Of a DNA stretch of 64,000 nt, positions 1 through 64,000 are shown one piece after another. The notes beneath the pieces were generated by a model that was not told the origin of the DNA, did no database searches, and was given only the letters and a program-made list of their open reading frames with translations. Numbering within the stretch: position 1 is the stretch's first letter; every line of letters begins with the position of its first letter. The DNA is from Methylophilus sp. 13 (GTDB lineage Bacteria; Pseudomonadota; Gammaproteobacteria; Burkholderiales; Methylophilaceae). Location of the stretch: NCBI RefSeq assembly GCF_015354335.1, contig NZ_JADKYR010000001.1:806001-870000 (forward strand), given 5' to 3'. The position numbers were made by a program, and so were the translations under genes.

Positions 1-1
1 C

Positions 2-985
2 GCGTTTGAAGTTGATACTGCGGTCCAGGTATTGGTTGGTCTTTTTCAGCTTGTCGGTGATTTGCGGCGAGCTGTCTTTTAAGTATTTGATCGCCCAGGA
101 AATATCCATTTTAATGGCTGTCAACAACGAGCCCAGCTCATCATGCAATTCGCGCGAGAGCTGATAGCGCTCACGCTCAATGTTGGTCTGTGCCTGCAGG
201 GCCTGTCGTTGCAGGCTGACGGTTAGGGTCTGGATATTGCGCTCGTATTCGGCGTTCTCATCCGTCAAGCGTTCGTGCAAATTGGCTTTTTCTGCCAGCT
301 CACGCAATAAACGGCGAATCACCAGTACCACCAGTGACACAAAGATCAACGGGCACGCCATGACAAACCAGCGCATCATGCGCCGCATATTATTTCTCGC
401 CTCGGCCAGTTCGTGACGGTAATCGGTGATTTCCTTCTCAAACTGGCGCGAGAGCATTTGCACGTTCGCACTTTCTTTAATGCCAGAGTCCAGCTTGACC
501 ACGGCCAACGCCTTGTCGAACTGGTGCTTCTTGGCAAAATCAATGGTCACACTCATTTCGGCAGACTTTTTGGCAATGCTGTTGACCAGCTGGTTCATGA
601 TGTTTTGTATCGTGATGTGCTTGACCAGATTGGTGTGGTTCAACAGCGTATTGATGTTTTGCAGATGTTCGCTGATCTCCTGCGTCGCCTCGTCATAAGG
701 CGCGAAATAGTTTTCAGAACGGGTGAGCAAGTAGCCGCGCTGCGCGCTTTCAGCCACCGAAAGACTGGCTTGTGTTTTCCACTCCTCCATCAGGAGCTGG
801 TCCAGTTTGGTCAGCAGGTCTGTTTTTTCACGCGTATTGACGATCAAGCGATCGTTCACCACCAGCATGGCCGCAGCGAGCAATAAACTCACCGTCAGTA
901 AAGCCACCGTATTACCGCCAAAGGTATCACTGATGACTTCCAGCCTGTCCAGCAAGGCCATCAATTGGGTTCTGATTTTTTGCAT
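2..985 (-). CDS. Sensor histidine kinase (CHASE3-like, HisKA_3), 3' end outside window
   Basis: Reading leftwards from ATG at 985, 328 codons run off the window edge. There is a membrane segment at about residues 25-43. A helical periplasmic region follows, containing the ESAQRGYLLTRSENY pattern typical of CHASE3 sensors (about 79-93). A second membrane segment lies at about 206-226, then a coiled coil. The HisKA_3 box RELHDELGSLLTAIKMD has its phosphorylated histidine at about 281. The ATPase domain lies beyond the window. This type of kinase works with NarL/FixJ regulators, so the divergent regulator at 2221 is a plausible partner; this is inferred from proximity only. Confidence 0.85.
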   Translation of the reverse strand, partial: MQKIRTQLMALLDRLEVISDTFGGNTVALLTVSLLLAAAMLVVNDRLIVNTREKTDLLTKLDQLLMEEWKTQASLSVAESAQRGYLLTRSENYFAPYDEATQEISEHLQNINTLLNHTNLVKHITIQNIMNQLVNSIAKKSAEMSVTIDFAKKHQFDKALAVVKLDSGIKESANVQMLSRQFEKEITDYRHELAEARNNMRRMMRWFVMACPLIFVSLVVLVIRRLLRELAEKANLHERLTDENAEYERNIQTLTVSLQRQALQAQTNIERERYQLSRELHDELGSLLTAIKMDISWAIKYLKDSSPQITDKLKKTNQYLDRSINFKR

Positions 986-1278
986 GCGGTTTACAAGGAT
1001 AAAGATTGAAAGAAGGGTCAATCCAGCGTATTTTAATGTGCATTGTGAACAATACATTATCATCATAACGGGCTTGATGAGGATGGGCAATGTAAACATG
1101 CGTGATCAAGCCAAATAAGCATTGTCAGAGAATTCTGACCGTGTAATCGGTAGTGAGCCGATAGGTTCTCGCAGGCCGGGCAGTTAAGATGGCACCATAT
1201 TGAAAACGCATCTTAATGCTCATATAACATCAAGATCGATTTCAACCATGCTGTATGACTTTTTAAAGGAGTTACAAA
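986..1278. other. Intergenic region between divergent kinase and YqjD-like gene
   Basis: This 293-bp gap separates two divergent genes and should hold promoters for both. A good Shine-Dalgarno sequence (AAGGAG) lies about ten bases before the gene at 1279. I see no further gene, repeat or structured element that I could support. Confidence 0.5.
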
Positions 1279-1695
1279 ATGTTTAATTTTTCCAAAGACC
1301 ATGTTGAAAATACAACGGATGATTTAGCTAAAAAATCTGACCAAGCCATTGAAGAAATTGCAGCGCAAGTCAAATCCACCGCCAATGATTTGCTGGACGC
1401 AGTCAATGACACGGCTGACACGACACAAGACAAGGCCAAGGCCTTGATTCACACCCTGAAAGCAAATATCGACCGTTTGACCAGCGAAGAAAATGCAGCA
1501 GCATTGGCTTCTAACCTGTCAGCGAAAGCAGGTCGTGTAAAGGATCAGGTACAGCGTGAAGTCAGCGATACCTATCACACCATCAAGGACAAAACCGCTG
1601 ACACGGTGCAAGAGCATCCACTGGGTACGGTACTGGTAGCCGCTGGCGTCGGTTTGCTGATAGGATACCTGTTGGGCGCCAAGCGTCGCGAATAA
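1279..1695 (+). CDS. YqjD/ElaB-like (DUF883) membrane-anchored protein
   Basis: The 138-residue protein is mostly charged amphipathic helix, with many Lys, Asp, Glu and Ala. It ends in a single glycine-rich membrane helix at about residues 113-132 followed by a basic tail (AKRRE). This is the architecture of the ElaB/YqjD/DUF883 family, which in enterobacteria sits in the inner membrane by its C-terminus and can bind ribosomes in stationary phase. It has an AAGGAG ribosome site and lies 12 bp before a YqjE-like membrane protein, so the pair resembles the yqjD-yqjE operon. The exact role is unknown. Confidence 0.85.
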   Translation: MFNFSKDHVENTTDDLAKKSDQAIEEIAAQVKSTANDLLDAVNDTADTTQDKAKALIHTLKANIDRLTSEENAAALASNLSAKAGRVKDQVQREVSDTYHTIKDKTADTVQEHPLGTVLVAAGVGLLIGYLLGAKRRE

Positions 1696-1707
1696 TTAAG
1701 GAAATCT

Positions 1708-2211
1708 ATGTGGTTAAACCTCCTGAAATTTGTGGCTGTACTGTTTCTAGACCGTAAAGTCTCGGCATTGAAGGATAATTTCATCAATTTGCGCCATCAT
1801 GTGGCTGACTATACCGAAGACAGAGCGCAACACATGAAGCAGGATTTTCTGGAGGAAACCCAACGCATGGCTACCAGCATTGTCGGCCTGCTGGTGGTCT
1901 TCAGCATGTTTATTTTTACCGGCTTGCTCGGGTTGATGTGGCTGTTTTCCATCTTGTGGGAGAATCCACATCGCACCTTGATTCTGGGGCTGGTGATGCT
2001 GGTTCCTGCCGCCATCGGGCTGATTGTGTTTTTGGCAGTGCGCGCGCAGTGGTACAAAAAACCATTGTTTGCAGATTCGCTGTCAATGATCAGTCATGAC
2101 TGGCAGGTATTCCGCAATGAGATTGCGCCACCGCCACCGGCAACACCTGAAGATGAGGGTGGCGAAGCGGCTTACACTGAAAAACCAGCTTCTGACACCC
2201 CAAAACAATAA
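1708..2211 (+). CDS. YqjE-like phage-holin-superfamily membrane protein
   Basis: A 167-residue protein with an N-terminal amphipathic stretch and two hydrophobic segments at about residues 51-79 and 87-111. The tail is hydrophilic and proline/glutamate rich. This matches the YqjE / putative holin-X (Phage_holin_3_6) membrane family that accompanies DUF883 proteins. It starts 12 bp after the YqjD-like gene and is followed 9 bp later by a response regulator, so these genes are probably cotranscribed. Despite the family name, nothing nearby is phage derived. Confidence 0.75.
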   Translation: MWLNLLKFVAVLFLDRKVSALKDNFINLRHHVADYTEDRAQHMKQDFLEETQRMATSIVGLLVVFSMFIFTGLLGLMWLFSILWENPHRTLILGLVMLVPAAIGLIVFLAVRAQWYKKPLFADSLSMISHDWQVFRNEIAPPPPATPEDEGGEAAYTEKPASDTPKQ

Positions 2212-2220
2212 GAGAACCAC

Positions 2221-2853
2221 ATGAAAAGAATTCTTTTGGTAGATGATCACAGTATTGTTCGTGATGGTTTACGTAACCTGATTGAGCTTGAGTCTGACCT
2301 GCAGGTCACCGGAGAAGCAAGCTCTGGCTCAGAAGCCATCCAGCTGGTACGCAAAAACGAGTTTGATGCCATGGTGCTGGATATTTCCATGCCGGATAAA
2401 AACGGGGTCGATACGCTGCATGAGCTTAAGCACGTCGCCCCGACCTTGCCGGTGCTGGTGCTGAGCGGCTATTCTGAAGACCAGTACGCATTGAACCTGA
2501 TGCGTAACGGCTGCAAGGGCTATTTGTCGAAAAATGCGGATTCAGATGAAATCATTCAGGCCATCCGCACCATTGCCAGCGGCAAACGCTATATTTCGGC
2601 CGAACTGGCAGAGCTGATGACCAATGAACTGAGTCATCCTTCGGAAAAGCAGTTACATGAAACCCTGTCCGACCGAGAGTTTCAAGTATTCGTCAAGCTG
2701 GCTGCGGGGCAGACCCCAACGGCAATTGCAGAGGAGCTCTTCATCAGTATCAAGACCGTGAGCACTTATCGCAGTCGCATTCTGGAAAAAATGGCCATGA
2801 AATCAAATGCTGACCTGACATACTATGCCATTAAATATGGGCTACTTAATTAA
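2221..2853 (+). CDS. NarL/FixJ-family response regulator
   Basis: This 210-residue protein has an N-terminal receiver domain with the acidic pair VDD at 7-9, the phospho-acceptor Asp54 in LDISMPDKNG and the conserved lysine near residue 104 (LSKN). A LuxR-type helix-turn-helix starts around residue 143 (LSDREFQVFVKLAAGQ, then SIKTVSTYRSRI). It is a DNA-binding regulator activated by phosphorylation, probably by a HisKA_3 kinase such as the one at 2-985. It lies 9 bp behind the YqjE-like gene in an apparent operon. Confidence 0.9.
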   Translation: MKRILLVDDHSIVRDGLRNLIELESDLQVTGEASSGSEAIQLVRKNEFDAMVLDISMPDKNGVDTLHELKHVAPTLPVLVLSGYSEDQYALNLMRNGCKGYLSKNADSDEIIQAIRTIASGKRYISAELAELMTNELSHPSEKQLHETLSDREFQVFVKLAAGQTPTAIAEELFISIKTVSTYRSRILEKMAMKSNADLTYYAIKYGLLN

Positions 2854-2943
2854 AGAAAAATCACTAACAAGGCGCCCTTTTGTCATGTCAGCATTCAACT
2901 TGCTTAAATTTAGATCACCCAGGGAGTCATTGGTGAGATTGTT

Positions 2944-3324
2944 ATGTATAGATTATTGTTAGTTGAAGATTCTGCGTTGATCCGTGATGTCATTGTGGAA
3001 ATGCTGCAAGACTGTCAGCAGCTTGATATCCAGGATGTCGCCACCACCAGTGATGAAGCGATCAACCTGCTCAATGCACATGAGTACGACATGGTCGTGC
3101 TCGACATTGAGCTGGCCAAAGGCACGGGCTTTGATGTGGTCAGGCATACCCGCCAGCAGAGCTACCCTTACAAGACGCCTGACATTGTCATGTTGACGAA
3201 TCATGGCAACAGTTACTATCGTAATCTGGCGCAAAATATGGGCGTAGAGTATTTTTTTGACAAGTCCTTGCAGTTTGATGAGTGCATAGACATCATTCAA
3301 CAGCGTGCCAGCCAGATCAACTAA
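2944..3324 (+). CDS. Single-domain (CheY-like) response regulator
   Basis: The 126-residue protein is only a receiver domain: acidic EDS at 8-10, Asp54 in VVLDIELAKG, and a lysine in FFDKS near the C-terminus. It has no output domain, so it should act by protein-protein contact or as a phosphate relay. It follows the NarL-type regulator by 90 bp on the same strand and may share the same signalling pathway. The partner cannot be told from sequence. Confidence 0.85.
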   Translation: MYRLLLVEDSALIRDVIVEMLQDCQQLDIQDVATTSDEAINLLNAHEYDMVVLDIELAKGTGFDVVRHTRQQSYPYKTPDIVMLTNHGNSYYRNLAQNMGVEYFFDKSLQFDECIDIIQQRASQIN

Positions 3325-3375
3325 CTACCTTTCTTAACCCTGGCCGGACCCGGCCTGAAACACTGCGGTGCTTTG

Positions 3376-3855
3376 ATGTCTTTAGAAACCTGGGAATTAC
3401 TGAGCTATGTGGTCACCGTGGTCGGCTTGCCGCTGGCCATTGTCACGTTTGTGCTTGAACAGCGCAAAGAGCGCGAAAATGAAGATGAAGAGGTCTACCA
3501 GTTACTGGCAGATAACTACACGGATTTTCTCAAGCTGGTGATGGCTCACCCGGACCTGCAATTGCGCTCCAACCGCGAATCCCTGGTACTTAGCGCCGAA
3601 CAGGAGGAGCGCAAACTGGTATTGTTTGAAATCCTTATTTCACTGTTTGAGCGCGCCTATTTACTGGCTTACGATCCCGACATGCGTGGCAAACGCTTAC
3701 GCCGCTGGATGTCGTGGGAGGATTACATGCGTGAATGGTGCCAGCGTGAAGATTTCCGCCAGCACCTGCCACGACTGCTGGTCGGCGAAGATGCTGATTT
3801 TGTCGCCCACATTAACCAGATTGCACAGGAAGTCGCCTCTGCGCAGACGCGCTAG
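3376..3855 (+). CDS. Hypothetical membrane-anchored protein
   Basis: I chose ATG at 3376; a TTG lies one codon upstream. The product (159 residues) has one N-terminal membrane helix (about 8-25, LSYVVTVVGLPLAIVTFVL), then a charged cytoplasmic region rich in Glu/Arg with tryptophans around 110-120. Similar short one-helix proteins often occur next to signalling genes, but I do not recognise a named function. It is the last gene of the rightward group starting at 1279. Confidence 0.7.
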   Translation: MSLETWELLSYVVTVVGLPLAIVTFVLEQRKERENEDEEVYQLLADNYTDFLKLVMAHPDLQLRSNRESLVLSAEQEERKLVLFEILISLFERAYLLAYDPDMRGKRLRRWMSWEDYMREWCQREDFRQHLPRLLVGEDADFVAHINQIAQEVASAQTR

Positions 3856-3896
3856 ACCAACATCTGATGACGCTTTCCAACGAGACAGTTCAGCCG

Positions 3897-4757
3897 CTAT
3901 TTTTTGATGGCGGTGACTTTAAAGCCCGCCTGCCTGAAGGCCTGTAACAAGCCATTTTTACCGGCCAAATGCGCCGCGCCAACGGCAATAAACACACTGC
4001 CTTGTCGCGCCTGCTCCAGACTACGCTCGGCCATCACCACATTGCGTTCGTCCAGCAACTTGACACGCATACGTTGCCACAAAGCGGCCGGCAAAATGCC
4101 ACGCGTCATGGCATCATCCATATTCGCGACCTGCTCGGCATCCCCCGCCAGATAAGCCTTCATCAGCCGTTCAAAGTCTTGCTCCTTTTGCTTTTGGCTG
4201 CGTTTGAGCACCGCACGCAACATGAGCAACTGCTCATCCATGGACAAGCTATCCATGACCCCGAAATGTGCTTGCGCACTTTCTAACCCCACAATACGTT
4301 TGTCGAAGTCCTCTGCTTTAGCTTTAAGCAACAGATCTTGCGCAAACGGCGTTTGTGGCTTGGGCAAATCAAACATGACTGCCAGCAACCAGGGTTTCAT
4401 TTTGACCACCGCATCCATCGGGATCACGTGCATGTCTGCCAGCGCAGCGACCTGCTGCAATTCTGCTTCCGAGAGTAACTGTTTCAAATTGCTGTCTGGC
4501 ATTTGCAAAAGACTCACTGGCGGCGCCTCTGCTACCTCCAGCATAAACATATTCACATTTTTCAGCGCCTGAATCACCGACGCTGAAAAGTTGGTGACCC
4601 GGTTATCGTCGGTATGCATAGTGCCAAACAGGTAACTGACCTGGCCATTGGGCGCCTCCAGCTGCCAGAACAGGCCTTTCTCAGCCGCTTGCAGCAGTGG
4701 GGTTACCATCAATAAACACAGGGCGAACAAACGGACACTTCGCATCAAATTCCTCAC
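3897..4757 (-). CDS. TraB/GumN family protein, exported
   Basis: A 286-residue protein with a signal peptide (about 1-24, ending LLQAA). It then shows the family start FWQLEAPNGQVSYLFGTMHTDD and the late GxxH-type motif FIAVGAAHLAGKNGLLQAFRQAGFKV. This pair of motifs defines the TraB/GumN (PF01963) family, whose two GX2H-type sites are proposed to form a metal-dependent hydrolase. It is probably periplasmic. It stands alone, converging with the hypothetical gene at 3376. Its substrate is not predictable. Confidence 0.85.
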   Translation of the reverse strand: MRNLMRSVRLFALCLLMVTPLLQAAEKGLFWQLEAPNGQVSYLFGTMHTDDNRVTNFSASVIQALKNVNMFMLEVAEAPPVSLLQMPDSNLKQLLSEAELQQVAALADMHVIPMDAVVKMKPWLLAVMFDLPKPQTPFAQDLLLKAKAEDFDKRIVGLESAQAHFGVMDSLSMDEQLLMLRAVLKRSQKQKEQDFERLMKAYLAGDAEQVANMDDAMTRGILPAALWQRMRVKLLDERNVVMAERSLEQARQGSVFIAVGAAHLAGKNGLLQAFRQAGFKVTAIKK

Positions 4758-4961
4758 TTTTTGTGATTAGCTAAACAGTTGCAAACCCTCAGCAACCGGC
4801 ATTGTGACATCGTCTCACAAATAAATATCCGCTGCCATGATTGCAAGGCATCAGGCCGTCATTGCCAGCCCCCACGCCGAGGGCTACCATAGGCAGGTAG
4901 CTCCATGATCGAGCACTCAAGGATACAGCGACACTTCCCCCTCAACCCCGGAGACAGCCAG

Positions 4962-6056
4962 ATGAAAAGCAACAAACGTTTGATTGTTTTATTTGATGGC
5001 ACCTGGAACGACCCGCAAGACCTGACCAACGTCTACCAACTCTCAACCTTAATCGAAGCCAAGGATGGCGACATTGAACAGCGTTTTTTCTATGAACCTG
5101 GCGTGGGGACCGGCACCGGCGAAAAGTTGCGCGGGGGTTTATTTGGGTATGGCTTGAGCAAAAACCTGCTTAAAGGCTATGACTGGCTGGTCAGGCGCTA
5201 TCAGACAGGTGATGAGATATGGGTGTTTGGCTTTAGCCGTGGCGCGTATACGGCCAGAAGCCTGGTCGGCTTGATCCGAAAATGCGGGTTACTCAACACC
5301 AGCACACCAGATTTGCTCGCACGCGCTGAAGCGCTCTACCGCGACAAATCCGCTGCACCGGAGAGCCCCCAGTGCCTGGCGTTCAGGCAGACCTACAGCC
5401 AGGAAGTCCGTGTCCATTTTCTGGGAGTTTGGGATACCGTCGGCGCGCTCGGCATCCCCGGCACCATGATTTCAGAGCAGGGATTTTATGCCTGGCATGA
5501 TACCGAGCTGTCAAAAATCGTTTCTCATGCCTACCATGCGATGGCAATAGACGAACACCGTGAAGCTTATAAAGTAGCGATGTGGACCAATGCGGGCGGC
5601 CAGCAAAAACCTGAGAACATTGCGGTGGAGCAGCGCTGGTTTATCGGCGCGCACGCCAATGTCGGCGGCGGTTATGGCCATGACCCGCTGGCCACCATTG
5701 CACTGGGATGGATGCTGGACAAAGCCCGTGCCGCAGGCCTTAAACTAAAACCGTTTTCAGTGGCCCCTAATGCCTGCTTATCGAGCCCCACAGATGCATA
5801 CAAAGCGTTTGCTTATGGCCTGTATGCTTTTTTCAAGGGCTTGTTTAGCAAAGGCGATGGTAGATTTTACCGGCCTTATCGTGGCAGCCCAGTCACGCCC
5901 TCCCCCGACGTAGCCAATGCGCTGCAAGCCCTGCCTGTGACGGCGGTTAACGTGACGCTGGATAGTTCGGTAGCGGAAAAATGGTTGGCACAAGCCGATT
6001 ATCGCCCGCCTACGCTGCTCAATGCCGGCATAGCGCCGACGCAAGCGGCACGCTAA
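4962..6056 (+). CDS. DUF2235 alpha/beta-hydrolase (Tle1-like phospholipase domain)
   Basis: The likely start is ATG at 4962, preceded by GGAGA; an upstream in-frame ATG at 4905 has no comparable ribosome site. The 364-residue product opens with KRLIVLFDGTWNDP, the DUF2235 signature. It has the nucleophile elbow GFSRGAYTAR with the catalytic serine at about residue 92. Later motifs include FLGVWDTVGALG and AHANVGGGYG. DUF2235 covers type VI secretion phospholipase effectors (Tle1) and uncharacterised cytosolic hydrolases. No secretion genes, VgrG or immunity gene lie alongside, so an effector role is not supported here. Confidence 0.85.
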   Translation: MKSNKRLIVLFDGTWNDPQDLTNVYQLSTLIEAKDGDIEQRFFYEPGVGTGTGEKLRGGLFGYGLSKNLLKGYDWLVRRYQTGDEIWVFGFSRGAYTARSLVGLIRKCGLLNTSTPDLLARAEALYRDKSAAPESPQCLAFRQTYSQEVRVHFLGVWDTVGALGIPGTMISEQGFYAWHDTELSKIVSHAYHAMAIDEHREAYKVAMWTNAGGQQKPENIAVEQRWFIGAHANVGGGYGHDPLATIALGWMLDKARAAGLKLKPFSVAPNACLSSPTDAYKAFAYGLYAFFKGLFSKGDGRFYRPYRGSPVTPSPDVANALQALPVTAVNVTLDSSVAEKWLAQADYRPPTLLNAGIAPTQAAR

Positions 6057-6060
6057 TCCA

Positions 6061-8247
6061 TCAATGTTTTTTGCTACGCGGCGCGTGCTTTTTCGGGCTG
6101 GCAAAGCTTTTGGTCTGGTTAAAGCCTTTAGGTAATGGCTTGGCCTGGAAGCGGCTGCCGTCCGATTGCACGATTTGTGGCAACACGGCAGGCTGGTACG
6201 CGGGCACCAGGTGCTTTTTACCATTGCCAATCAAATCCGCTCTGCCCATTTTCTTCAATGCTTCACGCAGCATCGGCCAGTTTTGCGGATCGTGATAGCG
6301 GATGAAGGCTTTGTGCAATTTGCGGATATTGCCTGCTTTAGGGACGGGCACGGTTTCAGAATCCGCCGTCACTTTACGCAGCGGATTTTTACCGCTGTGA
6401 TACATGGCAGTGGCCATCGCCATCGGCGTTGGCGTGAAGGTTTGCACCTGATCCAGCCGGAAATCATTGCGCTTGAGCCATAAGGCCAGATTAAGCATGT
6501 CTTCATCGGTGGTGCCTGGATGTGAGGCAATAAAATACGGTATCAAATACTGTTTTTTACCCGCCTCGGCGCTAAAGCGCTCAAACATGCGCTTGAACTC
6601 ATCATAGGCGCCCATGCCAGGCTTCATCATTTTGCTTAGCACATTCTCTTCAGAATGTTCAGGCGCAATCTTGAGATAGCCGCCCACGTGATGCTGCACC
6701 AGCTCTTTCACATACTCGGGCGACTTCACGGCCAGATCGTAACGCAAGCCGGAACCGATTAATATCTTTTTGACACCGCGCAGGTTGCGCGCCTTGCGAT
6801 ACAACTGAATCAACGCAGAGTGATCGGTATTGAGGTTTTCACATACGCCCGGATAGACACAAGACAACTTGCGGCAATTCTTTTCGATTTCCTCAGACTT
6901 GCAAGAGAGGCGATACATATTGGCGGTCGGGCCGCCTAAGTCTGAGATTACCCCGGTGAAGCCATCCACCTTGTCGCGGATTTCTTCAATTTCACGCAAA
7001 ATCGAGTCTTCTGAACGGCTTTGGATAATGCGGCCTTCATGCTCGGTAATCGAACAAAAAGTACAGCCGCCAAAGCAGCCACGCATGATGTTGACCGAGA
7101 AGCGGATCATTTCCCAGGCCGGGATTTTGGCATCGCCATAGGCCGGATGGGGCTTGCGGGCATAAGGCAAGTCATATACATAATCCATCTCTTTGGTCGT
7201 GAGGGGAATCGGCGGCGGATTGAGCCAGACCTCCCGGTTGCCATGCTTTTGTACCAGTGCCCGTGCATTGCCCGGGTTAGACTCCAGATGCAACACGCGT
7301 GAAGCATGCGCATACATGACAGGATCACTCACCACCTCTTCATAAGACGGCATGCGGATCACCTGACGTTCGCGCGGCACTTTGGCAGCTTTCAGCGGTA
7401 AAGGCAAGCTGATCGCCGCAGCATTGGCGTCTTTCGCCTGATCATCCGTTGCGCAACTGGCATCAGCTTTGCCCATTTTCATCGCATAGGGGTCTTCGTG
7501 CTTATCCACCACCCCTGGCCGGTCGAGACGGGTAGAGGGCACCTCCACAAATTCATCTGGCACTTGCTTGCGGATAAACGCGGTGCCGCGAATATCCTCA
7601 ATCTCATGGATCGCTTCTCCACGGGCAATGCGGTGCGACAGTTCGACAATGGCACGCTCGGCGTTTCCGAACACCAGCAAGTCCGCCTTGGCATCCATCA
7701 GGATAGAACGACGGACTTTATCTGACCAGTAATCATAGTGCGCTATGCGGCGCAGGCTGGCTTCAATACTGCCAATCACCAGCGGCACATCCGCATAGGC
7801 TTCTTTACAACGTTGAGAGTAAACCAGTACCGCGCGATCAGGGCGCTTATTGGCCTCGGCATTCGGCGTATAGGCATCATCCGAGCGTATCTTGCGGTCC
7901 GCGGTATAGCGGTTGACCATGCTATCCATATTCCCGGCCGTGACGCCAAAATACAGATTGGGTTTACCCAGCACTTTGAACGGTTCTGCCGACTGCCAGT
8001 CTGGTTGCGCAATAATGCCCACGCGAAAACCTTGTGCCTCAAGCAAGCGGCCAATCAGGGCGACGCCAAAACTGGGATGGTCAATGTAGGCATCGCCGCT
8101 GACCAGAATAATATCGCAGCTATCCCAGCCCAATGCATCCATTTCGGCGCGACTCATGGGCAGCACGGGGGCGGTGCCAAAGCGTTTCGCCCAATAAGGA
8201 CGGTAACTTTGAATGGGTTTGGCAGTGAGGGAAGTATAGATTTCCAC
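6061..8247 (-). CDS. ygiQ: YgiQ family radical SAM protein (UPF0313)
   Basis: A 728-residue protein of the usual YgiQ length. The N-terminal domain contains [22 protein letters not shown] central radical-SAM domain has the cluster motif CFGGCTFC (CxxxCxxC). The C-terminal region contains [20 protein letters not shown]. The tail is basic ([11 protein letters not shown]). YgiQ proteins bind a 4Fe-4S cluster and S-adenosylmethionine; their substrate is not established. The gene ends 4 bp from the convergent DUF2235 gene. Confidence 0.93.
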
Positions 8248-8542
8248 GCGGGTAACCAGCTAATGCTTGAGAGTTGCGCATTTTACGCATTAATTGATTG
8301 ATTTGAAAGATTTTTTTCACAACATTCAGGTGAGTGCCACCTTACCTGGCCAAATCAATCACAATCATTCATCACCACAAACCATTCCCAAATATTTGTG
8401 TAATAAATAAGACGACATTTATTTAAAATTGGGCTCCCACAGGGGGCCGGTCTTATAAATGATTGCAGTCAGTTGTAAAGCCATGTATAAACAAAAATGC
8501 AGGACGGGGAAATTACTTATAAAATAATTACATAAACTCACA
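8248..8542. other. AT-rich intergenic region
   Basis: This 295-bp gap lies between the divergent ygiQ and GGDEF/EAL genes. It is AT rich and should carry both promoters. I see no gene or structured element of note; the imperfect palindrome near 8330-8350 (CAGGTGAG...TTACCTGG) is too weak to call. Confidence 0.4.
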
Positions 8543-11326
8543 ATGAAGCACTACACTCTTTTTAAAAAAATCCTTTTACCACTGACCAGCTTGGGGTTGC
8601 TGATCGGTCTAGTTTCTTTCGCATTTATTTTCAACGCGCATTTAAACAATATCGAAACCCAGGCTCAGGAAGAAACACAAAAACTGTCCAACCTGTTGAT
8701 CACGGCGAAAACCCTGGTCAGCGAACATGTATTCTCAAGTATGGCCTTGCTCAAACAATATGGCTCGCTTGAAGGCCCGCCCAATATTAACGGCACGACC
8801 CAGATACTGGGAATGGACGTCCCAAACTTGCAATTTGGGGATACCCCTCAAACCGGCAGCACACTACTGGTCGATTCAGTGACACGCATAGGTAGCGGTA
8901 CCGCCACCATTTTTGTCAAACGTGGCGGGCAGTTTCTGCGGATTTCTACCAATGTCAAAAAAGCGGATGGCACCAATGCTTTTGGCACAGAGCTGGATCC
9001 GTTTGGCAAGGCGATTGTCGCACTGCAAAAAAATCAGGCTTATTTTGGCGTGGTAGATATCCTTGGGGAATCGTATCTCTCCCGCTATGAGCCCATGCAG
9101 GATAATCACGGTAACCTGATTGGGGCCTGGTACGTCGGTTACAAGCTTGATTTTAACGCCATTGACCAGGCGATCCGGCAATGGGGATTTTTGAAAAAAG
9201 GCTTTGTGGCCATCACCGACGGACACGGCAATATCCGCTTTCTGACCAATGGACTGACACGCCTGGAGGCAGAAACCGCCCTCAAAGATAGTCAGCACCG
9301 CTGGACCAAGGTCACGCGGCAGGTGCCAGAATGGGATTTTCAGATCAATATTGTGTACCCGACCAGTGAGGCTTACTGGTCTGCACTGGGCGCGCTGTCG
9401 CCTTTGATGATCATTACCTTTATCCTGACATTGGTCGTGCTGATTGCCATTGTCAGCGGCTTGCAGCGGTTTGTGTTGAACCCCTTGGGCGGCGATCCCG
9501 AGACAGCCAAGCATTTATTGATGCGGATTGAAAGCGGCGACTTTGCCGAAGACCAAACCACGGCAGCCCCGGACAGCCTGATCGCCAACATGCTTAAAAT
9601 GCGCAGACGCCTGCGTGAAATGGTGAGCCAGCTGCAGGCCAATGCCAGCCGGCTAAAGGTCTCTTCCAGCGTGTTTGACCATGCCCATGATGCAATTTTC
9701 ATTACCGACACCCAGGGACATATCATTCAGTGTAACCCCTCCTTCAGCGTGATTACAGGCTATGCACAACCTGAAGTCATGGGTAAAACTCCGCAACAAC
9801 TGGGCATCGCCTATCAGCAACCAGATCTGTTCCAGTCCTTGTATGACAGCCAGCATGGCTTTCAGGAGTGGCAGGGCGAGGTCTGGAACCGTCATCAACA
9901 AGGTCATGAGTATCTGGTAGAACTCGAATTGTCGCCAGTGCTCAACCAGGCGGGCGAATTTCAGCATTATGTCGGCCTCTTTTCAGACATTACGCGCGCC
10001 AAAGAGCAACAAAACATGCTTGAGCATCTGGCTTATCATGATGTGCTGACGCAACTGCCTAACCGCGTGTTGTTTTCGAGCCGATTGCAACAAGCGCTAC
10101 ACGAAGCCGAAAGCCAGTCGACGCTGGTGGCCATTTGTTATATTGACCTGGATGACTTCAAAATCGTCAATGACCAATACGGCCACGAATACGGTGACCG
10201 TTTACTCATGCAACTGGCAGCCCGACTGAATGGCCTGCTCAAACCGCAAGATACTCTGGCCAGGCTCGGAGGCGATGAATTTGCCATGTTGTTGTGCGGG
10301 CTACGGACGGCCAACGAATATGCACGACTGCTCAAAAAGTTGCTGACGGCGATTGAAAAACCGTTCAAGGTAGATAAATTCAAGTTTTCCATTTCAGCCA
10401 GCATTGGCTATACGCTATACCCGATAGACCGCAATCCGCCAGACACCTTGCTACGGCATGCTGACCATGCCATGTACCATGCCAAAACGCATGGTGGGCA
10501 TCAATGCCATTTGTTTGACCTGGCGTCTGCGCAGCAATCCCAGCAACAGCAAGCTTTGCTCAAGGACTTGCTGCATGGCATCCAAAACAACCATATTCGC
10601 CTGGTTTACCAACCGCAAGTCTGTATGCAGTCTGGTGAAATTTTCTGTTTTGAGGCTTTGCTGCGCTGGCAGCATCCGGTGCGCGGACTGCTCTACCCTA
10701 ACGACTTCCTGACCGCGGTCGAACATACCAATCTGATTGTAGACATTGGTAACTGGGTGATAGAAGAAAGCCTGCGCCAATTGAGCGAGTGGCAAAGCCA
10801 GGGCTTGGACACACAAGTCTCCGTCAACATCGCCGCCCAGCATTTAATGCATAAACAGTTTCCGGAACGATTGGCTGACTTGTTTAAAAAGTATGCCATG
10901 ATCAAGCCGCAACAGCTGCATATCGAGATCACCGAAAGTGCTGCCATCAGCGATTTTGCCCGCGTCAACCGCGTCATCCAGCAATGCCAGGCGCTGGGCG
11001 TTGCATTCTCGATTGATGATTTTGGCTCAGGCTACTCCTCGCTGATTTACTTACGCCGCCTGCCAGTCAACATCATTAAAATTGATCAGTCCTTTATCCA
11101 TAACATGTTAAGTGACCAGGAAGACATGGCGGTGATCCGTGGCGTGATTACGCTCTGCCGCGACTTCGGCCGCAAGGTGGTGGCTGAAGGCGTCGAAAAA
11201 GCCGAGCAGGCGCAGATTCTGGCCGAACTGGGCTGCGACTATGCCCAAGGGTTTGGCATCTCGCGTGGCATCCCCGGCCATAAGGTTATAGAATGGACGA
11301 GCAAGCACAATCCGTTTAAGTTCTAG
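8543..11326 (+). CDS. Cache-PAS-GGDEF-EAL protein, cyclic-di-GMP turnover
   Basis: A 927-residue inner-membrane protein. There is a membrane helix at about 10-30. A long Cache-type periplasmic sensor follows (about 35-280) and a second membrane segment at about 285-310. A PAS domain spans about 370-490. The GGDEF domain has an intact RLGGDEF near residue 575. The EAL domain has FEALLRW near 705 and DDFGSGYSSL near 830. Both catalytic signatures look intact, so it could make or break cyclic-di-GMP. The Cache_3/Cache_2-like sensor suggests a small-molecule ligand. It is a single gene with its own upstream region. Confidence 0.92.
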   Translation: MKHYTLFKKILLPLTSLGLLIGLVSFAFIFNAHLNNIETQAQEETQKLSNLLITAKTLVSEHVFSSMALLKQYGSLEGPPNINGTTQILGMDVPNLQFGDTPQTGSTLLVDSVTRIGSGTATIFVKRGGQFLRISTNVKKADGTNAFGTELDPFGKAIVALQKNQAYFGVVDILGESYLSRYEPMQDNHGNLIGAWYVGYKLDFNAIDQAIRQWGFLKKGFVAITDGHGNIRFLTNGLTRLEAETALKDSQHRWTKVTRQVPEWDFQINIVYPTSEAYWSALGALSPLMIITFILTLVVLIAIVSGLQRFVLNPLGGDPETAKHLLMRIESGDFAEDQTTAAPDSLIANMLKMRRRLREMVSQLQANASRLKVSSSVFDHAHDAIFITDTQGHIIQCNPSFSVITGYAQPEVMGKTPQQLGIAYQQPDLFQSLYDSQHGFQEWQGEVWNRHQQGHEYLVELELSPVLNQAGEFQHYVGLFSDITRAKEQQNMLEHLAYHDVLTQLPNRVLFSSRLQQALHEAESQSTLVAICYIDLDDFKIVNDQYGHEYGDRLLMQLAARLNGLLKPQDTLARLGGDEFAMLLCGLRTANEYARLLKKLLTAIEKPFKVDKFKFSISASIGYTLYPIDRNPPDTLLRHADHAMYHAKTHGGHQCHLFDLASAQQSQQQQALLKDLLHGIQNNHIRLVYQPQVCMQSGEIFCFEALLRWQHPVRGLLYPNDFLTAVEHTNLIVDIGNWVIEESLRQLSEWQSQGLDTQVSVNIAAQHLMHKQFPERLADLFKKYAMIKPQQLHIEITESAAISDFARVNRVIQQCQALGVAFSIDDFGSGYSSLIYLRRLPVNIIKIDQSFIHNMLSDQEDMAVIRGVITLCRDFGRKVVAEGVEKAEQAQILAELGCDYAQGFGISRGIPGHKVIEWTSKHNPFKF

Positions 11327-11535
11327 TACCAAATGCAAATGCGTGCGGGTAAGGGCCTGTGTCAGTCCCGCATAAAGCGTGCCTAATGCCGTATTGAATA
11401 TCAGGCTGACTTTACTCATGTGCGTTAAAGGATAGCTATGTGATCACCAGACTCATCAGTATCTGGCAATCACGGAGAGCCGACTAAACCGTAATGCGAT
11501 TAACTTGCGTCCCTACACCACCGCAATGACTGTTT

Positions 11536-12234
11536 ATGCATGACAATTACTATCCTCTCCCGGGCGGGCCGGTGCGCATTCTCGCAGCAGAGACCCCATT
11601 CCCGAACTTGCAGCAGGCGTTGACAGAGCCCAACGGCCTGATCGCCATCGGCGGTAGCCTGACGCCACGACGCCTGTTGAGCGCCTACAAACAAGGGATT
11701 TTTCCATGGTTTAGTCCGGGCGAGCCTATCCTCTGGTGGAGTCCGGACCCACGCATGGTGCTGTTTCCACCAGCGCTGAAAATCACCCGCTCCTTGCGCA
11801 AGGTCATCCAGCAACAGCCGTTTGAGTTACGCATGAATACGCAATTTACCGCCGTGATGCAGGCGTGTGCTGCCACCCCGCGCCCAGGTCAATCCGGCTC
11901 ATGGATCACCAATGAAATGATTGCGGCATACAGCGAGTTGCATGCCATGGGCTACGCGCATAGTATGGAAGCCTGGCAGGATGGGGAATTGGTTGGCGGT
12001 TGTTATGGGGTCAAGATTGGCCGCATGTTTTATGGTGAAAGCATGTTTCACCATGTCAGCAATGCGTCCAAAGTGGCATTTGCGCATCTGGTGGAATGGT
12101 TAATCACGCAACAAGTCGGTATGATTGATTGTCAGATGCATACACCGTTACTTGCCAGTTTTGGTGCTTATGAAATTCCCAGAGACCGGTTTATCGAAGA
12201 ATTAACGCATTTAGTGCAATATGACCCTACCTAA
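11536..12234 (+). CDS. aat: Leucyl/phenylalanyl-tRNA--protein transferase
   Basis: This 232-residue cytosolic enzyme moves Leu or Phe from aminoacyl-tRNA to N-terminal Arg/Lys residues, marking proteins for ClpS/ClpAP. Hallmarks are FPNLQQALTEPNGLIAIGGSL, YKQGIFPWFSPGEPILWWSPDPR and SMEAWQDGELVGGCYGVKIGRMFYGESMF. Length is normal for Aat. It overlaps the downstream bpt by 14 bp, a common arrangement in this group, so both branches of N-degron tagging are translated together. Confidence 0.97.
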   Translation: MHDNYYPLPGGPVRILAAETPFPNLQQALTEPNGLIAIGGSLTPRRLLSAYKQGIFPWFSPGEPILWWSPDPRMVLFPPALKITRSLRKVIQQQPFELRMNTQFTAVMQACAATPRPGQSGSWITNEMIAAYSELHAMGYAHSMEAWQDGELVGGCYGVKIGRMFYGESMFHHVSNASKVAFAHLVEWLITQQVGMIDCQMHTPLLASFGAYEIPRDRFIEELTHLVQYDPT

Positions 12235-12949
12235 CGACGCACCTCTGCAAAAATTACAGTTTTATGTGACCACCGCTTACACCTGTGGCTATCTGCCTAA
12301 AAAGCTGGCGCAAAGCCTGATTGCCACACCGCAGACACTGGTAGATGGCCGCGTGTATAGCGGACTGATACAGCAGGGCTTTCGCCGCAGTGGCAAGTTT
12401 GCTTACCGGCCGCATTGCGAACATTGCAATGCCTGCATTTCGGTCCGTTTACCGGTACATGCGTTTGAAGCCACGCGTAGCCAGCAACGGGCATTTAAGA
12501 AGCATGCACCGTTACAGGCCACCATCCGTGAAGCCAGTTATGATGCAGAACACTTCGCCCTGTACCTGACCTACCAGCAACAGCGTCATCCCAGCAGTCT
12601 GGAGTCAGCCATGCCGCAAGAAGACGAAGCGACGCAATACCAGCAGTTTTTGTGTCAAAGCAATGTAGATAGCGTAATGGTCGAGTTCAGAGATGCACAG
12701 CAGCAGCTCAAGATGGTCAGCGTGATTGATATTGTCATGGATGGTCTGTCTGCGGTGTACACGTTTTATGATACGCATGACAAAGCGAGTTATGGCACCT
12801 ATAGCATTCTCTGGCAAATCGAGTGGGCCAAGCAACTCGGCCTGGACTATTTGTACCTGGGCTACTGGATTGCAGACAGCCAGAAAATGGCTTACAAGCA
12901 GCAGTTCCAGCCGCAGGAAAAACTGATTGAGGGCGTATGGGTGCGTTAA
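12221..12949 (+). CDS. bpt: Aspartate/glutamate leucyltransferase (arginyl-transferase family)
   Basis: A 242-residue member of the ATE/Bpt family that attaches leucine to N-terminal Asp or Glu. It shows YVTTAYTCGYLP, the Cys pair in HCEHCNACISVRLPV, FRRSGKFAYRP, and the C-terminal YLGYWIADSQKMAYKQQFQP. The start ATG overlaps the end of aat, indicating translational coupling. Both genes feed the Clp N-end rule pathway. Confidence 0.96.
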   Translation: MTLPNDAPLQKLQFYVTTAYTCGYLPKKLAQSLIATPQTLVDGRVYSGLIQQGFRRSGKFAYRPHCEHCNACISVRLPVHAFEATRSQQRAFKKHAPLQATIREASYDAEHFALYLTYQQQRHPSSLESAMPQEDEATQYQQFLCQSNVDSVMVEFRDAQQQLKMVSVIDIVMDGLSAVYTFYDTHDKASYGTYSILWQIEWAKQLGLDYLYLGYWIADSQKMAYKQQFQPQEKLIEGVWVR

Positions 12950-12965
12950 CCCAGCGGGGCAAGCG

Positions 12966-13517
12966 ATGAAGACGCCTGATTCAATACGTATGCAAAGTAT
13001 CTCCGTACAGTCGCTGGCCAGGCAGTTTTGTCATGGTCAGTACGTGAATACCGTGAATGCTGCTTTATGGCGGCAAACCTTCGAATACATCGCTCGAATT
13101 CAGGATGAATCCGGCTTTGACCAATCAAGCATTGCCGCATTGTGGCGACAATATGGCGGCGATTTGCGCGCCTTGATTAAAAATGACGCATTGGTACTGC
13201 GCGTGCTGAAAAAATGCTTGGCCGACACGCGGCATCAACCGCTGCAGGGACTGACCCTGTATCGTGGCGAAAGCTGGTTTTTATTTGATCAAGAGCAGAT
13301 TGGCTTTTGCTGGACACCCGCGGAGGCGCTGGCCACCAGCTATGCCAAAGGACTCAACGCCGTAGAATCCGGTGGCGTTCTGCTCAAATGCTTTGCTCCC
13401 GCAGAAGCCATCCTCGCAGTACCTCCATCCGCTAGCGAGATGAAACAGAACACCTACATTTGTGACCCTGGCGCTCTATTGCGCATGACCACCCTGGCGC
13501 TATTTCCAAAACTCTAA
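12966..13517 (+). CDS. Hypothetical protein, possible ADP-ribosyltransferase-like fold
   Basis: ATG at 12966 was preferred; it follows bpt by 16 bp, whereas an earlier in-frame ATG at 12927 lies inside bpt. The 183-residue product has a helical N-terminal half. The C-terminal half follows the pattern YRG (Arg100), GFCWTPAEALATSYA (about 113-127), GGVLLKCFAPAEAILAVPP (137-154), then Glu158 and YICDP. This order resembles the Arg / Ser-Thr / Glu strands of small ADP-ribosyltransferase-like proteins. The catalytic glutamate motif is not clearly ExE, so activity is uncertain. It probably shares the aat-bpt transcript. Confidence 0.6.
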   Translation: MKTPDSIRMQSISVQSLARQFCHGQYVNTVNAALWRQTFEYIARIQDESGFDQSSIAALWRQYGGDLRALIKNDALVLRVLKKCLADTRHQPLQGLTLYRGESWFLFDQEQIGFCWTPAEALATSYAKGLNAVESGGVLLKCFAPAEAILAVPPSASEMKQNTYICDPGALLRMTTLALFPKL

Positions 13518-13532
13518 ATCCATCCGGTGTAA

Positions 13533-14180
13533 TTAAACCGGATCACGCCATTGCCCATAGCCTTTAAATTGGGCATGGACTTCAAGCATTTGCGCAGGCG
13601 TCAGCAAGCGGAGCTGCCCAACTTGTAACAGTCGCCAGTACTGCTCACACAGGTTTTCCACTTCTACCGCCACGGCCAGTGCGTGGGATAAATCCTTGCC
13701 CAGCGCAATCATGCCATGATGTGCCAGCAAACAGGCCTTGCGCTCATGCAATGCAGCGAGCGCAACCTCAGACAGCGCCTGGGTGCCAAACAAGGCGTAG
13801 GGCGCGCAACGGATATTATCTCCACCCACGCTGGCAATCATGTAATGAAACGGCGGCACGTCGTGCCCCATGCAGGCTACCGTGGTCGCAAACATGCTGT
13901 GGCAATGCACAACCGCATTGACTTCAGGCCGCGCCTGTAAAATATCCAGATGAAAACGCCATTCGCTGGAGGGGGTTTTCCCGGCTTCAGCCCGGCCTTG
14001 CCAATCCATATGCACCATGCTGTCAGCATGCAGCTGTTCTGCCGGCACGCCAGAAGGCGTCACCAGAAAACCCGTTTCTAGCCGGACACTGGCGTTGCCA
14101 GAGGTGCCTTTATTCAGGCCGGTCAGGGCCATTTGCTGGGCCGTGTATAACAACTGTTGCGCAGGCGAGCGTTTGCTCAT
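13533..14180 (-). CDS. Class II aldolase, probably 5-methylthioribulose-1-phosphate aldolase
   Basis: A 215-residue class II aldolase/adducin protein with NKGTSGNASVR, VTPSGVPAEQLHAD, the catalytic glutamate region PSSEWRFHL, the metal site AVVHCHSMFAT and the third histidine in LLAHHGMIALG. The length and sequence are fuculose-phosphate-aldolase like. It starts one base after mtnA ends. In the DHAP shunt an enzyme of this type (Ald2) splits methylthioribulose-1-phosphate into dihydroxyacetone phosphate and methylthioacetaldehyde. The alternative is the dehydratase MtnB of the full methionine salvage route, but no mtnC or mtnD is nearby. Confidence 0.75.
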   Translation of the reverse strand: MSKRSPAQQLLYTAQQMALTGLNKGTSGNASVRLETGFLVTPSGVPAEQLHADSMVHMDWQGRAEAGKTPSSEWRFHLDILQARPEVNAVVHCHSMFATTVACMGHDVPPFHYMIASVGGDNIRCAPYALFGTQALSEVALAALHERKACLLAHHGMIALGKDLSHALAVAVEVENLCEQYWRLLQVGQLRLLTPAQMLEVHAQFKGYGQWRDPV

Positions 14181-14181
14181 G

Positions 14182-15264
14182 TTAATTGCCCAGACTATGC
14201 GTTTTCAGCGCATGCAACTGGTCTGGGGCAAACACCCCATGTTCGGTAATCACTCCTGTCACCAGCTTGGCTGGTGTCACATCAAACGCCGGATTCAATG
14301 CCGGGCTTTCATGCGGAATTACCCGGACCGTCTCTATGTCTCCTGTTGCCGTCTGCCCTTGCATATAAGCCACCTCATCCGCATCACGCATTTCAATCTC
14401 GATCTCTGCGCCGCGTGCGATCTGCCAGTCTATGGTCGGCGTCGGCACCGCAGCATAAAATGGGATTTGCTGATCAAATGCTGCCAGCGCTTTTAAATAG
14501 GTGCCTATCTTGTTGCAGACATCCCCTTGACTGGTGACACGATCTGCACCGACGATGACCAGATCTACCTGACCATGCTGCATCAGATGGCCGCCAGCAT
14601 TATCGGCAATCACCGTATGCGGAACTCCGTGTTGCGCCAGCTCCCACGCGGTCAGGCTGGCACCCTGGTTGCGTGGCCGCGTTTCATCTACCCAGACATG
14701 TACTTTCAGACCTGCATCATGCGCGGCGTAAATCGGCGCCAAGGCCGTCCCGCCATCCACCGTGGCCAACCACCCGGCATTGCAGTGGGTCAAAATATTC
14801 ACAGCCTGTTTGGCACCCACCGTCGCCTTTTCAGCGATCAAGGCTTTACCGTGCTGGCCAATCGCCAGATTCTGCGCCACATCCTCATCAGCAATCGCTT
14901 GTGCCGCCAGCCAAGCAGCGGCTGCGCGTTGCGCCACAGCCAGCGGCATCAACGTCTGTTGCATGCGCTGTGCCGCCCAGGCCAGATTGACGGCAGTCGG
15001 TCGCGTGGCGATCAGCTGCTTTACCACCGCCTGCAAGTGTTCATCGCTGGCATCCTGCTGAATGCCTAACGCCACACCATAGGCTGCCGCAGCTCCAATG
15101 AGGGGTGCACCACGGACCTGCATGTGGCGGATGGCATGACATATTTGCGCCAAAGACGTTAATTCCACCGTCACAAAACCAAACGGCAACTGCGTCTGGT
15201 CAATGATATAAACAGCGTTGGCTTGTTGCCAAATGCTACGGAAATGTTGGGATTGAATGCGCAT
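14182..15264 (-). CDS. mtnA: S-methyl-5-thioribose-1-phosphate isomerase
   Basis: I chose ATG at 15264 (MRIQSQHF); a GTG seven codons upstream is possible. The 360-residue product has the MtnA/eIF2B-like motifs VRGAPLIGAAAAYG, LTHCNAGWLATVDGGTAL, VWVDETRPRNQGASLTAWEL, IVGADRVTSQGDVCNKIGTY and the late NPAFDVTPAKLVTGVITEHG. The catalytic Cys (THCNAG) and Asp (GADR) are present. It isomerises methylthioribose-1-phosphate to the ribulose form, recycling methylthioadenosine from polyamine synthesis. The class II aldolase directly downstream should use its product. Confidence 0.95.
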   Translation of the reverse strand: MRIQSQHFRSIWQQANAVYIIDQTQLPFGFVTVELTSLAQICHAIRHMQVRGAPLIGAAAAYGVALGIQQDASDEHLQAVVKQLIATRPTAVNLAWAAQRMQQTLMPLAVAQRAAAAWLAAQAIADEDVAQNLAIGQHGKALIAEKATVGAKQAVNILTHCNAGWLATVDGGTALAPIYAAHDAGLKVHVWVDETRPRNQGASLTAWELAQHGVPHTVIADNAGGHLMQHGQVDLVIVGADRVTSQGDVCNKIGTYLKALAAFDQQIPFYAAVPTPTIDWQIARGAEIEIEMRDADEVAYMQGQTATGDIETVRVIPHESPALNPAFDVTPAKLVTGVITEHGVFAPDQLHALKTHSLGN

Positions 15265-15350
15265 ATGAGAGGCCTGGCCAAGCACCGATTAGTAATTGTA
15301 AAGTTTGTAAAACCACTTGCTTTTCTTGTAGGACAAACACCGTATTTTGC

Positions 15351-15384
15351 TATCCACAAAATCTGTGGATAACTTTGTGGATTG
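15351..15384. promoter_or_regulatory. Cluster of DnaA-box-like sites
   Basis: Three DnaA-box-like 9-mers lie within 35 bp: CTATCCACA (15350-15358, one mismatch), TGTGGATAA (15364-15372, a perfect TTATCCACA on the minus strand) and TGTGGATTG (15376-15384, two mismatches). The first two form a perfect 8-bp inverted repeat, TATCCACA and TGTGGATA, with 5-bp spacing. About 50-100 bp away is a very AT-rich tract (15430-15480). The sites lie upstream of mtnA, so this could be a DnaA-titrating or DnaA-regulated promoter. dnaA is not in the window. Confidence 0.5.
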
Positions 15385-15516
15385 CTGTGTCTTAATTCCG
15401 TAACTTACCAATTTATAAGGACTTTTTCCAAAAGTTCATTTTTTAATCTATTTTTTTATTCAATAAAATCAATAACTTACAAAGCACCACTATAATATAG
15501 TCACTTTCGACACATT

Positions 15517-15535
15517 CTTAAAGTGTCACTTTAAG
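15517..15535. promoter_or_regulatory. Perfect 9-bp palindrome abutting tatD stop
   Basis: CTTAAAGTG-T-CACTTTAAG is a perfect inverted repeat with a one-base centre, ending directly at the tatD stop codon. A second partial CACTTT copy lies just left of it (about 15501). It lacks a run of T, so an operator or mRNA-end hairpin is more likely than a classical terminator. Confidence 0.4.
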
Positions 15536-16336
15536 TCATGTGCATAAATGGGCTGTTTTTGGCAAAACTTCTACAGAATTTTTACCAGTCATTTCAATGA
15601 GTTGCGAAGCTTCCAAGCCACGTATCAGGGCCATCTCTTCTGCGATCTTTTTTAATTGATCCGGCGCATTTCTTCCTTGATGCCCCAGCCAAACCGGCGG
15701 AATATCCGGCGCATCGGTCTCCAGAACCAGTGTTTCCACAGGCAATTCTGCAGCAAGCTGACGCAGCTTCAATGCGCGCGGCCAGGTCATGGCACCACCA
15801 AACCCTAATTTGAATCCCAAACTAGCAAATATCTCCGCTTGTTGCTTGCTGCCGTTGTAAGCATGTGCAATGCCCCCCGTTAACGCATGCTTGCGCAAAT
15901 ATTTGAGGATGGTGTCTATCGCACCTCGCACATGCAAAATCACAGGCAAATGAAACTGCCTGGCAATGCGCAACTGTCCTTCATATAGCTCTAGCTGTCT
16001 GGCCTCATGTTCGCGCGTCAGGTAAAAGTCGAGACCGATCTCTCCAATCGCCAGCAATTGATGCGCCTGAGGGCCCTCCAGCACCCTGGCGACGGTTTGC
16101 TCGAGCTGCGCCAGCGCATCCTCAGGTGCCTCAGACACATACATGGGATGCCAGCCAAGAGCGAATCCAGCTTGTGGATGCCGTGCACACCAGGCCATAA
16201 TCGGCTCAAATGTCGCCTGCGTCACGGCTGGGATGACCACCGCACGAACGCCCTGCGCCAGGGCCGCCTGCCAGACCGGCTCACGGTCGGCATCAAACTC
16301 ACGGGCATCCAGATGACAGTGGGTGTCGATCAGCAT
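15536..16336 (-). CDS. tatD: TatD family metal-dependent hydrolase
   Basis: This 266-residue TIM-barrel hydrolase has the metal motif DTHCHLD at residues 3-9 and the catalytic glutamate in LLAIGEIGLDFYL. His residues lie in LPVILHVRGA and GGIAHAYNGS, and the final metal-binding Asp is in LVLETDAPDIPP. TatD/YcfH-type enzymes have 3'-5' exonuclease or related phosphodiesterase activity in DNA repair and quality control. It starts 5 bp after ribD ends, so it is the last gene of the glyA-nrdR-ribD transcription direction. Confidence 0.93.
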   Translation of the reverse strand: MLIDTHCHLDAREFDADREPVWQAALAQGVRAVVIPAVTQATFEPIMAWCARHPQAGFALGWHPMYVSEAPEDALAQLEQTVARVLEGPQAHQLLAIGEIGLDFYLTREHEARQLELYEGQLRIARQFHLPVILHVRGAIDTILKYLRKHALTGGIAHAYNGSKQQAEIFASLGFKLGFGGAMTWPRALKLRQLAAELPVETLVLETDAPDIPPVWLGHQGRNAPDQLKKIAEEMALIRGLEASQLIEMTGKNSVEVLPKTAHLCT

Positions 16337-16341
16337 AAGAA

Positions 16342-17433
16342 TCAGGCCTTAAGCCTGGCCTGAAGACGGATATCCTGCCCGACCTGTCGCAGATCCATGA
16401 TGTCCAGCGTATGTATGTCTGCCATCTGCCTCCATGCTGGCAGGGCAAACATGCCGCGTGCCGCGTCTCCCATTAGCTTGGGTGCGTAATACAGCAATAA
16501 CTCATCCACAAACCCGCTTTGCAAAAAGGCCCCATTCAGCGTTGCCCCGGCCTCGACCAATACCTCATTACAAGGCCAGGCCGTTAGTGCCTGCATGACG
16601 GCAGCAATATCCACCTGCCCCTGCACATTCGGTGCATGCAGGGTACGTACCCCCATCACTTGCAATATCTCCAGCTTGGCGGCCTCCCCGTGCGCATACG
16701 CCACCAGCGCATGGCCATCCTGCAACACCTTGGCGTCTATCGGGATGCGTAACTGGCTATCGAGAATGACGCGTAGCGGTTGGCGTGGAGTCTTCACCTC
16801 ACGTACGGTGAGCGAGGCATTATCCTGCAGAATGGTAGAGATACCCGTGATCACTGCACAACTTTGCGCACGCCAGTGATGGACATCTTTCCGTGCCTCC
16901 GGCGACGTGATCCATTGACTGACGCCATTCGCCAACGCTGTGCGGCCATCCAGACTGGCAGCGACCTTGAGACGGACATAAGGGCGTTGTTGCGTCATGC
17001 GCAGAATAAACCCGGGATTCAGCGCCTTGGCCTGCGCTTCGCAAACCCCAACCGTGACAGCAATACCCTGTGCCTGCAAACGTGCAATGCCGTTGCCAGC
17101 AACCAAAGGATTCGGATCCTGCATGGCAACCACGACCCGGCTCACACCGGCATTCACCAGTGCATCGGCGCAGGGGGGCGTCCGGCCAAAATGACTGCAG
17201 GGCTCCAGAGTCACGTATGCAGTAGCCCCCCACGCCTGCTCGCCAGCGGCGCGCAAGGCGTGCACTTCAGCATGGGGTTCCCCCGCCTTGAGGTGAGCGC
17301 CTTCTCCAACCACTTGGCTTTGTTTGACGATGACACACCCGACACGCGGATTAGGCGTGGTCGAATACAGTCCATGCGCCGCCAGGCGCAAGGCATGGGT
17401 CATCCATTGAATATCTTGAGCACTGTGTAACAT
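16342..17433 (-). CDS. ribD: Bifunctional riboflavin deaminase/reductase
   Basis: A 363-residue two-domain enzyme. The N-terminal deaminase has TTPNPRVGCVIV, the zinc motif HAEVHALRAAG and PCSHFGRTPPCADALV. The C-terminal reductase starts around residue 147 (PYVRLKVAASLDGRTALANG) and includes EVLVEAGATLNGAFL. It carries out the second and third steps of riboflavin synthesis on the product of GTP cyclohydrolase II. Length is normal. Its position after glyA and nrdR is usual in Betaproteobacteria, apart from the small BamE-like gene in between. Confidence 0.96.
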   Translation of the reverse strand: MLHSAQDIQWMTHALRLAAHGLYSTTPNPRVGCVIVKQSQVVGEGAHLKAGEPHAEVHALRAAGEQAWGATAYVTLEPCSHFGRTPPCADALVNAGVSRVVVAMQDPNPLVAGNGIARLQAQGIAVTVGVCEAQAKALNPGFILRMTQQRPYVRLKVAASLDGRTALANGVSQWITSPEARKDVHHWRAQSCAVITGISTILQDNASLTVREVKTPRQPLRVILDSQLRIPIDAKVLQDGHALVAYAHGEAAKLEILQVMGVRTLHAPNVQGQVDIAAVMQALTAWPCNEVLVEAGATLNGAFLQSGFVDELLLYYAPKLMGDAARGMFALPAWRQMADIHTLDIMDLRQVGQDIRLQARLKA

Positions 17434-17547
17434 AGACTAGCATCATACAAAAAAAGCCCGCCTTGCGGTGGTTTTGTATGGCGGACACCTTTGAACGGCC
17501 AGTGAATAATAAGACCACGGCCTGAATAAAGCGCGTATTAAAGAAAG

Positions 17548-17925
17548 CTAATGAGAGGAGATTTGACTATGGGTGAGACGTCCGTCCTGGTCAAAGTATA
17601 TGCGTAAGGCATGATAGACATGCATGCACTTACCCAGATCATACTCAAGTGCATTGGCGTCCTCAAGGCTAGGCCGCCCAAGCAGGGCCATGACGGCCTC
17701 TTTTTTGGCGCCTCGAATCAGGATGTGATTTTTGAGATCGTATGCCATGTCACCGCGTCTACACTCCTTTTGCACGGTGTTGGACAATTGCATCCAGCGG
17801 GTCTGGTCAAACTTGTCTCGACCAAACACAGCCTCATCTTTAAATGCCCACCAGGTAAAAAACACGATGGTGAGAATCACGGTGAATACCGCTAATACCA
17901 CTGCAGACAGCTTGATCAGTTTCAT
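17548..17925 (-). CDS. Small membrane-anchored protein, BamE/SmpA-like fold
   Basis: A 125-residue protein with one N-terminal membrane helix (about 6-27). A domain follows with the pattern RGDMAYDLKNHILIRGAKKE, then VMALLGRP, YDLGKC and RIYFDQDGRLTHSQI. The sequence of helix pair, LLGxP turn and two strands resembles BamE/SmpA-like small envelope proteins. No lipobox is seen, so it is probably an inner-membrane-anchored periplasmic protein. It sits between nrdR and ribD on the same strand with gaps of about 110 bp on either side. Confidence 0.65.
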   Translation of the reverse strand: MKLIKLSAVVLAVFTVILTIVFFTWWAFKDEAVFGRDKFDQTRWMQLSNTVQKECRRGDMAYDLKNHILIRGAKKEAVMALLGRPSLEDANALEYDLGKCMHVYHALRIYFDQDGRLTHSQISSH

Positions 17926-18032
17926 ACGCCCCCGCCTTCACATGCAACATTGATAGACCGTGCACCGGTTGAAGCAAGGCACACGGAACACATACACCAG
18001 CGCACAGAGGGTGCGTCCGGCAATGGTTGTTG

Positions 18033-18482
18033 TCAGTTATCCAGATCGCGGATGGCGTTATGAAAGTCATCCACATCTGAAAAGCTTCGATACACCGAAG
18101 CAAAGCGGATATACGCCACCTGATCCATTTGTTTTAACTCTTGCATGACGGTTTCACCCAGCAACCGCGCAGGCACTTCGCGCGCACCCAAACCGAGCAC
18201 TTTTTGAACAATGCGGTCCAGTGCTTTATCGACATATTCGGTAGGCACCGGACGTTTGTGCAGGGCGCGTGTAAATGAGAGGCGCAATTTTTCGCGCTTG
18301 AACTCTTCGCGCGTCCCGTTTTGCTTCACCACCTGTGGCAAATGCAATTCTGCCGTTTCATAGGTGGTAAAGCGCTTGTCACACACCTGACAGCGACGGC
18401 GCCTGCGGATGGAGTTCCCTTCCTCATTGAGGCGGGAATCCACCACTTGCGTATCATCAGCACCGCAAAACGGACATTTCAT
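18033..18482 (-). CDS. nrdR: Transcriptional repressor NrdR
   Basis: The 149-residue protein opens with the zinc ribbon [17 protein letters not shown], with the second Cys pair in [16 protein letters not shown]. It continues with the ATP-cone domain ([20 protein letters not shown]). NrdR senses ATP/dATP and represses ribonucleotide reductase genes through NrdR boxes. Its full length is standard. It is 21 bp downstream of glyA, a conserved neighbourhood. Confidence 0.97.
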
Positions 18483-18503
18483 GGCTGTGGATAGCCGGAA
18501 AAA

Positions 18504-19751
18504 TTATTTACCGTACACCGGGAATTGATCGGTCAAGGCATGCACCTTCGCCTTGGTGGCCGCAATCACTTCAGCGCTTTCCGGATTATCCAGCACATCG
18601 GCAATCAGGTTAGCCACTTGCTCGGCTTCGGCTTCTTTAAAGCCACGCGTTGTGATCGCAGGCGAACCGATACGAATACCGGAAGTCACAAACGGGCTCT
18701 CGGGGTCGTTAGGAATCGCATTCTTGTTGACCGTAATGTGCGCTTGGCCCAGATAAGCATCTGCCGCCTTACCCGTCAAGCCTTTAGGACGCAGGTCCAC
18801 CAGGAATACATGAGACTCGGTACGGCCGGAGATAATACGCAAACCACGCGCAGCCAACGTGCTGGCCATGATGCTGGCGTTCTTCAATACCTGTTCCTGA
18901 TACGCTTTGAAGTCTGGCTGTGCCGCTTCGAGGAAAGCTGTCGCCTTACCGGCGATAACGTGCATCAACGGGCCGCCTTGCAAGCTTGGGAACACATTGG
19001 AATTCAGTGATTTTTCAAACTCGGCCTTGGCCATGATGATACCGCCACGTGGACCACGTAAGGTCTTGTGCGTGGTTGAAGTCACAAAGTCAGCATGGGG
19101 CACCGGGTTAGGATAGACACCCGCTGCAATCAGGCCAGAATAGTGCGCCATATCGACCATGAAATAAGCACCGACTTTTTTAGCGATTTCAGCCATACGC
19201 GCCCAGTCAAAACGCAAGGCATACGCAGAAGCACCCCCAATCAACAACTTTGGTTTGCACTCCACCGCGATACGCTCCATCTCATCGTAGTCGATCTCTT
19301 CTTTATCGTTCAAACCGTAAGGCACGATATTAAACAACTTGCCGGACAGGTTAGCCGGAGAACCGTGTGTGAGGTGACCGCCGTGACCCAGATTCATGCC
19401 CATGACGGTATCGCCTGGTTTCAGGATGGAGAAATACACGGCCTGATTCGCCTGTGAGCCAGAATGTGGCTGCACGTTGGCATACTCAGCCCCATACAAG
19501 GCTTTCAGTCGGTCAATCGCCAGCTGTTCAACCTGGTCAACAAACTCACAGCCACCGTAAAAGCGTTTGCCTGGATACCCTTCAGCATACTTGTTCGTCA
19601 ATTGCGAGCCTTGGGCTTCCATCACCGCTGGACTGGTGTAGTTTTCTGAAGCAATCAACTCGATATGCTGATGCTGACGCTCCACTTCGGAAGAAATCAT
19701 TTGGGCCAAGGCCGGGTCTGCAACGCTTAAGTTTCTTGAAAAGCTAAACAT
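18504..19751 (-). CDS. glyA: Serine hydroxymethyltransferase
   Basis: The start is ATG at 19751 (MFSFSRNLS). The 415-residue PLP enzyme shows [54 protein letters not shown] and the PLP-binding lysine in [14 protein letters not shown]. It converts serine and tetrahydrofolate to glycine and methylene-tetrahydrofolate, supplying one-carbon units for biosynthesis. In methylotrophs with the serine cycle the enzyme is also central to carbon assimilation, but no other serine-cycle gene is seen here. Confidence 0.97.
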
Positions 19752-19827
19752 GACGATCAAGTTTCCGTATCACAAAAATAAAGCGCGATTTTAGCATGAG
19801 GCGACCTCAGCATCCATCTTTAGCGAT

Positions 19828-19842
19828 GCGCTCATTGAGCGC
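19828..19842. promoter_or_regulatory. Palindrome upstream of glyA
   Basis: GCGCTCA-T-TGAGCGC is a perfect 7-bp inverted repeat with a one-base centre, 77 bp upstream of the glyA start. It could be an operator for glyA. I do not recognise the binding protein. Confidence 0.35.
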
Positions 19843-19880
19843 CTATCACTTTGAGGCGTGGTGTAATCCAGACACAAAGC

Positions 19881-19895
19881 GCACCAATACAGTGC
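19881..19895. promoter_or_regulatory. Candidate NtrC enhancer site
   Basis: GCACCAATACAGTGC matches the NtrC palindrome core GCAC-N7-GTGC exactly and is followed by A, as in the consensus TGCACC...GGTGCA. It is centred about 120 bp upstream of the predicted sigma-54 start site. A further half-site, TGCACCA, lies at 19924-19930 (about -80). These distances are typical of enhancer sites for sigma-54 activators. The assignment to NtrC rests on motif match only. Confidence 0.55.
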
Positions 19896-19949
19896 AAACA
19901 TCACCAGCCTGATTGAAACAACATGCACCAAAAAACAGAATTAAATACT

Positions 19950-19962
19950 TAAGCAATTGATT
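19950..19962. promoter_or_regulatory. Candidate IHF-binding site
   Basis: TAAGCAATTGATT read on the opposite strand fits the IHF consensus WATCAANNNNTTR exactly. It lies in an AT-rich tract at about -58 to -46 from the predicted start, between the NtrC-like sites and the sigma-54 promoter. IHF bends DNA at this place in many sigma-54 promoters. Confidence 0.5.
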
Positions 19963-19981
19963 TAAATTATTTTTTTAAATC

Positions 19982-19996
19982 TGGCACAGCTTATGC
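19982..19996 (+). promoter_or_regulatory. Candidate sigma-54 promoter
   Basis: TGGCAC-AGCTT-ATGC matches the -24/-12 consensus TGGCAC-N5-TTGC in nine of ten positions with the exact GG-to-GC spacing. Transcription should start near 20008. It points right, away from glyA and towards a terminator only 30 bp beyond the start, so its product must be a short RNA. Confidence 0.6.
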
Positions 19997-20007
19997 TTAA
20001 TAAGATG

Positions 20008-20068
20008 CGTAAGCGTATATCTCCAAAATCGCTCCCTAAACCCAACTTCGGTTGGGTTCTTTTTTTTC
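20008..20068 (+). ncRNA. Candidate nitrogen-regulated small RNA, about 60 nt
   Basis: The RNA is inferred from a sigma-54 promoter (start about 20008) and an intrinsic terminator (20039-20068) on the same strand, with no protein gene that needs either. The 5' part is a mostly unpaired stretch of about 30 nt containing CTCC and CTCCC, which could pair with ribosome binding sites. The 3' part is the terminator hairpin with its U tail, as in Hfq-dependent sRNAs. The family is not recognised. Upstream NtrC- and IHF-like sites predict induction under nitrogen limitation. Confidence 0.5.
20039..20068 (+). terminator. Rho-independent terminator
   Basis: AACCCAAC-TTCG-GTTGGGTT forms a perfect 8-bp stem with a stable UUCG loop, followed by C and eight T. 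The T run is on the plus strand only, so it ends rightward transcription. The leftward asmA-like gene ends at 20092 and has no T run in its own direction here. Confidence 0.85.
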
Positions 20069-20091
20069 AGGGGATGCTGTCTTGTCTTGAC

Positions 20092-22131
20092 TCAATGTTG
20101 ACGCATTTTTAATTGTTGCAAGGTTTGCTGGCAGCCTACATCCGTAGTTGCACTTTGATCGCCCGGATCGAGAAATGGCAGGATGGCGGCAAACGGATTG
20201 ATCAATGCCAGTAATATGCCGCCAGCGACCCGTGCGGCAATCGGTCCCGGGCTGATCGAAACCTGGGGGTCCACAAAAGGCCCTGTCACCAGAATAGGTG
20301 AGCGCACGGTTAACGGCGAAAAGTTTTTAGGACTGGCCTGGAGTTTAAGGTTGAGCTGCTCCTGACCCAAATCGACGGCACCATTGACCGTGACGGTCGT
20401 CACAGGCGTATCAATCACGGCTGCCTCTGGTGTCAAAACACCCTCTTTGGCCCGCCAGCCCATCGCGGCGCAATGCATGGGCAAGGGCTGGTCGCCCTTG
20501 ATCATGACACCAACCGCTTGAGCGATGTCTAAGCCAGCCGCCTCAATCAACAAGTGAGACATTTCCCCCTGACGCACCATCAGGGCGAGCTGACCATCCA
20601 GCGAGCGCAATAATTCGGCGGTTGAGCGGCCATGCCCCTGCAGCTTGGCACGCCCATTCAATTTACCGCTCACATAAGCTGGCGCCGGCTGTTGGCTGGT
20701 CTCTTTGGCTGCGTCACTGGTCGATTTTTTATCCGTCTGTGGCGAGACTTTTAGCCATTGTTCCAAACGGATATCATGCACCGCCAGCGCAATCTCCCAA
20801 TCCGGGGCAGCGGGTGGCGACAAGTCGGCGTTCTGCACATCATGTGCATCAATCGATAGCGCGCCTGAGAGCGAGCCTTGAGCCGTACTGGCCTCCAGCT
20901 CTGCCAGACTTAACTTGTGTTTTTGCAGACGCAAGCGCAATTTAAGCGGTGCAATGCGCTGCCTGAAGGCCGATCCTAAATCGACCGCATCAATATGCAC
21001 ATCGATATCCGCATTCATGCGGCCATAGGTCGTAAAATCCAGCGAGGTATTTGGAAACAATTTGCCTGGATGCGGGTTGCTTGTTGATGAAGTCGCTGCA
21101 GCGCCAAAGGCGGGCGCCAAATCCGCCAACATCAATAAAGACCCTTGCAGTTTGCCAGTCAACATCGGCGTTTCTGGGGCAAGATCATACACAAACTGTC
21201 CCGCCAGCTGACTGTTGCCAATGTGTGCAGAGGCGACATTCACAGCCCACTGCGTCGCGTTTTTTTCAACCGCCGCCTTGATTTTGAAATGCGGTGTCCT
21301 AGGGAATGTCAGGCTCAGCAAGTCCCCGACATCGGCCAGCGATGAACCTTTTACCTCTACCTGCCCCTTGACACGCTGGACACCCAACACATCATATACG
21401 GCACCGCGGAACGTGGCATGCACGGCACCATACGTTAACCATCCTTGCGAGTTAACTGGCGGTGAGTCCTGCCCCTGAGTCGCGATCGGTAAAAAGCCTT
21501 GCGTCACCAATGCGGCCTGCAAGGGCAAACGACGGAACTGACCATCCACTTTGATTTGCGATTCCGGCGTTTTAAGATGGGCGCCCTCTTCGGTATAAAA
21601 CTTGACGTTCAGTTGCGCATCCGTAACGGCATCGGCAACCTTGGCTTGCCCCTCATTAACGGCCAGTTGCTCAATGATGGGAAACGGACGGGGCGGACTG
21701 CCGTCATCCAGCTCAAAATCCCAACTGGCCTCTTGGTTGGCATGGCGGATCATGTAAGCATTTAAACGGTCCGCGCGAATCGACGCAATGCGATAAGGAT
21801 CGCGTGCTTTGAGTGACCACAGGTCGCGGTAGCGCAACGCCAGCGACAAGCCATGCGCTTCAACAAAATAAGGCGCGTCAAAGCCTGCGGGCGCGGCAAT
21901 TCTCAATCCGCCTACTTGCAACCGGATGCCACCCAGCAATTGCAAATGGAAAGGACGGTCTATGATCACGGCCCGTTGCAACTGATTTTGCAACGCGGTT
22001 TGCAGGGGTTGGCGCAAAAAAGGCCAGCCCAGCATTTCGCAGACCATGACTACAAAGACAAGCACAAGTAGCATGCCCCCCAGCCAGCGTGCAAACAGGG
22101 GAGCGCGAGGTGTTTTATCAATATCACTCAT
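20092..22131 (-). CDS. AsmA family protein
   Basis: A 679-residue protein with one N-terminal membrane helix (about 14-33) and a long, mainly beta periplasmic region. AsmA features include LGGIRLQVGGLRIAAPAGFD near the start and the C-terminal LLIEAAGLDIAQAVGVMIKGD and IDTPVTTVTVNGAVDLGQEQLNLKL. The end is rich in SPILVTGPFVDPQVSISPG. AsmA proteins belong to the AsmA/TamB/YhdP group implicated in phospholipid transport and outer-membrane homeostasis. It is monocistronic by appearance. Confidence 0.88.
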   Translation of the reverse strand: MSDIDKTPRAPLFARWLGGMLLVLVFVVMVCEMLGWPFLRQPLQTALQNQLQRAVIIDRPFHLQLLGGIRLQVGGLRIAAPAGFDAPYFVEAHGLSLALRYRDLWSLKARDPYRIASIRADRLNAYMIRHANQEASWDFELDDGSPPRPFPIIEQLAVNEGQAKVADAVTDAQLNVKFYTEEGAHLKTPESQIKVDGQFRRLPLQAALVTQGFLPIATQGQDSPPVNSQGWLTYGAVHATFRGAVYDVLGVQRVKGQVEVKGSSLADVGDLLSLTFPRTPHFKIKAAVEKNATQWAVNVASAHIGNSQLAGQFVYDLAPETPMLTGKLQGSLLMLADLAPAFGAAATSSTSNPHPGKLFPNTSLDFTTYGRMNADIDVHIDAVDLGSAFRQRIAPLKLRLRLQKHKLSLAELEASTAQGSLSGALSIDAHDVQNADLSPPAAPDWEIALAVHDIRLEQWLKVSPQTDKKSTSDAAKETSQQPAPAYVSGKLNGRAKLQGHGRSTAELLRSLDGQLALMVRQGEMSHLLIEAAGLDIAQAVGVMIKGDQPLPMHCAAMGWRAKEGVLTPEAAVIDTPVTTVTVNGAVDLGQEQLNLKLQASPKNFSPLTVRSPILVTGPFVDPQVSISPGPIAARVAGGILLALINPFAAILPFLDPGDQSATTDVGCQQTLQQLKMRQH

Positions 22132-22271
22132 AACACGTTATGATGCCGCGTGCAGCTCAGGCTGACCAGTGCCCCACGTCTGACAGCGCTGTAGGTGGAT
22201 TCTGGCAAATCCGGCAGCTACTGTCAGTTATAATGAGCCAATATCACTCACATCGACAGGAGCCCACCACC

Positions 22272-22466
22272 ATGAAATGGACTGACAGCCAGCGTATCGC
22301 TGAAGAGCTGTATGATCAATTCCCCGAGATTGACCCCAAAACCATCCGCTTTACCGACCTCATGCAATGGGTGATGGATTTGGAAGACTTTGATGATGAG
22401 CCCTCCCGCTGCGGCGAAAAAATCCTGGAGGCGATTCAACTGGCCTGGATAGAAGAAGCCGAATAA
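22272..22466 (+). CDS. iscX: Fe-S cluster assembly protein IscX
   Basis: ATG at 22272 follows ACAGGAG; a TATAAT box lies at 22229-22234. The 64-residue acidic protein begins [20 protein letters not shown] and contains [20 protein letters not shown] and the end [11 protein letters not shown], the full IscX (YfhJ) signature. IscX binds IscS and modulates iron-sulfur cluster assembly. It is normally at the end of the isc operon; here it is immediately followed (stop codon adjacent to ATG) by phosphomannomutase. Confidence 0.95.
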
Positions 22467-23873
22467 ATGATTCCATTGCTGCCAGCGTCGATTTTCAAAG
22501 CCTACGACATCCGTGGCATTGTCGGCGACACATTGACAGAAGAGATTGTGCAGCAGATTGGCCTGGCGCTGGGCTCTTTGGCACAGGCACGCGGCGAGCA
22601 GAGTGTCTGCGTGGGCTATGATGGCCGCTTATCCAGCCCGGCACTGGCCACTGCCTTGAGTGCAGGGCTGATGCAAACGGGCGTCAATGTGCTGAATCTG
22701 GGCATGATCACTACGCCCATGCTGTATTTTGCAACGCATTACCTTGCCCAAACGCACAGTGGCGTCATGATCACCGGCAGCCATAACCCACCGCAATACA
22801 ATGGCCTCAAAATGGTGATTGCGGGCGAGACGCTCAGTAGCGAAGCCATCCAGGCCCTCAAGCACAGCATCATGCAGCAGCAGTTTTACCAGCCCGACCA
22901 AGCTGGCAATCAAACCAGCTACGATATTTATCCCGCCTATCAGGCAGCCATTGTGTCGGATATCCAGCTCGCACGCCCCATGCGAGTGGTCATCGACTGC
23001 GGCAACGGTGTCGCCGGCGCCTACGCGCCCGCCATACTCCAGGCATTAGGCTGCGAGGTCGAGCCGCTGTTTTGTGAGGTCGATGGTCACTTCCCCAACC
23101 ACCACCCAGACCCGGTGGAAGCCAAAAACTTGCAGGACGTCATCCACGCCTTGCAAGGCGGCACCGCCGAAATCGGGATCGCGTTTGATGGCGATGGCGA
23201 CCGTCTGGGCGTGGTCACCCGATCCGGGCAAATCATCCGTAGCGACCGCCAGCTCATGTTGTTTGTAGAGGATATACTCAGCCAGCAACCAGGCAGCCAA
23301 GTGGTGTTTGATGTCAAATCCAGCCGCCATCTCGCGCCCTGGATACGCCAACATGGGGGTAAACCGGTGATCTGGAAAACCGGCCACTCGCTGATGAAAG
23401 CCAAAATCAAGGAAACGGGTGCCGCCATCGGTGGTGAGCTCTCGGGTCATTTGTTTTTTAATGACTGTGTCGCGGGTACCCCGCGCTGGTTTGGTTTTGA
23501 TGATGGCCTGTATAGCGCGGCACGCCTGCTCGAACTGGTGAGCCGCAGCCCCGATGCCAACGCCGTGCTAGAAGCCCTGCCAGACAGCCTCAACACGCCA
23601 GAACTGCAAATCGCCATGCAAGAAGGCGAGCCACATGCCTTTATTGCGCAACTGCAACAAGCCGCGCAATTTCCGGGCGCAGTAGAAGTGATCACCATCG
23701 ATGGCTTGCGCGTTGAGTATGCCGATGGCTTTGGTTTGATTCGCGCCTCAAACACCACACCCGTGTTGACCTTGCGCTTTGAGGCCGATGACAATGCGGC
23801 CTTAACCCGCATTCAACAGACATTCAAACAACGGCTACTCAGCGCTCACCCAGACTTGAAAATCCCTTTTTGA
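22467..23873 (+). CDS. Phosphomannomutase/phosphoglucomutase
   Basis: This 468-residue enzyme of the alpha-D-phosphohexomutase family starts directly after the iscX stop codon. It has the N-terminal FKAYDIRGIVGD, the phosphoserine loop VMITGSHNPPQYNGLKM, the magnesium loop FDGDGDRLGVV and the sugar-binding GGELSGHLFF. The C-terminal phosphate loop is RASNTTPVLTLRFEA. It is of the AlgC/ManB type, converting mannose-6-phosphate or glucose-6-phosphate to the 1-phosphates for polysaccharide and LPS precursors. Confidence 0.93.
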   Translation: MIPLLPASIFKAYDIRGIVGDTLTEEIVQQIGLALGSLAQARGEQSVCVGYDGRLSSPALATALSAGLMQTGVNVLNLGMITTPMLYFATHYLAQTHSGVMITGSHNPPQYNGLKMVIAGETLSSEAIQALKHSIMQQQFYQPDQAGNQTSYDIYPAYQAAIVSDIQLARPMRVVIDCGNGVAGAYAPAILQALGCEVEPLFCEVDGHFPNHHPDPVEAKNLQDVIHALQGGTAEIGIAFDGDGDRLGVVTRSGQIIRSDRQLMLFVEDILSQQPGSQVVFDVKSSRHLAPWIRQHGGKPVIWKTGHSLMKAKIKETGAAIGGELSGHLFFNDCVAGTPRWFGFDDGLYSAARLLELVSRSPDANAVLEALPDSLNTPELQIAMQEGEPHAFIAQLQQAAQFPGAVEVITIDGLRVEYADGFGLIRASNTTPVLTLRFEADDNAALTRIQQTFKQRLLSAHPDLKIPF

Positions 23874-23884
23874 GCCTCCATTGA

Positions 23885-24391
23885 ATGAGCATGCGACATG
23901 CCACTCAAAAAAACCATCTCCGCGGGCGCAGCCTGCTTTACACCCTGCTCTGGCTGGGGCTAGCTGCACTGATCTGGTTTCTGGTAGACCGCGTACAACA
24001 CCCCAACACCCTGGAACAACTCGGCCAGCAAAAAGTGGTGACGCTCAAGCGCGGCACCGACGGCCATTACAGTGCCGAAGCCCTTATTAATGGCGAACGG
24101 GTACGCGTTCTGGTGGATACCGGAGCCACCGGTGTCGCCATCTCACAAAATGTGGCAGACCGCTTGGGTCTGGTCAGCCATGACGCGATTAGCACCCACA
24201 CTGCCAACGGCACGGCGGTCGCTTATTTGGTCAGGCTTAAAACCGTGCAACTGGGTGGCGTCGTCGCCCATGATGTCGCCGCGACGATTTCGCCTGGACT
24301 GGAAGGCGATGCCCTGCTCGGCATGAGCTTTTTAGGCAGAATGGATGTGCGCTTATACCAAGGCACCATGACCATTCAGAACGCAGAATAA
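23885..24391 (+). CDS. Retropepsin-like aspartic protease, membrane anchored
   Basis: A 168-residue protein with an N-terminal membrane helix (about 17-35). A single retropepsin-like domain contains the active-site triad VLVDTGATGVAISQNVADRLG and a late GDALLGMSFLGRMDVRLYQG. The family (clan AA, TIGR02281 type) is thought to work as a homodimer, since each chain gives one Asp-Thr-Gly. The domain probably faces the periplasm. It follows the phosphomannomutase by 11 bp and may be cotranscribed. Confidence 0.88.
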   Translation: MSMRHATQKNHLRGRSLLYTLLWLGLAALIWFLVDRVQHPNTLEQLGQQKVVTLKRGTDGHYSAEALINGERVRVLVDTGATGVAISQNVADRLGLVSHDAISTHTANGTAVAYLVRLKTVQLGGVVAHDVAATISPGLEGDALLGMSFLGRMDVRLYQGTMTIQNAE

Positions 24392-24411
24392 GGCTGCTAT
24401 TAAATTTCAAG

Positions 24412-24774
24412 CTATTTTCTGTAGCCGAATTCGAGCACAAACCACTGCGGATGCATCCCTGCCAACGGCTCCCTCAGCTTGGCCAATTCGGCTTCTGTCC
24501 CATGCACTTCAATCCGCACCAACTTAGACACTTCCCCCATCTCGTGCAAAATCGGCCGCAGGTTTTCGATGTGCGCCAACAGCGCTTCTGCATTGGTGAA
24601 CCCTTCGCGGCAATGGGCCAAGTCACCGTGAAAGCTAAAGCCGTAATACAGGCAACCAGGCTCACGGGATGACCAGCTCACATATTTTTCGCAAATCGCC
24701 CGAAAGGCAGAAGCCTGGCCAGGCTGGATTTCAAAGTAGGGAGAGACGGAGACACAGGAATCGGTAGTGGCCAT
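24412..24774 (-). CDS. Antibiotic-biosynthesis-monooxygenase-like (ABM) domain protein
   Basis: The 120-residue product has the ferredoxin-like ABM pattern: VSPYFEIQPGQASAFRAICEKYVSWSSREPGCLYYGFSFHGD, FTNAEALLAHIENLRPIL, then RIEVHGTEAELAKL. Such small dimeric proteins act on quinone-like or aromatic substrates, but many have no known function. It sits convergent to the retropepsin gene and 33 bp downstream of the M48 protease gene. Confidence 0.75.
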   Translation of the reverse strand: MATTDSCVSVSPYFEIQPGQASAFRAICEKYVSWSSREPGCLYYGFSFHGDLAHCREGFTNAEALLAHIENLRPILHEMGEVSKLVRIEVHGTEAELAKLREPLAGMHPQWFVLEFGYRK

Positions 24775-24807
24775 AGGATGAAACCAAATGATTGAATAAT
24801 CGCGTGA

Positions 24808-26367
24808 TTAATTGGCGAGTTCGGCGCCTTCAACCACGACCCGGAAAAACTGCAAATCGGCCTGGTCGATGATGCGGACACCGGTGGCCACTGAACCGCG
24901 CCGACCGGGGGCAATGCCGCCCGTAATCAACATCGAACGCGTCTGGTTGACCATGCGGCCACGGCTGTCGTATTGCAGCATGCGTACTTGCACGCGCCCC
25001 ACCGGCACATTGCTGTTATTTTGCACGGCAGCGTAAACCATGCCGGTATCATCAGCCAGCGGACCAGCAGGCAAATAGCGGCCAGGGTTGCGTGGCAAAT
25101 CGAGTCGCATGGCTCTTGCCGCAGCCTCTTTGCCGATTTCGGAATCTGAACTTGCCGCCAGTTGATAATGCTGCAACGCCAGGGCGGTTTCGCCACGCCC
25201 TTCAGCAATCTGCCCAAGCAAGGCATAGCCTGGCGCCGTTGGTAACAAGGCGTTGGCTTTTTTCAAAAAGGATTCCGCCTGCTCTTTTTTACCGGCATTA
25301 AACAGGGCAATGCCACTTTGCACATAGGGCTTGAAGTAGTCCGGTTGCATCTGGATGGCTTTGTCGTAAAACGCCAGCGCTTCGGTAGTATTTTTCTTGG
25401 TGAGGGCAATATCCCCCAGCAGCTCCTCGAAACGCGCTTCGCGCGGCTCAATGCTGATGGCTTTTTTCGCCAAAGTTTTTGCTTTTTCGGTATCGCCTTT
25501 TTGCAAGGCCTCTTTGCCTTCATCGTAGGCTTTATAAGCCTCGCGCGTCGCCATTAGTTTGGCGACTTTTTGTGCATAAATCTCTTTCCCCATCTCACCG
25601 CCAGTGCCCAGCTCAGCCAAGGTTTTTTCGTTGAGATCGACACGCTCTTGCGAAGGCGGGTGGCTGGCAAACAAGCCGGACAGAAAATCCTGCCGTTTGC
25701 CCTGACTGAGCCGGACAAAGGTCTCTTGCAGCGTCACCGCCGCAGCAGGGTCATAACCGGCAAGCTTCATATACTTCATGCCATAGTGATCTGCCTCGGA
25801 CTCAGCCTCACGGCCATATTTGCTCGTGATCAGTTGCCCGCCCAATTGCGCGCCACCGACCACCAGATTGGCATAATTGGAGTCACGCGTGGCCAGGCCC
25901 ACCGCCAGCATGGCCCCTTGCATAAAGATGCCACGCTCCATGCCTTTGGCACCATGCCTGGCCGCCGCGTGCACAATTTCATGGCCCAACACAGCCGCCA
26001 GTTCAGCTTCGCTGTGCAATTCGTATAACAGGCCCCGGTTAAACGCAATTTTGCCACCCGGCATGGCCCAGGCATTGGGCACTGAGTCATTGAGCACCAC
26101 AAACTCATAGGGCAAATCCGGGCGGTCAGACACCGCGGCTAACCGCTGGCCGACTTGCTGCACATAGCGTGTCAGCTCAGGATCCAGCGTATAGTCGCCG
26201 CCTTGCGATTGACGCGCCGGGCTATAGTTTTGCTGGCCAATCTGGATTTCCTTGTCTTGCGAGACAAACTGGAACTCCCGCTCTTTGGTGACCGGATTCA
26301 CCCCGCAAGCCAGCAGGCCTGCAGATACTATCAGCGGACAAAGAATGCTTTTTTTGATCATGTTCAC
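24808..26367 (-). CDS. M48 family metalloprotease with TPR repeats (BepA-like lipoprotein)
   Basis: A 519-residue protein with a lipoprotein-type leader whose cysteine lies in SAGLLACG. The M48 protease domain has HEIVHAAARHG (HEXXH) with the third zinc ligand in EAESEADHYG. Several TPR repeats follow (about 270-400), then a beta-rich C-terminal domain. The architecture resembles BepA/LoiP-type outer-membrane quality-control proteases, but the extra C-terminal domain (GRMVNQTRSMLITGG region) makes it longer. It should be periplasmic and membrane anchored. Confidence 0.88.
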   Translation of the reverse strand: MNMIKKSILCPLIVSAGLLACGVNPVTKEREFQFVSQDKEIQIGQQNYSPARQSQGGDYTLDPELTRYVQQVGQRLAAVSDRPDLPYEFVVLNDSVPNAWAMPGGKIAFNRGLLYELHSEAELAAVLGHEIVHAAARHGAKGMERGIFMQGAMLAVGLATRDSNYANLVVGGAQLGGQLITSKYGREAESEADHYGMKYMKLAGYDPAAAVTLQETFVRLSQGKRQDFLSGLFASHPPSQERVDLNEKTLAELGTGGEMGKEIYAQKVAKLMATREAYKAYDEGKEALQKGDTEKAKTLAKKAISIEPREARFEELLGDIALTKKNTTEALAFYDKAIQMQPDYFKPYVQSGIALFNAGKKEQAESFLKKANALLPTAPGYALLGQIAEGRGETALALQHYQLAASSDSEIGKEAAARAMRLDLPRNPGRYLPAGPLADDTGMVYAAVQNNSNVPVGRVQVRMLQYDSRGRMVNQTRSMLITGGIAPGRRGSVATGVRIIDQADLQFFRVVVEGAELAN

Positions 26368-26393
26368 GCCACGGTTCCCTGTGCAGCCTTTGC

Positions 26394-28783
<2,390 letters not shown>

Positions 28784-28978
28784 ATAGACCTCGAATCCTG
28801 CATAGACCAGACAGCCTTATTCTACGCCGAGTGAGCGACCTGATTATAAAAACTACGTAAAATCATGAGCCGTTTTTACGGATTCGCTTCAGGTCTGGAT
28901 TGAAACACCCGCGTATAGTGAGAGTCATACAAATACATCAATCATGATGCATTTAAACAAACACTTAAGGAGACGATT

Positions 28979-29050
28979 ATGTGGACTAAACCAGCTGCAA
29001 CTGAAATGCGTTTTGGCTTTGAAGTAACAATGTACGTCATGAACAAATAA
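28979..29050 (+). CDS. pqqA: PQQ precursor peptide, copy 1
   Basis: The 23-residue peptide [20 protein letters not shown] (then MNK) is the substrate from which PQQ is made. It has the conserved Glu15 and Tyr19 in EVTMY that PqqE cross-links. A strong AAGGAG ribosome site lies upstream and a terminator 34 bp downstream, so it is a one-gene transcript. No pqqBCDE genes lie in the window. The copy at 33251 encodes the identical peptide with three silent changes. Confidence 0.95.
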
Positions 29051-29083
29051 TCAGCGCTTGTCTTAATCACAAGTGAGCTGAAC

Positions 29084-29113
29084 AAAAAACCGCCGGACTC
29101 CGGCGGTTTTTTT
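29084..29113 (+). terminator. Intrinsic terminator of pqqA copy 1
   Basis: AAACCGCCGG-ACT-CCGGCGGTTT forms a strong stem with a run of seven T following and a run of A before it, so it works in both directions. It isolates pqqA from the leftward RDD gene. Confidence 0.9.
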
Positions 29114-29165
29114 ATGACGGGTAAGTTCGCAGATATCCACGGTCTTTCACCCGAAAAACAATATG

Positions 29166-29627
29166 CTAGCGCTCAAAGGTGACCGGTTCCGGATGCCTGT
29201 TTTTCTGACGCACCACAACGGTTCCCGCAAGTTTGTCATGCCATCCTTGCTTTCGACGGTCGAAAGCCACCCACAGAATCCCCAGGCCCAGCGGAAGACC
29301 CGCAAGAAAATAGGACAGATAACGGCCGATGGATTGCCCTGTGGTTAAACTCTGTCCAGTTCTTGCATCGACTACTTTTGCTGAAATAGCCATTTTTCCC
29401 GGTGTCGCCTGCTTTGTCAGCCAGAAAATGATCACCGCCACGGCAGGAAACAACCACGACATGATGAAATCCATCGGGCCTTGCAGCATCTTTTGACTGG
29501 ACCAATAGGACTCGCCATAAAAGGCGGTCAGGATTGGCCAGATAATCACACCCAACAAGCCCGTATCAATGAGCGAAGCCCCGACACGCGCCCAAAAACC
29601 AACATACTCCAGTTCATCGACCTGCAT
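29166..29627 (-). CDS. RDD family membrane protein
   Basis: ATG at 29627 (MQVDELEYVGFWARVGASL) has a good purine-rich ribosome site (TCAGGGGGA); an ATG 31 codons upstream does not fit the family start. The 153-residue product has the RDD motif WARVGASLIDTGLL with membrane segments at about 18-35 and 55-75. The typical GQSIGRYLSYFLAGLPLGLG and WHDKLAGTVVV come near the end. Some RDD proteins are ion antiporters; the role here is unknown. Confidence 0.85.
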   Translation of the reverse strand: MQVDELEYVGFWARVGASLIDTGLLGVIIWPILTAFYGESYWSSQKMLQGPMDFIMSWLFPAVAVIIFWLTKQATPGKMAISAKVVDARTGQSLTTGQSIGRYLSYFLAGLPLGLGILWVAFDRRKQGWHDKLAGTVVVRQKNRHPEPVTFER

Positions 29628-29754
29628 GTATTCCCCCTGATAATGATGATTGAATGTTGAGCGCTGGCTAGCCTGCTGACCAACATTATAGCGGCAACGG
29701 ATAACCATGGACGACTGCAAGCTGACTGGTGGATCTCGCGAGGCAAAAGATGTT

Positions 29755-30570
29755 TCAGAACAGTTGTGACCATACCAGATTCAGACTCACACCGATCAAA
29801 AAAACGGCGAAAATGCGCTTCAAGACCTTGACCGGAAGTCGTCTCGTTAGGGCGACACCCATTGGTGCAAAGAGCATGCTAAAAGGCGTCAGCAGTATCA
29901 CCGCGGGTAAATACAGCAGGCCAAACGTTTCTGGCGCATGTGCGGTTTGCCGCCAGGCATCTTGCAAATAACTGACCGTACTGGCCAGAGCAATCGGAAA
30001 GCCCAATACCGCCGAGGTCCCAATCGCCTGCTTCACCGACACATTGCGCATGGCTAAATAAGGCACCGTCAAGGTTCCGCCGCCAATCGACACCAGCGCA
30101 GACACACCGCCTATCAGCAATGACACCAGGCCAATCTCAACCTTGCCTGGCACTTTATGCTGGGTCGGTTTGCGATCCAGAAATAATTGCACCGCCGCAA
30201 AAAAAGTAAAGGTGGCAAAAAACAGCGTCAAATACCTGGCATCCAGATGAATCGCCACCAGTGTCGCCAGCAACGACCCCACAAACGCCATCGGCACCAT
30301 GGCCCACACATAGGGCCAGACAATATTCTGGTTTTTATGATGCGCCAAAATGCTGGACAGCGAGGTAAACACGATGCAAGCCATCGAGGTCGCCAGCGCC
30401 ATATGAAACGCCGTGTCGGCTGCAAAGCCTTTGGCGACCAAAATGGCATGCAGCATGGGTACCAGCACAATGCCGCCACCAATCCCGAGCAAGCCAGACA
30501 AGACACCGACAATCACGCCCATCAGGCAAAACACAGCATATTGTTCAAAAAAAACGGTTAACCAGTCCAT
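29755..30570 (-). CDS. TauE/SafE family sulfite/anion exporter
   Basis: ATG at 30570 (MDWLTVFFEQ) fits the family; a longer reading frame to 30705 would add a hydrophilic start and overlap the umuD-like promoter. The 271-residue protein has about eight hydrophobic segments with the two repeats typical of TauE: GVLSGLLGIGGGIVLVPML and GGVSALVSIGGGTLTVPYL. The family exports sulfite, sulfoacetate or other small organic anions. The substrate is not predictable. Confidence 0.88.
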   Translation of the reverse strand: MDWLTVFFEQYAVFCLMGVIVGVLSGLLGIGGGIVLVPMLHAILVAKGFAADTAFHMALATSMACIVFTSLSSILAHHKNQNIVWPYVWAMVPMAFVGSLLATLVAIHLDARYLTLFFATFTFFAAVQLFLDRKPTQHKVPGKVEIGLVSLLIGGVSALVSIGGGTLTVPYLAMRNVSVKQAIGTSAVLGFPIALASTVSYLQDAWRQTAHAPETFGLLYLPAVILLTPFSMLFAPMGVALTRRLPVKVLKRIFAVFLIGVSLNLVWSQLF

Positions 30571-30665
30571 AGCAGTTTTTTGAATGATCAGGCCGCACAG
30601 TATACCTTCTGAGATTATTTTTTCTTTTGCATCCCTCCTGTTTTGTTTAACTGCCCACGCACTAA

Positions 30666-30680
30666 TTTTTGTTACAATAA
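30666..30680 (+). promoter_or_regulatory. Operator-like site overlapping -10 of umuD-like gene 1
   Basis: TTTTTGTTACAATAA is a near-palindrome that shares GTTACAATAA with the two sites before the second umuD-like gene. It contains TACAAT (30673-30678) ending seven bases before the ATG, so it may be both -10 box and operator, with transcription beginning at or beside the start codon. Confidence 0.5.
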
Positions 30681-30684
30681 TCAA

Positions 30685-31308
30685 ATGAACGAGATGGTTG
30701 ATCAAAAAGCAGGAGGCAAGCGCCCCGGTGCCGGTCGCAAACCGGGCTCTGGCTTATACCAGGAAGCGACAACGGGCATGCGGATGCCTGCCAGCCAACA
30801 GGCCGCCATTCGCCAACTGCTGGCCAGCTATGGCCGCAAACAGCGGCAACCATCACCGGACAGCCTGGATAACCCGCAATCTTTTGCGCAACCGGCGCGC
30901 GATACGTCAGGCATTGCCTTACCTTTATTTCAGTCCAAAGTGGCGGCAGGCTTCCCCTCGCCTGCGGATGATCATATCGAACAACGGCTGGACCCCAACG
31001 AATACCTGATCGATCAGGCAGACACTACATTTTTTGTCACCATACAAGGCGAATCCATGATTGAGGTGGGCCTCATGCCTGGCGATAAAGCCGTGGTGGA
31101 TAAAAACAAACAGGCGGTGATGGGCGATATTGTGCTGGCGATGATTGATGGCGAATTCACCATCAAAACCCTGTCCAGGCAAAAAAATGGCAAACCACAA
31201 CTGTTACCTGCCAATGCCTCAGGCAAGTACCGCCCGATTCTGATCGAAGACGACATGCAGTTTGAAATCTGGGGCGTCGTCATTGGCTCATTCAGGCGCT
31301 TCAGATAA
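30685..31308 (+). CDS. umuD: UmuD/LexA-like self-cleaving protein 1, with N-terminal extension
   Basis: ATG at 30685 gives 207 residues, about 65 more than E. coli UmuD. The C-terminal S24 peptidase has the cleavage pair Ala88-Gly89 (SKVAAGFPSPADDH), Ser124 (QGESMIEVG) and Lys161 (GEFTIKTL). The N-terminus is basic (GGKRPGAGRKPGSG), then EATTGMRMPASQQAAIRQLL, a strand-helix pattern that may bind DNA. The protein resembles Acinetobacter UmuDAb, which both represses SOS genes and serves polymerase V. There is no ribosome binding site, so translation may be leaderless. Confidence 0.85.
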   Translation: MNEMVDQKAGGKRPGAGRKPGSGLYQEATTGMRMPASQQAAIRQLLASYGRKQRQPSPDSLDNPQSFAQPARDTSGIALPLFQSKVAAGFPSPADDHIEQRLDPNEYLIDQADTTFFVTIQGESMIEVGLMPGDKAVVDKNKQAVMGDIVLAMIDGEFTIKTLSRQKNGKPQLLPANASGKYRPILIEDDMQFEIWGVVIGSFRRFR

Positions 31309-31443
31309 GTACCTGCAGATCCGTCAAAAAACCCATTCCTGATTAGTCACACATCCGGGCACACTGTGCCCACCGACAGCTGTTTGCTGTGACCCCCTAG
31401 CCAGGGTGCACTCGTTTTTTCATCACACTTAAAAAAATCTTGA

Positions 31444-31480
31444 TTATTGTTACAATAAAACTTGATTGCTGTTACAATAA
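31444..31480 (+). promoter_or_regulatory. Tandem operator-like palindromes before umuD-like gene 2
   Basis: TTATTGT-T-ACAATAA (31444-31458) is a perfect palindrome; a second copy, TTGCTGTTACAATAA (31466-31480), lies exactly 22 bp, two helical turns, downstream. The second covers TACAAT (31473-31478), a possible -10 box eight bases before the ATG. The same core precedes the first umuD-like gene, pointing to a shared autorepressor. Confidence 0.6.
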
Positions 31481-31485
31481 TTTCC

Positions 31486-32106
31486 ATGAACGATGAAGAC
31501 AATACACACGGCGGCAAAAGAGCGGGCGCCGGGCGCAAGTCAGGCACAGGCACCTACCGGGAAGAAACCTCGGTCATGCGCGTGCCTAACAGCCAAAAGC
31601 CGGTCATCAGCGACTTTCTGGAGGCCTACGCGAAAAAACAGCGGTTGGCGCAGCTGAAAGACCATCTTGATCGCATTGAAGAATTTACACAGTTATCGGC
31701 TGAGCTTGACCAGGTCAGTTTGCCGCTGTTTGAGTCCAAAGTGCCCGCCGGATTACCGTCCCCTGCTGACGACCATGTCGATGCACGCATGGACCCGAAT
31801 GCCTATCTGATCAACAAGGCCGACAAAACCTTCTTTGTCACGATACAAGGCGAATCCATGATTGAGGTGGGCCTCATGCCTGGCGATAAAGCCGTGATTG
31901 AAAAAGACAAGGTGCCCGCTGTGGGCGATATTGTGCTGGCCATGATTGATGGCGAATTTACGGTCAAAACCCTCGCCAAACAAAAAGATGGTATGCCCAA
32001 GTTATTACCCGCTAATTCATCAGGAAGATACGCCCCTATCCTGATCTCGCAACACATGCAGTTTGAAATCTGGGGCGTGGTGACTGGTTCTTTTAGAAAG
32101 TTTTAA
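31486..32106 (+). CDS. umuD: UmuD/LexA-like self-cleaving protein 2, with N-terminal extension
   Basis: The 206-residue paralogue of the gene at 30685 has its catalytic residues at the same positions: Ala88-Gly89, Ser124 and Lys161. It shares the basic GGKRAGAGRKSG start and has YREETSVMRVPNSQKPVISDFLEAYAKKQ, reminiscent of a ribbon-helix-helix unit. ATG at 31486 has no Shine-Dalgarno and sits just after a -10-like box. The alpha/beta-hydrolase starts 2 bp after its stop. Which of the two copies cooperates with UmuC cannot be told from sequence. Confidence 0.85.
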   Translation: MNDEDNTHGGKRAGAGRKSGTGTYREETSVMRVPNSQKPVISDFLEAYAKKQRLAQLKDHLDRIEEFTQLSAELDQVSLPLFESKVPAGLPSPADDHVDARMDPNAYLINKADKTFFVTIQGESMIEVGLMPGDKAVIEKDKVPAVGDIVLAMIDGEFTVKTLAKQKDGMPKLLPANSSGRYAPILISQHMQFEIWGVVTGSFRKF

Positions 32107-32108
32107 TC

Positions 32109-32987
32109 ATGGCACGTCAAAATACCCCTGCTTCTCACTGGACAGATGGCGTTTGCAGAGCAAACGGTATCAATATTCACTACCTGCGCACTGGCGGCAA
32201 CAAACCGACCATCATTGCCTTGCACGGCCTGGCCGGCAACAGCGTATGCTGGTCACCCATTGCCCGTGCGCTGGAGCAACACTATGACATCATCATGCCG
32301 GATGCGCGCGGCCATGGCCAATCCAGCGCGCCCCTGCATGGCTACACCTATCAAGACCACGCCAATGATGTGATTGAGCTGATCCGCACGCTGGGCATCA
32401 AATCGCCCTACCTGCTCGGCCACTCCATGGGAGGCATGACTGCGGCCATGGTCGCCAGCAGACTCGGCCTGGCGATCAATGGCGTGATTTTGGCAGACCC
32501 GACCTTTCTGAGTGCAGAGTGGCCGCATGAGGTCTATCACCGCCAGCTGGTTGAGCAACATCAACAGATGCTGACTTCCAGCAAAGAAGCATTATTTAAA
32601 GCAGACAAGGCGAAACACCGTTTTCGCGCCTCGGCCATTATCGAGCACCTGATAGAAGCCAGACTGCAAACCAGCCTGCAAGCATTTGATGTGCTGATTC
32701 CACCGAATCCAGAGTTTGATGAACTGATCCGCAATATTTATGTGCCCACCTTAATGCTGCTTGGCAGCGAAGGCGTGGTCTCGGCGGAAACGGCACGCGC
32801 CTTGCACCGCATCAATCCTGATCTGCAATACAAGGTCATTCAGGATGCAGGGCACGGGCTGCCATACGATGAACCCGCCCGTTTGGCGGCAGCGATTCAT
32901 GCCTTCCTCAAACCAAAAACCGCCGCCAAACCGCGCCTGCAGGCGACACCGGGCATGTTCTCCATGCGCGCAGCCTACGCCTATTAA
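32109..32987 (+). CDS. Alpha/beta-fold hydrolase
   Basis: A 292-residue enzyme with the oxyanion region IALHGLAGNSVCW, DARGHGQSSAPLHGYTYQDHANDV, the nucleophile elbow LLGHSMGGMTA (Ser about residue 107) and the catalytic histidine in DAGHGLPYDEP. It is cytosolic by appearance. The gene is fused tightly behind the second umuD-like gene, so it may be DNA-damage regulated. The substrate is unknown. Confidence 0.88.
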   Translation: MARQNTPASHWTDGVCRANGINIHYLRTGGNKPTIIALHGLAGNSVCWSPIARALEQHYDIIMPDARGHGQSSAPLHGYTYQDHANDVIELIRTLGIKSPYLLGHSMGGMTAAMVASRLGLAINGVILADPTFLSAEWPHEVYHRQLVEQHQQMLTSSKEALFKADKAKHRFRASAIIEHLIEARLQTSLQAFDVLIPPNPEFDELIRNIYVPTLMLLGSEGVVSAETARALHRINPDLQYKVIQDAGHGLPYDEPARLAAAIHAFLKPKTAAKPRLQATPGMFSMRAAYAY

Positions 32988-33004
32988 TCAAGCGCGACGT
33001 GCAA

Positions 33005-33042
33005 AGCCGCGATCAGGCTTGCTAACAAGGGGAGTCGCGGCT
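33005..33042. other. Nested hairpin after the hydrolase gene
   Basis: AGCCGCGA (33005-33012) pairs perfectly with TCGCGGCT (33035-33042), and CTTG-CTAA-CAAG pairs inside the loop. There is no T run, so it may be an mRNA 3' stability structure or a factor-dependent terminator. The rest of 33043-33200 shows no gene. Confidence 0.4.
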
Positions 33043-33200
33043 AGGTGTCTGGTCTGCATGCGCATGCCAGCGCATCCAGCTGAATGTCGTATCAGGCAGC
33101 CGTCTTCTATGCTGACGGCCGCCATGCTGATGGGTGAGACATTGAGGCAACATCAAAAACAGCGCGTTGCAAACCGGCAAGAGAGTCATGCGTCGCGCAC

Positions 33201-33227
33201 AAAAAACCCGGTACTAGGCGACCGGGT
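33201..33227 (-). terminator. Intrinsic terminator of pqqA copy 2
   Basis: Read leftwards, ACCCGGT and ACCGGGT form a 7-bp stem followed by a T run (AAAAAA on the plus strand at 33201-33206). It ends the short leftward transcript of the second pqqA. Confidence 0.8.
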
Positions 33228-33250
33228 CTCTTGTCCGTCAGTCAGAACAA

Positions 33251-33322
33251 TTATTTGTTCATGACGTACATGGTTACTTCAAAACCGAAACGCATTTCAG
33301 TTGCAGCTGGTTTAGTCCACAT
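33251..33322 (-). CDS. pqqA: PQQ precursor peptide, copy 2
   Basis: Reading leftwards from ATG at 33322, this encodes exactly the same 23-residue peptide as the copy at 28979, with Glu15 and Tyr19. The two genes differ at three third-codon positions only. It has an AAGGAG ribosome site and its own terminator, and its flanks differ from copy 1. It lies between the umuD-like operon and umuC, opposite in direction. A single-gene transcript could raise the supply of peptide independently of the PQQ enzymes. Confidence 0.95.
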   Translation of the reverse strand: MWTKPAATEMRFGFEVTMYVMNK

Positions 33323-33455
33323 GATTGATCTCCTTGTTGTTGTCCCGGGCCGACCCCATGTCTTGCCCGTGTGAAAGTATTATCGACCCGGCGGGCCAAA
33401 ATCCTGCTATTGCCGATCATGAACAAGGATTAGGGAATTTCATGAAACACACCTC

Positions 33456-34772
33456 ATGCCAATGAACGCGACAGACTGCCCAAGCATGCATGCACGCACC
33501 ATTGCACTGATTGATGTGAATAACTTTTACGTGAGCTGTGAGCGCGTGTTTAAACCCGCATTGCGCCAACGGCCCGTGGTGGTATTAAGCAATAACGATG
33601 GCTGCGTGGTCTCGCGCAGCGCCGAAGCCAAAGCGCTGGGCATCGCCATGGGTGCGCCCTGGTTCCAGATTCGCAAGCAGGCAGAACGCGCTGGCGTCAT
33701 TGCCTTCTCCTCTAACTATGCCTTGTATGCAGACATGAGCAACCGCGTCATGTCCATCTTGCGTCAGTTCAGTCCGGCACAGGAGATTTACTCCATCGAC
33801 GAATGCTTTCTGGAGTTGACCGGGTTTACGCGGCGCGATTTGACCGAGTATGCACAAACCTTGCGGCAAACCATCTTGCGCGGCACCGGTTTACCGGTGT
33901 GTGTCGGCATAGGCGCCAGCAAAACGCTGGCTAAACTCGCCAATCACTGCGCCAAGCATACCCCTGCCATGCAAGGCGTGTGCAATTTCAACGCCCTGCC
34001 GCCGCCTGCGGTAGATGCCCGTCTCGCCGAAATACAGGTGGATGAAGTCTGGGGAATCGGCCGCCGCCTGGCCGCCACGCTGCATGCACGTCCACTAGCG
34101 ATTCACACCGCCTATGACCTCAAATACAGTGATGCCGAAACCATGCGCAGGCGCTTTAGCGTGGTGATGGAGAAAACCATTCGTGAACTGAATGGCACCG
34201 TGTGCCTGGAACTCCAAGAAGTGCGCGGGCCGCAGCAACAGATTTTGAGCACTCGCAGCTTTGGCCAGCCGGTCAGAGAAATCGAAGGCCTGTCTGAAGC
34301 GCTGACGTTGTACACGACCCGTGCTGCAGAAAAGTTACGCAAAAAACAGCTGTTTGCTGGCAGTGTCTATGTGTATATCCGCACCAGCCCCTTCCGCGAG
34401 GACAGCCGCTTTTACAGCAATGCCCTCACCGTGCCACTACCGGTGGCCACGCACGATACCCGGCAACTGGTCAAAGCGGCACTCTGGGCACTCAGGCGCA
34501 TTTACCAGCCCGGACACGACTATGCCAAAGCCGGCGTGTCCTTGGGCGAATTGGTGCCTGCGCAGGCGATACAACAGGATTTGTTTCATTCAAGCCCGCA
34601 AGCAGACAACACTGCGCGGCTGATGCAGGCCATGGACGCAATTAACCGCAAAATGGGCAGAGCCACCTTGCGGCTGGCAAGCGAAGGCCGGCAACAGCCC
34701 TGGCAAATGAAGCAAATGCGCAAGAGCCCGAGTTATACGACCAACTGGAAAGACCTGCTGTGTGTGGATTGA
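33456..34772 (+). CDS. umuC: Translesion DNA polymerase V catalytic subunit
   Basis: A 438-residue Y-family polymerase with the catalytic carboxylates in [17 protein letters not shown] and [11 protein letters not shown], and the conserved [16 protein letters not shown] and [16 protein letters not shown]. The C-terminal little-finger and UmuC-specific domain ([13 protein letters not shown]) are present, and length is normal. It bypasses damaged bases when complexed with processed UmuD. It is separated from the umuD-like genes by a hydrolase gene and an opposite pqqA, so it has its own promoter. Confidence 0.95.
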
Positions 34773-34782
34773 GAGTAGAGAC

Positions 34783-34817
34783 TTAACAAATAAAAGCTGA
34801 GCTTATCAGCTTGTTAA
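34783..34817. terminator. Hairpin between convergent umuC and response-regulator genes
   Basis: AAGCTGA (34794-34800) pairs with TCAGCTT (34806-34812); the alternative outer pair TTAACAA/TTGTTAA partly overlaps it. There is no strong T run on either strand, so termination would be weak or factor assisted. Confidence 0.4.
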
Positions 34818-35452
34818 CTGGCATCAATCAGCCCATGTTTCATGGCCAGCCTGACCATTTCTACCGGGCTGTTCACAGAGAGCTTCTGCTTGATCAGGGT
34901 GTAGTAATTGGCCACGGTTTTTTGGCTGATTTTCAGCATGTCTGCCACCTCATCCGCCCGTTTGCCCTCGGCCAGCAGCCGAAACACCTCAAACTCTCGT
35001 GACGTCAGCTGTTGGAGCGGATTACTGTCGCCCACCAGGGTTTGTAACGCGACTTTCTGCGCCACATCCTGACTTAAAAACGTGCGCCCTTTGGACACAT
35101 CCAGCACGGCTTGTACCAGGTCTTCAGCCACGCCAGTTTTAGTCACATAGCCTTTGACGCCGGTTTTGAGCGCCTGCGCGGCAAACGAAACGGCCTCATG
35201 CATAGAGAAAATGACGATCCTGGCTTGCGGGTAGCGCTGCAAAATACGCTTGGCGGCTTCTAGCCCGCCCATGCCTGGCATGGAGATATCCATGAGCATC
35301 ACATCAGGCATGACCTCACCATACACCTGATAAGCCTGTTCGCCCGTATCCGCCTCAGCGATAATTTCTATCGACTTGTGGCTTTCAAGCAGGCGCCTTA
35401 ACCCTGATCGCACCACTGTGTGATCATCTACCAACACCACCTTGACTGTCAT
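34814..35452 (-). CDS. NarL/FixJ-family response regulator
   Basis: The 212-residue protein has a receiver domain with DDH at 8-10, Asp54 in MLMDISMPGMGG and the conserved lysine in YVTKTG. A LuxR-type helix-turn-helix contains LTSREFEVFRLLAEGKRADE and MLKISQKTVANYYTLI. It overlaps the kinase gene upstream by 4 bp, so the two form one two-component system. Its targets are unknown. It is related to the regulator at 54897. Confidence 0.93.
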   Translation of the reverse strand: MTVKVVLVDDHTVVRSGLRRLLESHKSIEIIAEADTGEQAYQVYGEVMPDVMLMDISMPGMGGLEAAKRILQRYPQARIVIFSMHEAVSFAAQALKTGVKGYVTKTGVAEDLVQAVLDVSKGRTFLSQDVAQKVALQTLVGDSNPLQQLTSREFEVFRLLAEGKRADEVADMLKISQKTVANYYTLIKQKLSVNSPVEMVRLAMKHGLIDAS

Positions 35453-36828
35453 ACCGCTGCTTCCTGAAATGCTTCTGTCATCTGAAAATGGATTTCTATG
35501 CGCGTCCCCTGACCAGGCGCCGTATGAATATGCATGCGCCCCATCAAGCCCTCTACCCGCTCTTGCATCCCGGCCAAGCCGTACCCGCGCGTTTGCAACT
35601 GCGGATCAAAGCCCCGTCCGTCATCCTCCACCATCAGGTAAAGGCCGTTGTCCATCTCCTTCACCTCAATCGTCACCCGTGTCGCGGCGGCGTGCTTGCT
35701 GATATTGGTCAAACACTCCTGCAAAATGCGGTACACCGTCACCGACAGCGCTTCATCCGGCTGCGACAAATGGTTAGATATCTGATTCACCACCATAATG
35801 CCGCGATTGCGGTCGCGCCAGTGATGAATCAACTCCGCCAGCGCCAGGCTCAACCCCAATTCATCCAGCACACGCGGACGCAAGCGCGACAAAATATCCT
35901 GTATCGTCACCATCATTTGCCGCGTAATCTGCGCAATCGCCTGCGCACTCTCCCGCGCCGAGCTGAGCTTTTTCGCCGCCACCAGCGCACTCGCATCCAC
36001 ATGCACCGCAGTCAAATACTGACCAATCTCATCATGCAAATCGCGCGCAAGTTTTTTACGCTCTTCTTCCTGCAAATGAATAATCTGCTGGGTCAAGCGG
36101 TGATTGTTGCGAATGCTTTGTTCAAGCGTGCTCGCCATACTGTTGAACTTGTCGCTAATCTCACTTAACTCCACCTGCTCAAAACCCGGCAAGCGGCTCT
36201 GGTATTCACCGCGCTCAATCTGATTCAAGCCATGAATAATCTGCTTAACCGGCTTAAACGTCGCCCGCACCGTCCAATACACAAACAGCAGCACACTCAA
36301 GCCAAACAAACTCACAATCGCGAGCAAGCCAGACGTATCATCCCAAATCTCGCGCAACTCAAAACTAGGGTCCGGCGTAATCACCAACTCGCCAATAAAG
36401 CGGCCGTTCAAAATGATATTTTTGCGCTTGGGCTCATTCAGCACACTAGAAATATCCAGCAACTTCACAAACCATTTGGGGGGGTCTTCCCCGCTATGCG
36501 CCATGCGCGTACTTCGGTTAGATTCGCGCAACCGGCCATTGTTATCGTAAAAATCCACCTTCAAATGGCGGATATTCTTCAACTCCTCCAGCCGGAAGAT
36601 CTGAATCCCCTCTTGCTGGTTATGCTGCAACCAGCCAAAGTCCGTCATGTAATGGGCAATCTCCGCATCCAGCAAATGCATCACCAGATTACTGGTCGAC
36701 TGCACCTCCGCCAGCACATCCTCGCGCGCGTTTTTAACCACCGACACAGCCCACGTCAGCAACAACCCAAGCAATAACAGGGTAATAATCAGATTGAGTT
36801 TGAATTGAAGGCTGAGAGATTTCATCAT
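35449..36828 (-). CDS. Sensor histidine kinase (HAMP, HisKA_3)
   Basis: A 459-residue kinase with membrane helices at about 9-30 and 170-188 around a periplasmic sensor domain of about 140 residues. A HAMP linker (TFKPVKQIIHGLNQIERGEYQSRLPGF) follows. The HisKA_3 box is KLARDLHDEIGQYLTAVHVD (His about 266). The HATPase domain has ISKHAAATRVTIEV, DDGRGFD and GLAGMQERVEGL. It is translationally coupled to the regulator at 34814. The ligand is unknown. Confidence 0.93.
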   Translation of the reverse strand: MMKSLSLQFKLNLIITLLLLGLLLTWAVSVVKNAREDVLAEVQSTSNLVMHLLDAEIAHYMTDFGWLQHNQQEGIQIFRLEELKNIRHLKVDFYDNNGRLRESNRSTRMAHSGEDPPKWFVKLLDISSVLNEPKRKNIILNGRFIGELVITPDPSFELREIWDDTSGLLAIVSLFGLSVLLFVYWTVRATFKPVKQIIHGLNQIERGEYQSRLPGFEQVELSEISDKFNSMASTLEQSIRNNHRLTQQIIHLQEEERKKLARDLHDEIGQYLTAVHVDASALVAAKKLSSARESAQAIAQITRQMMVTIQDILSRLRPRVLDELGLSLALAELIHHWRDRNRGIMVVNQISNHLSQPDEALSVTVYRILQECLTNISKHAAATRVTIEVKEMDNGLYLMVEDDGRGFDPQLQTRGYGLAGMQERVEGLMGRMHIHTAPGQGTRIEIHFQMTEAFQEAAV

Positions 36829-36968
36829 GCTAGGGGGATTTTAAAGAGTATTCACCAAAAACATTCGGGAATTTTTCCCTATTCATTCGTACAGCAAGAA
36901 ATTATCAAGGCGTGGGGTCACATGGTCGATTGTAGCGCCTAACAAAAAACTTGCCAGCTCACAACAAA

Positions 36969-37097
36969 GACCTATTGGACGGATTGCTTCTTGCTCAAGC
37001 CAAACTAGAAGGCCTGGAACTGTTCTCGGCAGACTCGGCTTTTGATGAAAATGCCATTAAAAGGTATGGTTTGTTGTGTAGAGCTGATAGAAGTTGA
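36969..37097 (+). pseudogene. Remnant of a PIN-domain (VapC-like) toxin gene
   Basis: A reading frame from 36969 to TGA at 37097 translates as DLLDGLLLAQAKLEGLELFS, continuing ADSAFDENAIKRYGL. This is the C-terminal part of a PIN-domain ribonuclease toxin (family pattern DRLLLAQAxxEGLxLxTxD). No start codon, N-terminal half or antitoxin is visible, so it is a broken relic. Confidence 0.6.
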
Positions 37098-37231
37098 CGC
37101 AGTTAAGGTTGTATTTTAGGATGGTCTAAAAATTAATAACAGCTTGAAAATGTTAAATAAAAACCTTAAACCTTCAATCAAAAAAGCATCAATGCCGGAA
37201 AGTTTTGCGTCATTTAGGATGCCTACTGTAC

Positions 37232-37238
37232 GTTAGGG
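37232..37238 (+). other. Integron recombination core at left end of cassette array
   Basis: GTTAGGG marks the left edge of cassette 1. It is perfectly complementary over nine bases (GTTAGGGTT) to AACCCTAAC at 37588-37596, the R'' box of the same cassette's attC. This is as expected if the cassette was once a circle. Confidence 0.65.
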
Positions 37239-37241
37239 TTT

Positions 37242-37589
37242 ATGTTCAGTTTATTTAGGAAAAAGTCGCCCAACCTCTTGGCTCTCCAGCAACTTGAGCG
37301 GATTGAGGCTGAAATGAGGCGCATTGGCTTTTGGACAGATACTCCACCACAGCTAGAAGCAATTGAGTCCGGGCAAGTCTTCCCGACTTTCGAACAATGG
37401 CTCCAATGTGTTTTTTTACCTAAAGCAAGAGAGGACGCAAAAAAAGGTAAATCCCAGAAAAATTACGAGTTAGGACTACAGGCCATGCGAGAGTATGACT
37501 ATCATTCGCGGATAGAAGAAGCCCACCCACTAATGTGCCTACTTAGAGACTATGATAAATTAGGCAAAAATCATGGTTCGAGAAATTAA
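37242..37589 (+). CDS. YqcC family (DUF446) protein, integron cassette 1
   Basis: The 115-residue protein starts 10 bp inside the cassette. It carries the YqcC pattern LLALQQLERIEAEMRRIGFW, PPQLEAIESGQVF, TFEQWLQCVFLPKARE and HPLMCLLRDYDKLGKNHGS. YqcC is a small helical protein found next to truC in enterobacteria and of unknown function. Here it is carried on a mobile cassette, with the stop codon just before the attC site. No separate promoter is obvious. Confidence 0.8.
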   Translation: MFSLFRKKSPNLLALQQLERIEAEMRRIGFWTDTPPQLEAIESGQVFPTFEQWLQCVFLPKAREDAKKGKSQKNYELGLQAMREYDYHSRIEEAHPLMCLLRDYDKLGKNHGSRN

Positions 37590-37647
37590 CCCTAACCCAT
37601 CATTCAAGCGGGACGCCTAACGGCACCCCTTAATTCAAACGTTAGAG
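37590..37647 (+). repeat. Integron attC site 1
   Basis: The site runs from CCCTAAC (37590-37596, R'') through CATTCAAGCGGGACG and CCCCTTAATTCAAAC to GTTAGAG (37641-37647, R'). Its length (58 bp) and box order are those of a 59-base element. It ends cassette 1 and joins it to cassette 2. Confidence 0.85.
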
Positions 37648-37662
37648 CTTAGGTACAAAGAT

Positions 37663-38358
37663 TTGAGACTTATAAAAGCAACGCTGATACTAATATCTTT
37701 TGTTTTATTGGTTTGGCTCATTTTTTTTCCATATTGGCATTTTTATTGGGCAACAACTTGTGCTGTTTTATTTCTACCAGCAATGGTTATAGCAAACCTA
37801 ATTTTCAAAAACACATTTGAAATTAGAGAGCCTAAGTTTAAGCCTTTGCTTAGTAGCCGCATAAATCTGTTCGACCCTCTCTTTATAAGCACTTTGGGTT
37901 TGGCGTTGATTTTTGCTTACCCTGTACCATATGGTTTTCAAATACTAAATTTTTTACACTTTTTTATTTTGGCGACGATTATTTTTTGTATTCTTACTGC
38001 GGTTATATGGGTGTGCTTTCGAGGGCATGGTAACTTGTCGTCAATTGCAGGCCTCATGATTTTTTATTCTCTTTTTCTAACTGGCTATCTTAACGAAATA
38101 GGTCCAATATCTACTGAGGTTGTTTCAAAAGGTTTGATAACAGAAAAATTTAAACAAATCAAAGGCCTTGGTAATACATTCGTGATCGGAACCAACACTA
38201 TGAAAAATCGAGTTGGGGTTACTAAATCCGACTATGAAAAATACGCTATCGGAATGGAGGCATGCGCAAAAAATGTGACGGGTTGGCTTGGTATAACCAC
38301 TAGAACATTTATCGAATGTAATACCGCTCTAACCCCTCCATCAAGCGGGACGCGCTAA
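37663..38358 (+). CDS. Hypothetical membrane protein, integron cassette 2
   Basis: A 231-residue protein starting at TTG 37663, with four hydrophobic segments (about 6-24, 28-44, 67-85 and 95-115) and a further one near 125-140. A hydrophilic C-terminal part contains GLGNTFVIGTNTMKNRVGV. The last residues (PPSSGTR) are encoded inside attC 2, a common cassette trait. The base composition is AT rich compared with the surrounding chromosome, consistent with transfer. No function is recognised. Confidence 0.7.
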   Translation: MRLIKATLILISFVLLVWLIFFPYWHFYWATTCAVLFLPAMVIANLIFKNTFEIREPKFKPLLSSRINLFDPLFISTLGLALIFAYPVPYGFQILNFLHFFILATIIFCILTAVIWVCFRGHGNLSSIAGLMIFYSLFLTGYLNEIGPISTEVVSKGLITEKFKQIKGLGNTFVIGTNTMKNRVGVTKSDYEKYAIGMEACAKNVTGWLGITTRTFIECNTALTPPSSGTR

Positions 38359-38386
38359 AGCACGCCCCTTATGTCAAACGTTAGCC
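38326..38386 (+). repeat. Integron attC site 2
   Basis: GCTCTAAC (38326-38333) pairs perfectly with GTTAGAGC at the start of cassette 2 (37641). The site continues with ATCAAGCGGGACGCG, CACGCCCCTTATGTCAAAC and ends in GTTAGCC (38380-38386). It has the same arrangement as attC 1. Confidence 0.85.
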
Positions 38387-38554
38387 ATATCAATAGGAGA
38401 GCACATAGGAGTGAGCAAAATCAGCCCCGCAGCAACCAAATTACGCAAGTAGTAAACGTTGTGACCGGAAGAGATTTGGGGTCTTCGAAAACCCCTAGCA
38501 AGAGAATTACAAACATTAAACCAGCCAATACTGAGCAAAAGGAGGGCCGTAGCC

Positions 38555-38683
38555 ATGAGAAATATTGTCATTAAAGTGAAAGTCAATCTGGAAGTAAAGG
38601 GGGCTGCTGGGGTACTGTGCTTGCTACTGGGTGTGTGTGGCGTACACCATGCTCAACCCTATGTGCTTTTAAACAATGTCTAA
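38555..38683 (+). CDS. Small hydrophobic peptide, integron cassette 3
   Basis: A 42-residue reading frame starts at ATG 38555 after the strong Shine-Dalgarno AAGGAGG (38539-38545). The product begins MRNIVIKVKVNLEVKGAAGV and continues with a cysteine-containing hydrophobic segment, then a short polar end. The TAA stop lies within the R'' box of attC 3, as in many cassettes. It could be a small membrane peptide. No homologue is recognised. It competes with a poorly supported frame at 38371-38574. Confidence 0.5.
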   Translation: MRNIVIKVKVNLEVKGAAGVLCLLLGVCGVHHAQPYVLLNNV

Positions 38684-38788
38684 CCCATCCATCAAGAGGG
38701 ACTGGCGAAAGCAATCTTCGATGAACCAATTTTCAATAACGAGGGTTGAGCCACCATTGTCGCCAGCCCCTTATGTCAAACGTTATTA
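38678..38788 (+). repeat. Integron attC site 3 (long form)
   Basis: GTCTAAC (38678-38684) pairs, with one mismatch, with GTTAGCC at the start of cassette 3. The site contains ATCAAGAGGGACTGGCGA and, about 55 bp later, TCGCCAGCCCCTTATGTCAAAC. CTGGCGA/TCGCCAG forms the inner stem of a long variable loop. R' is GTTATTAG (38782). At about 110 bp it is longer than sites 1 and 2. Confidence 0.8.
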
Positions 38789-38796
38789 GGCCACAA

Positions 38797-39369
38797 ATGG
38801 ACTCAATACGGTTTCGTCAACTGAGGAAGCGCGACTACCGCGACCCGAAAGATTTCTTAAAGAGGCTGCGGTCTGCGGAGCTGGTTCTCAAGCAAGTCGA
38901 AGACGAAAAGGTTCGACGTTTGCGCACACAGGGATTGAAGGAGTGGCGCGAAACTCGTGTAGCCGCACTCTTCTGTCACGGCTATGGGGAGAGGATCGGT
39001 CAGAAGATCTTTTTCTCAAAGGGAGAGTTCGAGGACGCGGACTGCGTGGCGTTTTGGGCGAACGGCGAAGAAATGCATTTTGCTCCAGTTCAAATCAAGG
39101 AGGTCGCGCCCAAGGACCTAAACAGCAAGGCCGAGTTACAAGACGTATTGAACTCACTTGGAAAGTACTCGGGAACGAATGACCTAACGGTTATCATCCA
39201 CTTAAACCAGCAAGTTCGGTTCAATCCCCATGAACTAGCAATACCACCCAGCCTGAACATTTCCGCGCTTTGGCTACTAGCGTGTGTATCTCCAGACCAG
39301 TCAAAATGGGCCATATGGGGAAACTATCTTGACACGCCAGAGAAAAGTGAATTCCTCTACCCAACGTGA
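38797..39369 (+). CDS. Hypothetical protein, integron cassette 4
   Basis: ATG at 38797 lies 8 bp after the attC 3 core. The 190-residue protein begins MDSIRFRQLRKRDYRDPKDF. A charged helical part is followed by a mixed alpha/beta part (HFAPVQIKEVAPKDLN, NDLTVIIHLNQQVRF, SALWLLACVSPDQSKWAIWG). I do not recognise it; the middle region looks nuclease- or restriction-fold-like only loosely. No attC follows its stop codon, so the right end of this cassette has been lost. Confidence 0.7.
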   Translation: MDSIRFRQLRKRDYRDPKDFLKRLRSAELVLKQVEDEKVRRLRTQGLKEWRETRVAALFCHGYGERIGQKIFFSKGEFEDADCVAFWANGEEMHFAPVQIKEVAPKDLNSKAELQDVLNSLGKYSGTNDLTVIIHLNQQVRFNPHELAIPPSLNISALWLLACVSPDQSKWAIWGNYLDTPEKSEFLYPT

Positions 39370-39387
39370 GCATTTCGGCTCGTACGC

Positions 39388-39462
39388 GTGGGCAACGAGT
39401 TGCCCACCCTACAGACTGGCAGTCGAGCAGCCCACGTAGGGCGTACCCATACACGGTACGCC
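39388..39462. repeat. REP-like palindromic element
   Basis: The perfect palindrome GTGGGCAAC-GA-GTTGCCCAC (39388-39407), followed by CCTAC, and the hairpin GGCGTACC...GGTACGCC (39440-39462) lie right after cassette 4. A related hairpin followed by CCTAC is at 57753-57773. They look like dispersed intergenic repeat elements. Confidence 0.5.
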
Positions 39463-39509
39463 GCATATTGTGGTGATGCAGAATAAAAAGCAACAATCAC
39501 CTACCAAGG

Positions 39510-40466
39510 TTAATGAATCACCACCCCCCAAGGTAAACTCCCCACTGCAATATCCTTAAGCTTGGCATTGGTTTGGGTATCAATCACTGAGACATTATTA
39601 CTGCGACCGTTGGCGACATAGAGTTTTTTGCCGTCCGGCGTGAGAGCCATATTCCAAGGGCGTTGGCCGACAGGGATGGTGGCGATGACTTCGCGGGTGG
39701 CGGTATCGATCACGCTGAGGTTGTGGTCGCCGCCATTGCTGACATAAATACGGCTGCCATCGGCATTGACCTTAACGCCGTTGGAGCGCAGGCCGACCTT
39801 GATATTGGCTTGCACTTTCCAGTCGGCGGTGGAGACGATCTCTAGCAGGCTGGCGGCTTCATTTGCCACATAAGCCCATTTGCCATCGGGGCTAAAATCG
39901 ACGCCGCGCGGGTGTTTGGTGGATGCGATCAGGTGTTCTGACTTGAGCATGTTGAGGTTAATCACATCGACATTGTTGCTTTCTTCATTGCTGGCAAGCA
40001 GCCATTGCTGGTCGGGTGAAAACACGCAATGCTCGGGGTTTTTGCCCTGGGTTTTGATGGTGTGTTTGAGCTTGTTGGTTTGCAGGTCTACCAGCGAGAC
40101 CGCGTTTTCTTCTTCCAGGCAGGCGGCCAGCAATTTTCCGTCGGGTGAAATATCAATGCCTTCTGGTTCGTCGCCGACTTTGATCAGGGCAGTTTGTTTG
40201 CCCAGCTTGGTGTCTACCACCGAGACGGCATTTTTATCGCGCACAACGACGTAGAGTTTTTGGTTGCTGGGGTGGATGGCGGCAGCCTGCACTTTTTTGC
40301 CGAGCTTGCCTTTGTTCGGCAGGGTGTTGATGACTTCGTCGGTGCTGGTGTCAATCACCGAGACCGTGCCGTCTTTTTCGTTGGGGACATAAGCGAGCGG
40401 CTGGGCGCTGAGAGTGAGGCTGGCTAGCAGGCCTGCGGTGAGGGTCAACAATCGAGCGTATTGCAT
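39510..40466 (-). CDS. YVTN-repeat beta-propeller protein, exported
   Basis: A 318-residue protein with a signal peptide (about 1-21, LLASLTLSAQ). Seven or so blades of about 42 residues follow the YVTN pattern, for example LYVANGRSNNVSVIDTQTN and IYVSNGGDHNLSVIDTATR. Such propellers are found in the periplasm and often accompany PQQ or c-type cytochrome systems, but no catalytic residue can be assigned. It is similar to the next gene (40646) and separated from it by 179 bp. Confidence 0.85.
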   Translation of the reverse strand: MQYARLLTLTAGLLASLTLSAQPLAYVPNEKDGTVSVIDTSTDEVINTLPNKGKLGKKVQAAAIHPSNQKLYVVVRDKNAVSVVDTKLGKQTALIKVGDEPEGIDISPDGKLLAACLEEENAVSLVDLQTNKLKHTIKTQGKNPEHCVFSPDQQWLLASNEESNNVDVINLNMLKSEHLIASTKHPRGVDFSPDGKWAYVANEAASLLEIVSTADWKVQANIKVGLRSNGVKVNADGSRIYVSNGGDHNLSVIDTATREVIATIPVGQRPWNMALTPDGKKLYVANGRSNNVSVIDTQTNAKLKDIAVGSLPWGVVIH

Positions 40467-40596
40467 AGAGCATCCTTAAAAAAAGTCGGCCAGTTGCTGC
40501 AACAACTGGCCAGAACATGGAGATATACTTTATGCAAATCAATTAAATTTGAAATTTAAATGACCATTGCATATTAAGCACTTAAAATCCTTGGCA

Positions 40597-40643
40597 ATAG
40601 CGTCATGCTTCCCGATTTAACCGGGATAAACTCCCGACGCTAT
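40597..40643 (-). terminator. Structured 3' end of the 40646 gene
   Basis: ATAGCGTC (40597-40604) and GACGCTAT (40636-40643) pair perfectly around an inner CCCG/CGGG stem, 2 bp beyond the stop codon of the leftward gene. There is no T run, so it may be a factor-assisted terminator at the end of the extended mxa transcript. Confidence 0.4.
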
Positions 40644-40645
40644 AC

Positions 40646-41635
40646 TCATTCGCCAGCCTCAAACACAAATCCACCGAAGGCGCGCGGCTGTGCCCCAACC
40701 TTGACCTGTCGCGGCGAGTCCAGGCGCTGTCCATCAATGACGGCTACGACGTTGTCCATCCAGCTGGTGACCACGAGCTGCTGTTGCTGGCGGTCAAAAG
40801 CAATGCCTTCGGGCGTGCCGGGGACGCGAATTTTAGCCAGCGGCCGCTGGCTGGCCAGGTCAATCACGCTGACGCTATCTTCGCCGGTGTTGGTGACGAA
40901 CAAGCGCTGCCCTTGCGGGTCTGTGGTCACACAGTAAGGGTGCCGCCCCACGCTAAGCGTGGCCACCACACGCTGGTCATGCGTGTCTATCACACTCACT
41001 GAGTTTGAGTAGACATTCACCACATACAGCTGCTTGCCATCGGGGCTCAGCCCCAAACCGAACGGGTGCTCGCCCACTTTAATTCTGCGCAGTTCTTTGT
41101 TCGCGCGCGTGTCGACCACGCTCACATCATTACTGTCGCGATTCGCCACGTAGAGCGTCTGGCCATCGCGACTTAACTGCAAGCCGCCTGGTGCCTGCCC
41201 CACTTCTATAGTCGCCAGCACTTGCCCGTGCACGGGCTCAACCACCAGCAAACTATGGTGATACCAGTCAGCCACATATAAACGGTTACCGGCCTGATTC
41301 ACGGCCAGTCCGACCGGGGCAATCGGCAGCTCTAGGGTCTGCACCACTTGCTGCCGCGTGATGTCTATCACCGAGATTGAACGGCCATCGACATTGCTCA
41401 CGTATACTTTTTTCTGTTGAGGATGAATAGCGACGCCGACCGGCGATTGACCGACCGCGATGGTTTTGATCACCTGCAGTTGGCGCAGGTCTACGACCGA
41501 AACCGTGTGCTCTCCCTGATTGGTGATATAGGCGAACTCTGCCGCGGATGCGCCCAGCGTAAAACAAAGACTGAGCGTAACCGACAACGCTTTCAAGCGC
41601 AGGCGCCAGCACGCGCTCACATCAATCGTCCTCAT
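40646..41635 (-). CDS. YVTN-repeat beta-propeller protein, exported
   Basis: ATG at 41635 (MRTIDVSACW) was preferred, since it is followed by a signal peptide ending GASAA. The 329-residue product consists of seven YVTN-like blades, such as FAYITNQGEHTVSVVDLRQL and LYVVNVYSNSVSVIDTHDQ. It is about as long as the neighbour at 39510 and probably arose by duplication. It lies 70 bp downstream of a thioredoxin-like gene and may belong to the long mxa transcript. The function is unknown. Confidence 0.85.
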   Translation of the reverse strand: MRTIDVSACWRLRLKALSVTLSLCFTLGASAAEFAYITNQGEHTVSVVDLRQLQVIKTIAVGQSPVGVAIHPQQKKVYVSNVDGRSISVIDITRQQVVQTLELPIAPVGLAVNQAGNRLYVADWYHHSLLVVEPVHGQVLATIEVGQAPGGLQLSRDGQTLYVANRDSNDVSVVDTRANKELRRIKVGEHPFGLGLSPDGKQLYVVNVYSNSVSVIDTHDQRVVATLSVGRHPYCVTTDPQGQRLFVTNTGEDSVSVIDLASQRPLAKIRVPGTPEGIAFDRQQQQLVVTSWMDNVVAVIDGQRLDSPRQVKVGAQPRAFGGFVFEAGE

Positions 41636-41705
41636 ACAAGCGTTACGATAGCGCGATGTGAGCCGTAAGAATTGAGACCTGTTCCCGCAAAGGGTCAGGA
41701 ATTTT

Positions 41706-42140
41706 TCATGCAATAGCAGAGGCGCTCTGTTGCGAGAAATGTGCGTTGATGGCGCGCATATCCAGCGCTTGCCACATTTGCAGGTGGTGCTGCAGCTCAT
41801 GCGCCTGCATGGCGCCCCTGACCATATCAATGATGACGCGATCACGCACCGTCATGAGTGCAGGCACTTGTGTCACCTGGAAATTGGCGACCAGATCGGT
41901 GGCGACATCAACATCGGCTACCGCAAACGCGACTTGTGGATGCTGGGCGGCAACCGCTGCCAGGACGGGGGCAAAGTGCTGGCAAGGCTCACACCATTCG
42001 GCCGTGAACAATACCACGGCGAGCGGATGCGCCTGCACCCACGCATTGAATTGCGCCTGGCTTGCCAGTGTCTGCACCACGGCAGCGGTTTGGGTAGATG
42101 CCAGATTGGATTGCGGATCTGAAGGGTTGGTTGTTTGCAT
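41706..42140 (-). CDS. Thioredoxin-like protein
   Basis: The 144-residue protein has a thioredoxin fold with the active-site motif FTAEWCEPCQHFAPVL (CxxC) and the cis-proline strand QVTQVPALMTV. No signal peptide is seen; the first 30 residues are polar. It is a cytosolic thioredoxin-type reductase or chaperone. It lies 9 bp from the secreted protein gene at 42150, in the mxa direction. It is not a standard mxa gene. Confidence 0.85.
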   Translation of the reverse strand: MQTTNPSDPQSNLASTQTAAVVQTLASQAQFNAWVQAHPLAVVLFTAEWCEPCQHFAPVLAAVAAQHPQVAFAVADVDVATDLVANFQVTQVPALMTVRDRVIIDMVRGAMQAHELQHHLQMWQALDMRAINAHFSQQSASAIA

Positions 42141-42149
42141 ACGAGACTC

Positions 42150-42623
42150 CTAGGGATGCGCCTGCTCGGGCAGGCGTTTAATGGTACTGAGTGTCCAGTG
42201 TTGCGGGCCAGCGATGCTTTGTGAGCACCCCAACTCCTGGCTGGGGTGTTCGGCAGTGAGTTGATGGCGGGTATGGTCTGCGGTCTGTACCTGCATAAAC
42301 CAGCGGTCCACCCACACCTCCAGTCCGGCCGGGGCAGCGTGCTGGCCGCTGTCAGTCAGGGCCAGCGTGATCAGTTTGCCGCCATGCGCCAGGCATAACG
42401 AGTCATCCGTCTCTTCGAGTATCACCCATGTAGCCTCATTGCTGGCGACGCCCTCTTCCGCCCTGGCGGGCAGACTGGCTGTGACCAAAACACAAGCTAC
42501 GGCTGGCAACATCATCGTTGCCCACTGGGCCAGGAGACTGACCACTGAAGAGATACACAGCCATACAGACTGCCGGGATAACCCTAAGTGTTTACTCACC
42601 ATGACATGCCTCGCTGAATCCAC
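42150..42623 (-). CDS. Exported hypothetical protein behind mxaD
   Basis: A 157-residue protein with a long N-terminal hydrophobic leader (about 20-54, ending LPARAEE). A small domain with ATWVILEETDDSLCLAHGGK and WVDRWFMQVQTADHTRHQL follows. Two cysteines (CLAHGG, LGCSQS) could form a disulfide. It occupies the place after mxaD where Methylobacterium has mxaE, but I cannot establish homology. It follows mxaD by 24 bp, so it is probably in the operon. Confidence 0.65.
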   Translation of the reverse strand: MDSARHVMVSKHLGLSRQSVWLCISSVVSLLAQWATMMLPAVACVLVTASLPARAEEGVASNEATWVILEETDDSLCLAHGGKLITLALTDSGQHAAPAGLEVWVDRWFMQVQTADHTRHQLTAEHPSQELGCSQSIAGPQHWTLSTIKRLPEQAHP

Positions 42624-42647
42624 ACAATCAACACGGCGGAGCTCAAT

Positions 42648-43244
42648 TTATGCACACAGGCTGGAACCCATGCGTTTAAACAAAGGGCGCAAGCTGGCGC
42701 AGAGTTTTTGGCGCCAACCCTGGGTGTTTGCCGCAGCATTCTGGCGGCCTTCTTTCAGCCCTTGCAAACCGGCTTTGACAAAGGCGTCTACCGCATTTTT
42801 GGCGGATTCATCATCCTGGCCTGCAGGGGGTTCATTGCCGGTAAAGGCGCGATAGTAACGCGCTGTCCAGCTCACCTTGGCATTGCTGCCATCGGCAGCG
42901 ACTTTGATTTTGCCGTTCAAAGAGCTCACAGGCAGCGCTTCCAGGTCAATGTCACCAGATAAGCGATAAGACACGGTCATGTCTGCCGCAGACACTTCAT
43001 CGATTTCCTGCAACAACTGCTTGCCATTTTTCAGGGTCAGTTTTTGCTGGGTGTCGTTCACTGGCTCGCAAGCCGTGACTTGCGGATGCCATTGCGCCAG
43101 ACTGCATGGGCTGCTGACACGTTTCCATACCGCGTCAGCCGATGCGTTGACCTGAATGGATTCATCCGTTTTTTGCGGCGTAGGCCCGTGTGCCCAAGCT
43201 TGCACACTTAACAACATCATCATTCCGCATAAAGACCACTTCAT
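42648..43244 (-). CDS. mxaD: Methanol dehydrogenase accessory protein MxaD
   Basis: A 198-residue periplasmic protein with signal peptide (MKWSLCGMMMLLSVQAWAHG) and an SRPBCC (START-like) domain: SADAVWKRVSSPCSLAQWHPQV and ISWTARYYR-like strands, here VSWTARYYRAFTGNEPP. MxaD is reported to promote interaction between methanol dehydrogenase and cytochrome cL. The gene sits 6 bp after mxaL as in other methylotroph clusters. Confidence 0.9.
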   Translation of the reverse strand: MKWSLCGMMMLLSVQAWAHGPTPQKTDESIQVNASADAVWKRVSSPCSLAQWHPQVTACEPVNDTQQKLTLKNGKQLLQEIDEVSAADMTVSYRLSGDIDLEALPVSSLNGKIKVAADGSNAKVSWTARYYRAFTGNEPPAGQDDESAKNAVDAFVKAGLQGLKEGRQNAAANTQGWRQKLCASLRPLFKRMGSSLCA

Positions 43245-43250
43245 AAAACA

Positions 43251-44315
43251 CTACTCCTTCTTAAAAAATCGTTTAAACATTTGTCGCATGCCAAGCAGCC
43301 AGGGGCTATCGGCAAACGTCAGCCCCATAAACATGAGCCACAATAGGCAGGCAGGCACCGCCAGCCAGGGCCGCAAATCGGTTCTGGCCCAGCGCCAGGC
43401 CGTCATGCCCAAGCCGGTCGCCCAGTCACCACTTTGTGCCACATGCTCCAGCCTGGCGTAATGCAAACCGGTCTCTACCGACAGACGCTGCAAGTTTTTT
43501 TCATCCAGCGCAGATAAATGGGCATTACTTAAGAGTTCGTTCCCTGGCCCATGTCCGGAATTGCGGTCATGCTGCCCCTGCTCCATGGCCAGCACTGACA
43601 GCGTTTCGGCCATGCCAAAGTTGCCAAACCGTTGAACCTCTTCCTGCTCCCAATAGCCGGCTACGGCATTTTTCTCGTCCAGTTTGGGGATCTTGCTCGG
43701 TGTGGGCTTGCCCATGCCCACCAGGTAGCCTTGCACCTCACCAGGTTTGCCTGCAAATTTGGGCATGTATTGCGGATTGGCCGGCGGCGCTTGCTGGCCA
43801 TCGGTAAAAAACAGCAGGCGCATCTGTTTGCCCAACAACGGCGCTTGTTCCAGCGCGTGATAGAGGCCATGGGCGATAAACGAATCTGCGGCCCAGGCCA
43901 TGCGCCAATCCATGCTGGCGACGGTATGATCCAGCGCGGCAAAATGGCTGCAAACCTCCACCGGCTTCACCACATTAACCGTATTGCGCTCGGTAAACAT
44001 GCCCAGCGCCACGCGTGAGCCACAGGGCAACACAGACAGGGTTTTGCGTATGCTTTGCTTGGCCATCTCCAGGCGGCTGATGCTTTTCCCATTCAGCTGA
44101 TAGTCGGGCACATTCATGCTTTGTGTGATATCCACCACAAAGTACCAGTCATACACACGGTTGGGTAAACTCAGTTGCGGGTGAAAGAGCGTGAGCGTGA
44201 GCAACAGCGCAATCAGCCACAAGCATCGCTTGCGCCAGACAAGCCCGGGCGTCACCTGCGCGTTTTCAGGGCTGCCAACGAGCAAAGCCCTGAGTTGTTT
44301 AAACCAAGCCATCAT
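43251..44315 (-). CDS. mxaL: Methanol oxidation protein MxaL (VWA domain)
   Basis: The 354-residue protein has a membrane helix near residues 30-50, then a von Willebrand factor A domain with the metal motif DITQS (DxSxS type) in WYFVVDITQSMNVPDYQL. There is a membrane helix at about 315-335. MxaL works with MxaA and MxaK in calcium insertion into methanol dehydrogenase. Its ATG overlaps the mxaK stop codon by one base. Confidence 0.92.
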   Translation of the reverse strand: MMAWFKQLRALLVGSPENAQVTPGLVWRKRCLWLIALLLTLTLFHPQLSLPNRVYDWYFVVDITQSMNVPDYQLNGKSISRLEMAKQSIRKTLSVLPCGSRVALGMFTERNTVNVVKPVEVCSHFAALDHTVASMDWRMAWAADSFIAHGLYHALEQAPLLGKQMRLLFFTDGQQAPPANPQYMPKFAGKPGEVQGYLVGMGKPTPSKIPKLDEKNAVAGYWEQEEVQRFGNFGMAETLSVLAMEQGQHDRNSGHGPGNELLSNAHLSALDEKNLQRLSVETGLHYARLEHVAQSGDWATGLGMTAWRWARTDLRPWLAVPACLLWLMFMGLTFADSPWLLGMRQMFKRFFKKE

Positions 44316-44941
44316 CAGGGCATGCCTCTCGGATTGCCAGGCATCGCAGGCCAGCCACTGGGTTGCTCTTCCGCTTTAATCTGCTCATCTTCGTACTGTT
44401 GCGGCCCATTCATGCCATGCGTGGTCGGCGCCAGCCTCAGGGCGAGATGGTAGTTGTACTTCACCTCTGACCAGTCAGGCTCGATACGCAAGGCTTTCTG
44501 GTAACTCTCTTTGGCCAGGGCGACCAATGGCCCCGCCTCATCCCAGGCAGGCAGGCCACGTTGTTCGAGCAAGCGGATTGCCGTGCGCAAATAGACATTG
44601 CCCGAGTTGAAATAGGCCTGCTTGCGCAAGGGTTGGCTATCGGTGGTGCGGGCAATCACGGCGGCATACTGCGCCAGCGCCTGATCAGATTTGAGTTGAT
44701 CGTCATAAAACACTGCATTGGCAAACAAGGCCTGCGGTGTCTGGTCAGCCCCCAGCAGGGTAGAACGGATCAGCACATGCGGCGCCAGGCTGTGTCTGTA
44801 CACTGCAGACTGATAGAGCTCCATGCCCTGACGCGCCAGCATCACCAGTGATAGCACCACCAGCAGCGCAGCCCACAGCCCGCCGCGGCGTAAATGATTG
44901 ATCCATTGCCTTCTTATGTTGGGATGACTCATGTTTGCCAC
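44315..44941 (-). CDS. mxaK: Methanol oxidation protein MxaK
   Basis: A 208-residue protein with one N-terminal membrane helix (about 18-36) and a helical TPR-like periplasmic part (FNSGNVYLRTAIRLLEQRG, LAKESYQKALRIEPDWSEVKYNYHLALRL). This fits MxaK, a needed partner of MxaA and MxaL for calcium loading of the enzyme. It overlaps mxaC by 13 bp and touches mxaL, confirming the operon. Confidence 0.9.
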   Translation of the reverse strand: MANMSHPNIRRQWINHLRRGGLWAALLVVLSLVMLARQGMELYQSAVYRHSLAPHVLIRSTLLGADQTPQALFANAVFYDDQLKSDQALAQYAAVIARTTDSQPLRKQAYFNSGNVYLRTAIRLLEQRGLPAWDEAGPLVALAKESYQKALRIEPDWSEVKYNYHLALRLAPTTHGMNGPQQYEDEQIKAEEQPSGWPAMPGNPRGMP

Positions 44942-45960
44942 CGTGTTAACTCCAGTTGTACCATCGCGATTAATAGCAAGGCTGCCAGCCAGGCCAGACC
45001 ATAGGCGTATTGACTCAAGTCTTGTCGTGCAATCGGTTCCAGGTAACGGGTTGGTTTGTTTTTAAGCTTGGCGATATCGCGCACGGCCGCCATCACCGCC
45101 TGCGGATTTTCTGCCTCATACACGTGATAAGGCACATTGAGCGTCTGGAAATAGTCATGCAAGGCCACCTCGGGATAGGCGTCAATATTCTCGCCTTCGG
45201 CTAGGCTTTGCTTGATGGTGACGCCGTTTTCAGAGCGCAGATAAATCCAGTACAAAGAGGCCTGTTGCCGCATAAACATGGCACGCAACATGTCCTGGGT
45301 TTTGCCATCCAGGTGTGCACCGCCATCAGAGACCAGCACAATGGCACGCGCCCCGGTCACCGGCTGATCGGCAAAGTAATCGAGCGCCATGCCAAGTCCG
45401 CGCGCGACCGCCGTGAAACCCATGCCACCGGCTTCGGTTGCTTCCAGTGCAGCTTGCACAAACGCCCGGTCATTCCCCAACGGTGCTGCCAGAATTGGGG
45501 AGGTACTAAAGGTCACCATGCCCATCAGGTCTTCATGGCCTTGCTTGACCAATGACTTCAACACTTCACGCGCGGCCTGCATTTTCGGTTGCCGCGCCTG
45601 AGCATCGCCCTTGTTCACAAACGGCTCGTTCATGCTGGCGCTGCGGTCCAGCACAATCATCACATGGGCCCCACGCCCAATTTTTTCGATGGATTGCGAT
45701 TTAAGAAACGGGCCACTCAGCGCAATGGCCAGTGCCAGCAGCAAAGTACTTAAACTGATTTTCCAAGCACGCTCCAGCCAGACGGAGAGCGGGTCTTCGG
45801 GCAACCCTTGCAAGGCCGGATGCTTGAAATGCCGTTGACCTCGCATGCACCAGGGCAATACGGCCAATGGCAATAACAGCAAGGGCCACACCTGTGTCAG
45901 CCCCCATGACTCCCCCAAGCCACTCCAGGTGATGACGGATTGCCCCCAGGCCTGCCACAT
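44929..45960 (-). CDS. mxaC: Methanol oxidation protein MxaC (VWA domain)
   Basis: The 343-residue protein has two N-terminal membrane segments (about 25-40 and 68-88), a VWA domain with MIDAS motif IVLDRSASMNEP and late residues IVLVSDGGAHLDG. A C-terminal membrane helix lies near 320-338. The layout is that of BatA/MxaC proteins which cooperate with the MoxR ATPase encoded by mxaR. It follows mxaA by 2 bp. Confidence 0.92.
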   Translation of the reverse strand: MWQAWGQSVITWSGLGESWGLTQVWPLLLLPLAVLPWCMRGQRHFKHPALQGLPEDPLSVWLERAWKISLSTLLLALAIALSGPFLKSQSIEKIGRGAHVMIVLDRSASMNEPFVNKGDAQARQPKMQAAREVLKSLVKQGHEDLMGMVTFSTSPILAAPLGNDRAFVQAALEATEAGGMGFTAVARGLGMALDYFADQPVTGARAIVLVSDGGAHLDGKTQDMLRAMFMRQQASLYWIYLRSENGVTIKQSLAEGENIDAYPEVALHDYFQTLNVPYHVYEAENPQAVMAAVRDIAKLKNKPTRYLEPIARQDLSQYAYGLAWLAALLLIAMVQLELTRWQT

Positions 45961-45962
45961 GC

Positions 45963-46934
45963 TTAAGCGACCTCCAGTTGACTCAAGTCTTTGGCTAATT
46001 GTGTCAGCAAAGCGATCGAAGACGTCACAGATCGGCCAGCAAAAAACGCCTGCTGCACATCCGCATAAAAGGCCTCAAGCGCAGGCGCATAGGCCTGTAG
46101 CCTGGGTTGCTGTTGCATTAACTGTGGCAGATTTTCAGCGGTGACCGCATGCCCGGCAAATTGATCCATGGCCCGCACCAGCAAGCGCATGGCCTGCAAA
46201 CTATCCGAGGCCGCCTCGCCCCTGAGTTTGCGGATCTGGCGCCAGGCCTGACGGAAAGGCATGTGTTTTTCTGGTGGCAAGGTGATCCAGCCGGCCACCC
46301 AGGCCAGGTAAAGTAATGCCAGTGCAAGCGCACTGCCCCAACCTGCCAGTGACCACAGTTGTGGCGCGAGCGGCCAGCTAGGCATGGGCGCATCCGGGTA
46401 AAGCTTGACGTGCTCGGCATCAATCCGCGCAGGCAGCAAACTCGACACAATGACCTTGTCTGGTGGCACATCAACGGTCAACCGTTGTTGAGCGCAGCTG
46501 GACTGATCGCAGGTGAATTCAAGATGCAGTTTTTTTAAGGGCAGGATTTTAACCGTGTCGCCGGCAACAAAAATTTGCCAGTCTATCTGCAGGTTAATCA
46601 CGCGCTCATTCGCCAGGTCCTCATGTTGCCAATGAGCATCGCGCAGCTCAATGGCCTCATTTTGTGCCGGGGCAGGCAAACTGGCCGGATCCAGCACAAA
46701 ACCAGGCGGGACATGAATCTTGAGATGCTGTGTTGCAATGCTGCCCAGCGTGTAATCTGCCTCACGCGTGGCGCTTTCTACGCTTATGCTGGCGTGCGTT
46801 GTGGCTTGGGTGCTTGCTGTGGTGCTGGCGGCATATGCCAGCGTAGTGGCCGCCAGCAGATACCCTGCAAAAAATGTCGCCAGCCAGCGCGTAAACTGCA
46901 TCGTGCCCGCAAACCGGTTGCTTGTGATACTCAT
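45963..46934 (-). CDS. mxaA: Methanol oxidation protein MxaA
   Basis: ATG at 46934 overlaps the stop codon of mxaS (ATGA). The 323-residue protein has a signal sequence ending LAYAAS, a beta-rich periplasmic domain (about 45-185) and a membrane helix at about 200-225. A cytoplasmic helical tail contains WRQIRKLRGEAASDSLQAM. MxaA is required for calcium incorporation into methanol dehydrogenase in Methylobacterium. The gene order S-A-C is conserved. Confidence 0.9.
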   Translation of the reverse strand: MSITSNRFAGTMQFTRWLATFFAGYLLAATTLAYAASTTASTQATTHASISVESATREADYTLGSIATQHLKIHVPPGFVLDPASLPAPAQNEAIELRDAHWQHEDLANERVINLQIDWQIFVAGDTVKILPLKKLHLEFTCDQSSCAQQRLTVDVPPDKVIVSSLLPARIDAEHVKLYPDAPMPSWPLAPQLWSLAGWGSALALALLYLAWVAGWITLPPEKHMPFRQAWRQIRKLRGEAASDSLQAMRLLVRAMDQFAGHAVTAENLPQLMQQQPRLQAYAPALEAFYADVQQAFFAGRSVTSSIALLTQLAKDLSQLEVA

Positions 46935-47899
46935 GCCATCGTCTCCATCAAGTGTCGGCTCACGTCTTCCGCACGCCAATCCGGGGCTAGCCACAAAGGG
47001 GATCTGGCACCCGCCTTGACCAAGCCAAGATTGAGCGACTGCTTTTGCTGCGCGGCATCCGCGGCGATCTGTGTGCGCAACTTGCGCCGCAATAGCCAGC
47101 TGCGCTCCTGCCCGGTTTCCATATCGCGTAATCGCGCCCAGCCGAACGCCGGCAATGCCTCAAACGCCGAGGCATCGCGCAATACCACAGGCACCACATC
47201 ATGTGGCTGAGCCGCACGCATGGTGGCTTGCAACAGTGACTCTGGCCAAAAAAAGTCAGAGATGAGGAATACCAGCGCACGCCGTGGACCGATGACCTCT
47301 ATCGCAGCAGGGAGCGCGCTGGCCGTGTGGCCGTGATCAGCACCCAAACTACGCGCCTGCTGCCAATAGTCATTGAGCAGCCCATGTACTTGCTGCGCTG
47401 TGCCAGGCTGAAAACTGGGCAGGCGTTGCAAACTGCCGGGTAAATGGTCGCTGGCAGCGTGCATGCCGAAGCCATCGCCCTGGCGCGTCACCGACCACGC
47501 GAGCGACGCGACAAAACGGGTCAGGCGCTGCTGCAAGTCTTGGGCAGAAGGGCCCTGAAAAAATAAGGAGCTGGAAACATCCACAATGGCGTAGACATGA
47601 ATGGCAGCACGTTCAAGATAGGTCCTGACCAGCCATTGCTGTGGCTGCGTGCGTACACTGGCCCGAATATCAATCCGTTTGGGATCCGGACAAGCCAGTA
47701 AAGAAGCATAGCCAGCGAAGTCAGTGCCGTTGCCATGATGCTTGGTGAGCGTCGCGCCCGCGTGATAGCTGTGCGCCCGCCATGGCACCGGATAAAAGAA
47801 CTGGTGCGGCTCGAAGGCGGCTTGTACGGACACCGCCGAGAGCGGCTGCATAGGCCCCTGCCCGGTCTGTTGCACCATTGCGTTGCTTGCAGCTACCAT
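46931..47899 (-). CDS. mxaS: Methanol oxidation protein MxaS (DUF58)
   Basis: A 322-residue DUF58/VWA-type protein with DPKRIDIRASVRTQPQQWLVRT and the MIDAS-like AIVDVSSSLFF. A second VWA strand is RALVFLISDFFWPESLLQATM. It has no membrane helix, as usual for DUF58 partners of MoxR ATPases. It lies 62 bp after mxaR and is translationally coupled to mxaA. It probably acts with MxaR as a metal-insertion chaperone system. Confidence 0.92.
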   Translation of the reverse strand: MVAASNAMVQQTGQGPMQPLSAVSVQAAFEPHQFFYPVPWRAHSYHAGATLTKHHGNGTDFAGYASLLACPDPKRIDIRASVRTQPQQWLVRTYLERAAIHVYAIVDVSSSLFFQGPSAQDLQQRLTRFVASLAWSVTRQGDGFGMHAASDHLPGSLQRLPSFQPGTAQQVHGLLNDYWQQARSLGADHGHTASALPAAIEVIGPRRALVFLISDFFWPESLLQATMRAAQPHDVVPVVLRDASAFEALPAFGWARLRDMETGQERSWLLRRKLRTQIAADAAQQKQSLNLGLVKAGARSPLWLAPDWRAEDVSRHLMETMA

Positions 47900-47961
47900 G
47901 CTTCACTCACATCCATACACACACATCGTGTCTGCATCATGACTTGAACCTGCAGCACCGC

Positions 47962-48981
47962 TTAGGGCGCAGAGACTTTATCCAGCACGGCTTGCAGCAA
48001 TTGCGGGGCAATCCGCTCATGCTGCAAGGCATAGGCGCCGCTCAAAAACACGCGGTGCGTCACCACATACGGCCATACGGCGCGGATATCATCCGGGGTC
48101 AGATAATCGCGGCCTTCGAGCCAGGCACGCGTACGCGCACTGCGCATCAACATGGCCATGCCCCGTGGGCTGGCACCACCGGCCAGCAAGCGGCTCATAT
48201 CCACCTCGGGCAGGCTGATGCCTGCGGCCAGCGGATCCTTGAGCACGCGCCATAGTTTGACCGCATACTCCTGCAAGGCCATCTCTGCACGCACGGTGCT
48301 TTGCACCTGCGCAGCCAGCGCATTCAGTTGATCGTAGGGTGTGAGGCCTGACGGTAACTGGCCGACCAGAGCATCGACATCATAAAAGCGGGTATCAAAC
48401 ATCAGTGCCCGTTGCAGCTCACGTGCATCCGGCGCCTTCACCGAAATTTCCATCAGGAAACGGTCACGTGCCGCCGCCGGGATCTCAAACGTCTCTTCAC
48501 GCTCCAGCCGGTTACGGTCAGCAAACACGGTCAGGTGCGGAAAATGATATTCGCGGTTAAAGGCATTGACCGAGCGTTCAGCCATCAGGCGCAGAAACAA
48601 GGCGTGGGCCTGTGGTCTGGCACGGTTGATTTCGTTAAAGAAGAACACCGAGAGCGCATCTTCATGTTGCAACAGTGGCCCCGGCTTGACCGCAGCCTGC
48701 CCCTGCTCGTTGATATAGGCATGGTACAAAAAGTCACTCGGCATGAGATCAATCGCGCCCTCAATGCGCTGATAGCCGCCGCCCAGCAATTGCGCCGCCG
48801 CGCGTAACAGCGTGGTTTTACCCACGCCAACGTCGCCTTCCAGCAGCACATGGCCACGTGAAAAAATCGCAATCGTGAGCGCCCTGACTTGCTCAGGCAT
48901 GCCAACAACCACACTGTTTAATGCTTGCTCGAACGCCAGCGCACCTTCACGCCATGCGGCCAAATCCATTTGTTTTTCCAT
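47962..48981 (-). CDS. mxaR: MoxR-type AAA+ ATPase MxaR
   Basis: ATG at 48981 (MEKQMDLAAW) is taken as the start. The 339-residue ATPase has Walker A EGDVGVGKTTLLRAA (about 49-58), Walker B SVFFFNEINRARPQ and sensor region LTVFADRNRLEREETFEIP, where a usual ATxNP becomes ADRNR. The MoxR lid contains GASPRGMAMLMRSARTRAWLEGRDYLTPDDI. MxaR is needed for active methanol dehydrogenase, presumably as a chaperone. A hairpin between mxaI and mxaR may lower its expression compared with mxaFJGI. Confidence 0.93.
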   Translation of the reverse strand: MEKQMDLAAWREGALAFEQALNSVVVGMPEQVRALTIAIFSRGHVLLEGDVGVGKTTLLRAAAQLLGGGYQRIEGAIDLMPSDFLYHAYINEQGQAAVKPGPLLQHEDALSVFFFNEINRARPQAHALFLRLMAERSVNAFNREYHFPHLTVFADRNRLEREETFEIPAAARDRFLMEISVKAPDARELQRALMFDTRFYDVDALVGQLPSGLTPYDQLNALAAQVQSTVRAEMALQEYAVKLWRVLKDPLAAGISLPEVDMSRLLAGGASPRGMAMLMRSARTRAWLEGRDYLTPDDIRAVWPYVVTHRVFLSGAYALQHERIAPQLLQAVLDKVSAP

Positions 48982-49066
48982 ACACCATCCATGATTCAGA
49001 ATGAAACAGGCCACTATCGACTGCGCACAATCGACACCGGTATGTCACATGCAAACGGGGGACGAA

Positions 49067-49090
49067 ACTGACACCGGAAACGATGTCAGT
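49067..49090 (-). terminator. Attenuator-like hairpin between mxaI and mxaR
   Basis: Read leftwards, ACTGACA and TGTCAGT form a perfect 7-bp stem with a 10-base loop, then TTTCG. The T run is short, so it should allow partial read-through, giving high mxaFJGI and low mxaRSACKLD expression or stabilising the mxaI 3' end. Confidence 0.5.
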
Positions 49091-49110
49091 CTCCTGGGGG
49101 GAATTTAAGA

Positions 49111-49386
49111 TTACTTCACGTCAAATACGAAGTTGCCGCTGGATTTGGCGTTTGCAATGCGTTTTGCATTACGTGCATCCATGGCTTTGATGGCTTCCTC
49201 TTGTTTGTTGAGTTCCACCGGATCATGTTTTGGGTCGTATTTGGAACCCGCAATTTTTTCCGGATAGCCGGGTTTGGCTTCCCAGCAGTTACCTGGCTCT
49301 TTACAATTTTGACCATCGTAAGCCAGAGCCTGATTGGACACTGCCAACACACCAGCCACGGCCAGTAATGTCATTACGTGTTTCAT
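49111..49386 (-). CDS. mxaI: Methanol dehydrogenase small subunit MxaI
   Basis: ATG at 49386 follows AAGGAG; a GTG one codon upstream is less likely. The 91-residue precursor has a signal peptide ending QALAYDG. The mature subunit has the disulfide cysteines NCKEPGNCWEAKPGYPE and the basic helix EEAIKAMDARNAKRIANAKS. It forms the beta chain of the alpha2-beta2 MxaFI enzyme in the periplasm. Its presence distinguishes this locus from XoxF systems. Confidence 0.97.
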   Translation of the reverse strand: MKHVMTLLAVAGVLAVSNQALAYDGQNCKEPGNCWEAKPGYPEKIAGSKYDPKHDPVELNKQEEAIKAMDARNAKRIANAKSSGNFVFDVK

Positions 49387-49470
49387 CACATTTCTCCTTA
49401 ATCACAAATTAGCTGGTGTATTTTTTTAAATTATCAGAGGGCCCACCAGCCTAACCCTCTGGTAAGTCGT

Positions 49471-50097
49471 TTAACCGTGAGGCGTTGCCGCGCCACCGTT
49501 TTTAAGGTTCTCTTCCTCCTGGTGACGAATCCAGGCAATGATATGAATAATTTCATCCACTTGCAGACGGCCCTGTTGTGGCCCCATCATGCCGTTCGCC
49601 CCACCATAAATGGTTTCAAAGATGCCCTTGTCGGTTTGATTTTTAGGATAAGTCCAGTATTCATCTGCCAGCGCCGGACCTAACTTGCCCTCAGCCAGGT
49701 GACCATGGCAACCAGAACAGGCGGTTGAGAAAATCGTATAGCCTTTTTTGATGGCTTCAGGATCGGAACGGTAGGGGTTTTCACCGGTGGCTAAAAAATG
49801 CTTGGCTTCAGGGGTAAAGGTCTCACCGTCCATCGGTGCGATCTCCAGCACATCCCCCGAAATCGTGCCACGAAACTCCAATGGCGGACCATCTTTCAAC
49901 GAGACATGCACGGCAGTGGCTGGGGTGGCAGGCGCCTCTGCTTTAGCCGCAGAAGGACTCGCAGCAGATTCATCTTTGGCGCAGGCCACCGTCAGAAAAG
50001 CAGCCATGACCAAACCCGTCAGACCCAAAGCCATGGTCAGCGGTTGACGCAGGCGGCGTAAATGCGGTTGTTGAGATTCTTTCAATTCAAACTCCAA
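49471..50097 (-). CDS. mxaG: Cytochrome cL, electron acceptor of methanol dehydrogenase
   Basis: The 208-residue c-type cytochrome has an N-terminal leader (about 19-40), the heme motif CSGCH (FSTACSGCHGHLAEGKLGPAL) and typical MxaG sequence WTYPKNQTDKGIFETIYGGANGMMG. Methionines in that last stretch may supply the axial ligand. It takes electrons from PQQ in MxaFI and passes them to cytochrome cH. It follows mxaJ by 25 bp. Confidence 0.96.
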   Translation of the reverse strand: MEFELKESQQPHLRRLRQPLTMALGLTGLVMAAFLTVACAKDESAASPSAAKAEAPATPATAVHVSLKDGPPLEFRGTISGDVLEIAPMDGETFTPEAKHFLATGENPYRSDPEAIKKGYTIFSTACSGCHGHLAEGKLGPALADEYWTYPKNQTDKGIFETIYGGANGMMGPQQGRLQVDEIIHIIAWIRHQEEENLKNGGAATPHG

Positions 50098-50122
50098 AAC
50101 TTGATTAACAAAATACAGTGAC

Positions 50123-50965
50123 TTAATGCAGACTCAACAGAGGAATGCCTTCATCCTTGAGGATGGCAGTAATCTCTGCGCCATGCGCATCAATGACACG
50201 ATTCAAAGCATCCACCAGCTCGGGGTGCTGCTTGTTGACGCCCATGACCACGTTGTAGTGCATGGGGATTTTTTCACCGTTGGTTTTTTTGGCGGTATCT
50301 TCGACGATCACCATATTCAACGGCACTTCGGAAGCACGCACATAACGCGCAGCTTCTGGCGCCCACAACATCGCCATATGCAAATGCATATTGGCCACAT
50401 CATTCACCAGCCGTGACGGCTCGACGTGGATGTAACGGTTGCGGGTGGACTGAAAATTCTGGATTTCAGTAAAGTAGTCAAACATGTCGTCAAAACGATT
50501 GATTTGCAGCAACATGTTTTTACCGGGGCTATCCGGCATGACACCGATACGGAAATTTTTCTCTTTGAGGTAGGGATGATCCCAGGAGGTCACATCAATT
50601 TCACGGTCTTTGCGTGTGATAAACACGTAAGCTGAACGATAGTAAGGTTTGGTCGTCAGCACACGCGGATCATTCGGATCGGTGCCAATCAACACATCAC
50701 ATTTACCTGCTTCCATGTCTTTTTGCAGGGTGAGTGGATTGGTCCACCAGAAATAGTTAATTGGCAGATTCATGGCCTTGCCAATCACATTTGCAATCTT
50801 GTTTTCAAAGCCCTCTTGCTTGTCATTTGAAAAAGGCAGCTCGGACTTACCAGCACAGATATTGAGTGCATTTGCAGCCACGGCAGGCAACGCCAACAGA
50901 CTGAATGCCAACGTGAGGCAGGCGCTTACCCAGCCAGCACGGACTCTTTTTACATCAGGAAACAT
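50123..50965 (-). CDS. mxaJ: Methanol oxidation protein MxaJ (periplasmic binding-like)
   Basis: ATG at 50965 is preferred over a GTG at 50980. The 280-residue product has a signal peptide ending PAVAAN and a bacterial solute-binding-protein fold: LNICAGKSELPFSND, GFENKIANVIGKAMNLPINYFWW, CDVLIGTDPND and FRIGVMPDSPGKNML. MxaJ is thought to help maturation or stability of MxaFI; it is not a transporter component. It lies between mxaF and mxaG as in all known clusters. Confidence 0.93.
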   Translation of the reverse strand: MFPDVKRVRAGWVSACLTLAFSLLALPAVAANALNICAGKSELPFSNDKQEGFENKIANVIGKAMNLPINYFWWTNPLTLQKDMEAGKCDVLIGTDPNDPRVLTTKPYYRSAYVFITRKDREIDVTSWDHPYLKEKNFRIGVMPDSPGKNMLLQINRFDDMFDYFTEIQNFQSTRNRYIHVEPSRLVNDVANMHLHMAMLWAPEAARYVRASEVPLNMVIVEDTAKKTNGEKIPMHYNVVMGVNKQHPELVDALNRVIDAHGAEITAILKDEGIPLLSLH

Positions 50966-50994
50966 ATTTGCTCTCTTCACTCTAGGGCTGAGAA

Positions 50995-51033
50995 CAGGGT
51001 GACCAGCCCGTCTTGCGACAAACGGCCACCCTG
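50995..51033 (-). terminator. Stem-loop between mxaF and mxaJ
   Basis: CAGGGTGACC (50995-51004) pairs with GGCCACCCTG (51024-51033), with one mismatch, in the spacer after the mxaF stop codon. It lacks a T run and may stabilise the abundant mxaF mRNA or reduce read-through to mxaJ. Confidence 0.45.
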
Positions 51034-51063
51034 CACACTACATCAACAGGTTCAGGACTTGAA

Positions 51064-52860
51064 TTACAGGCTGAACACCATCAGGCCACCGCCCATTTGT
51101 GTGTGGTTTTGCAGTTCTTTGAACGCACCAACCGCACCCAAACCAGCACTTGGGTCTGTCAGGTCAAACACCAGACCAACGCCAGGCCAGCCACCGACAC
51201 CGTACATGCTGCCGACGTATTGTTTACCCTTGAAGGAGTAAGTCATTGGAGATCCGATACCACCAGATGGCATCTTGAAGTTCCACAGCTCTTTACCGTC
51301 TTTGTTATCCAACGCTTTCAGGTAACCATCCAGTGTTGCGTACCAAACCAGGCCGCCTTTGGTGTACAAAGTACCGCCCCAAGCTGCAAATTTCTCCCAC
51401 TTGGTCCATTTGGCTTTACCAGTGGTCAAGTCAAATGCACGGATCTGACCCATTTCTTTCTTGGTTGGGCCATTCGGGCCAGGGTACATCGCCAGAGTTG
51501 CACCGACGAAGAACTGACCGGCACGGTATGGCAGCATGAACGGCTCCCAGTCCATACAAATGTGGTTCAGGCCTGCGTACAAAGTACGGCTTTCTGGGTC
51601 GTAAGAGTCAACACCCTGGTTGTGGAAGCCCATCGCAGATGGACAAATGTTGGTGCCTTTGTGGTCCATACGGGTTGCAAACTCTGGATCACGCACTGGT
51701 GTGCCTGATTTCAGGTCCACTTTCTTGAACACGTTCACGGCTGGGTCGACTTTTTCAGCCACGATCAGCTTGCCGTTTTCACGGTTCAGCGTGTACAAGA
51801 TACCGTTACGGTCAATGTGGCTGAGCAGCGGTGTCATCTTGCCGTCAACAGGTTGGTCAGTCAGTACCATCTGGTTCACACCAGCAAAGTCCCACTCGTC
51901 ATGAGGTGTCTTTTGGTAACCCCATTTCGCCATCCCGGTGTCGAGGTCACGACCCCAGATAGTCATGGTCCACTTGTTGTCGCCAGGACGCATGGTTTCG
52001 TTCCATGGTGCTGGGTTGCCGGAACCGTAGTAGAACAGGTTCAACTTAGGATCGTAAGCATACCAACCCCAGTTAGTACCGCCACCGATTTTCCAGGCAT
52101 CGCCTTCCCAGGTTTTGAGGCCCAGGCCAAATTGACCGTAGTGTGGGTTTTCTTTGTTGAAGTCTTTTGCCAAACGGATGGACTCGTCAGAACCGGTTGC
52201 GAACGCACGCCATTTCAGTTCACCTGTTTTCAGGTCCAGTGCGTTAACCGCACCACGCACACCCAGCTCAGCGCCAGAACAACCGATCAAGACCGTGTCT
52301 TTGGCGACAAACGGTGCCTGTGTCAATGTCTGACCGACTTTCGGATCACACATTTCCACTTCCCAGTTCACCTTACCGGTTTTGGCATCCAATGCCAGTA
52401 CATGGCCATTGGCTTGTTTCTTCACGATTTGACCCGCGCCGTAAGCCAGACCACGGTCTACCACGTCACAGCACATCACTGCTTTGGTAGAAGCATCTTG
52501 CTTAGGTTTGTGTTGCCAAACAATTTTGCCTGGATCGTTCAGATTCAAAGCATAAGTGTTGTTTGGGAAAGCGGAGTGGATATACATCATGTCACCGATG
52601 ACCAATGGCGCACCTTCGTGACCATTGAGCACACCGGTAGAGAATGACCAGGCTGCTTTCACATTTTTAACGTTGGATTTGTTAATTTGTGCCAGCGGGC
52701 TGTTGTGCTGGCTATAATAGCCACCGGTTGCCACAGGCCAAGCCCCTGGGGTGTTTAATGCCTTGTCCAGGTCAGCATCCGCAAATGCCAGACCAGAAAC
52801 GCTGGCAAACAAGCCTCCAACCAAAGCGCCAACAATGGCACGTGTTGAATTGTTTTTCAT
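51064..52860 (-). CDS. mxaF: Methanol dehydrogenase large subunit MxaF (calcium, PQQ)
   Basis: A 598-residue PQQ beta-propeller with signal peptide ending LAFADAD. It has the adjacent-cysteine disulfide MCCDVV (130-131), Glu198 (SGAELG), Asn282 ([19 protein letters not shown]) and the catalytic Asp324 in [11 protein letters not shown]. The residue two after it is Ala326. XoxF enzymes have a second aspartate there (DxD) to hold lanthanides, so this is the calcium-type enzyme. It oxidises methanol to formaldehyde in the periplasm and heads the mxaFJGIRSACKLD operon. Confidence 0.98.
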
Positions 52861-52963
52861 ACGATCTCCTAATCTCTCAAGAATGAGTTTGATGTGTTGT
52901 TGCAGTCACCCCCCCGAATGCTGCACTTCACGACCGAAATTGTTAATAATTTGTAACATTGGC

Positions 52964-52992
52964 AATAGATGAAACATTCCCTATCATCTATT
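52964..52992. promoter_or_regulatory. 9-bp inverted repeat between mxaF and mxaY-like kinase
   Basis: AATAGATGA (52964-52972) and TCATCTATT (52984-52992) are perfect inverted repeats with 11 bp between, so their centres are 20 bp apart, two helical turns. Read towards mxaF, the repeat directly abuts TTGCCA, a possible -35 box. It is a good candidate operator for the NarL-type regulator encoded at 54897. Confidence 0.55.
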
Positions 52993-53116
52993 CAAGAATT
53001 CATCATCGCATCACACCCCACAACGGGAATCTTTCACTACAGCCAGCTTAAGGATGTGGTCTATAGTGGCGCACATTCACTTGGCGCAAATTGACCGCCA
53101 ACACCGTCAATAGCAG

Positions 53117-54541
53117 ATGTGCTCTGCGCTGACTGAGTGGATCTTTCAAGTCATGCATTCATATCATTGGTCTATGCCATTCTTTAGGGTATTTCATCAG
53201 CTCGGCCATCTCAGTCGGGCCAGTCGTGACACGCTTATCGTGATCGCAGGCGTGGCCGTCACTTTTGTGCTGTCATCCGCATTCGACCTGGCAGAACGTG
53301 TGAACGCCTGGCTACTCACCTATGAATATGCGCAATTAGACGAAGTCCCACTGACCCTGTTTGTATTGGTGTTGCTCAGTGTGTGGTTCAGTCAGCGCCG
53401 CTGGCGTGAGATTCATGCCGAAATCCAGCGCCGCAAACAGACCGAGGCGCGTCTGAGTAGCAGCCAGCAGCTCTATAAAACCCTGTTTGATGGAGATTTG
53501 ACCGGGAATGTAGTGCTGGACCTGGAAGGCAACATCGGCATGCACAACCGCGCCTTTGAGCGTATTTGCCGCCCACTGAGCCACAACCGCAATACACGTG
53601 AGTTGTTCAGCTTTGACTGGCTGCCATTTATTGTGCAATTGCAACAGCAGCAGGAAATCAATTTCAACAAGCTGCAAATCCGCCGCCCGGATGGCCTGCC
53701 GTGTTATGTGAGTGCCCGCTTTGTTTACATGGCGCCCAGCGACAACCAGGCCGCTCAAATCCATGGGTATCTGGTAGATATGACCGAGCAATGCCTAGTC
53801 GAGCAGGACCTGGAACGTACTCTGAAAGAAAACCGTGTGCTGGCGCGCCATGCCATGCAGGTGCAAGAGCATGAGCGCAAATATATTGCCAGCGAGATTC
53901 ATGACGAAACCGGGCAATACCTGACGGCGATCCGTATGGATGCACTCACCCTGCAAAAAAGCACGCCAGAGCAGGCGCATGTGATTGCGGTCAGAATCGC
54001 CTCCAATACGCAACACGTCCAGCAATCCATCCGCGCCTTGATCAAGCATCTGCGCCCACCCGCGCTGGATTCACTGGGCCTGGTCGGGGCCATCGAGCGA
54101 CTGGTGAGTGACTGGAAAAAACTCAATCCGCGCGTGGATTGCCATTTGATGCTGGATACCGGCGAGCATGCCTTAAACGAAGATATCAATATCGTGGCGT
54201 TTCGCGTGACGCAAGAGGCGCTGACCAATATTGCACGTCACGCCCAGGCCACCGAAGTCTGGATCGATTTGCAGGTGATCCAGCGTCAGGACAAATGGTG
54301 GTTACAGATTGAAGTACGTGACAATGGCAAAGGCATGGATACTTCACTGGCCACCGAAGGCGTCGGCCTGGTCGGCATGCGCGAACGCATCGAATCCCTG
54401 CATGGCAGCTTCAAGCTCATGAGTGGCTTGCAAGCCGGCACCTTGATTACCGGCCTATTGCCCTTGCAGGCACACCCGCAGGCTTTGCCTGCCTCTTCCT
54501 TACCCACCAACCCGGGAGTCAATGACTATGCAACATCCTAA
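53117..54541 (+). CDS. Sensor histidine kinase, MxaY-like
   Basis: The 474-residue kinase has two membrane segments (about 41-58 and 77-92), a PAS-like domain (about 115-240) and a HisKA_3 box SEIHDETGQYLTAIRMD (His about 261). The HATPase domain has LTNIARHAQATEVWIDL, DNGKGMD and GLVGMRERIESL. Its place divergent from mxaF, with a NarL-type regulator downstream, matches the mxaYX (moxYX) arrangement that controls methanol dehydrogenase in Paracoccus. I infer that role. The start could also be 53153 or 53174. Confidence 0.85.
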   Translation: MCSALTEWIFQVMHSYHWSMPFFRVFHQLGHLSRASRDTLIVIAGVAVTFVLSSAFDLAERVNAWLLTYEYAQLDEVPLTLFVLVLLSVWFSQRRWREIHAEIQRRKQTEARLSSSQQLYKTLFDGDLTGNVVLDLEGNIGMHNRAFERICRPLSHNRNTRELFSFDWLPFIVQLQQQQEINFNKLQIRRPDGLPCYVSARFVYMAPSDNQAAQIHGYLVDMTEQCLVEQDLERTLKENRVLARHAMQVQEHERKYIASEIHDETGQYLTAIRMDALTLQKSTPEQAHVIAVRIASNTQHVQQSIRALIKHLRPPALDSLGLVGAIERLVSDWKKLNPRVDCHLMLDTGEHALNEDINIVAFRVTQEALTNIARHAQATEVWIDLQVIQRQDKWWLQIEVRDNGKGMDTSLATEGVGLVGMRERIESLHGSFKLMSGLQAGTLITGLLPLQAHPQALPASSLPTNPGVNDYATS

Positions 54542-54881
54542 ATGGCAAGGCCTGATCGTACTGCTGTTCCCTTTTTCGCTCGCAGCCAAAGACCTCAACA
54601 CGCTAGAGCAACCCTTCTTGCAGGCTTATAGCGGAAAATCCCGCCAATTTGTCGAAGAGCAACTGGGCAAACCGGTGAAAAAGGAAGTGGCCGTTAAACC
54701 CCATAACGCTGACCAGATCCTGCAGGAAAAAGGTCAAGCGACGGCAGGCGAAGGTGACAGCGTTGAAATGTGGTATTACCAGGGCAAGATTCAATATGCG
54801 CCGAATAAATATTTCAATACCGCCGAACTCACATTTGCCAACGACAAATGTGTGAACATCACCTTTGCCAACAAGAAGTAA
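54528..54881 (+). CDS. Small exported protein between kinase and regulator genes
   Basis: The start (ATG 54528, or 54522) lies inside the end of the kinase gene. The product of about 117 residues has a signal-like hydrophobic start (GLIVLLFPFSLAAKD) and a domain with FVEEQLGKPVKKEVAVK, EMWYYQGKIQYAPNKYF and ELTFANDKCVNITFANKK. The turn LGKP followed by strands recalls BamE/SmpA-like small periplasmic proteins. It could sense or bind a ligand for the kinase; this is a guess based on position. Confidence 0.65.
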   Translation: MQHPKWQGLIVLLFPFSLAAKDLNTLEQPFLQAYSGKSRQFVEEQLGKPVKKEVAVKPHNADQILQEKGQATAGEGDSVEMWYYQGKIQYAPNKYFNTAELTFANDKCVNITFANKK

Positions 54882-54896
54882 GGAGTCGTACGCGTC

Positions 54897-55529
54897 ATGG
54901 CCAAAGTAATGATCGCAGATGACCACGCCATGCTCAGACAAGGCTTGCGGACCATGTTGGAGCAGGCCAACCACCAGGTCACGCAAGATGCATTGAGCGG
55001 CGAAGAAGCCTGCCTGCTGGTGGAAAAAAACCACCCGGACTTGCTGATCCTCGATCTGGACATGCCTGGCATAGGGGGGCTGGAAACGCTCAAACGCATT
55101 TTGCACCGCAAGCCGCAGATGCGCGTGTTGATTTTTAGCATGCATGATGACTGCATCTATGCCACGCGTGCGATTCAAGCAGGCGCACGCGGCTATGTGA
55201 CCAAAACTGAGCCGCCAGAAGTAGTGCTGGAAGCGGTGCAGAAAATCCTCAAGGGCGGCCGCTATATCAATAACGAACTGGCGCAGAGTTTGTCCATGTA
55301 TCACCTGGAAAGCCAGGAAAACCCGATCCAGAAACTCTCGCCACGCGAGTTTGAGGTGTTCAGACGCATTGCCCAAGGCGAGGCGCTGGCGGCAATTGCC
55401 AAGGCCATGCATATTGGCTACAAAACCGTCGCCAATATCCAGACCAGTGTGCGGCAAAAGCTGGGCGTCGAAACCACGGGCCAGCTGGTGCATATTGCCG
55501 TGCGTTTTGGCATTATCAAGGGCTTGTAA
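54897..55529 (+). CDS. NarL/FixJ-family response regulator, MxaX-like
   Basis: A 210-residue regulator with DDH at 8-10, Asp55 in LLILDLDMPGIGG, lysine in YVTKTEPP and a LuxR helix-turn-helix (LSPREFEVFRRIAQGEALAAI, HIGYKTVANIQTSVRQKL). It forms a two-component system with the kinase at 53117. By analogy with mxaX it should activate mxaF in response to methanol or formaldehyde. The inverted repeat at 52964 is the obvious candidate target. Confidence 0.88.
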   Translation: MAKVMIADDHAMLRQGLRTMLEQANHQVTQDALSGEEACLLVEKNHPDLLILDLDMPGIGGLETLKRILHRKPQMRVLIFSMHDDCIYATRAIQAGARGYVTKTEPPEVVLEAVQKILKGGRYINNELAQSLSMYHLESQENPIQKLSPREFEVFRRIAQGEALAAIAKAMHIGYKTVANIQTSVRQKLGVETTGQLVHIAVRFGIIKGL

Positions 55530-55537
55530 GCGCAGGG

Positions 55538-56290
55538 TTGCCCATGATACTGATCATTGCCCGCAAAGAATTACGCAGCCTGTTTGCCACACCCATGGGC
55601 TGGCTGGTGCTGGCCATCTTTCAGGCCATTGTTGGCACTTATTACAGCCTGAGTTTTAACCAGTATTTCGAGATCATGCAAAGCGCGCATTGGCAGGTAC
55701 AGCGTATCGGCCTCACCCAGTTTATGGCAGAAGGTGTGTTTGGTGTGGCAGCCGTGCTGATGCTGTTTGTGGTGCCGCTGGTAAGCATGAAGCTGATCAG
55801 TGAGGAGCGCAAAAACCAGACCATGGCCTTGCTCATGAGTGCACCACTCAGCATGACTGAACTGATCCTGGGCAAGCTGCTTGGCATCCTCAGCTATTTG
55901 AGCCTGTTAATTCTCAGCATGGTGCTGATGATCGCGCTGCTGCTGCCCTGGGCAGAAATTGACCTGCCCTATCTGCTCACGCATGCGTTTGGCTTATGGT
56001 TATTGATGCTAGCCAGCAGTGCGCTCGGGCTCTATATTTCTTGCCTGACCGCCAACCCTATCCTGGCAGCATTCTGCAGCCTGACCGCGCTGACTTTTTG
56101 GCTGTTACTGGACAAGTTTTTCAGCGACGACCACCAGGCCCTGTTTCATGATTTTTCACTGATGCAACATTACCGCCAGTTTGCATTGGGCATTCTCAAT
56201 AGCTACGACATCCTGTTTTTTGTCTTGTTTGCCGGCTTTTTTGTGCTGCTGGCGATCCGGCGTTTACATGCGGACCGACTGTATGGCTAA
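55538..56290 (+). CDS. ABC-2 type transporter permease (GldF-like)
   Basis: The 250-residue integral membrane protein starts ILIIARKELRSLFATPMGWLV, the usual ABC-2 permease opening. It has six hydrophobic segments and the motif VPLVSMKLISEERKNQTMALLMSAPLSMTELILGK. It resembles the GldF/Nos-type permeases. It follows the regulator gene by 8 bp. No ATP-binding subunit lies beside it, so the ATPase must be encoded elsewhere or the system is atypical. Confidence 0.85.
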   Translation: MPMILIIARKELRSLFATPMGWLVLAIFQAIVGTYYSLSFNQYFEIMQSAHWQVQRIGLTQFMAEGVFGVAAVLMLFVVPLVSMKLISEERKNQTMALLMSAPLSMTELILGKLLGILSYLSLLILSMVLMIALLLPWAEIDLPYLLTHAFGLWLLMLASSALGLYISCLTANPILAAFCSLTALTFWLLLDKFFSDDHQALFHDFSLMQHYRQFALGILNSYDILFFVLFAGFFVLLAIRRLHADRLYG

Positions 56291-57680
56291 TACAACCAAA
56301 GACACCTCCACCGCCCCTCCTTTCAACCAGCGCCTTGCTCACTGGTGGCAGCATCAACTGGTGGTGCCTGCGCTGCTGATTGTGGCACTGGGACTGGGCT
56401 GGCTGGGCTGGCAGTTTCATGCCACGGCAGACACAACACACAATCATCGTAATACCTTATCTGCCGCCAGCCAGCAGGTTCTCCATGACCTGCCGGGGCG
56501 CATAGAGATTATCGCCTTTTGCAGCAACAGCCCGTTCAAAGGCCGCTATTTCCGCAAGTCGATTGTGGCGCTGGTGCAGCGCTATCAGCAGCAACACCGC
56601 GACATACACCTGCAATTTATTGATCCGGTCACCGCGCCTACGCTGGCCAGAGAATGGCAAATAAAAAAAGAAGGCGAAATGCTGATCCGCTATGCCGGCC
56701 AGCAGCAGCGCCTGTATTTGCCTTACACCGAAGAAGCCTTTACCAATGCCTTGCTCAGCCTGCAGCATGGCGAACGCGCCCCGCTGCAATTTCTCGTGGC
56801 CCATGCATTGCATGACACGCATGGCACTGGCTTGAGCCAATTGGCACAAGCCCTACAAAACGCAGGCATCCCCGTCTTGACCGGAGACCTGCCAGCCACA
56901 CCGGCGAAAACCTTACCAAGTTTGGTCCTGGCCGGGAGCGACAAATCCTACTCGCCTGCACAAATCGCGGCGATTCGCCAACATGTGCAACAGGGCGGCA
57001 ACCTGGTTTGGCTCACCGCCTCGCCACAGGCACAAGGCTTGCAAGCACTGGCAGAAGACCTGCGCCTGACCATTAGCCCAGGCATAGTCATTGATCCAGT
57101 CAATCGCCAGTTTGATATTCCCCTGCATGATTTAAGTACCCAGCGCTATGGCGCCCGCGGACCGACCCAGGAATTTGCCTTGCGCACCTTCTTCACCCAG
57201 GCGCATGCGATAGAACACCAGCGCATCCCGAATGACCCGTGGCAAAGCCTGCCGCTAGTGGCCGCCGCAGAGCAAGGCTGGGTGAGCGCAAGCTATCAGC
57301 CCGCCCATCCGGCGCCCTCCGCCATGACCTTTAATGCCACCAAAGATACGCCCGGCCCGGCCACACTGATGCTGGCGCTGGAAAAACCCCTAGCCTCGGG
57401 CAACAAACAACGCATTCTGGTCATCGCAAGCCCAGACTTTTTTTCTAACCAGCAAATCCAGCGCGGCGGCAACCTGGCACTCAGTCTGCAAAGCCTGCAA
57501 TGGGTAGTAAATAACCAGCCTAGCGTCAGCCTGCCGGTGACGCCACTACGCGATACCGTGATTGCATTACCAACGCAGCGTACCTGGCTCATGCTGCTGT
57601 TTAACGGGTTTCAGTTTGGGCTGCCATTGGCCTTGCTGCTCGCTGGCGGCTGGGCCTGGCGCAGAAAACAGCGCGCTTGA
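56283..57680 (+). CDS. GldG-like ABC-transporter auxiliary protein
   Basis: ATG at 56283 overlaps the permease stop codon by 8 bp. The 465-residue product has a membrane helix at about 23-43, a large extracytoplasmic region with GRIEIIAFCSNSPFKGRYFR and SLVLAGSDKSYSPAQIAAI and a second membrane helix near the C-terminus (about 440-458). This matches the DUF4350/GldG-type (ABC_transp_aux) proteins paired with ABC-2 permeases. The substrate is unknown. Confidence 0.82.
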   Translation: MANTTKDTSTAPPFNQRLAHWWQHQLVVPALLIVALGLGWLGWQFHATADTTHNHRNTLSAASQQVLHDLPGRIEIIAFCSNSPFKGRYFRKSIVALVQRYQQQHRDIHLQFIDPVTAPTLAREWQIKKEGEMLIRYAGQQQRLYLPYTEEAFTNALLSLQHGERAPLQFLVAHALHDTHGTGLSQLAQALQNAGIPVLTGDLPATPAKTLPSLVLAGSDKSYSPAQIAAIRQHVQQGGNLVWLTASPQAQGLQALAEDLRLTISPGIVIDPVNRQFDIPLHDLSTQRYGARGPTQEFALRTFFTQAHAIEHQRIPNDPWQSLPLVAAAEQGWVSASYQPAHPAPSAMTFNATKDTPGPATLMLALEKPLASGNKQRILVIASPDFFSNQQIQRGGNLALSLQSLQWVVNNQPSVSLPVTPLRDTVIALPTQRTWLMLLFNGFQFGLPLALLLAGGWAWRRKQRA

Positions 57681-57752
57681 GGTAAGGTTAAAGGTTAGTG
57701 CGTTCAGAGGATTGAGAGGACGCTTGATAACCGCAAGATCATCAGTGAGATT

Positions 57753-57773
57753 GCGGACTGTAAACGAGTCCGC
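57753..57773. repeat. REP-like hairpin
   Basis: GCGGACT-GTAAACG-AGTCCGC followed by CCTAC lies behind the GldG-like gene. The AACGAGT core and CCTAC tail are shared with the palindrome at 39388. The rest of the 57681-57925 gap shows no gene. Confidence 0.4.
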
Positions 57774-57925
57774 CCTACACGGGCTGCACCACGCAGAGAT
57801 TGGTCTCCTGTGAGTATCAGGTTTACCATACGCTTAGAAATATCCAAAGATAAAAGCCCACTTTGTCACCCATCGGCCTTTATACAAATTCAACACGCTG
57901 TGGAGTTAAAGTCGTCATACCAATT

Positions 57926-58147
57926 CTAATCGTGGTCACTTTCAATTTCATTTTTAATTGCTTCTCTTGCCTCGTCAACCTTTATAGAGAACTGCTCTAG
58001 TGTAACGTCGATTTTTTCTCCTGCTTTTTCGACTTTATTATCTATTTGTCTGCCTAAAGCCTCAGCATTTTCATGCTTTTTACAGCCCGTTATTGAGATC
58101 AATGTGGCCATTACAAAGATACTAGTTTTAAGTGAACAGAATTTCAT
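57926..58147 (-). CDS. Small lipoprotein
   Basis: A 73-residue protein with a lipoprotein signal (about 1-22; lipobox SITGC). A charged helix follows (KVEKAGEKIDVTLEQFSIKVDEAREAI). It should be an outer- or inner-membrane lipoprotein with a helical periplasmic tail. Similar short helical lipoproteins occur next to stress genes in many Betaproteobacteria. It lies 39 bp downstream of the ferritin-like gene. Confidence 0.75.
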   Translation of the reverse strand: MKFCSLKTSIFVMATLISITGCKKHENAEALGRQIDNKVEKAGEKIDVTLEQFSIKVDEAREAIKNEIESDHD

Positions 58148-58186
58148 TTTCTAATTCCTAAAAAATAAAATGCTGAGGCTGGCAAG

Positions 58187-58738
58187 CTAAGCAACCTTGA
58201 GCCAATCTGATAATTCATCGGCATGCCCTTCTTCTTGAGCGAGGATCTTTTCTAACATTACACGCGTTGTCGGGTCGCTATCGCCGATATAACGGATCAA
58301 TGCATGATATGTATCGATTGCGATGCGCTCAGCCACTAAATTCTCCTTAATCATTTCTTTCAATGCCAGGCATGGTACATAATCGGCATGACTGCGAAGT
58401 GTTAAGGTTTCTGGTGAGAAATCTGGCTCTCCGCCAAGTTGAACGATACGCTCAGCAATCAGATCTGCATGGGATAGCTCTTCTTGTGCATGTAAATTAA
58501 ATTCACTCGCAATAGAATTGGAGTGGATGCCAGTTGCGGTGAAATAATGGCGTTTGTAACGAAGTGCACACACAATTTCTGTTGCTAAAGAAGCGTTTAG
58601 TAATGCGATCACCTCATCAACGTTTCCTTTGTATGAAGAGGTCTTTGCGCCGTCTTCTACATGTTTTCTTGCATTCTCTTTGATTTTTTTAATGTCCAAA
58701 TTCAATGAAGCACTACTTTTTCTTGTATCTTTTTTCAT
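58187..58738 (-). CDS. Ferritin-like (bacterioferritin-related) protein
   Basis: The 183-residue protein is a four-helix ferritin-like domain with metal-ligand patterns typical of diiron proteins: a Glu in LNASLATEIVCALRYKRHYF, EFNLHAQEELSHADLIAERI, ENLVAERIAIDTYHALIRY and ILAQEEGHADELSDWL. The first 35 residues are a lysine-rich extension. It may store iron or protect against oxidative stress. It shares strand and likely transcript with the small lipoprotein gene downstream. Confidence 0.85.
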   Translation of the reverse strand: MKKDTRKSSASLNLDIKKIKENARKHVEDGAKTSSYKGNVDEVIALLNASLATEIVCALRYKRHYFTATGIHSNSIASEFNLHAQEELSHADLIAERIVQLGGEPDFSPETLTLRSHADYVPCLALKEMIKENLVAERIAIDTYHALIRYIGDSDPTTRVMLEKILAQEEGHADELSDWLKVA

Positions 58739-58757
58739 TCACTTACACCTCAAAAAA

Positions 58758-58835
58758 TTAGTGGAAAAAGAAATAAATAATCAGCAATAAAAGCCCCGGC
58801 ACTCCCAAAAGCCAAGCCAACACGTATTTACCCAT
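58758..58835 (-). CDS. 25-residue membrane peptide
   Basis: Read leftwards from ATG 58835, with AAGGAGA just upstream, the frame encodes MGKYVLAWLLGVPGLLLLII followed by YFFFH. It is one membrane helix with a charged N-terminus. Very similar short peptides are annotated in other Betaproteobacteria, but no function is known to me. It lies 20 bp upstream of the ferritin-like gene and may be cotranscribed. Confidence 0.6.
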   Translation of the reverse strand: MGKYVLAWLLGVPGLLLLIIYFFFH

Positions 58836-59128
58836 TGCATTCTCCTTAGTGATTTAAGACAACTAAAATGATTTAGTGAAAATTGAGCGTTATATGCATG
58901 ATGCTTTTTTTTGTGGATGCTTGTTATCGGCAAAAAGGGCAAAGTACTGTCAGAATCCACTGTCGTATACCACCTGGATAACGCTCATAGCGTCTGTGTC
59001 TAACTAAACAACTGTGAAAAAGGTCGATTGAACCTTGTAGGAATGGCTTTATTGACTGTGAAGGATGCCACCAATTGAAACGAGTGCTTCAATCTTTCGT
59101 TTTTGTGCATGGGTCCATGCGTAATGAT
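58836..59128. other. Intergenic region without visible gene
   Basis: This 293-bp gap is upstream of the 25-residue peptide gene and should hold the promoter of the ferritin-like group. I see no open frame, hairpin or repeat that I can support. Confidence 0.4.
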
Positions 59129-59479
59129 TCAGACTAATGGCCTTTGTCTTAAAGGCAAGGAATAGTAGTCTGCATGCTTCTTAAGTTTCTCATATTGTTT
59201 GATGATCAATCGTTGACCATCAAACTCAAACAAATCCATTTTCTTAAGTTTTGCCAACGACTTGTTCGTATGAACCAATGACAATCCCATCGCGTCAGCG
59301 ATGTGTTGTTGAGTCATTGGAAAATCAAATCCTTTGGATTCGACTAATCCAAGTTGAGCTGCCCGTTTGTATAAACTAATGAACAATAGAGCGATCCTCT
59401 CGGTCGCATTTCGTTGTCCAACAGAAACTAAGTTTTCATCCACAATTAATTCATTGTGGGCAGCTAGGCTAGATATCAT
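59129..59479 (-). CDS. Crp/Fnr-like regulator lacking its N-terminal sensor domain
   Basis: The 116-residue product corresponds to the C-terminal part of a Crp/Fnr protein: a dimer-helix-like VGQRNATERIALLFISLYKRA, then the helix-turn-helix FPMTQQHIADAMGLSLVHTNKSLAKLKKMDL and the wing DGQRLIIKQYEKL. The cyclic-nucleotide-binding domain is absent. An in-frame TGA lies 24 bases before the ATG. It is either a truncated gene or a small DNA-binding derivative. It lies downstream of a strong terminator. Confidence 0.75.
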   Translation of the reverse strand: MISSLAAHNELIVDENLVSVGQRNATERIALLFISLYKRAAQLGLVESKGFDFPMTQQHIADAMGLSLVHTNKSLAKLKKMDLFEFDGQRLIIKQYEKLKKHADYYSLPLRQRPLV

Positions 59480-59515
59480 CTTGAAAGTCAGGCCCGTTCA
59501 GTGATCACCATTAAA

Positions 59516-59549
59516 ACAAAAGCCCCGCAATATGCGGGGCTTTTGTTGG
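59516..59549 (-). terminator. Strong bidirectional terminator
   Basis: AACAAAAGCCCCGC and GCGGGGCTTTTGTT form a perfect 14-bp stem with an AATAT loop and flanking A and T runs. It ends the leftward PPIase transcript and separates it from the Crp-like gene. Confidence 0.92.
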
Positions 59550-59585
59550 TGCGACAGGTCTGCCGCCCGGTTGGCAAGTCAATGC

Positions 59586-60548
59586 TTACAAACCGGACAG
59601 GCCTTTTTCAATCGCCTGATTATGTGTAGCATCTGTTGGCGATGTTGGTGCAACCGCTGCAGGTTCTGGTTTGGCTGCCGGGACTGCAGGCGCAGTGGTG
59701 TCAGCGTTCAGGGTCATTTTAGAGAAGTCGCCATAAAACTCGACCTTGGCCTCTTTGCGCAAACTCGCAACTTCATTCTTGATCAGTGTTTGCTGTCCCG
59801 AGTTGACCAGGAACTGCTGGATCACTGGTTTAGCATTGTCAAAATTGACCGGTTGGCGATCGACTTTGGCCAGATACAGCAAAACCAGCGCTTGTGGACT
59901 TTTGACCACCAAGGTATCACCGGCTTTCAACGCGTTAAGCTGCTTGAGCAACTCGAGTGGCAACTGTTCGGCGGCTTTGCGGCTGGCATTCACGTTAAAG
60001 ACGTATTTATTGTCTTGCAGCCATTTCGCAATTTCCTCAGGCGTCTTGGCAGCATTAATGCCTGCTTCAATTTCGCTGACGTGTTGCGTGCCATCTTTCA
60101 CGGCAAATTCCTGGATCACATACACATTACGCTCGCTGAATAATTCAGGATGCGTGTCATAAAACTTCTGGATATCCGCTGCAGATGGGGTGCCCTGTTT
60201 AGCAGCCACTTTTTGCATATAGGCTTGCGCCAGCACTTGCTGCTTGGTGGCCTCAAGCACTTGTAACACATTCGGGTCACGGTCAAGCTTTTCGTCCACA
60301 GACTTTTGCTTGAGCAATTCCATGTCTACCATTTGCTGCAACACTTTTTCAGATGCGGCTTTCACTTGCGACTGGTCCAGCTTGCCCAGTTTGGATAAGG
60401 CAAAATTCAACTGATGCACAGTAATTTCGCTGCCATTCACCTTGGCAACCACCTGGGAGCCGCCTTTACTGGCTTCATCATGTTTGCTGCAACCAGCCAT
60501 TACCAGCATCAGTGCTGGTACGATCAATGCGATTTTTTTCATCATCAC
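59586..60548 (-). CDS. EpsD-family peptidyl-prolyl isomerase lipoprotein
   Basis: The 320-residue protein has a lipoprotein signal (LVMAGC) and a SurA-like N-terminal region (VVAKVNGSEITVHQLNFALSKLG). A long helical part includes LLKQKSVDEKLDRDPNVLQVLEATKQQVLAQAYMQ, then FYDTHPELFSERNVYVIQEF. These are marks of the EpsD family of PpiC-type isomerases found in exopolysaccharide loci, notably methanolan genes of Methylobacillus. No Wzx, Wzy or glycosyltransferase gene is seen in the window, so the EPS link is by family. Confidence 0.82.
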   Translation of the reverse strand: MMMKKIALIVPALMLVMAGCSKHDEASKGGSQVVAKVNGSEITVHQLNFALSKLGKLDQSQVKAASEKVLQQMVDMELLKQKSVDEKLDRDPNVLQVLEATKQQVLAQAYMQKVAAKQGTPSAADIQKFYDTHPELFSERNVYVIQEFAVKDGTQHVSEIEAGINAAKTPEEIAKWLQDNKYVFNVNASRKAAEQLPLELLKQLNALKAGDTLVVKSPQALVLLYLAKVDRQPVNFDNAKPVIQQFLVNSGQQTLIKNEVASLRKEAKVEFYGDFSKMTLNADTTAPAVPAAKPEPAAVAPTSPTDATHNQAIEKGLSGL

Positions 60549-60664
60549 CCTTTAATATTCGCTATTTTTAACTTCTGTTGCGATCACTCGCAACCTGATA
60601 ACGGTTTTTAATCCGCCGTCTTGAGCAAGACGCGCTGTTCAAGACAAACGCTTACACACTCGGT

Positions 60665-61351
60665 TCACCAATATTGCCAATGGTCACCAAACACTACCCA
60701 CGCCCCTAAGAGAGCATTGGTGGTGACATGCGCAATGATTGCGACCCAGAGCACCTGGAAATGACGGTATAACCAGGCATATACCAATCCTGCCAACAGC
60801 CCTGCAAACCAGAGTTGATGCTCCACAGCGAATAATACGCTACTTAGCAGGATTGCATAAGTCGTGACTGCGGCAGGTGACACAGTCAGAAAATCGTTCG
60901 CATCCAGCCTGCGCATCAGATACGAACGCCAGAACAATTCTTCAATTACAGGCACCACCAATGCAGAACCCGCCCAACGGCAAGCTAACCAGAACAAGTC
61001 CGTCCCAGTCTGCATAGGCATCGCCACGATGGCTTGTGTCTCGCTCCCGCCCAACCAGACTGGGTAAGGCGCAATCCACAGCAAAAACACCAGCACCCCC
61101 GCCAGTAAGGCAAGCCCGATCTGCGCGCGCGCAGGCTTGTCGGTCAACTCGCGATAATCGGTTTTAAAGTAGAACAGGCACGCCAAGGCCAGCAAGCAGC
61201 GACACAAATACGCCGCTTGCCCAACCACCCCCAGCGCAGTGAAGAGATCCACTAACCAAGGCTGCAGGGCCAACAGCAAAATAAAGCCGATAAACGGAAA
61301 GATGCGCGCACATTCTGCGCGCGTGAACCAGTGATCAATTAAATGCATCAT
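60665..61351 (-). CDS. CAAX prenyl protease-related (CPBP) membrane protein
   Basis: A 228-residue protein with about seven hydrophobic segments and the CPBP motifs VVPVIEELFWRSYLMRRL (EExxxR), LSSVLFAVEHQLWFAGLLAGLVYAWLY and IIAHVTTNALLG. It closely follows the pattern of the TIGR03008 subfamily, which occurs in EpsH/exosortase and PEP-CTERM polysaccharide loci. No exosortase is present in the window. It precedes the PPIase gene by 116 bp. Confidence 0.82.
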   Translation of the reverse strand: MMHLIDHWFTRAECARIFPFIGFILLLALQPWLVDLFTALGVVGQAAYLCRCLLALACLFYFKTDYRELTDKPARAQIGLALLAGVLVFLLWIAPYPVWLGGSETQAIVAMPMQTGTDLFWLACRWAGSALVVPVIEELFWRSYLMRRLDANDFLTVSPAAVTTYAILLSSVLFAVEHQLWFAGLLAGLVYAWLYRHFQVLWVAIIAHVTTNALLGAWVVFGDHWQYW

Positions 61352-61400
61352 GCAGGTAAGCCTATCATCAAACAGTCTACCTGCCTATGCTGGAAGCCAC

Positions 61401-62075
61401 TTAAGGCGTTGCAACTTTGTCGACCTTGTTTTCCAGTAACTGACTGTGCTTTTCTTGAAGGATATTCTCAAGTTCAACCCGCTTTAATTGAAAAAACGGC
61501 TCTGAACGCAGCACTTTTTGATAAAAACTGGCATTGTCATACAAATCCACCAACTCATGCCCATACGCATACAAACGGCTGTTTTTTTCTTCGCAGCTGG
61601 TCAGCTTCTGGTGGCTGTCACTCACTTTGGAAAGCAGTTGTTTGCGTTGCTGCTCGCTGCTCTCTTGCGTCGCATGTGCAAGCTTGAGTTGTTGTTCGGC
61701 CGCCTCAAGTTGCTGGTTTTTTTCGGCGAGCTGTGTTTGCAGCTGTTTGAGTTGTGCAGATAACGCGTCTTTTTCCTGCAATAGCTTTTGATTGTCAGAC
61801 TGCAATTGCTGGTTACGTTTCAGCTGTCCCTGCAATTTGGCCGAATGCGAGCGCTGTGCAGACTGTGCCTGATCCAAGGCTTGCGACAAGCCCTGTTTTT
61901 CTTGCTCAAACTGCGATTGCAGGGCAGATTTTTCAGCCTCCAAATCCTGCTTCATTTTTTGCATGAGGATGGCGGCACGTTTGGCCGATTTGTCCTGCTT
62001 TTCTGCAGCAGCCGTTGGCTCTACACAGAGTCCAATCAAGCTCAGGCTCAGCAGGAGTGACGAGATGAGTTTCAT
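61401..62075 (-). CDS. Exported coiled-coil protein
   Basis: A 224-residue protein with a signal peptide (about 1-23, ending PTAAAE) and a long Gln/Lys/Glu/Leu coiled coil (about 35-160, for example LQAQLAEKNQQLEAAEQ-type heptads). A C-terminal tail follows with LYAYGHELVDLYDNASFYQKVLRSEPFF and ELENILQE. Such proteins are often encoded with TonB, porin or cytochrome genes in Betaproteobacteria. Its role is not known. It starts 9 bp after the porin gene and is in the same transcript. Confidence 0.75.
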   Translation of the reverse strand: MKLISSLLLSLSLIGLCVEPTAAAEKQDKSAKRAAILMQKMKQDLEAEKSALQSQFEQEKQGLSQALDQAQSAQRSHSAKLQGQLKRNQQLQSDNQKLLQEKDALSAQLKQLQTQLAEKNQQLEAAEQQLKLAHATQESSEQQRKQLLSKVSDSHQKLTSCEEKNSRLYAYGHELVDLYDNASFYQKVLRSEPFFQLKRVELENILQEKHSQLLENKVDKVATP

Positions 62076-62084
62076 ACAGTCCCT

Positions 62085-63710
62085 TTAAAACCGGCCATTA
62101 AAGTCGAGGAAAAAGGTATCCACAGAGAATGGCAAACCAGAAATTTCATCGGCACTGACGTATCTGGAAGATAACCAGGCATTTTTGCCCAAGCCGTACT
62201 GTGCGCCCAAATAAAAGCCTTTGGCATCTGTGCCACCAAGACGGAAGTTAGAGTCGGTGAAACCATCCAACATAGCGTCAGCTTCAAGACGCCTATATCC
62301 CCCAAACACTTGCCAGTCATGCAGTTTTTTAATCATTGGATGCCCAACCATGAGCGCAAACTCATACCCCTCATCCTGCTCATCATATAATGTGTTGGTT
62401 CGACGCAATATTTCTTCTTGATCGAAGCCGATATTTTTAACATAGGCCCCATGCAAAATGACATGGACAGGATCGAAAACTGCCAAGTCGACCTCACCAG
62501 TAAAGTTGATTAGCTGAAACTGCGAGGCCAGCCCACAAAGTGAAGGATTGTTTTGACTGCCGCAGTTATTTCCAAACGGATTCATTTTAAAGGTACTGTT
62601 CCCCTTTTGTCGCCAGAGAGGAACAGTCGCGTCATAGCGTGTATCTCCAACAAACTCTCTCGGCTTACCTTCAACGTTTTTAAAATCATAATAGGCAACG
62701 CCAAGCTTCACCTTACTGTTGTTATCAGAGGTCCATTCAATCCCACCTTGCGCGGCATATAACCATTTATCGCGAGCCTTGTTGGTATCTGAACTTTCAA
62801 TCTCTTCAATAGGGAAAGCTCCTGCTGTTGAGAAGAGTTGCCAGTGTTGGTTAAGTTTAGGATTGACTCTCGCTACCAAGCCATCAAATGCCAAATCAGG
62901 ATCCCAGAGCAAGTCTGTGTTGAACGTCTGATTGCCAGTAAAGAATGGGTTGGCAAACCGGCCGCCTGTTAAGGTTAACCAATCATAGGGTTTAGCCTCA
63001 AGAAAAGCTCTGTCCAGCCCAAAGATAAATTTACCCTGCGAGAAGCCTTCTGTCTGGTTTGGAGTCACTGGCGTCTGTAGCATACCAGTGGTAAACCGAA
63101 TACCACCATTCAACCAGTCATTAATATGTAGATTAGCGCCAAACAAGGCGCGAATACGCTGACGCTGTCTGTCTTCACTGGTGTTATTGACTTGCATATA
63201 TTGCCTATTATTAGAAGCAAGATCTGCAGGCGTCACATTATTATCACTGAACATATCTTCCTGGTAGCGCAAACGCAGAGCCCCCGTCCACTCAACGCGA
63301 TCAATCCACTCTGGAATCCCTAACCGCTCGCCTGCCTTGTAATTGAGTTTTTTCATCACCTCTTGCTCAATCTCAGCACGCATTTCGTTTTTGACATGCT
63401 CAGGCACATATTGCACGCGGATCGCTTTCGATTGCGTCGCCGCAGCTGGCGCATCTGGTGCTGCAGATTCGGCAACACTGGCCGCTTCTTCTTGTGCTTT
63501 TTGTTTGGCAGCTTGCGCTTGCTTGAGCAAAGCATCCGCTTTTTCTTTAGACAGTACACCCTCTTGTACCAGCAACTCGATCAAATTCATGGTGGTGGCA
63601 CGCACCTCTTCCAGTGATTCACGCTCACCGGCGAGTACACCCTGGGCTTGTGTGCTAAACAGGCCGGCCACCAGCCATGGAATCATCCAGTTCTTTGCTT
63701 TTATCTTCAT
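62085..63710 (-). CDS. Putative outer-membrane porin
   Basis: A 541-residue protein with a signal peptide (ending GVLAGE) and a helical N-terminal part (about 30-105, LIELLVQEGVLSKEKADALL and Gln/Lys/Ala-rich). A long beta-barrel region follows with repeated aromatic-ended strands (WTGALRLRYQEDMF, WLYAAQGGIEW, VKLGVAYYDF). The final residues FFLDFNGRF end in phenylalanine, the usual signal for outer-membrane insertion. It fits the putative porin family often found next to TonB/ExbBD genes. The substrate is unknown. Confidence 0.87.
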   Translation of the reverse strand: MKIKAKNWMIPWLVAGLFSTQAQGVLAGERESLEEVRATTMNLIELLVQEGVLSKEKADALLKQAQAAKQKAQEEAASVAESAAPDAPAAATQSKAIRVQYVPEHVKNEMRAEIEQEVMKKLNYKAGERLGIPEWIDRVEWTGALRLRYQEDMFSDNNVTPADLASNNRQYMQVNNTSEDRQRQRIRALFGANLHINDWLNGGIRFTTGMLQTPVTPNQTEGFSQGKFIFGLDRAFLEAKPYDWLTLTGGRFANPFFTGNQTFNTDLLWDPDLAFDGLVARVNPKLNQHWQLFSTAGAFPIEEIESSDTNKARDKWLYAAQGGIEWTSDNNSKVKLGVAYYDFKNVEGKPREFVGDTRYDATVPLWRQKGNSTFKMNPFGNNCGSQNNPSLCGLASQFQLINFTGEVDLAVFDPVHVILHGAYVKNIGFDQEEILRRTNTLYDEQDEGYEFALMVGHPMIKKLHDWQVFGGYRRLEADAMLDGFTDSNFRLGGTDAKGFYLGAQYGLGKNAWLSSRYVSADEISGLPFSVDTFFLDFNGRF

Positions 63711-63803
63711 ATCTTTCCCTAGTTACTTTCGCTCTTTACCAAGAGGCTCTTTACTGCGAGGCTTGCGATCAATAGTAATTAACGCTGTTGTGTGTTCCGT
63801 ACT

Positions 63804-64000
63804 TCATGACATGTTTTTCGAGGCCATTCTGACGATGACCTTTCTTGGCATATCCTCTGGCGCAGACTCTTTCAACGGCGGAATCCGGCTCAATACTTTG
63901 CGGATCAAGGCATCGGTTTCAGCATCACCACTGGAGTCAATCAATTCCGCATGATCAATGTCGCCCTGGGCATTTAAAAACACCCTGACATCGACCTGAT
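63804..64000 (-). CDS. TonB C-terminal-domain protein, 5' part outside window
   Basis: The last 65 codons of a gene entering from the right edge are read leftwards to TGA at 63804-63806. They encode VDVRVFLNAQGDIDHAELID, SSGDAETDALIRKVLSRIPP and MPRKVIVRMAS. This is the TonB C-terminal fold pattern (strand, helix, strand), as in energy transducers that contact outer-membrane receptors. It lies 93 bp upstream of the porin gene. Confidence 0.75.
   Translation of the reverse strand, partial: QVDVRVFLNAQGDIDHAELIDSSGDAETDALIRKVLSRIPPLKESAPEDMPRKVIVRMASKNMS

Follow-up and report, generated by a model that had tools for sequence, protein, structure and literature searches.

A predicted NtrC/sigma54-dependent small RNA gene beside glyA, conserved in Methylophilus and related genera, and its sibling RNA

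The interval between glyA (18504-19760, minus strand) and a gene encoding an AsmA-like protein (20092-22131, minus strand) of Methylophilus sp. 13 contains transcription signals on the plus strand, which raises the question of what they serve. Region 19880-20067 (plus strand) of the window, the whole 64-kb stretch of DNA analysed, shows an NtrC site, an IHF-like tract, a sigma54 -24/-12 box and an intrinsic terminator, ordered around a predicted non-coding RNA of about 60 nt. Since glyA is divergent and the AsmA-like gene convergent, no protein gene accounts for these signals; the first-pass annotation had described the same layout, with no protein gene on the plus strand to explain them, and the ORFs agree with it. 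The NtrC-type enhancer site, CGCACCAATACAGTGCA (19880-19896, plus strand), is centred about -120 from the predicted start and contains the palindrome GCACCAATACAGTGC at 19881-19895. A TGCACCA half-site is read directly at 19924-19930 (plus strand). In the AT-rich tract between enhancer and promoter, the IHF-like site TAAGCAATTGATT (19950-19962, minus strand) is an exact reverse-strand match to WATCAANNNNTTR, which we take to be the IHF consensus. The sigma54 promoter, TGGCAC-N5-ATGCT (TGGCACAGCTTATGCT), is at 19982-19997 (plus strand). The coordinates first given for these elements hold. The window has a single NtrC palindrome with a sigma54 box following 70-98 bp away, and 100 shuffles yield no such pair. 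The GCAC-N7-GTGC palindrome by itself has two occurrences in the 64-kb window, and exact IHF matches number six; single elements are unremarkable alone, and their combination is the rare thing.

The genome encodes the regulators that such a module needs: an NtrC gene (716 bits, cut-off 558.6) and RpoN. The sigma54 pattern TGGCAYN6TGCT has 47 matches in the genome versus nine for the reversed pattern, and GCACCAN5GTGC has 10 exact sites. Six of these 10 lie 76-106 bp from a sigma54 box and make up five promoters: those of glnA (two sites), a gene encoding an ANTAR protein, a gene encoding a circularly permuted ATP-grasp protein, a nitrate-sensing/cyanase region, and the RNA. In the fourth, the NtrC/sigma54 pair has a nitrate-sensing protein upstream and a cyanase downstream. 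Another exact site is upstream of an ammonium transporter gene, and the remaining three lack such a box. The spacing between NtrC site and promoter at glnA and others is like that of the RNA locus. At the ANTAR locus (L103:1501-1885, G000:C8:276878-277262) the NtrC/sigma54 module directly precedes the gene of a 77-aa protein in which ANTAR is the only domain found.

Within the genus, a BLAST search with 19860-20075 gives matches in 20 of 21 genomes, its own included, and a single match, to the AT-rich tract only, in 40 other genomes. The genus genome in which BLAST gave no match (G007) is in 430 contigs. The RNA core is present in 19 genus loci, and all 19 aligned sequences retain the terminator. 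The 20th genome (G015) shows only a partial BLAST match; it has a diverged RNA adjoining glyA, with a perfect NtrC palindrome. The gene glyA adjoins the RNA in all 18 genus loci in which the contig permits the test (L014 is cut), and also in L239. Some loci of the genus (L010, L015-L019) gave no AsmA-like neighbour and have a phosphomannomutase-type gene downstream of the RNA. TGGCA and TGCT of the -24/-12 box, like UCUCC of the RNA, are invariant in the 19 aligned sequences, and the sigma54 promoter directly precedes the RNA in all of them. In each of 18 genus loci compared, the best NtrC match begins 98-111 bp ahead of the -24 box and agrees with 10-14 of the 14 positions of what we assume to be the NtrC consensus. 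The comparison for which the first-pass annotation had called, of promoter and hairpin in close relatives, does not refute its reading: the NtrC site, the -24/-12 box, the RNA core and the terminator are kept together beside glyA. Two of its other elements are present here and do not recur in the same form. The TGCACCA half-site is not seen in aligned relatives and is therefore probably non-functional. The IHF match is exact in this genome only, and 17 relatives show best partial matches of 7-8 of nine informative positions, some of them elsewhere, such as AT-rich DNA may yield by chance.

The small RNA gene, here type A, is placed at 20008-20067 (plus strand) by its predicted +1 at 20008, a covariance model and covariation. 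In all 18 loci compared, the predicted +1, 12 bases beyond the C of the -12 element, lies at a conserved AGCG or up to 4 nt ahead of it. Folding of 20008-20068 gives a z of -4.2, and none of 200 shuffles is equally stable. A 5' hairpin (20012-20033, plus strand), AGCG/CGCU with the loop UAUAUCUCCAAAAU, carries the putative seed AUCUCCAAA (20019-20027, plus strand), which is complementary to UUUGGAGAU of ribosome-binding sites; a second motif, CUCCC (20032-20036, plus strand), covers the hairpin end and the linker in alignment and fold. All 31 type A sequences compared have the UCUCC of the seed unchanged, and its pairing probability is about zero; of the CTCC/CTCCC sequences first described as exposed, CUCC is predicted unpaired here. 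The terminator (20039-20067, plus strand) has an 8-bp stem, AACCCAAC-TTCG-GTTGGGTT (20039-20058), with a UUCG loop, followed by C and U8; the hairpin with its C and eight T is read directly, at the place of the strong plus-strand terminator first annotated at 20039. In a model-fitted alignment of 40 type A sequences, 67 compensatory cells are found against 15.1 in shuffles, at 10 of 12 pairs: three of the four pairs of the 5' hairpin and seven of the eight of the terminator. RNAalifold on the unfitted alignment recovers the terminator hairpin only (six of seven pairs covarying) and not the 5' hairpin, so support for the latter comes from the fitted alignment and single-sequence folds. Module, RNA, conservation and covariation are properties read from the sequence itself. 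Rfam gives no match in the window, nor for the type A and type B loci L001, L058, L049 and L085 at E<=1, and a known Rfam RNA was therefore rejected.

Three other readings of these signals concern what the promoter and the hairpin serve. The hairpin was rejected as terminator of the convergent AsmA-like gene, its U-run being on the plus strand only. The promoter might drive a longer transcript, the leader of a downstream co-oriented gene, with the hairpin as attenuator; some relatives in which no AsmA-like neighbour was found do have a co-oriented phosphomannomutase-type gene about 300-700 bases downstream of the RNA. However, no long plus-strand ORF intervenes in the window ahead of the convergent AsmA-like gene, every one of the 19 aligned sequences retains the terminator, and the neighbours vary while the RNA does not. 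We consider this reading very improbable, and a leader of a downstream gene was rejected for want of a long plus-strand ORF in the window. It is hardly credible that the transcript instead codes for a very small peptide and does not act as RNA: this genome does have an ATG overlapping, or immediately before, the predicted RNA start, but it is absent in the aligned relatives, whose RNAs start with CGUAAGCG, UGUAAGCG, UAAGCG, CAAGCG or AAGCG, and any reading frame is shifted by insertions and deletions in the loop. The peptide was rejected because its start codon is not conserved. A base-pairing small RNA under NtrC and sigma54 is the reading we hold to be probable.

Outside the genus, type A RNAs were located through the covariance model in g7, g46 and g10, all of the same family. 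The glyA synteny is found in 19 of 21 examined loci of other genera, and also in L238 (g10) and L246 (g15). The model matches 162 of 187 genomes at E<=1, a figure that does not measure how widespread type A is, as type B and numerous weak matches enter into it; among the weak matches in the reduced-genome genera g14, g16 and g45, the three read in g45 (G127, G131 and G132) include no type A. Conservation of the predicted RNA, together with its promoter and its place next to glyA, extends from Methylophilus to at least three more genera of Methylophilaceae. Two longer RNAs of about 110 nt, each preceded by a sigma54 promoter and ending in UCUCCUCCUC and a terminator, are present at L247:1501-1632 (g11) and L248:1501-1634 (g2); neither glyA nor glgA is adjacent within the stretches examined, and L248 has an NtrC palindrome upstream.

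A second covariance-model match in the same genome (G000:C7:205321-205410; L058:1521-1611, plus strand) is a predicted sigma54-driven RNA, AAGCUUCUCCAAAGCUAACUUCUCCUCCCUC, with a terminator. This sibling, type B, shows the seed UCUCCAAA in a hairpin loop and the linker UUCUCCUCCC. It lies downstream of glgA, and glgA and orn both adjoin it in 25 of 26 loci; L091 lacks both. NtrC control of type B was rejected: the best matches within 450 bp in the 26 loci score 8-11 of 14 and share no position, and one recurring match of 8 of 14 at about -110 sits in the glgA coding sequence, whereas type A shows 10-14 of 14 at a fixed position. As type B has no NtrC site at a consistent position, another sigma54 activator of the genome is expected to control it; the genome has 13 matches to the NtrC model, some of which cover the receiver domain only. 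A second xoxF-type paralogue (G000:C7:209207-210526) is about 4 kb from the type B RNA, and about 4-5 kb in G003, G009 and G017. A scan with the promoter and seed pattern over species genomes (84,980 species) gave 92 stretches, of which 80 were sorted as loci: 54 type B, 23 type A and three neither, with a T-run following in 75 of the 80. Methylophilus methylotrophus is among the species with the locus (L316). By taxon, 58 of the 80 belong to Methylophilales, 14 are unspecific and one, which has a full type B, comes from a Sulfuritalea MAG. The other seven, from a planctomycete, Lentzea, Pseudomonas, Saprospiraceae, Bacteroidales, Fibrimonadaceae and Prochlorococcus, do not have the conserved tail and appear to be chance matches, though they are counted among the 80.

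The seed UCUCCAAA is common to both types, and in both its UCUCC is predicted unpaired. In one xoxF copy and in a porin gene, its complement, UUUGGAGA, overlaps with the ribosome site. The pattern TTTGGAGA-N2-10-ATG has 25 matches in the genome versus seven for the reversed pattern, several of them not gene starts; this excess is what any Shine-Dalgarno-like word would give, GGAGA being an ordinary ribosome site. In a small background sample of 34 ORFs of this genome with GGAG before ATG, one shows TTTGGAGA and 13 show GGAGA. Genes behind the TTTGGAGA sites include those of a PQQ-dependent methanol/ethanol-type dehydrogenase, hexulose-phosphate synthase, a porin and SfnG, and of proteins that by eye are AhpF- and Tpx-like; a further site precedes a gene adjoining a VWA-domain gene and presumably resembling mxaK. 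The dehydrogenase, too, owes its XoxF label to inspection by eye; with NCBIfam, a truncated stretch scores 423 bits against a cut-off of 480. In this genome the other xoxF copy has TCGGAGA in place of TTTGGAGA. For hps, TTTGGAGA is found in eight of eight genus loci and in none of the loci read in other genera, and hps was rejected as a family-wide target.

Of 22 genus genomes, 21 have TTTGGAGA in the xoxF-type leader according to a pattern search, among the matches listed, and a protein search shows it in the remaining one, G001. Leaders found by pattern were assigned from shared sequence, and the protein was checked for 29 loci and for G004 and G008. Among the matches listed, the leader has TTTGGAGA in g1, g7, g46 and g10, and CTATGGAG or CTACGGAG in g2, g3, g5, g6, g11, g12, g13, g14, g16, g17, g44 and g47; TTTGGAGA without a type A found occurs in g8, in three of four leaders of g45 and in two of three of g9. 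A CCTTAGT element is conserved shortly ahead of the ribosome site in most xoxF-type leaders of the family (L206-L232). The base before UCUCC in glyA-linked type A and the base after GGAGA in the xoxF leader are complementary in 37 of 38 genomes among the matches listed, tallied by hand over genomes with both sides read, those with one side being dropped: 33 are A/U, four U/A and one U/U. By genus, Methylophilus shows 20 A/U and the U/U of G015, g7 shows 11 A/U and the U/A of G026, g46 two A/U and g10 three U/A. The U/A cases are two lineages, G029/G096/G097 (g10) and G026, so that only three lineages among the 38 genomes depart from A/U; two agree and G015 does not. An unrelated RNA away from glyA in G021, A/A, also disagrees. 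The porin leader has 10-11 bp of complementarity in four of four genomes, the pairs being counted by hand: the leader is identical over 46 nt, with 10 bp of pairing, in three species that have porins 71-81% identical to that of this genome, and a fourth species has 11 bp. The target proposal based on UUUGGAGA, xoxF and the porin, is suggestive only, and the targets named for the RNA are speculative and in our view less probable than not.

Two further readings accept the RNA and differ in what its loops bind. It could be a sponge or protein-titrating RNA, with the UCUCC/CUCCC loops binding a protein or another RNA and not ribosome sites of mRNAs, since protein-titrating RNAs also carry repeated short motifs in hairpin loops; but CsrA-binding RNAs use GGA, the motif here is CUCC, and the complement of CUCC is a ribosome-binding site, and we judge a sponge improbable. 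An NtrC-driven base-pairing RNA that does not target xoxF, hps and the porin, its seed being directed at different genes of nitrogen use or transport, has in our view an even chance. The 25 TTTGGAGA-N2-10-ATG sites and the imperfect xoxF covariation favour it, as does NfeR1, an RNA with an anti-Shine-Dalgarno (anti-SD) motif whose predicted targets are mostly transport genes and which represses ntrB (PMC7143759, PMC10746234). On the other hand, the genomes checked keep the sites in the xoxF leader and the porin, at 9-11 bp of complementarity. Both type A and type B are most likely base-pairing repressors of translation.

Free-standing small RNA genes under sigma54 and an enhancer-binding protein are known, as in Qrr and GlmY/GlmZ; these differ from type A in their activators (LuxO and GlrR), their RNAs and targets, and belong to gammaproteobacteria. 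The closest analogue of type A is MmgR (alpha-r8, Rfam RF00519) of Sinorhizobium meliloti, a short RNA with an anti-SD first loop, induced by NtrC and nitrate-limiting conditions, for which RpoD and RpoN promoters are listed and which couples nitrogen status to carbon storage (PMC7143759). It differs from type A in being alphaproteobacterial, with 77 nt, three stem-loops and a link to PHB/phasins (PMC7143759). The RF00519 covariance model gives no match in the window at the gathering score, and the longer RNA of L247, from another genus, reaches a sub-threshold 23.4 bits versus 41. NfeR1/alpha-r14 is a nitrogen-stress RNA with several paralogues, whose CUCC-type anti-SD loops block translation initiation (PMC10746234, PMC7143759). 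Such loops and sibling copies are shared with types A and B; unlike type A, NfeR1 has three hairpins and a sigma70 promoter that is LsrB-activated and NtrC-repressed (PMC10746234, PMC7143759). The alpha-r14/cuckoo arrangement, CCUCCUCCC in each of three hairpin loops, is found in neither type: type A has one UCUCC loop and CUCCC, and type B one UCUCC loop and a CUCCUCCC linker. CcsR1-4 of Rhodobacter sphaeroides are homologous siblings reported to modulate C1 metabolism; they have an RpoHI/RpoHII promoter and arise by processing of a single transcript that also carries the DUF1127 protein CcaF1 (PMC10253847). The neighbours of type A are glyA and the AsmA-like gene. NcS25 of Burkholderia was rejected, no sigma54-like motif being upstream of it in the part of PMC10117139 available. 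As types A and B match no Rfam model, they resemble MmgR and NfeR1 in presumed action and are not members; we take type A, predicted from sequence, to be a previously undescribed RNA family whose kind is already known, that of NtrC/sigma54-dependent RNA genes, which is not a homology family, with an anti-SD motif. No small RNA work in Methylophilaceae was found in the open-licence PubMed Central literature.

We therefore propose that the locus is a free-standing small RNA gene, read by sigma54-RNA polymerase and controlled by NtrC, IHF possibly bending the DNA; with this control, the RNA would be produced under nitrogen limitation. The RNA of about 60 nt would fold into a short 5' hairpin and the terminator, and loop and linker would expose UCUCCAAA and CUCCC, pair with Shine-Dalgarno regions and block translation; expression under nitrogen stress and this repression are what we infer. 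Likely targets would be messages with UUUGGAGA at the ribosome site, including those of the XoxF-type methanol dehydrogenase and the outer-membrane porin, with less carbon oxidation as the result when nitrogen is short. Type B, with the same seed and a sigma54 promoter without a recognisable NtrC site, would add a second signal onto overlapping targets. The full form of the proposal, a sibling pair widespread in Methylophilaceae under NtrC (nitrogen) and another activator at the glycogen-synthase locus (carbon) that shuts the XoxF and porin ribosome sites as a C/N balance device, is rather unlikely at present. Methylophilus is used in single-cell protein production, where matching methanol to nitrogen is relevant. 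A conserved RNA predicted to be nitrogen-controlled in Methylophilus, Methylotenera and relatives would give a handle on how methanol oxidation is matched to nitrogen supply, and a seed common to two differently controlled siblings makes the integration of carbon and nitrogen by RNA directly testable.
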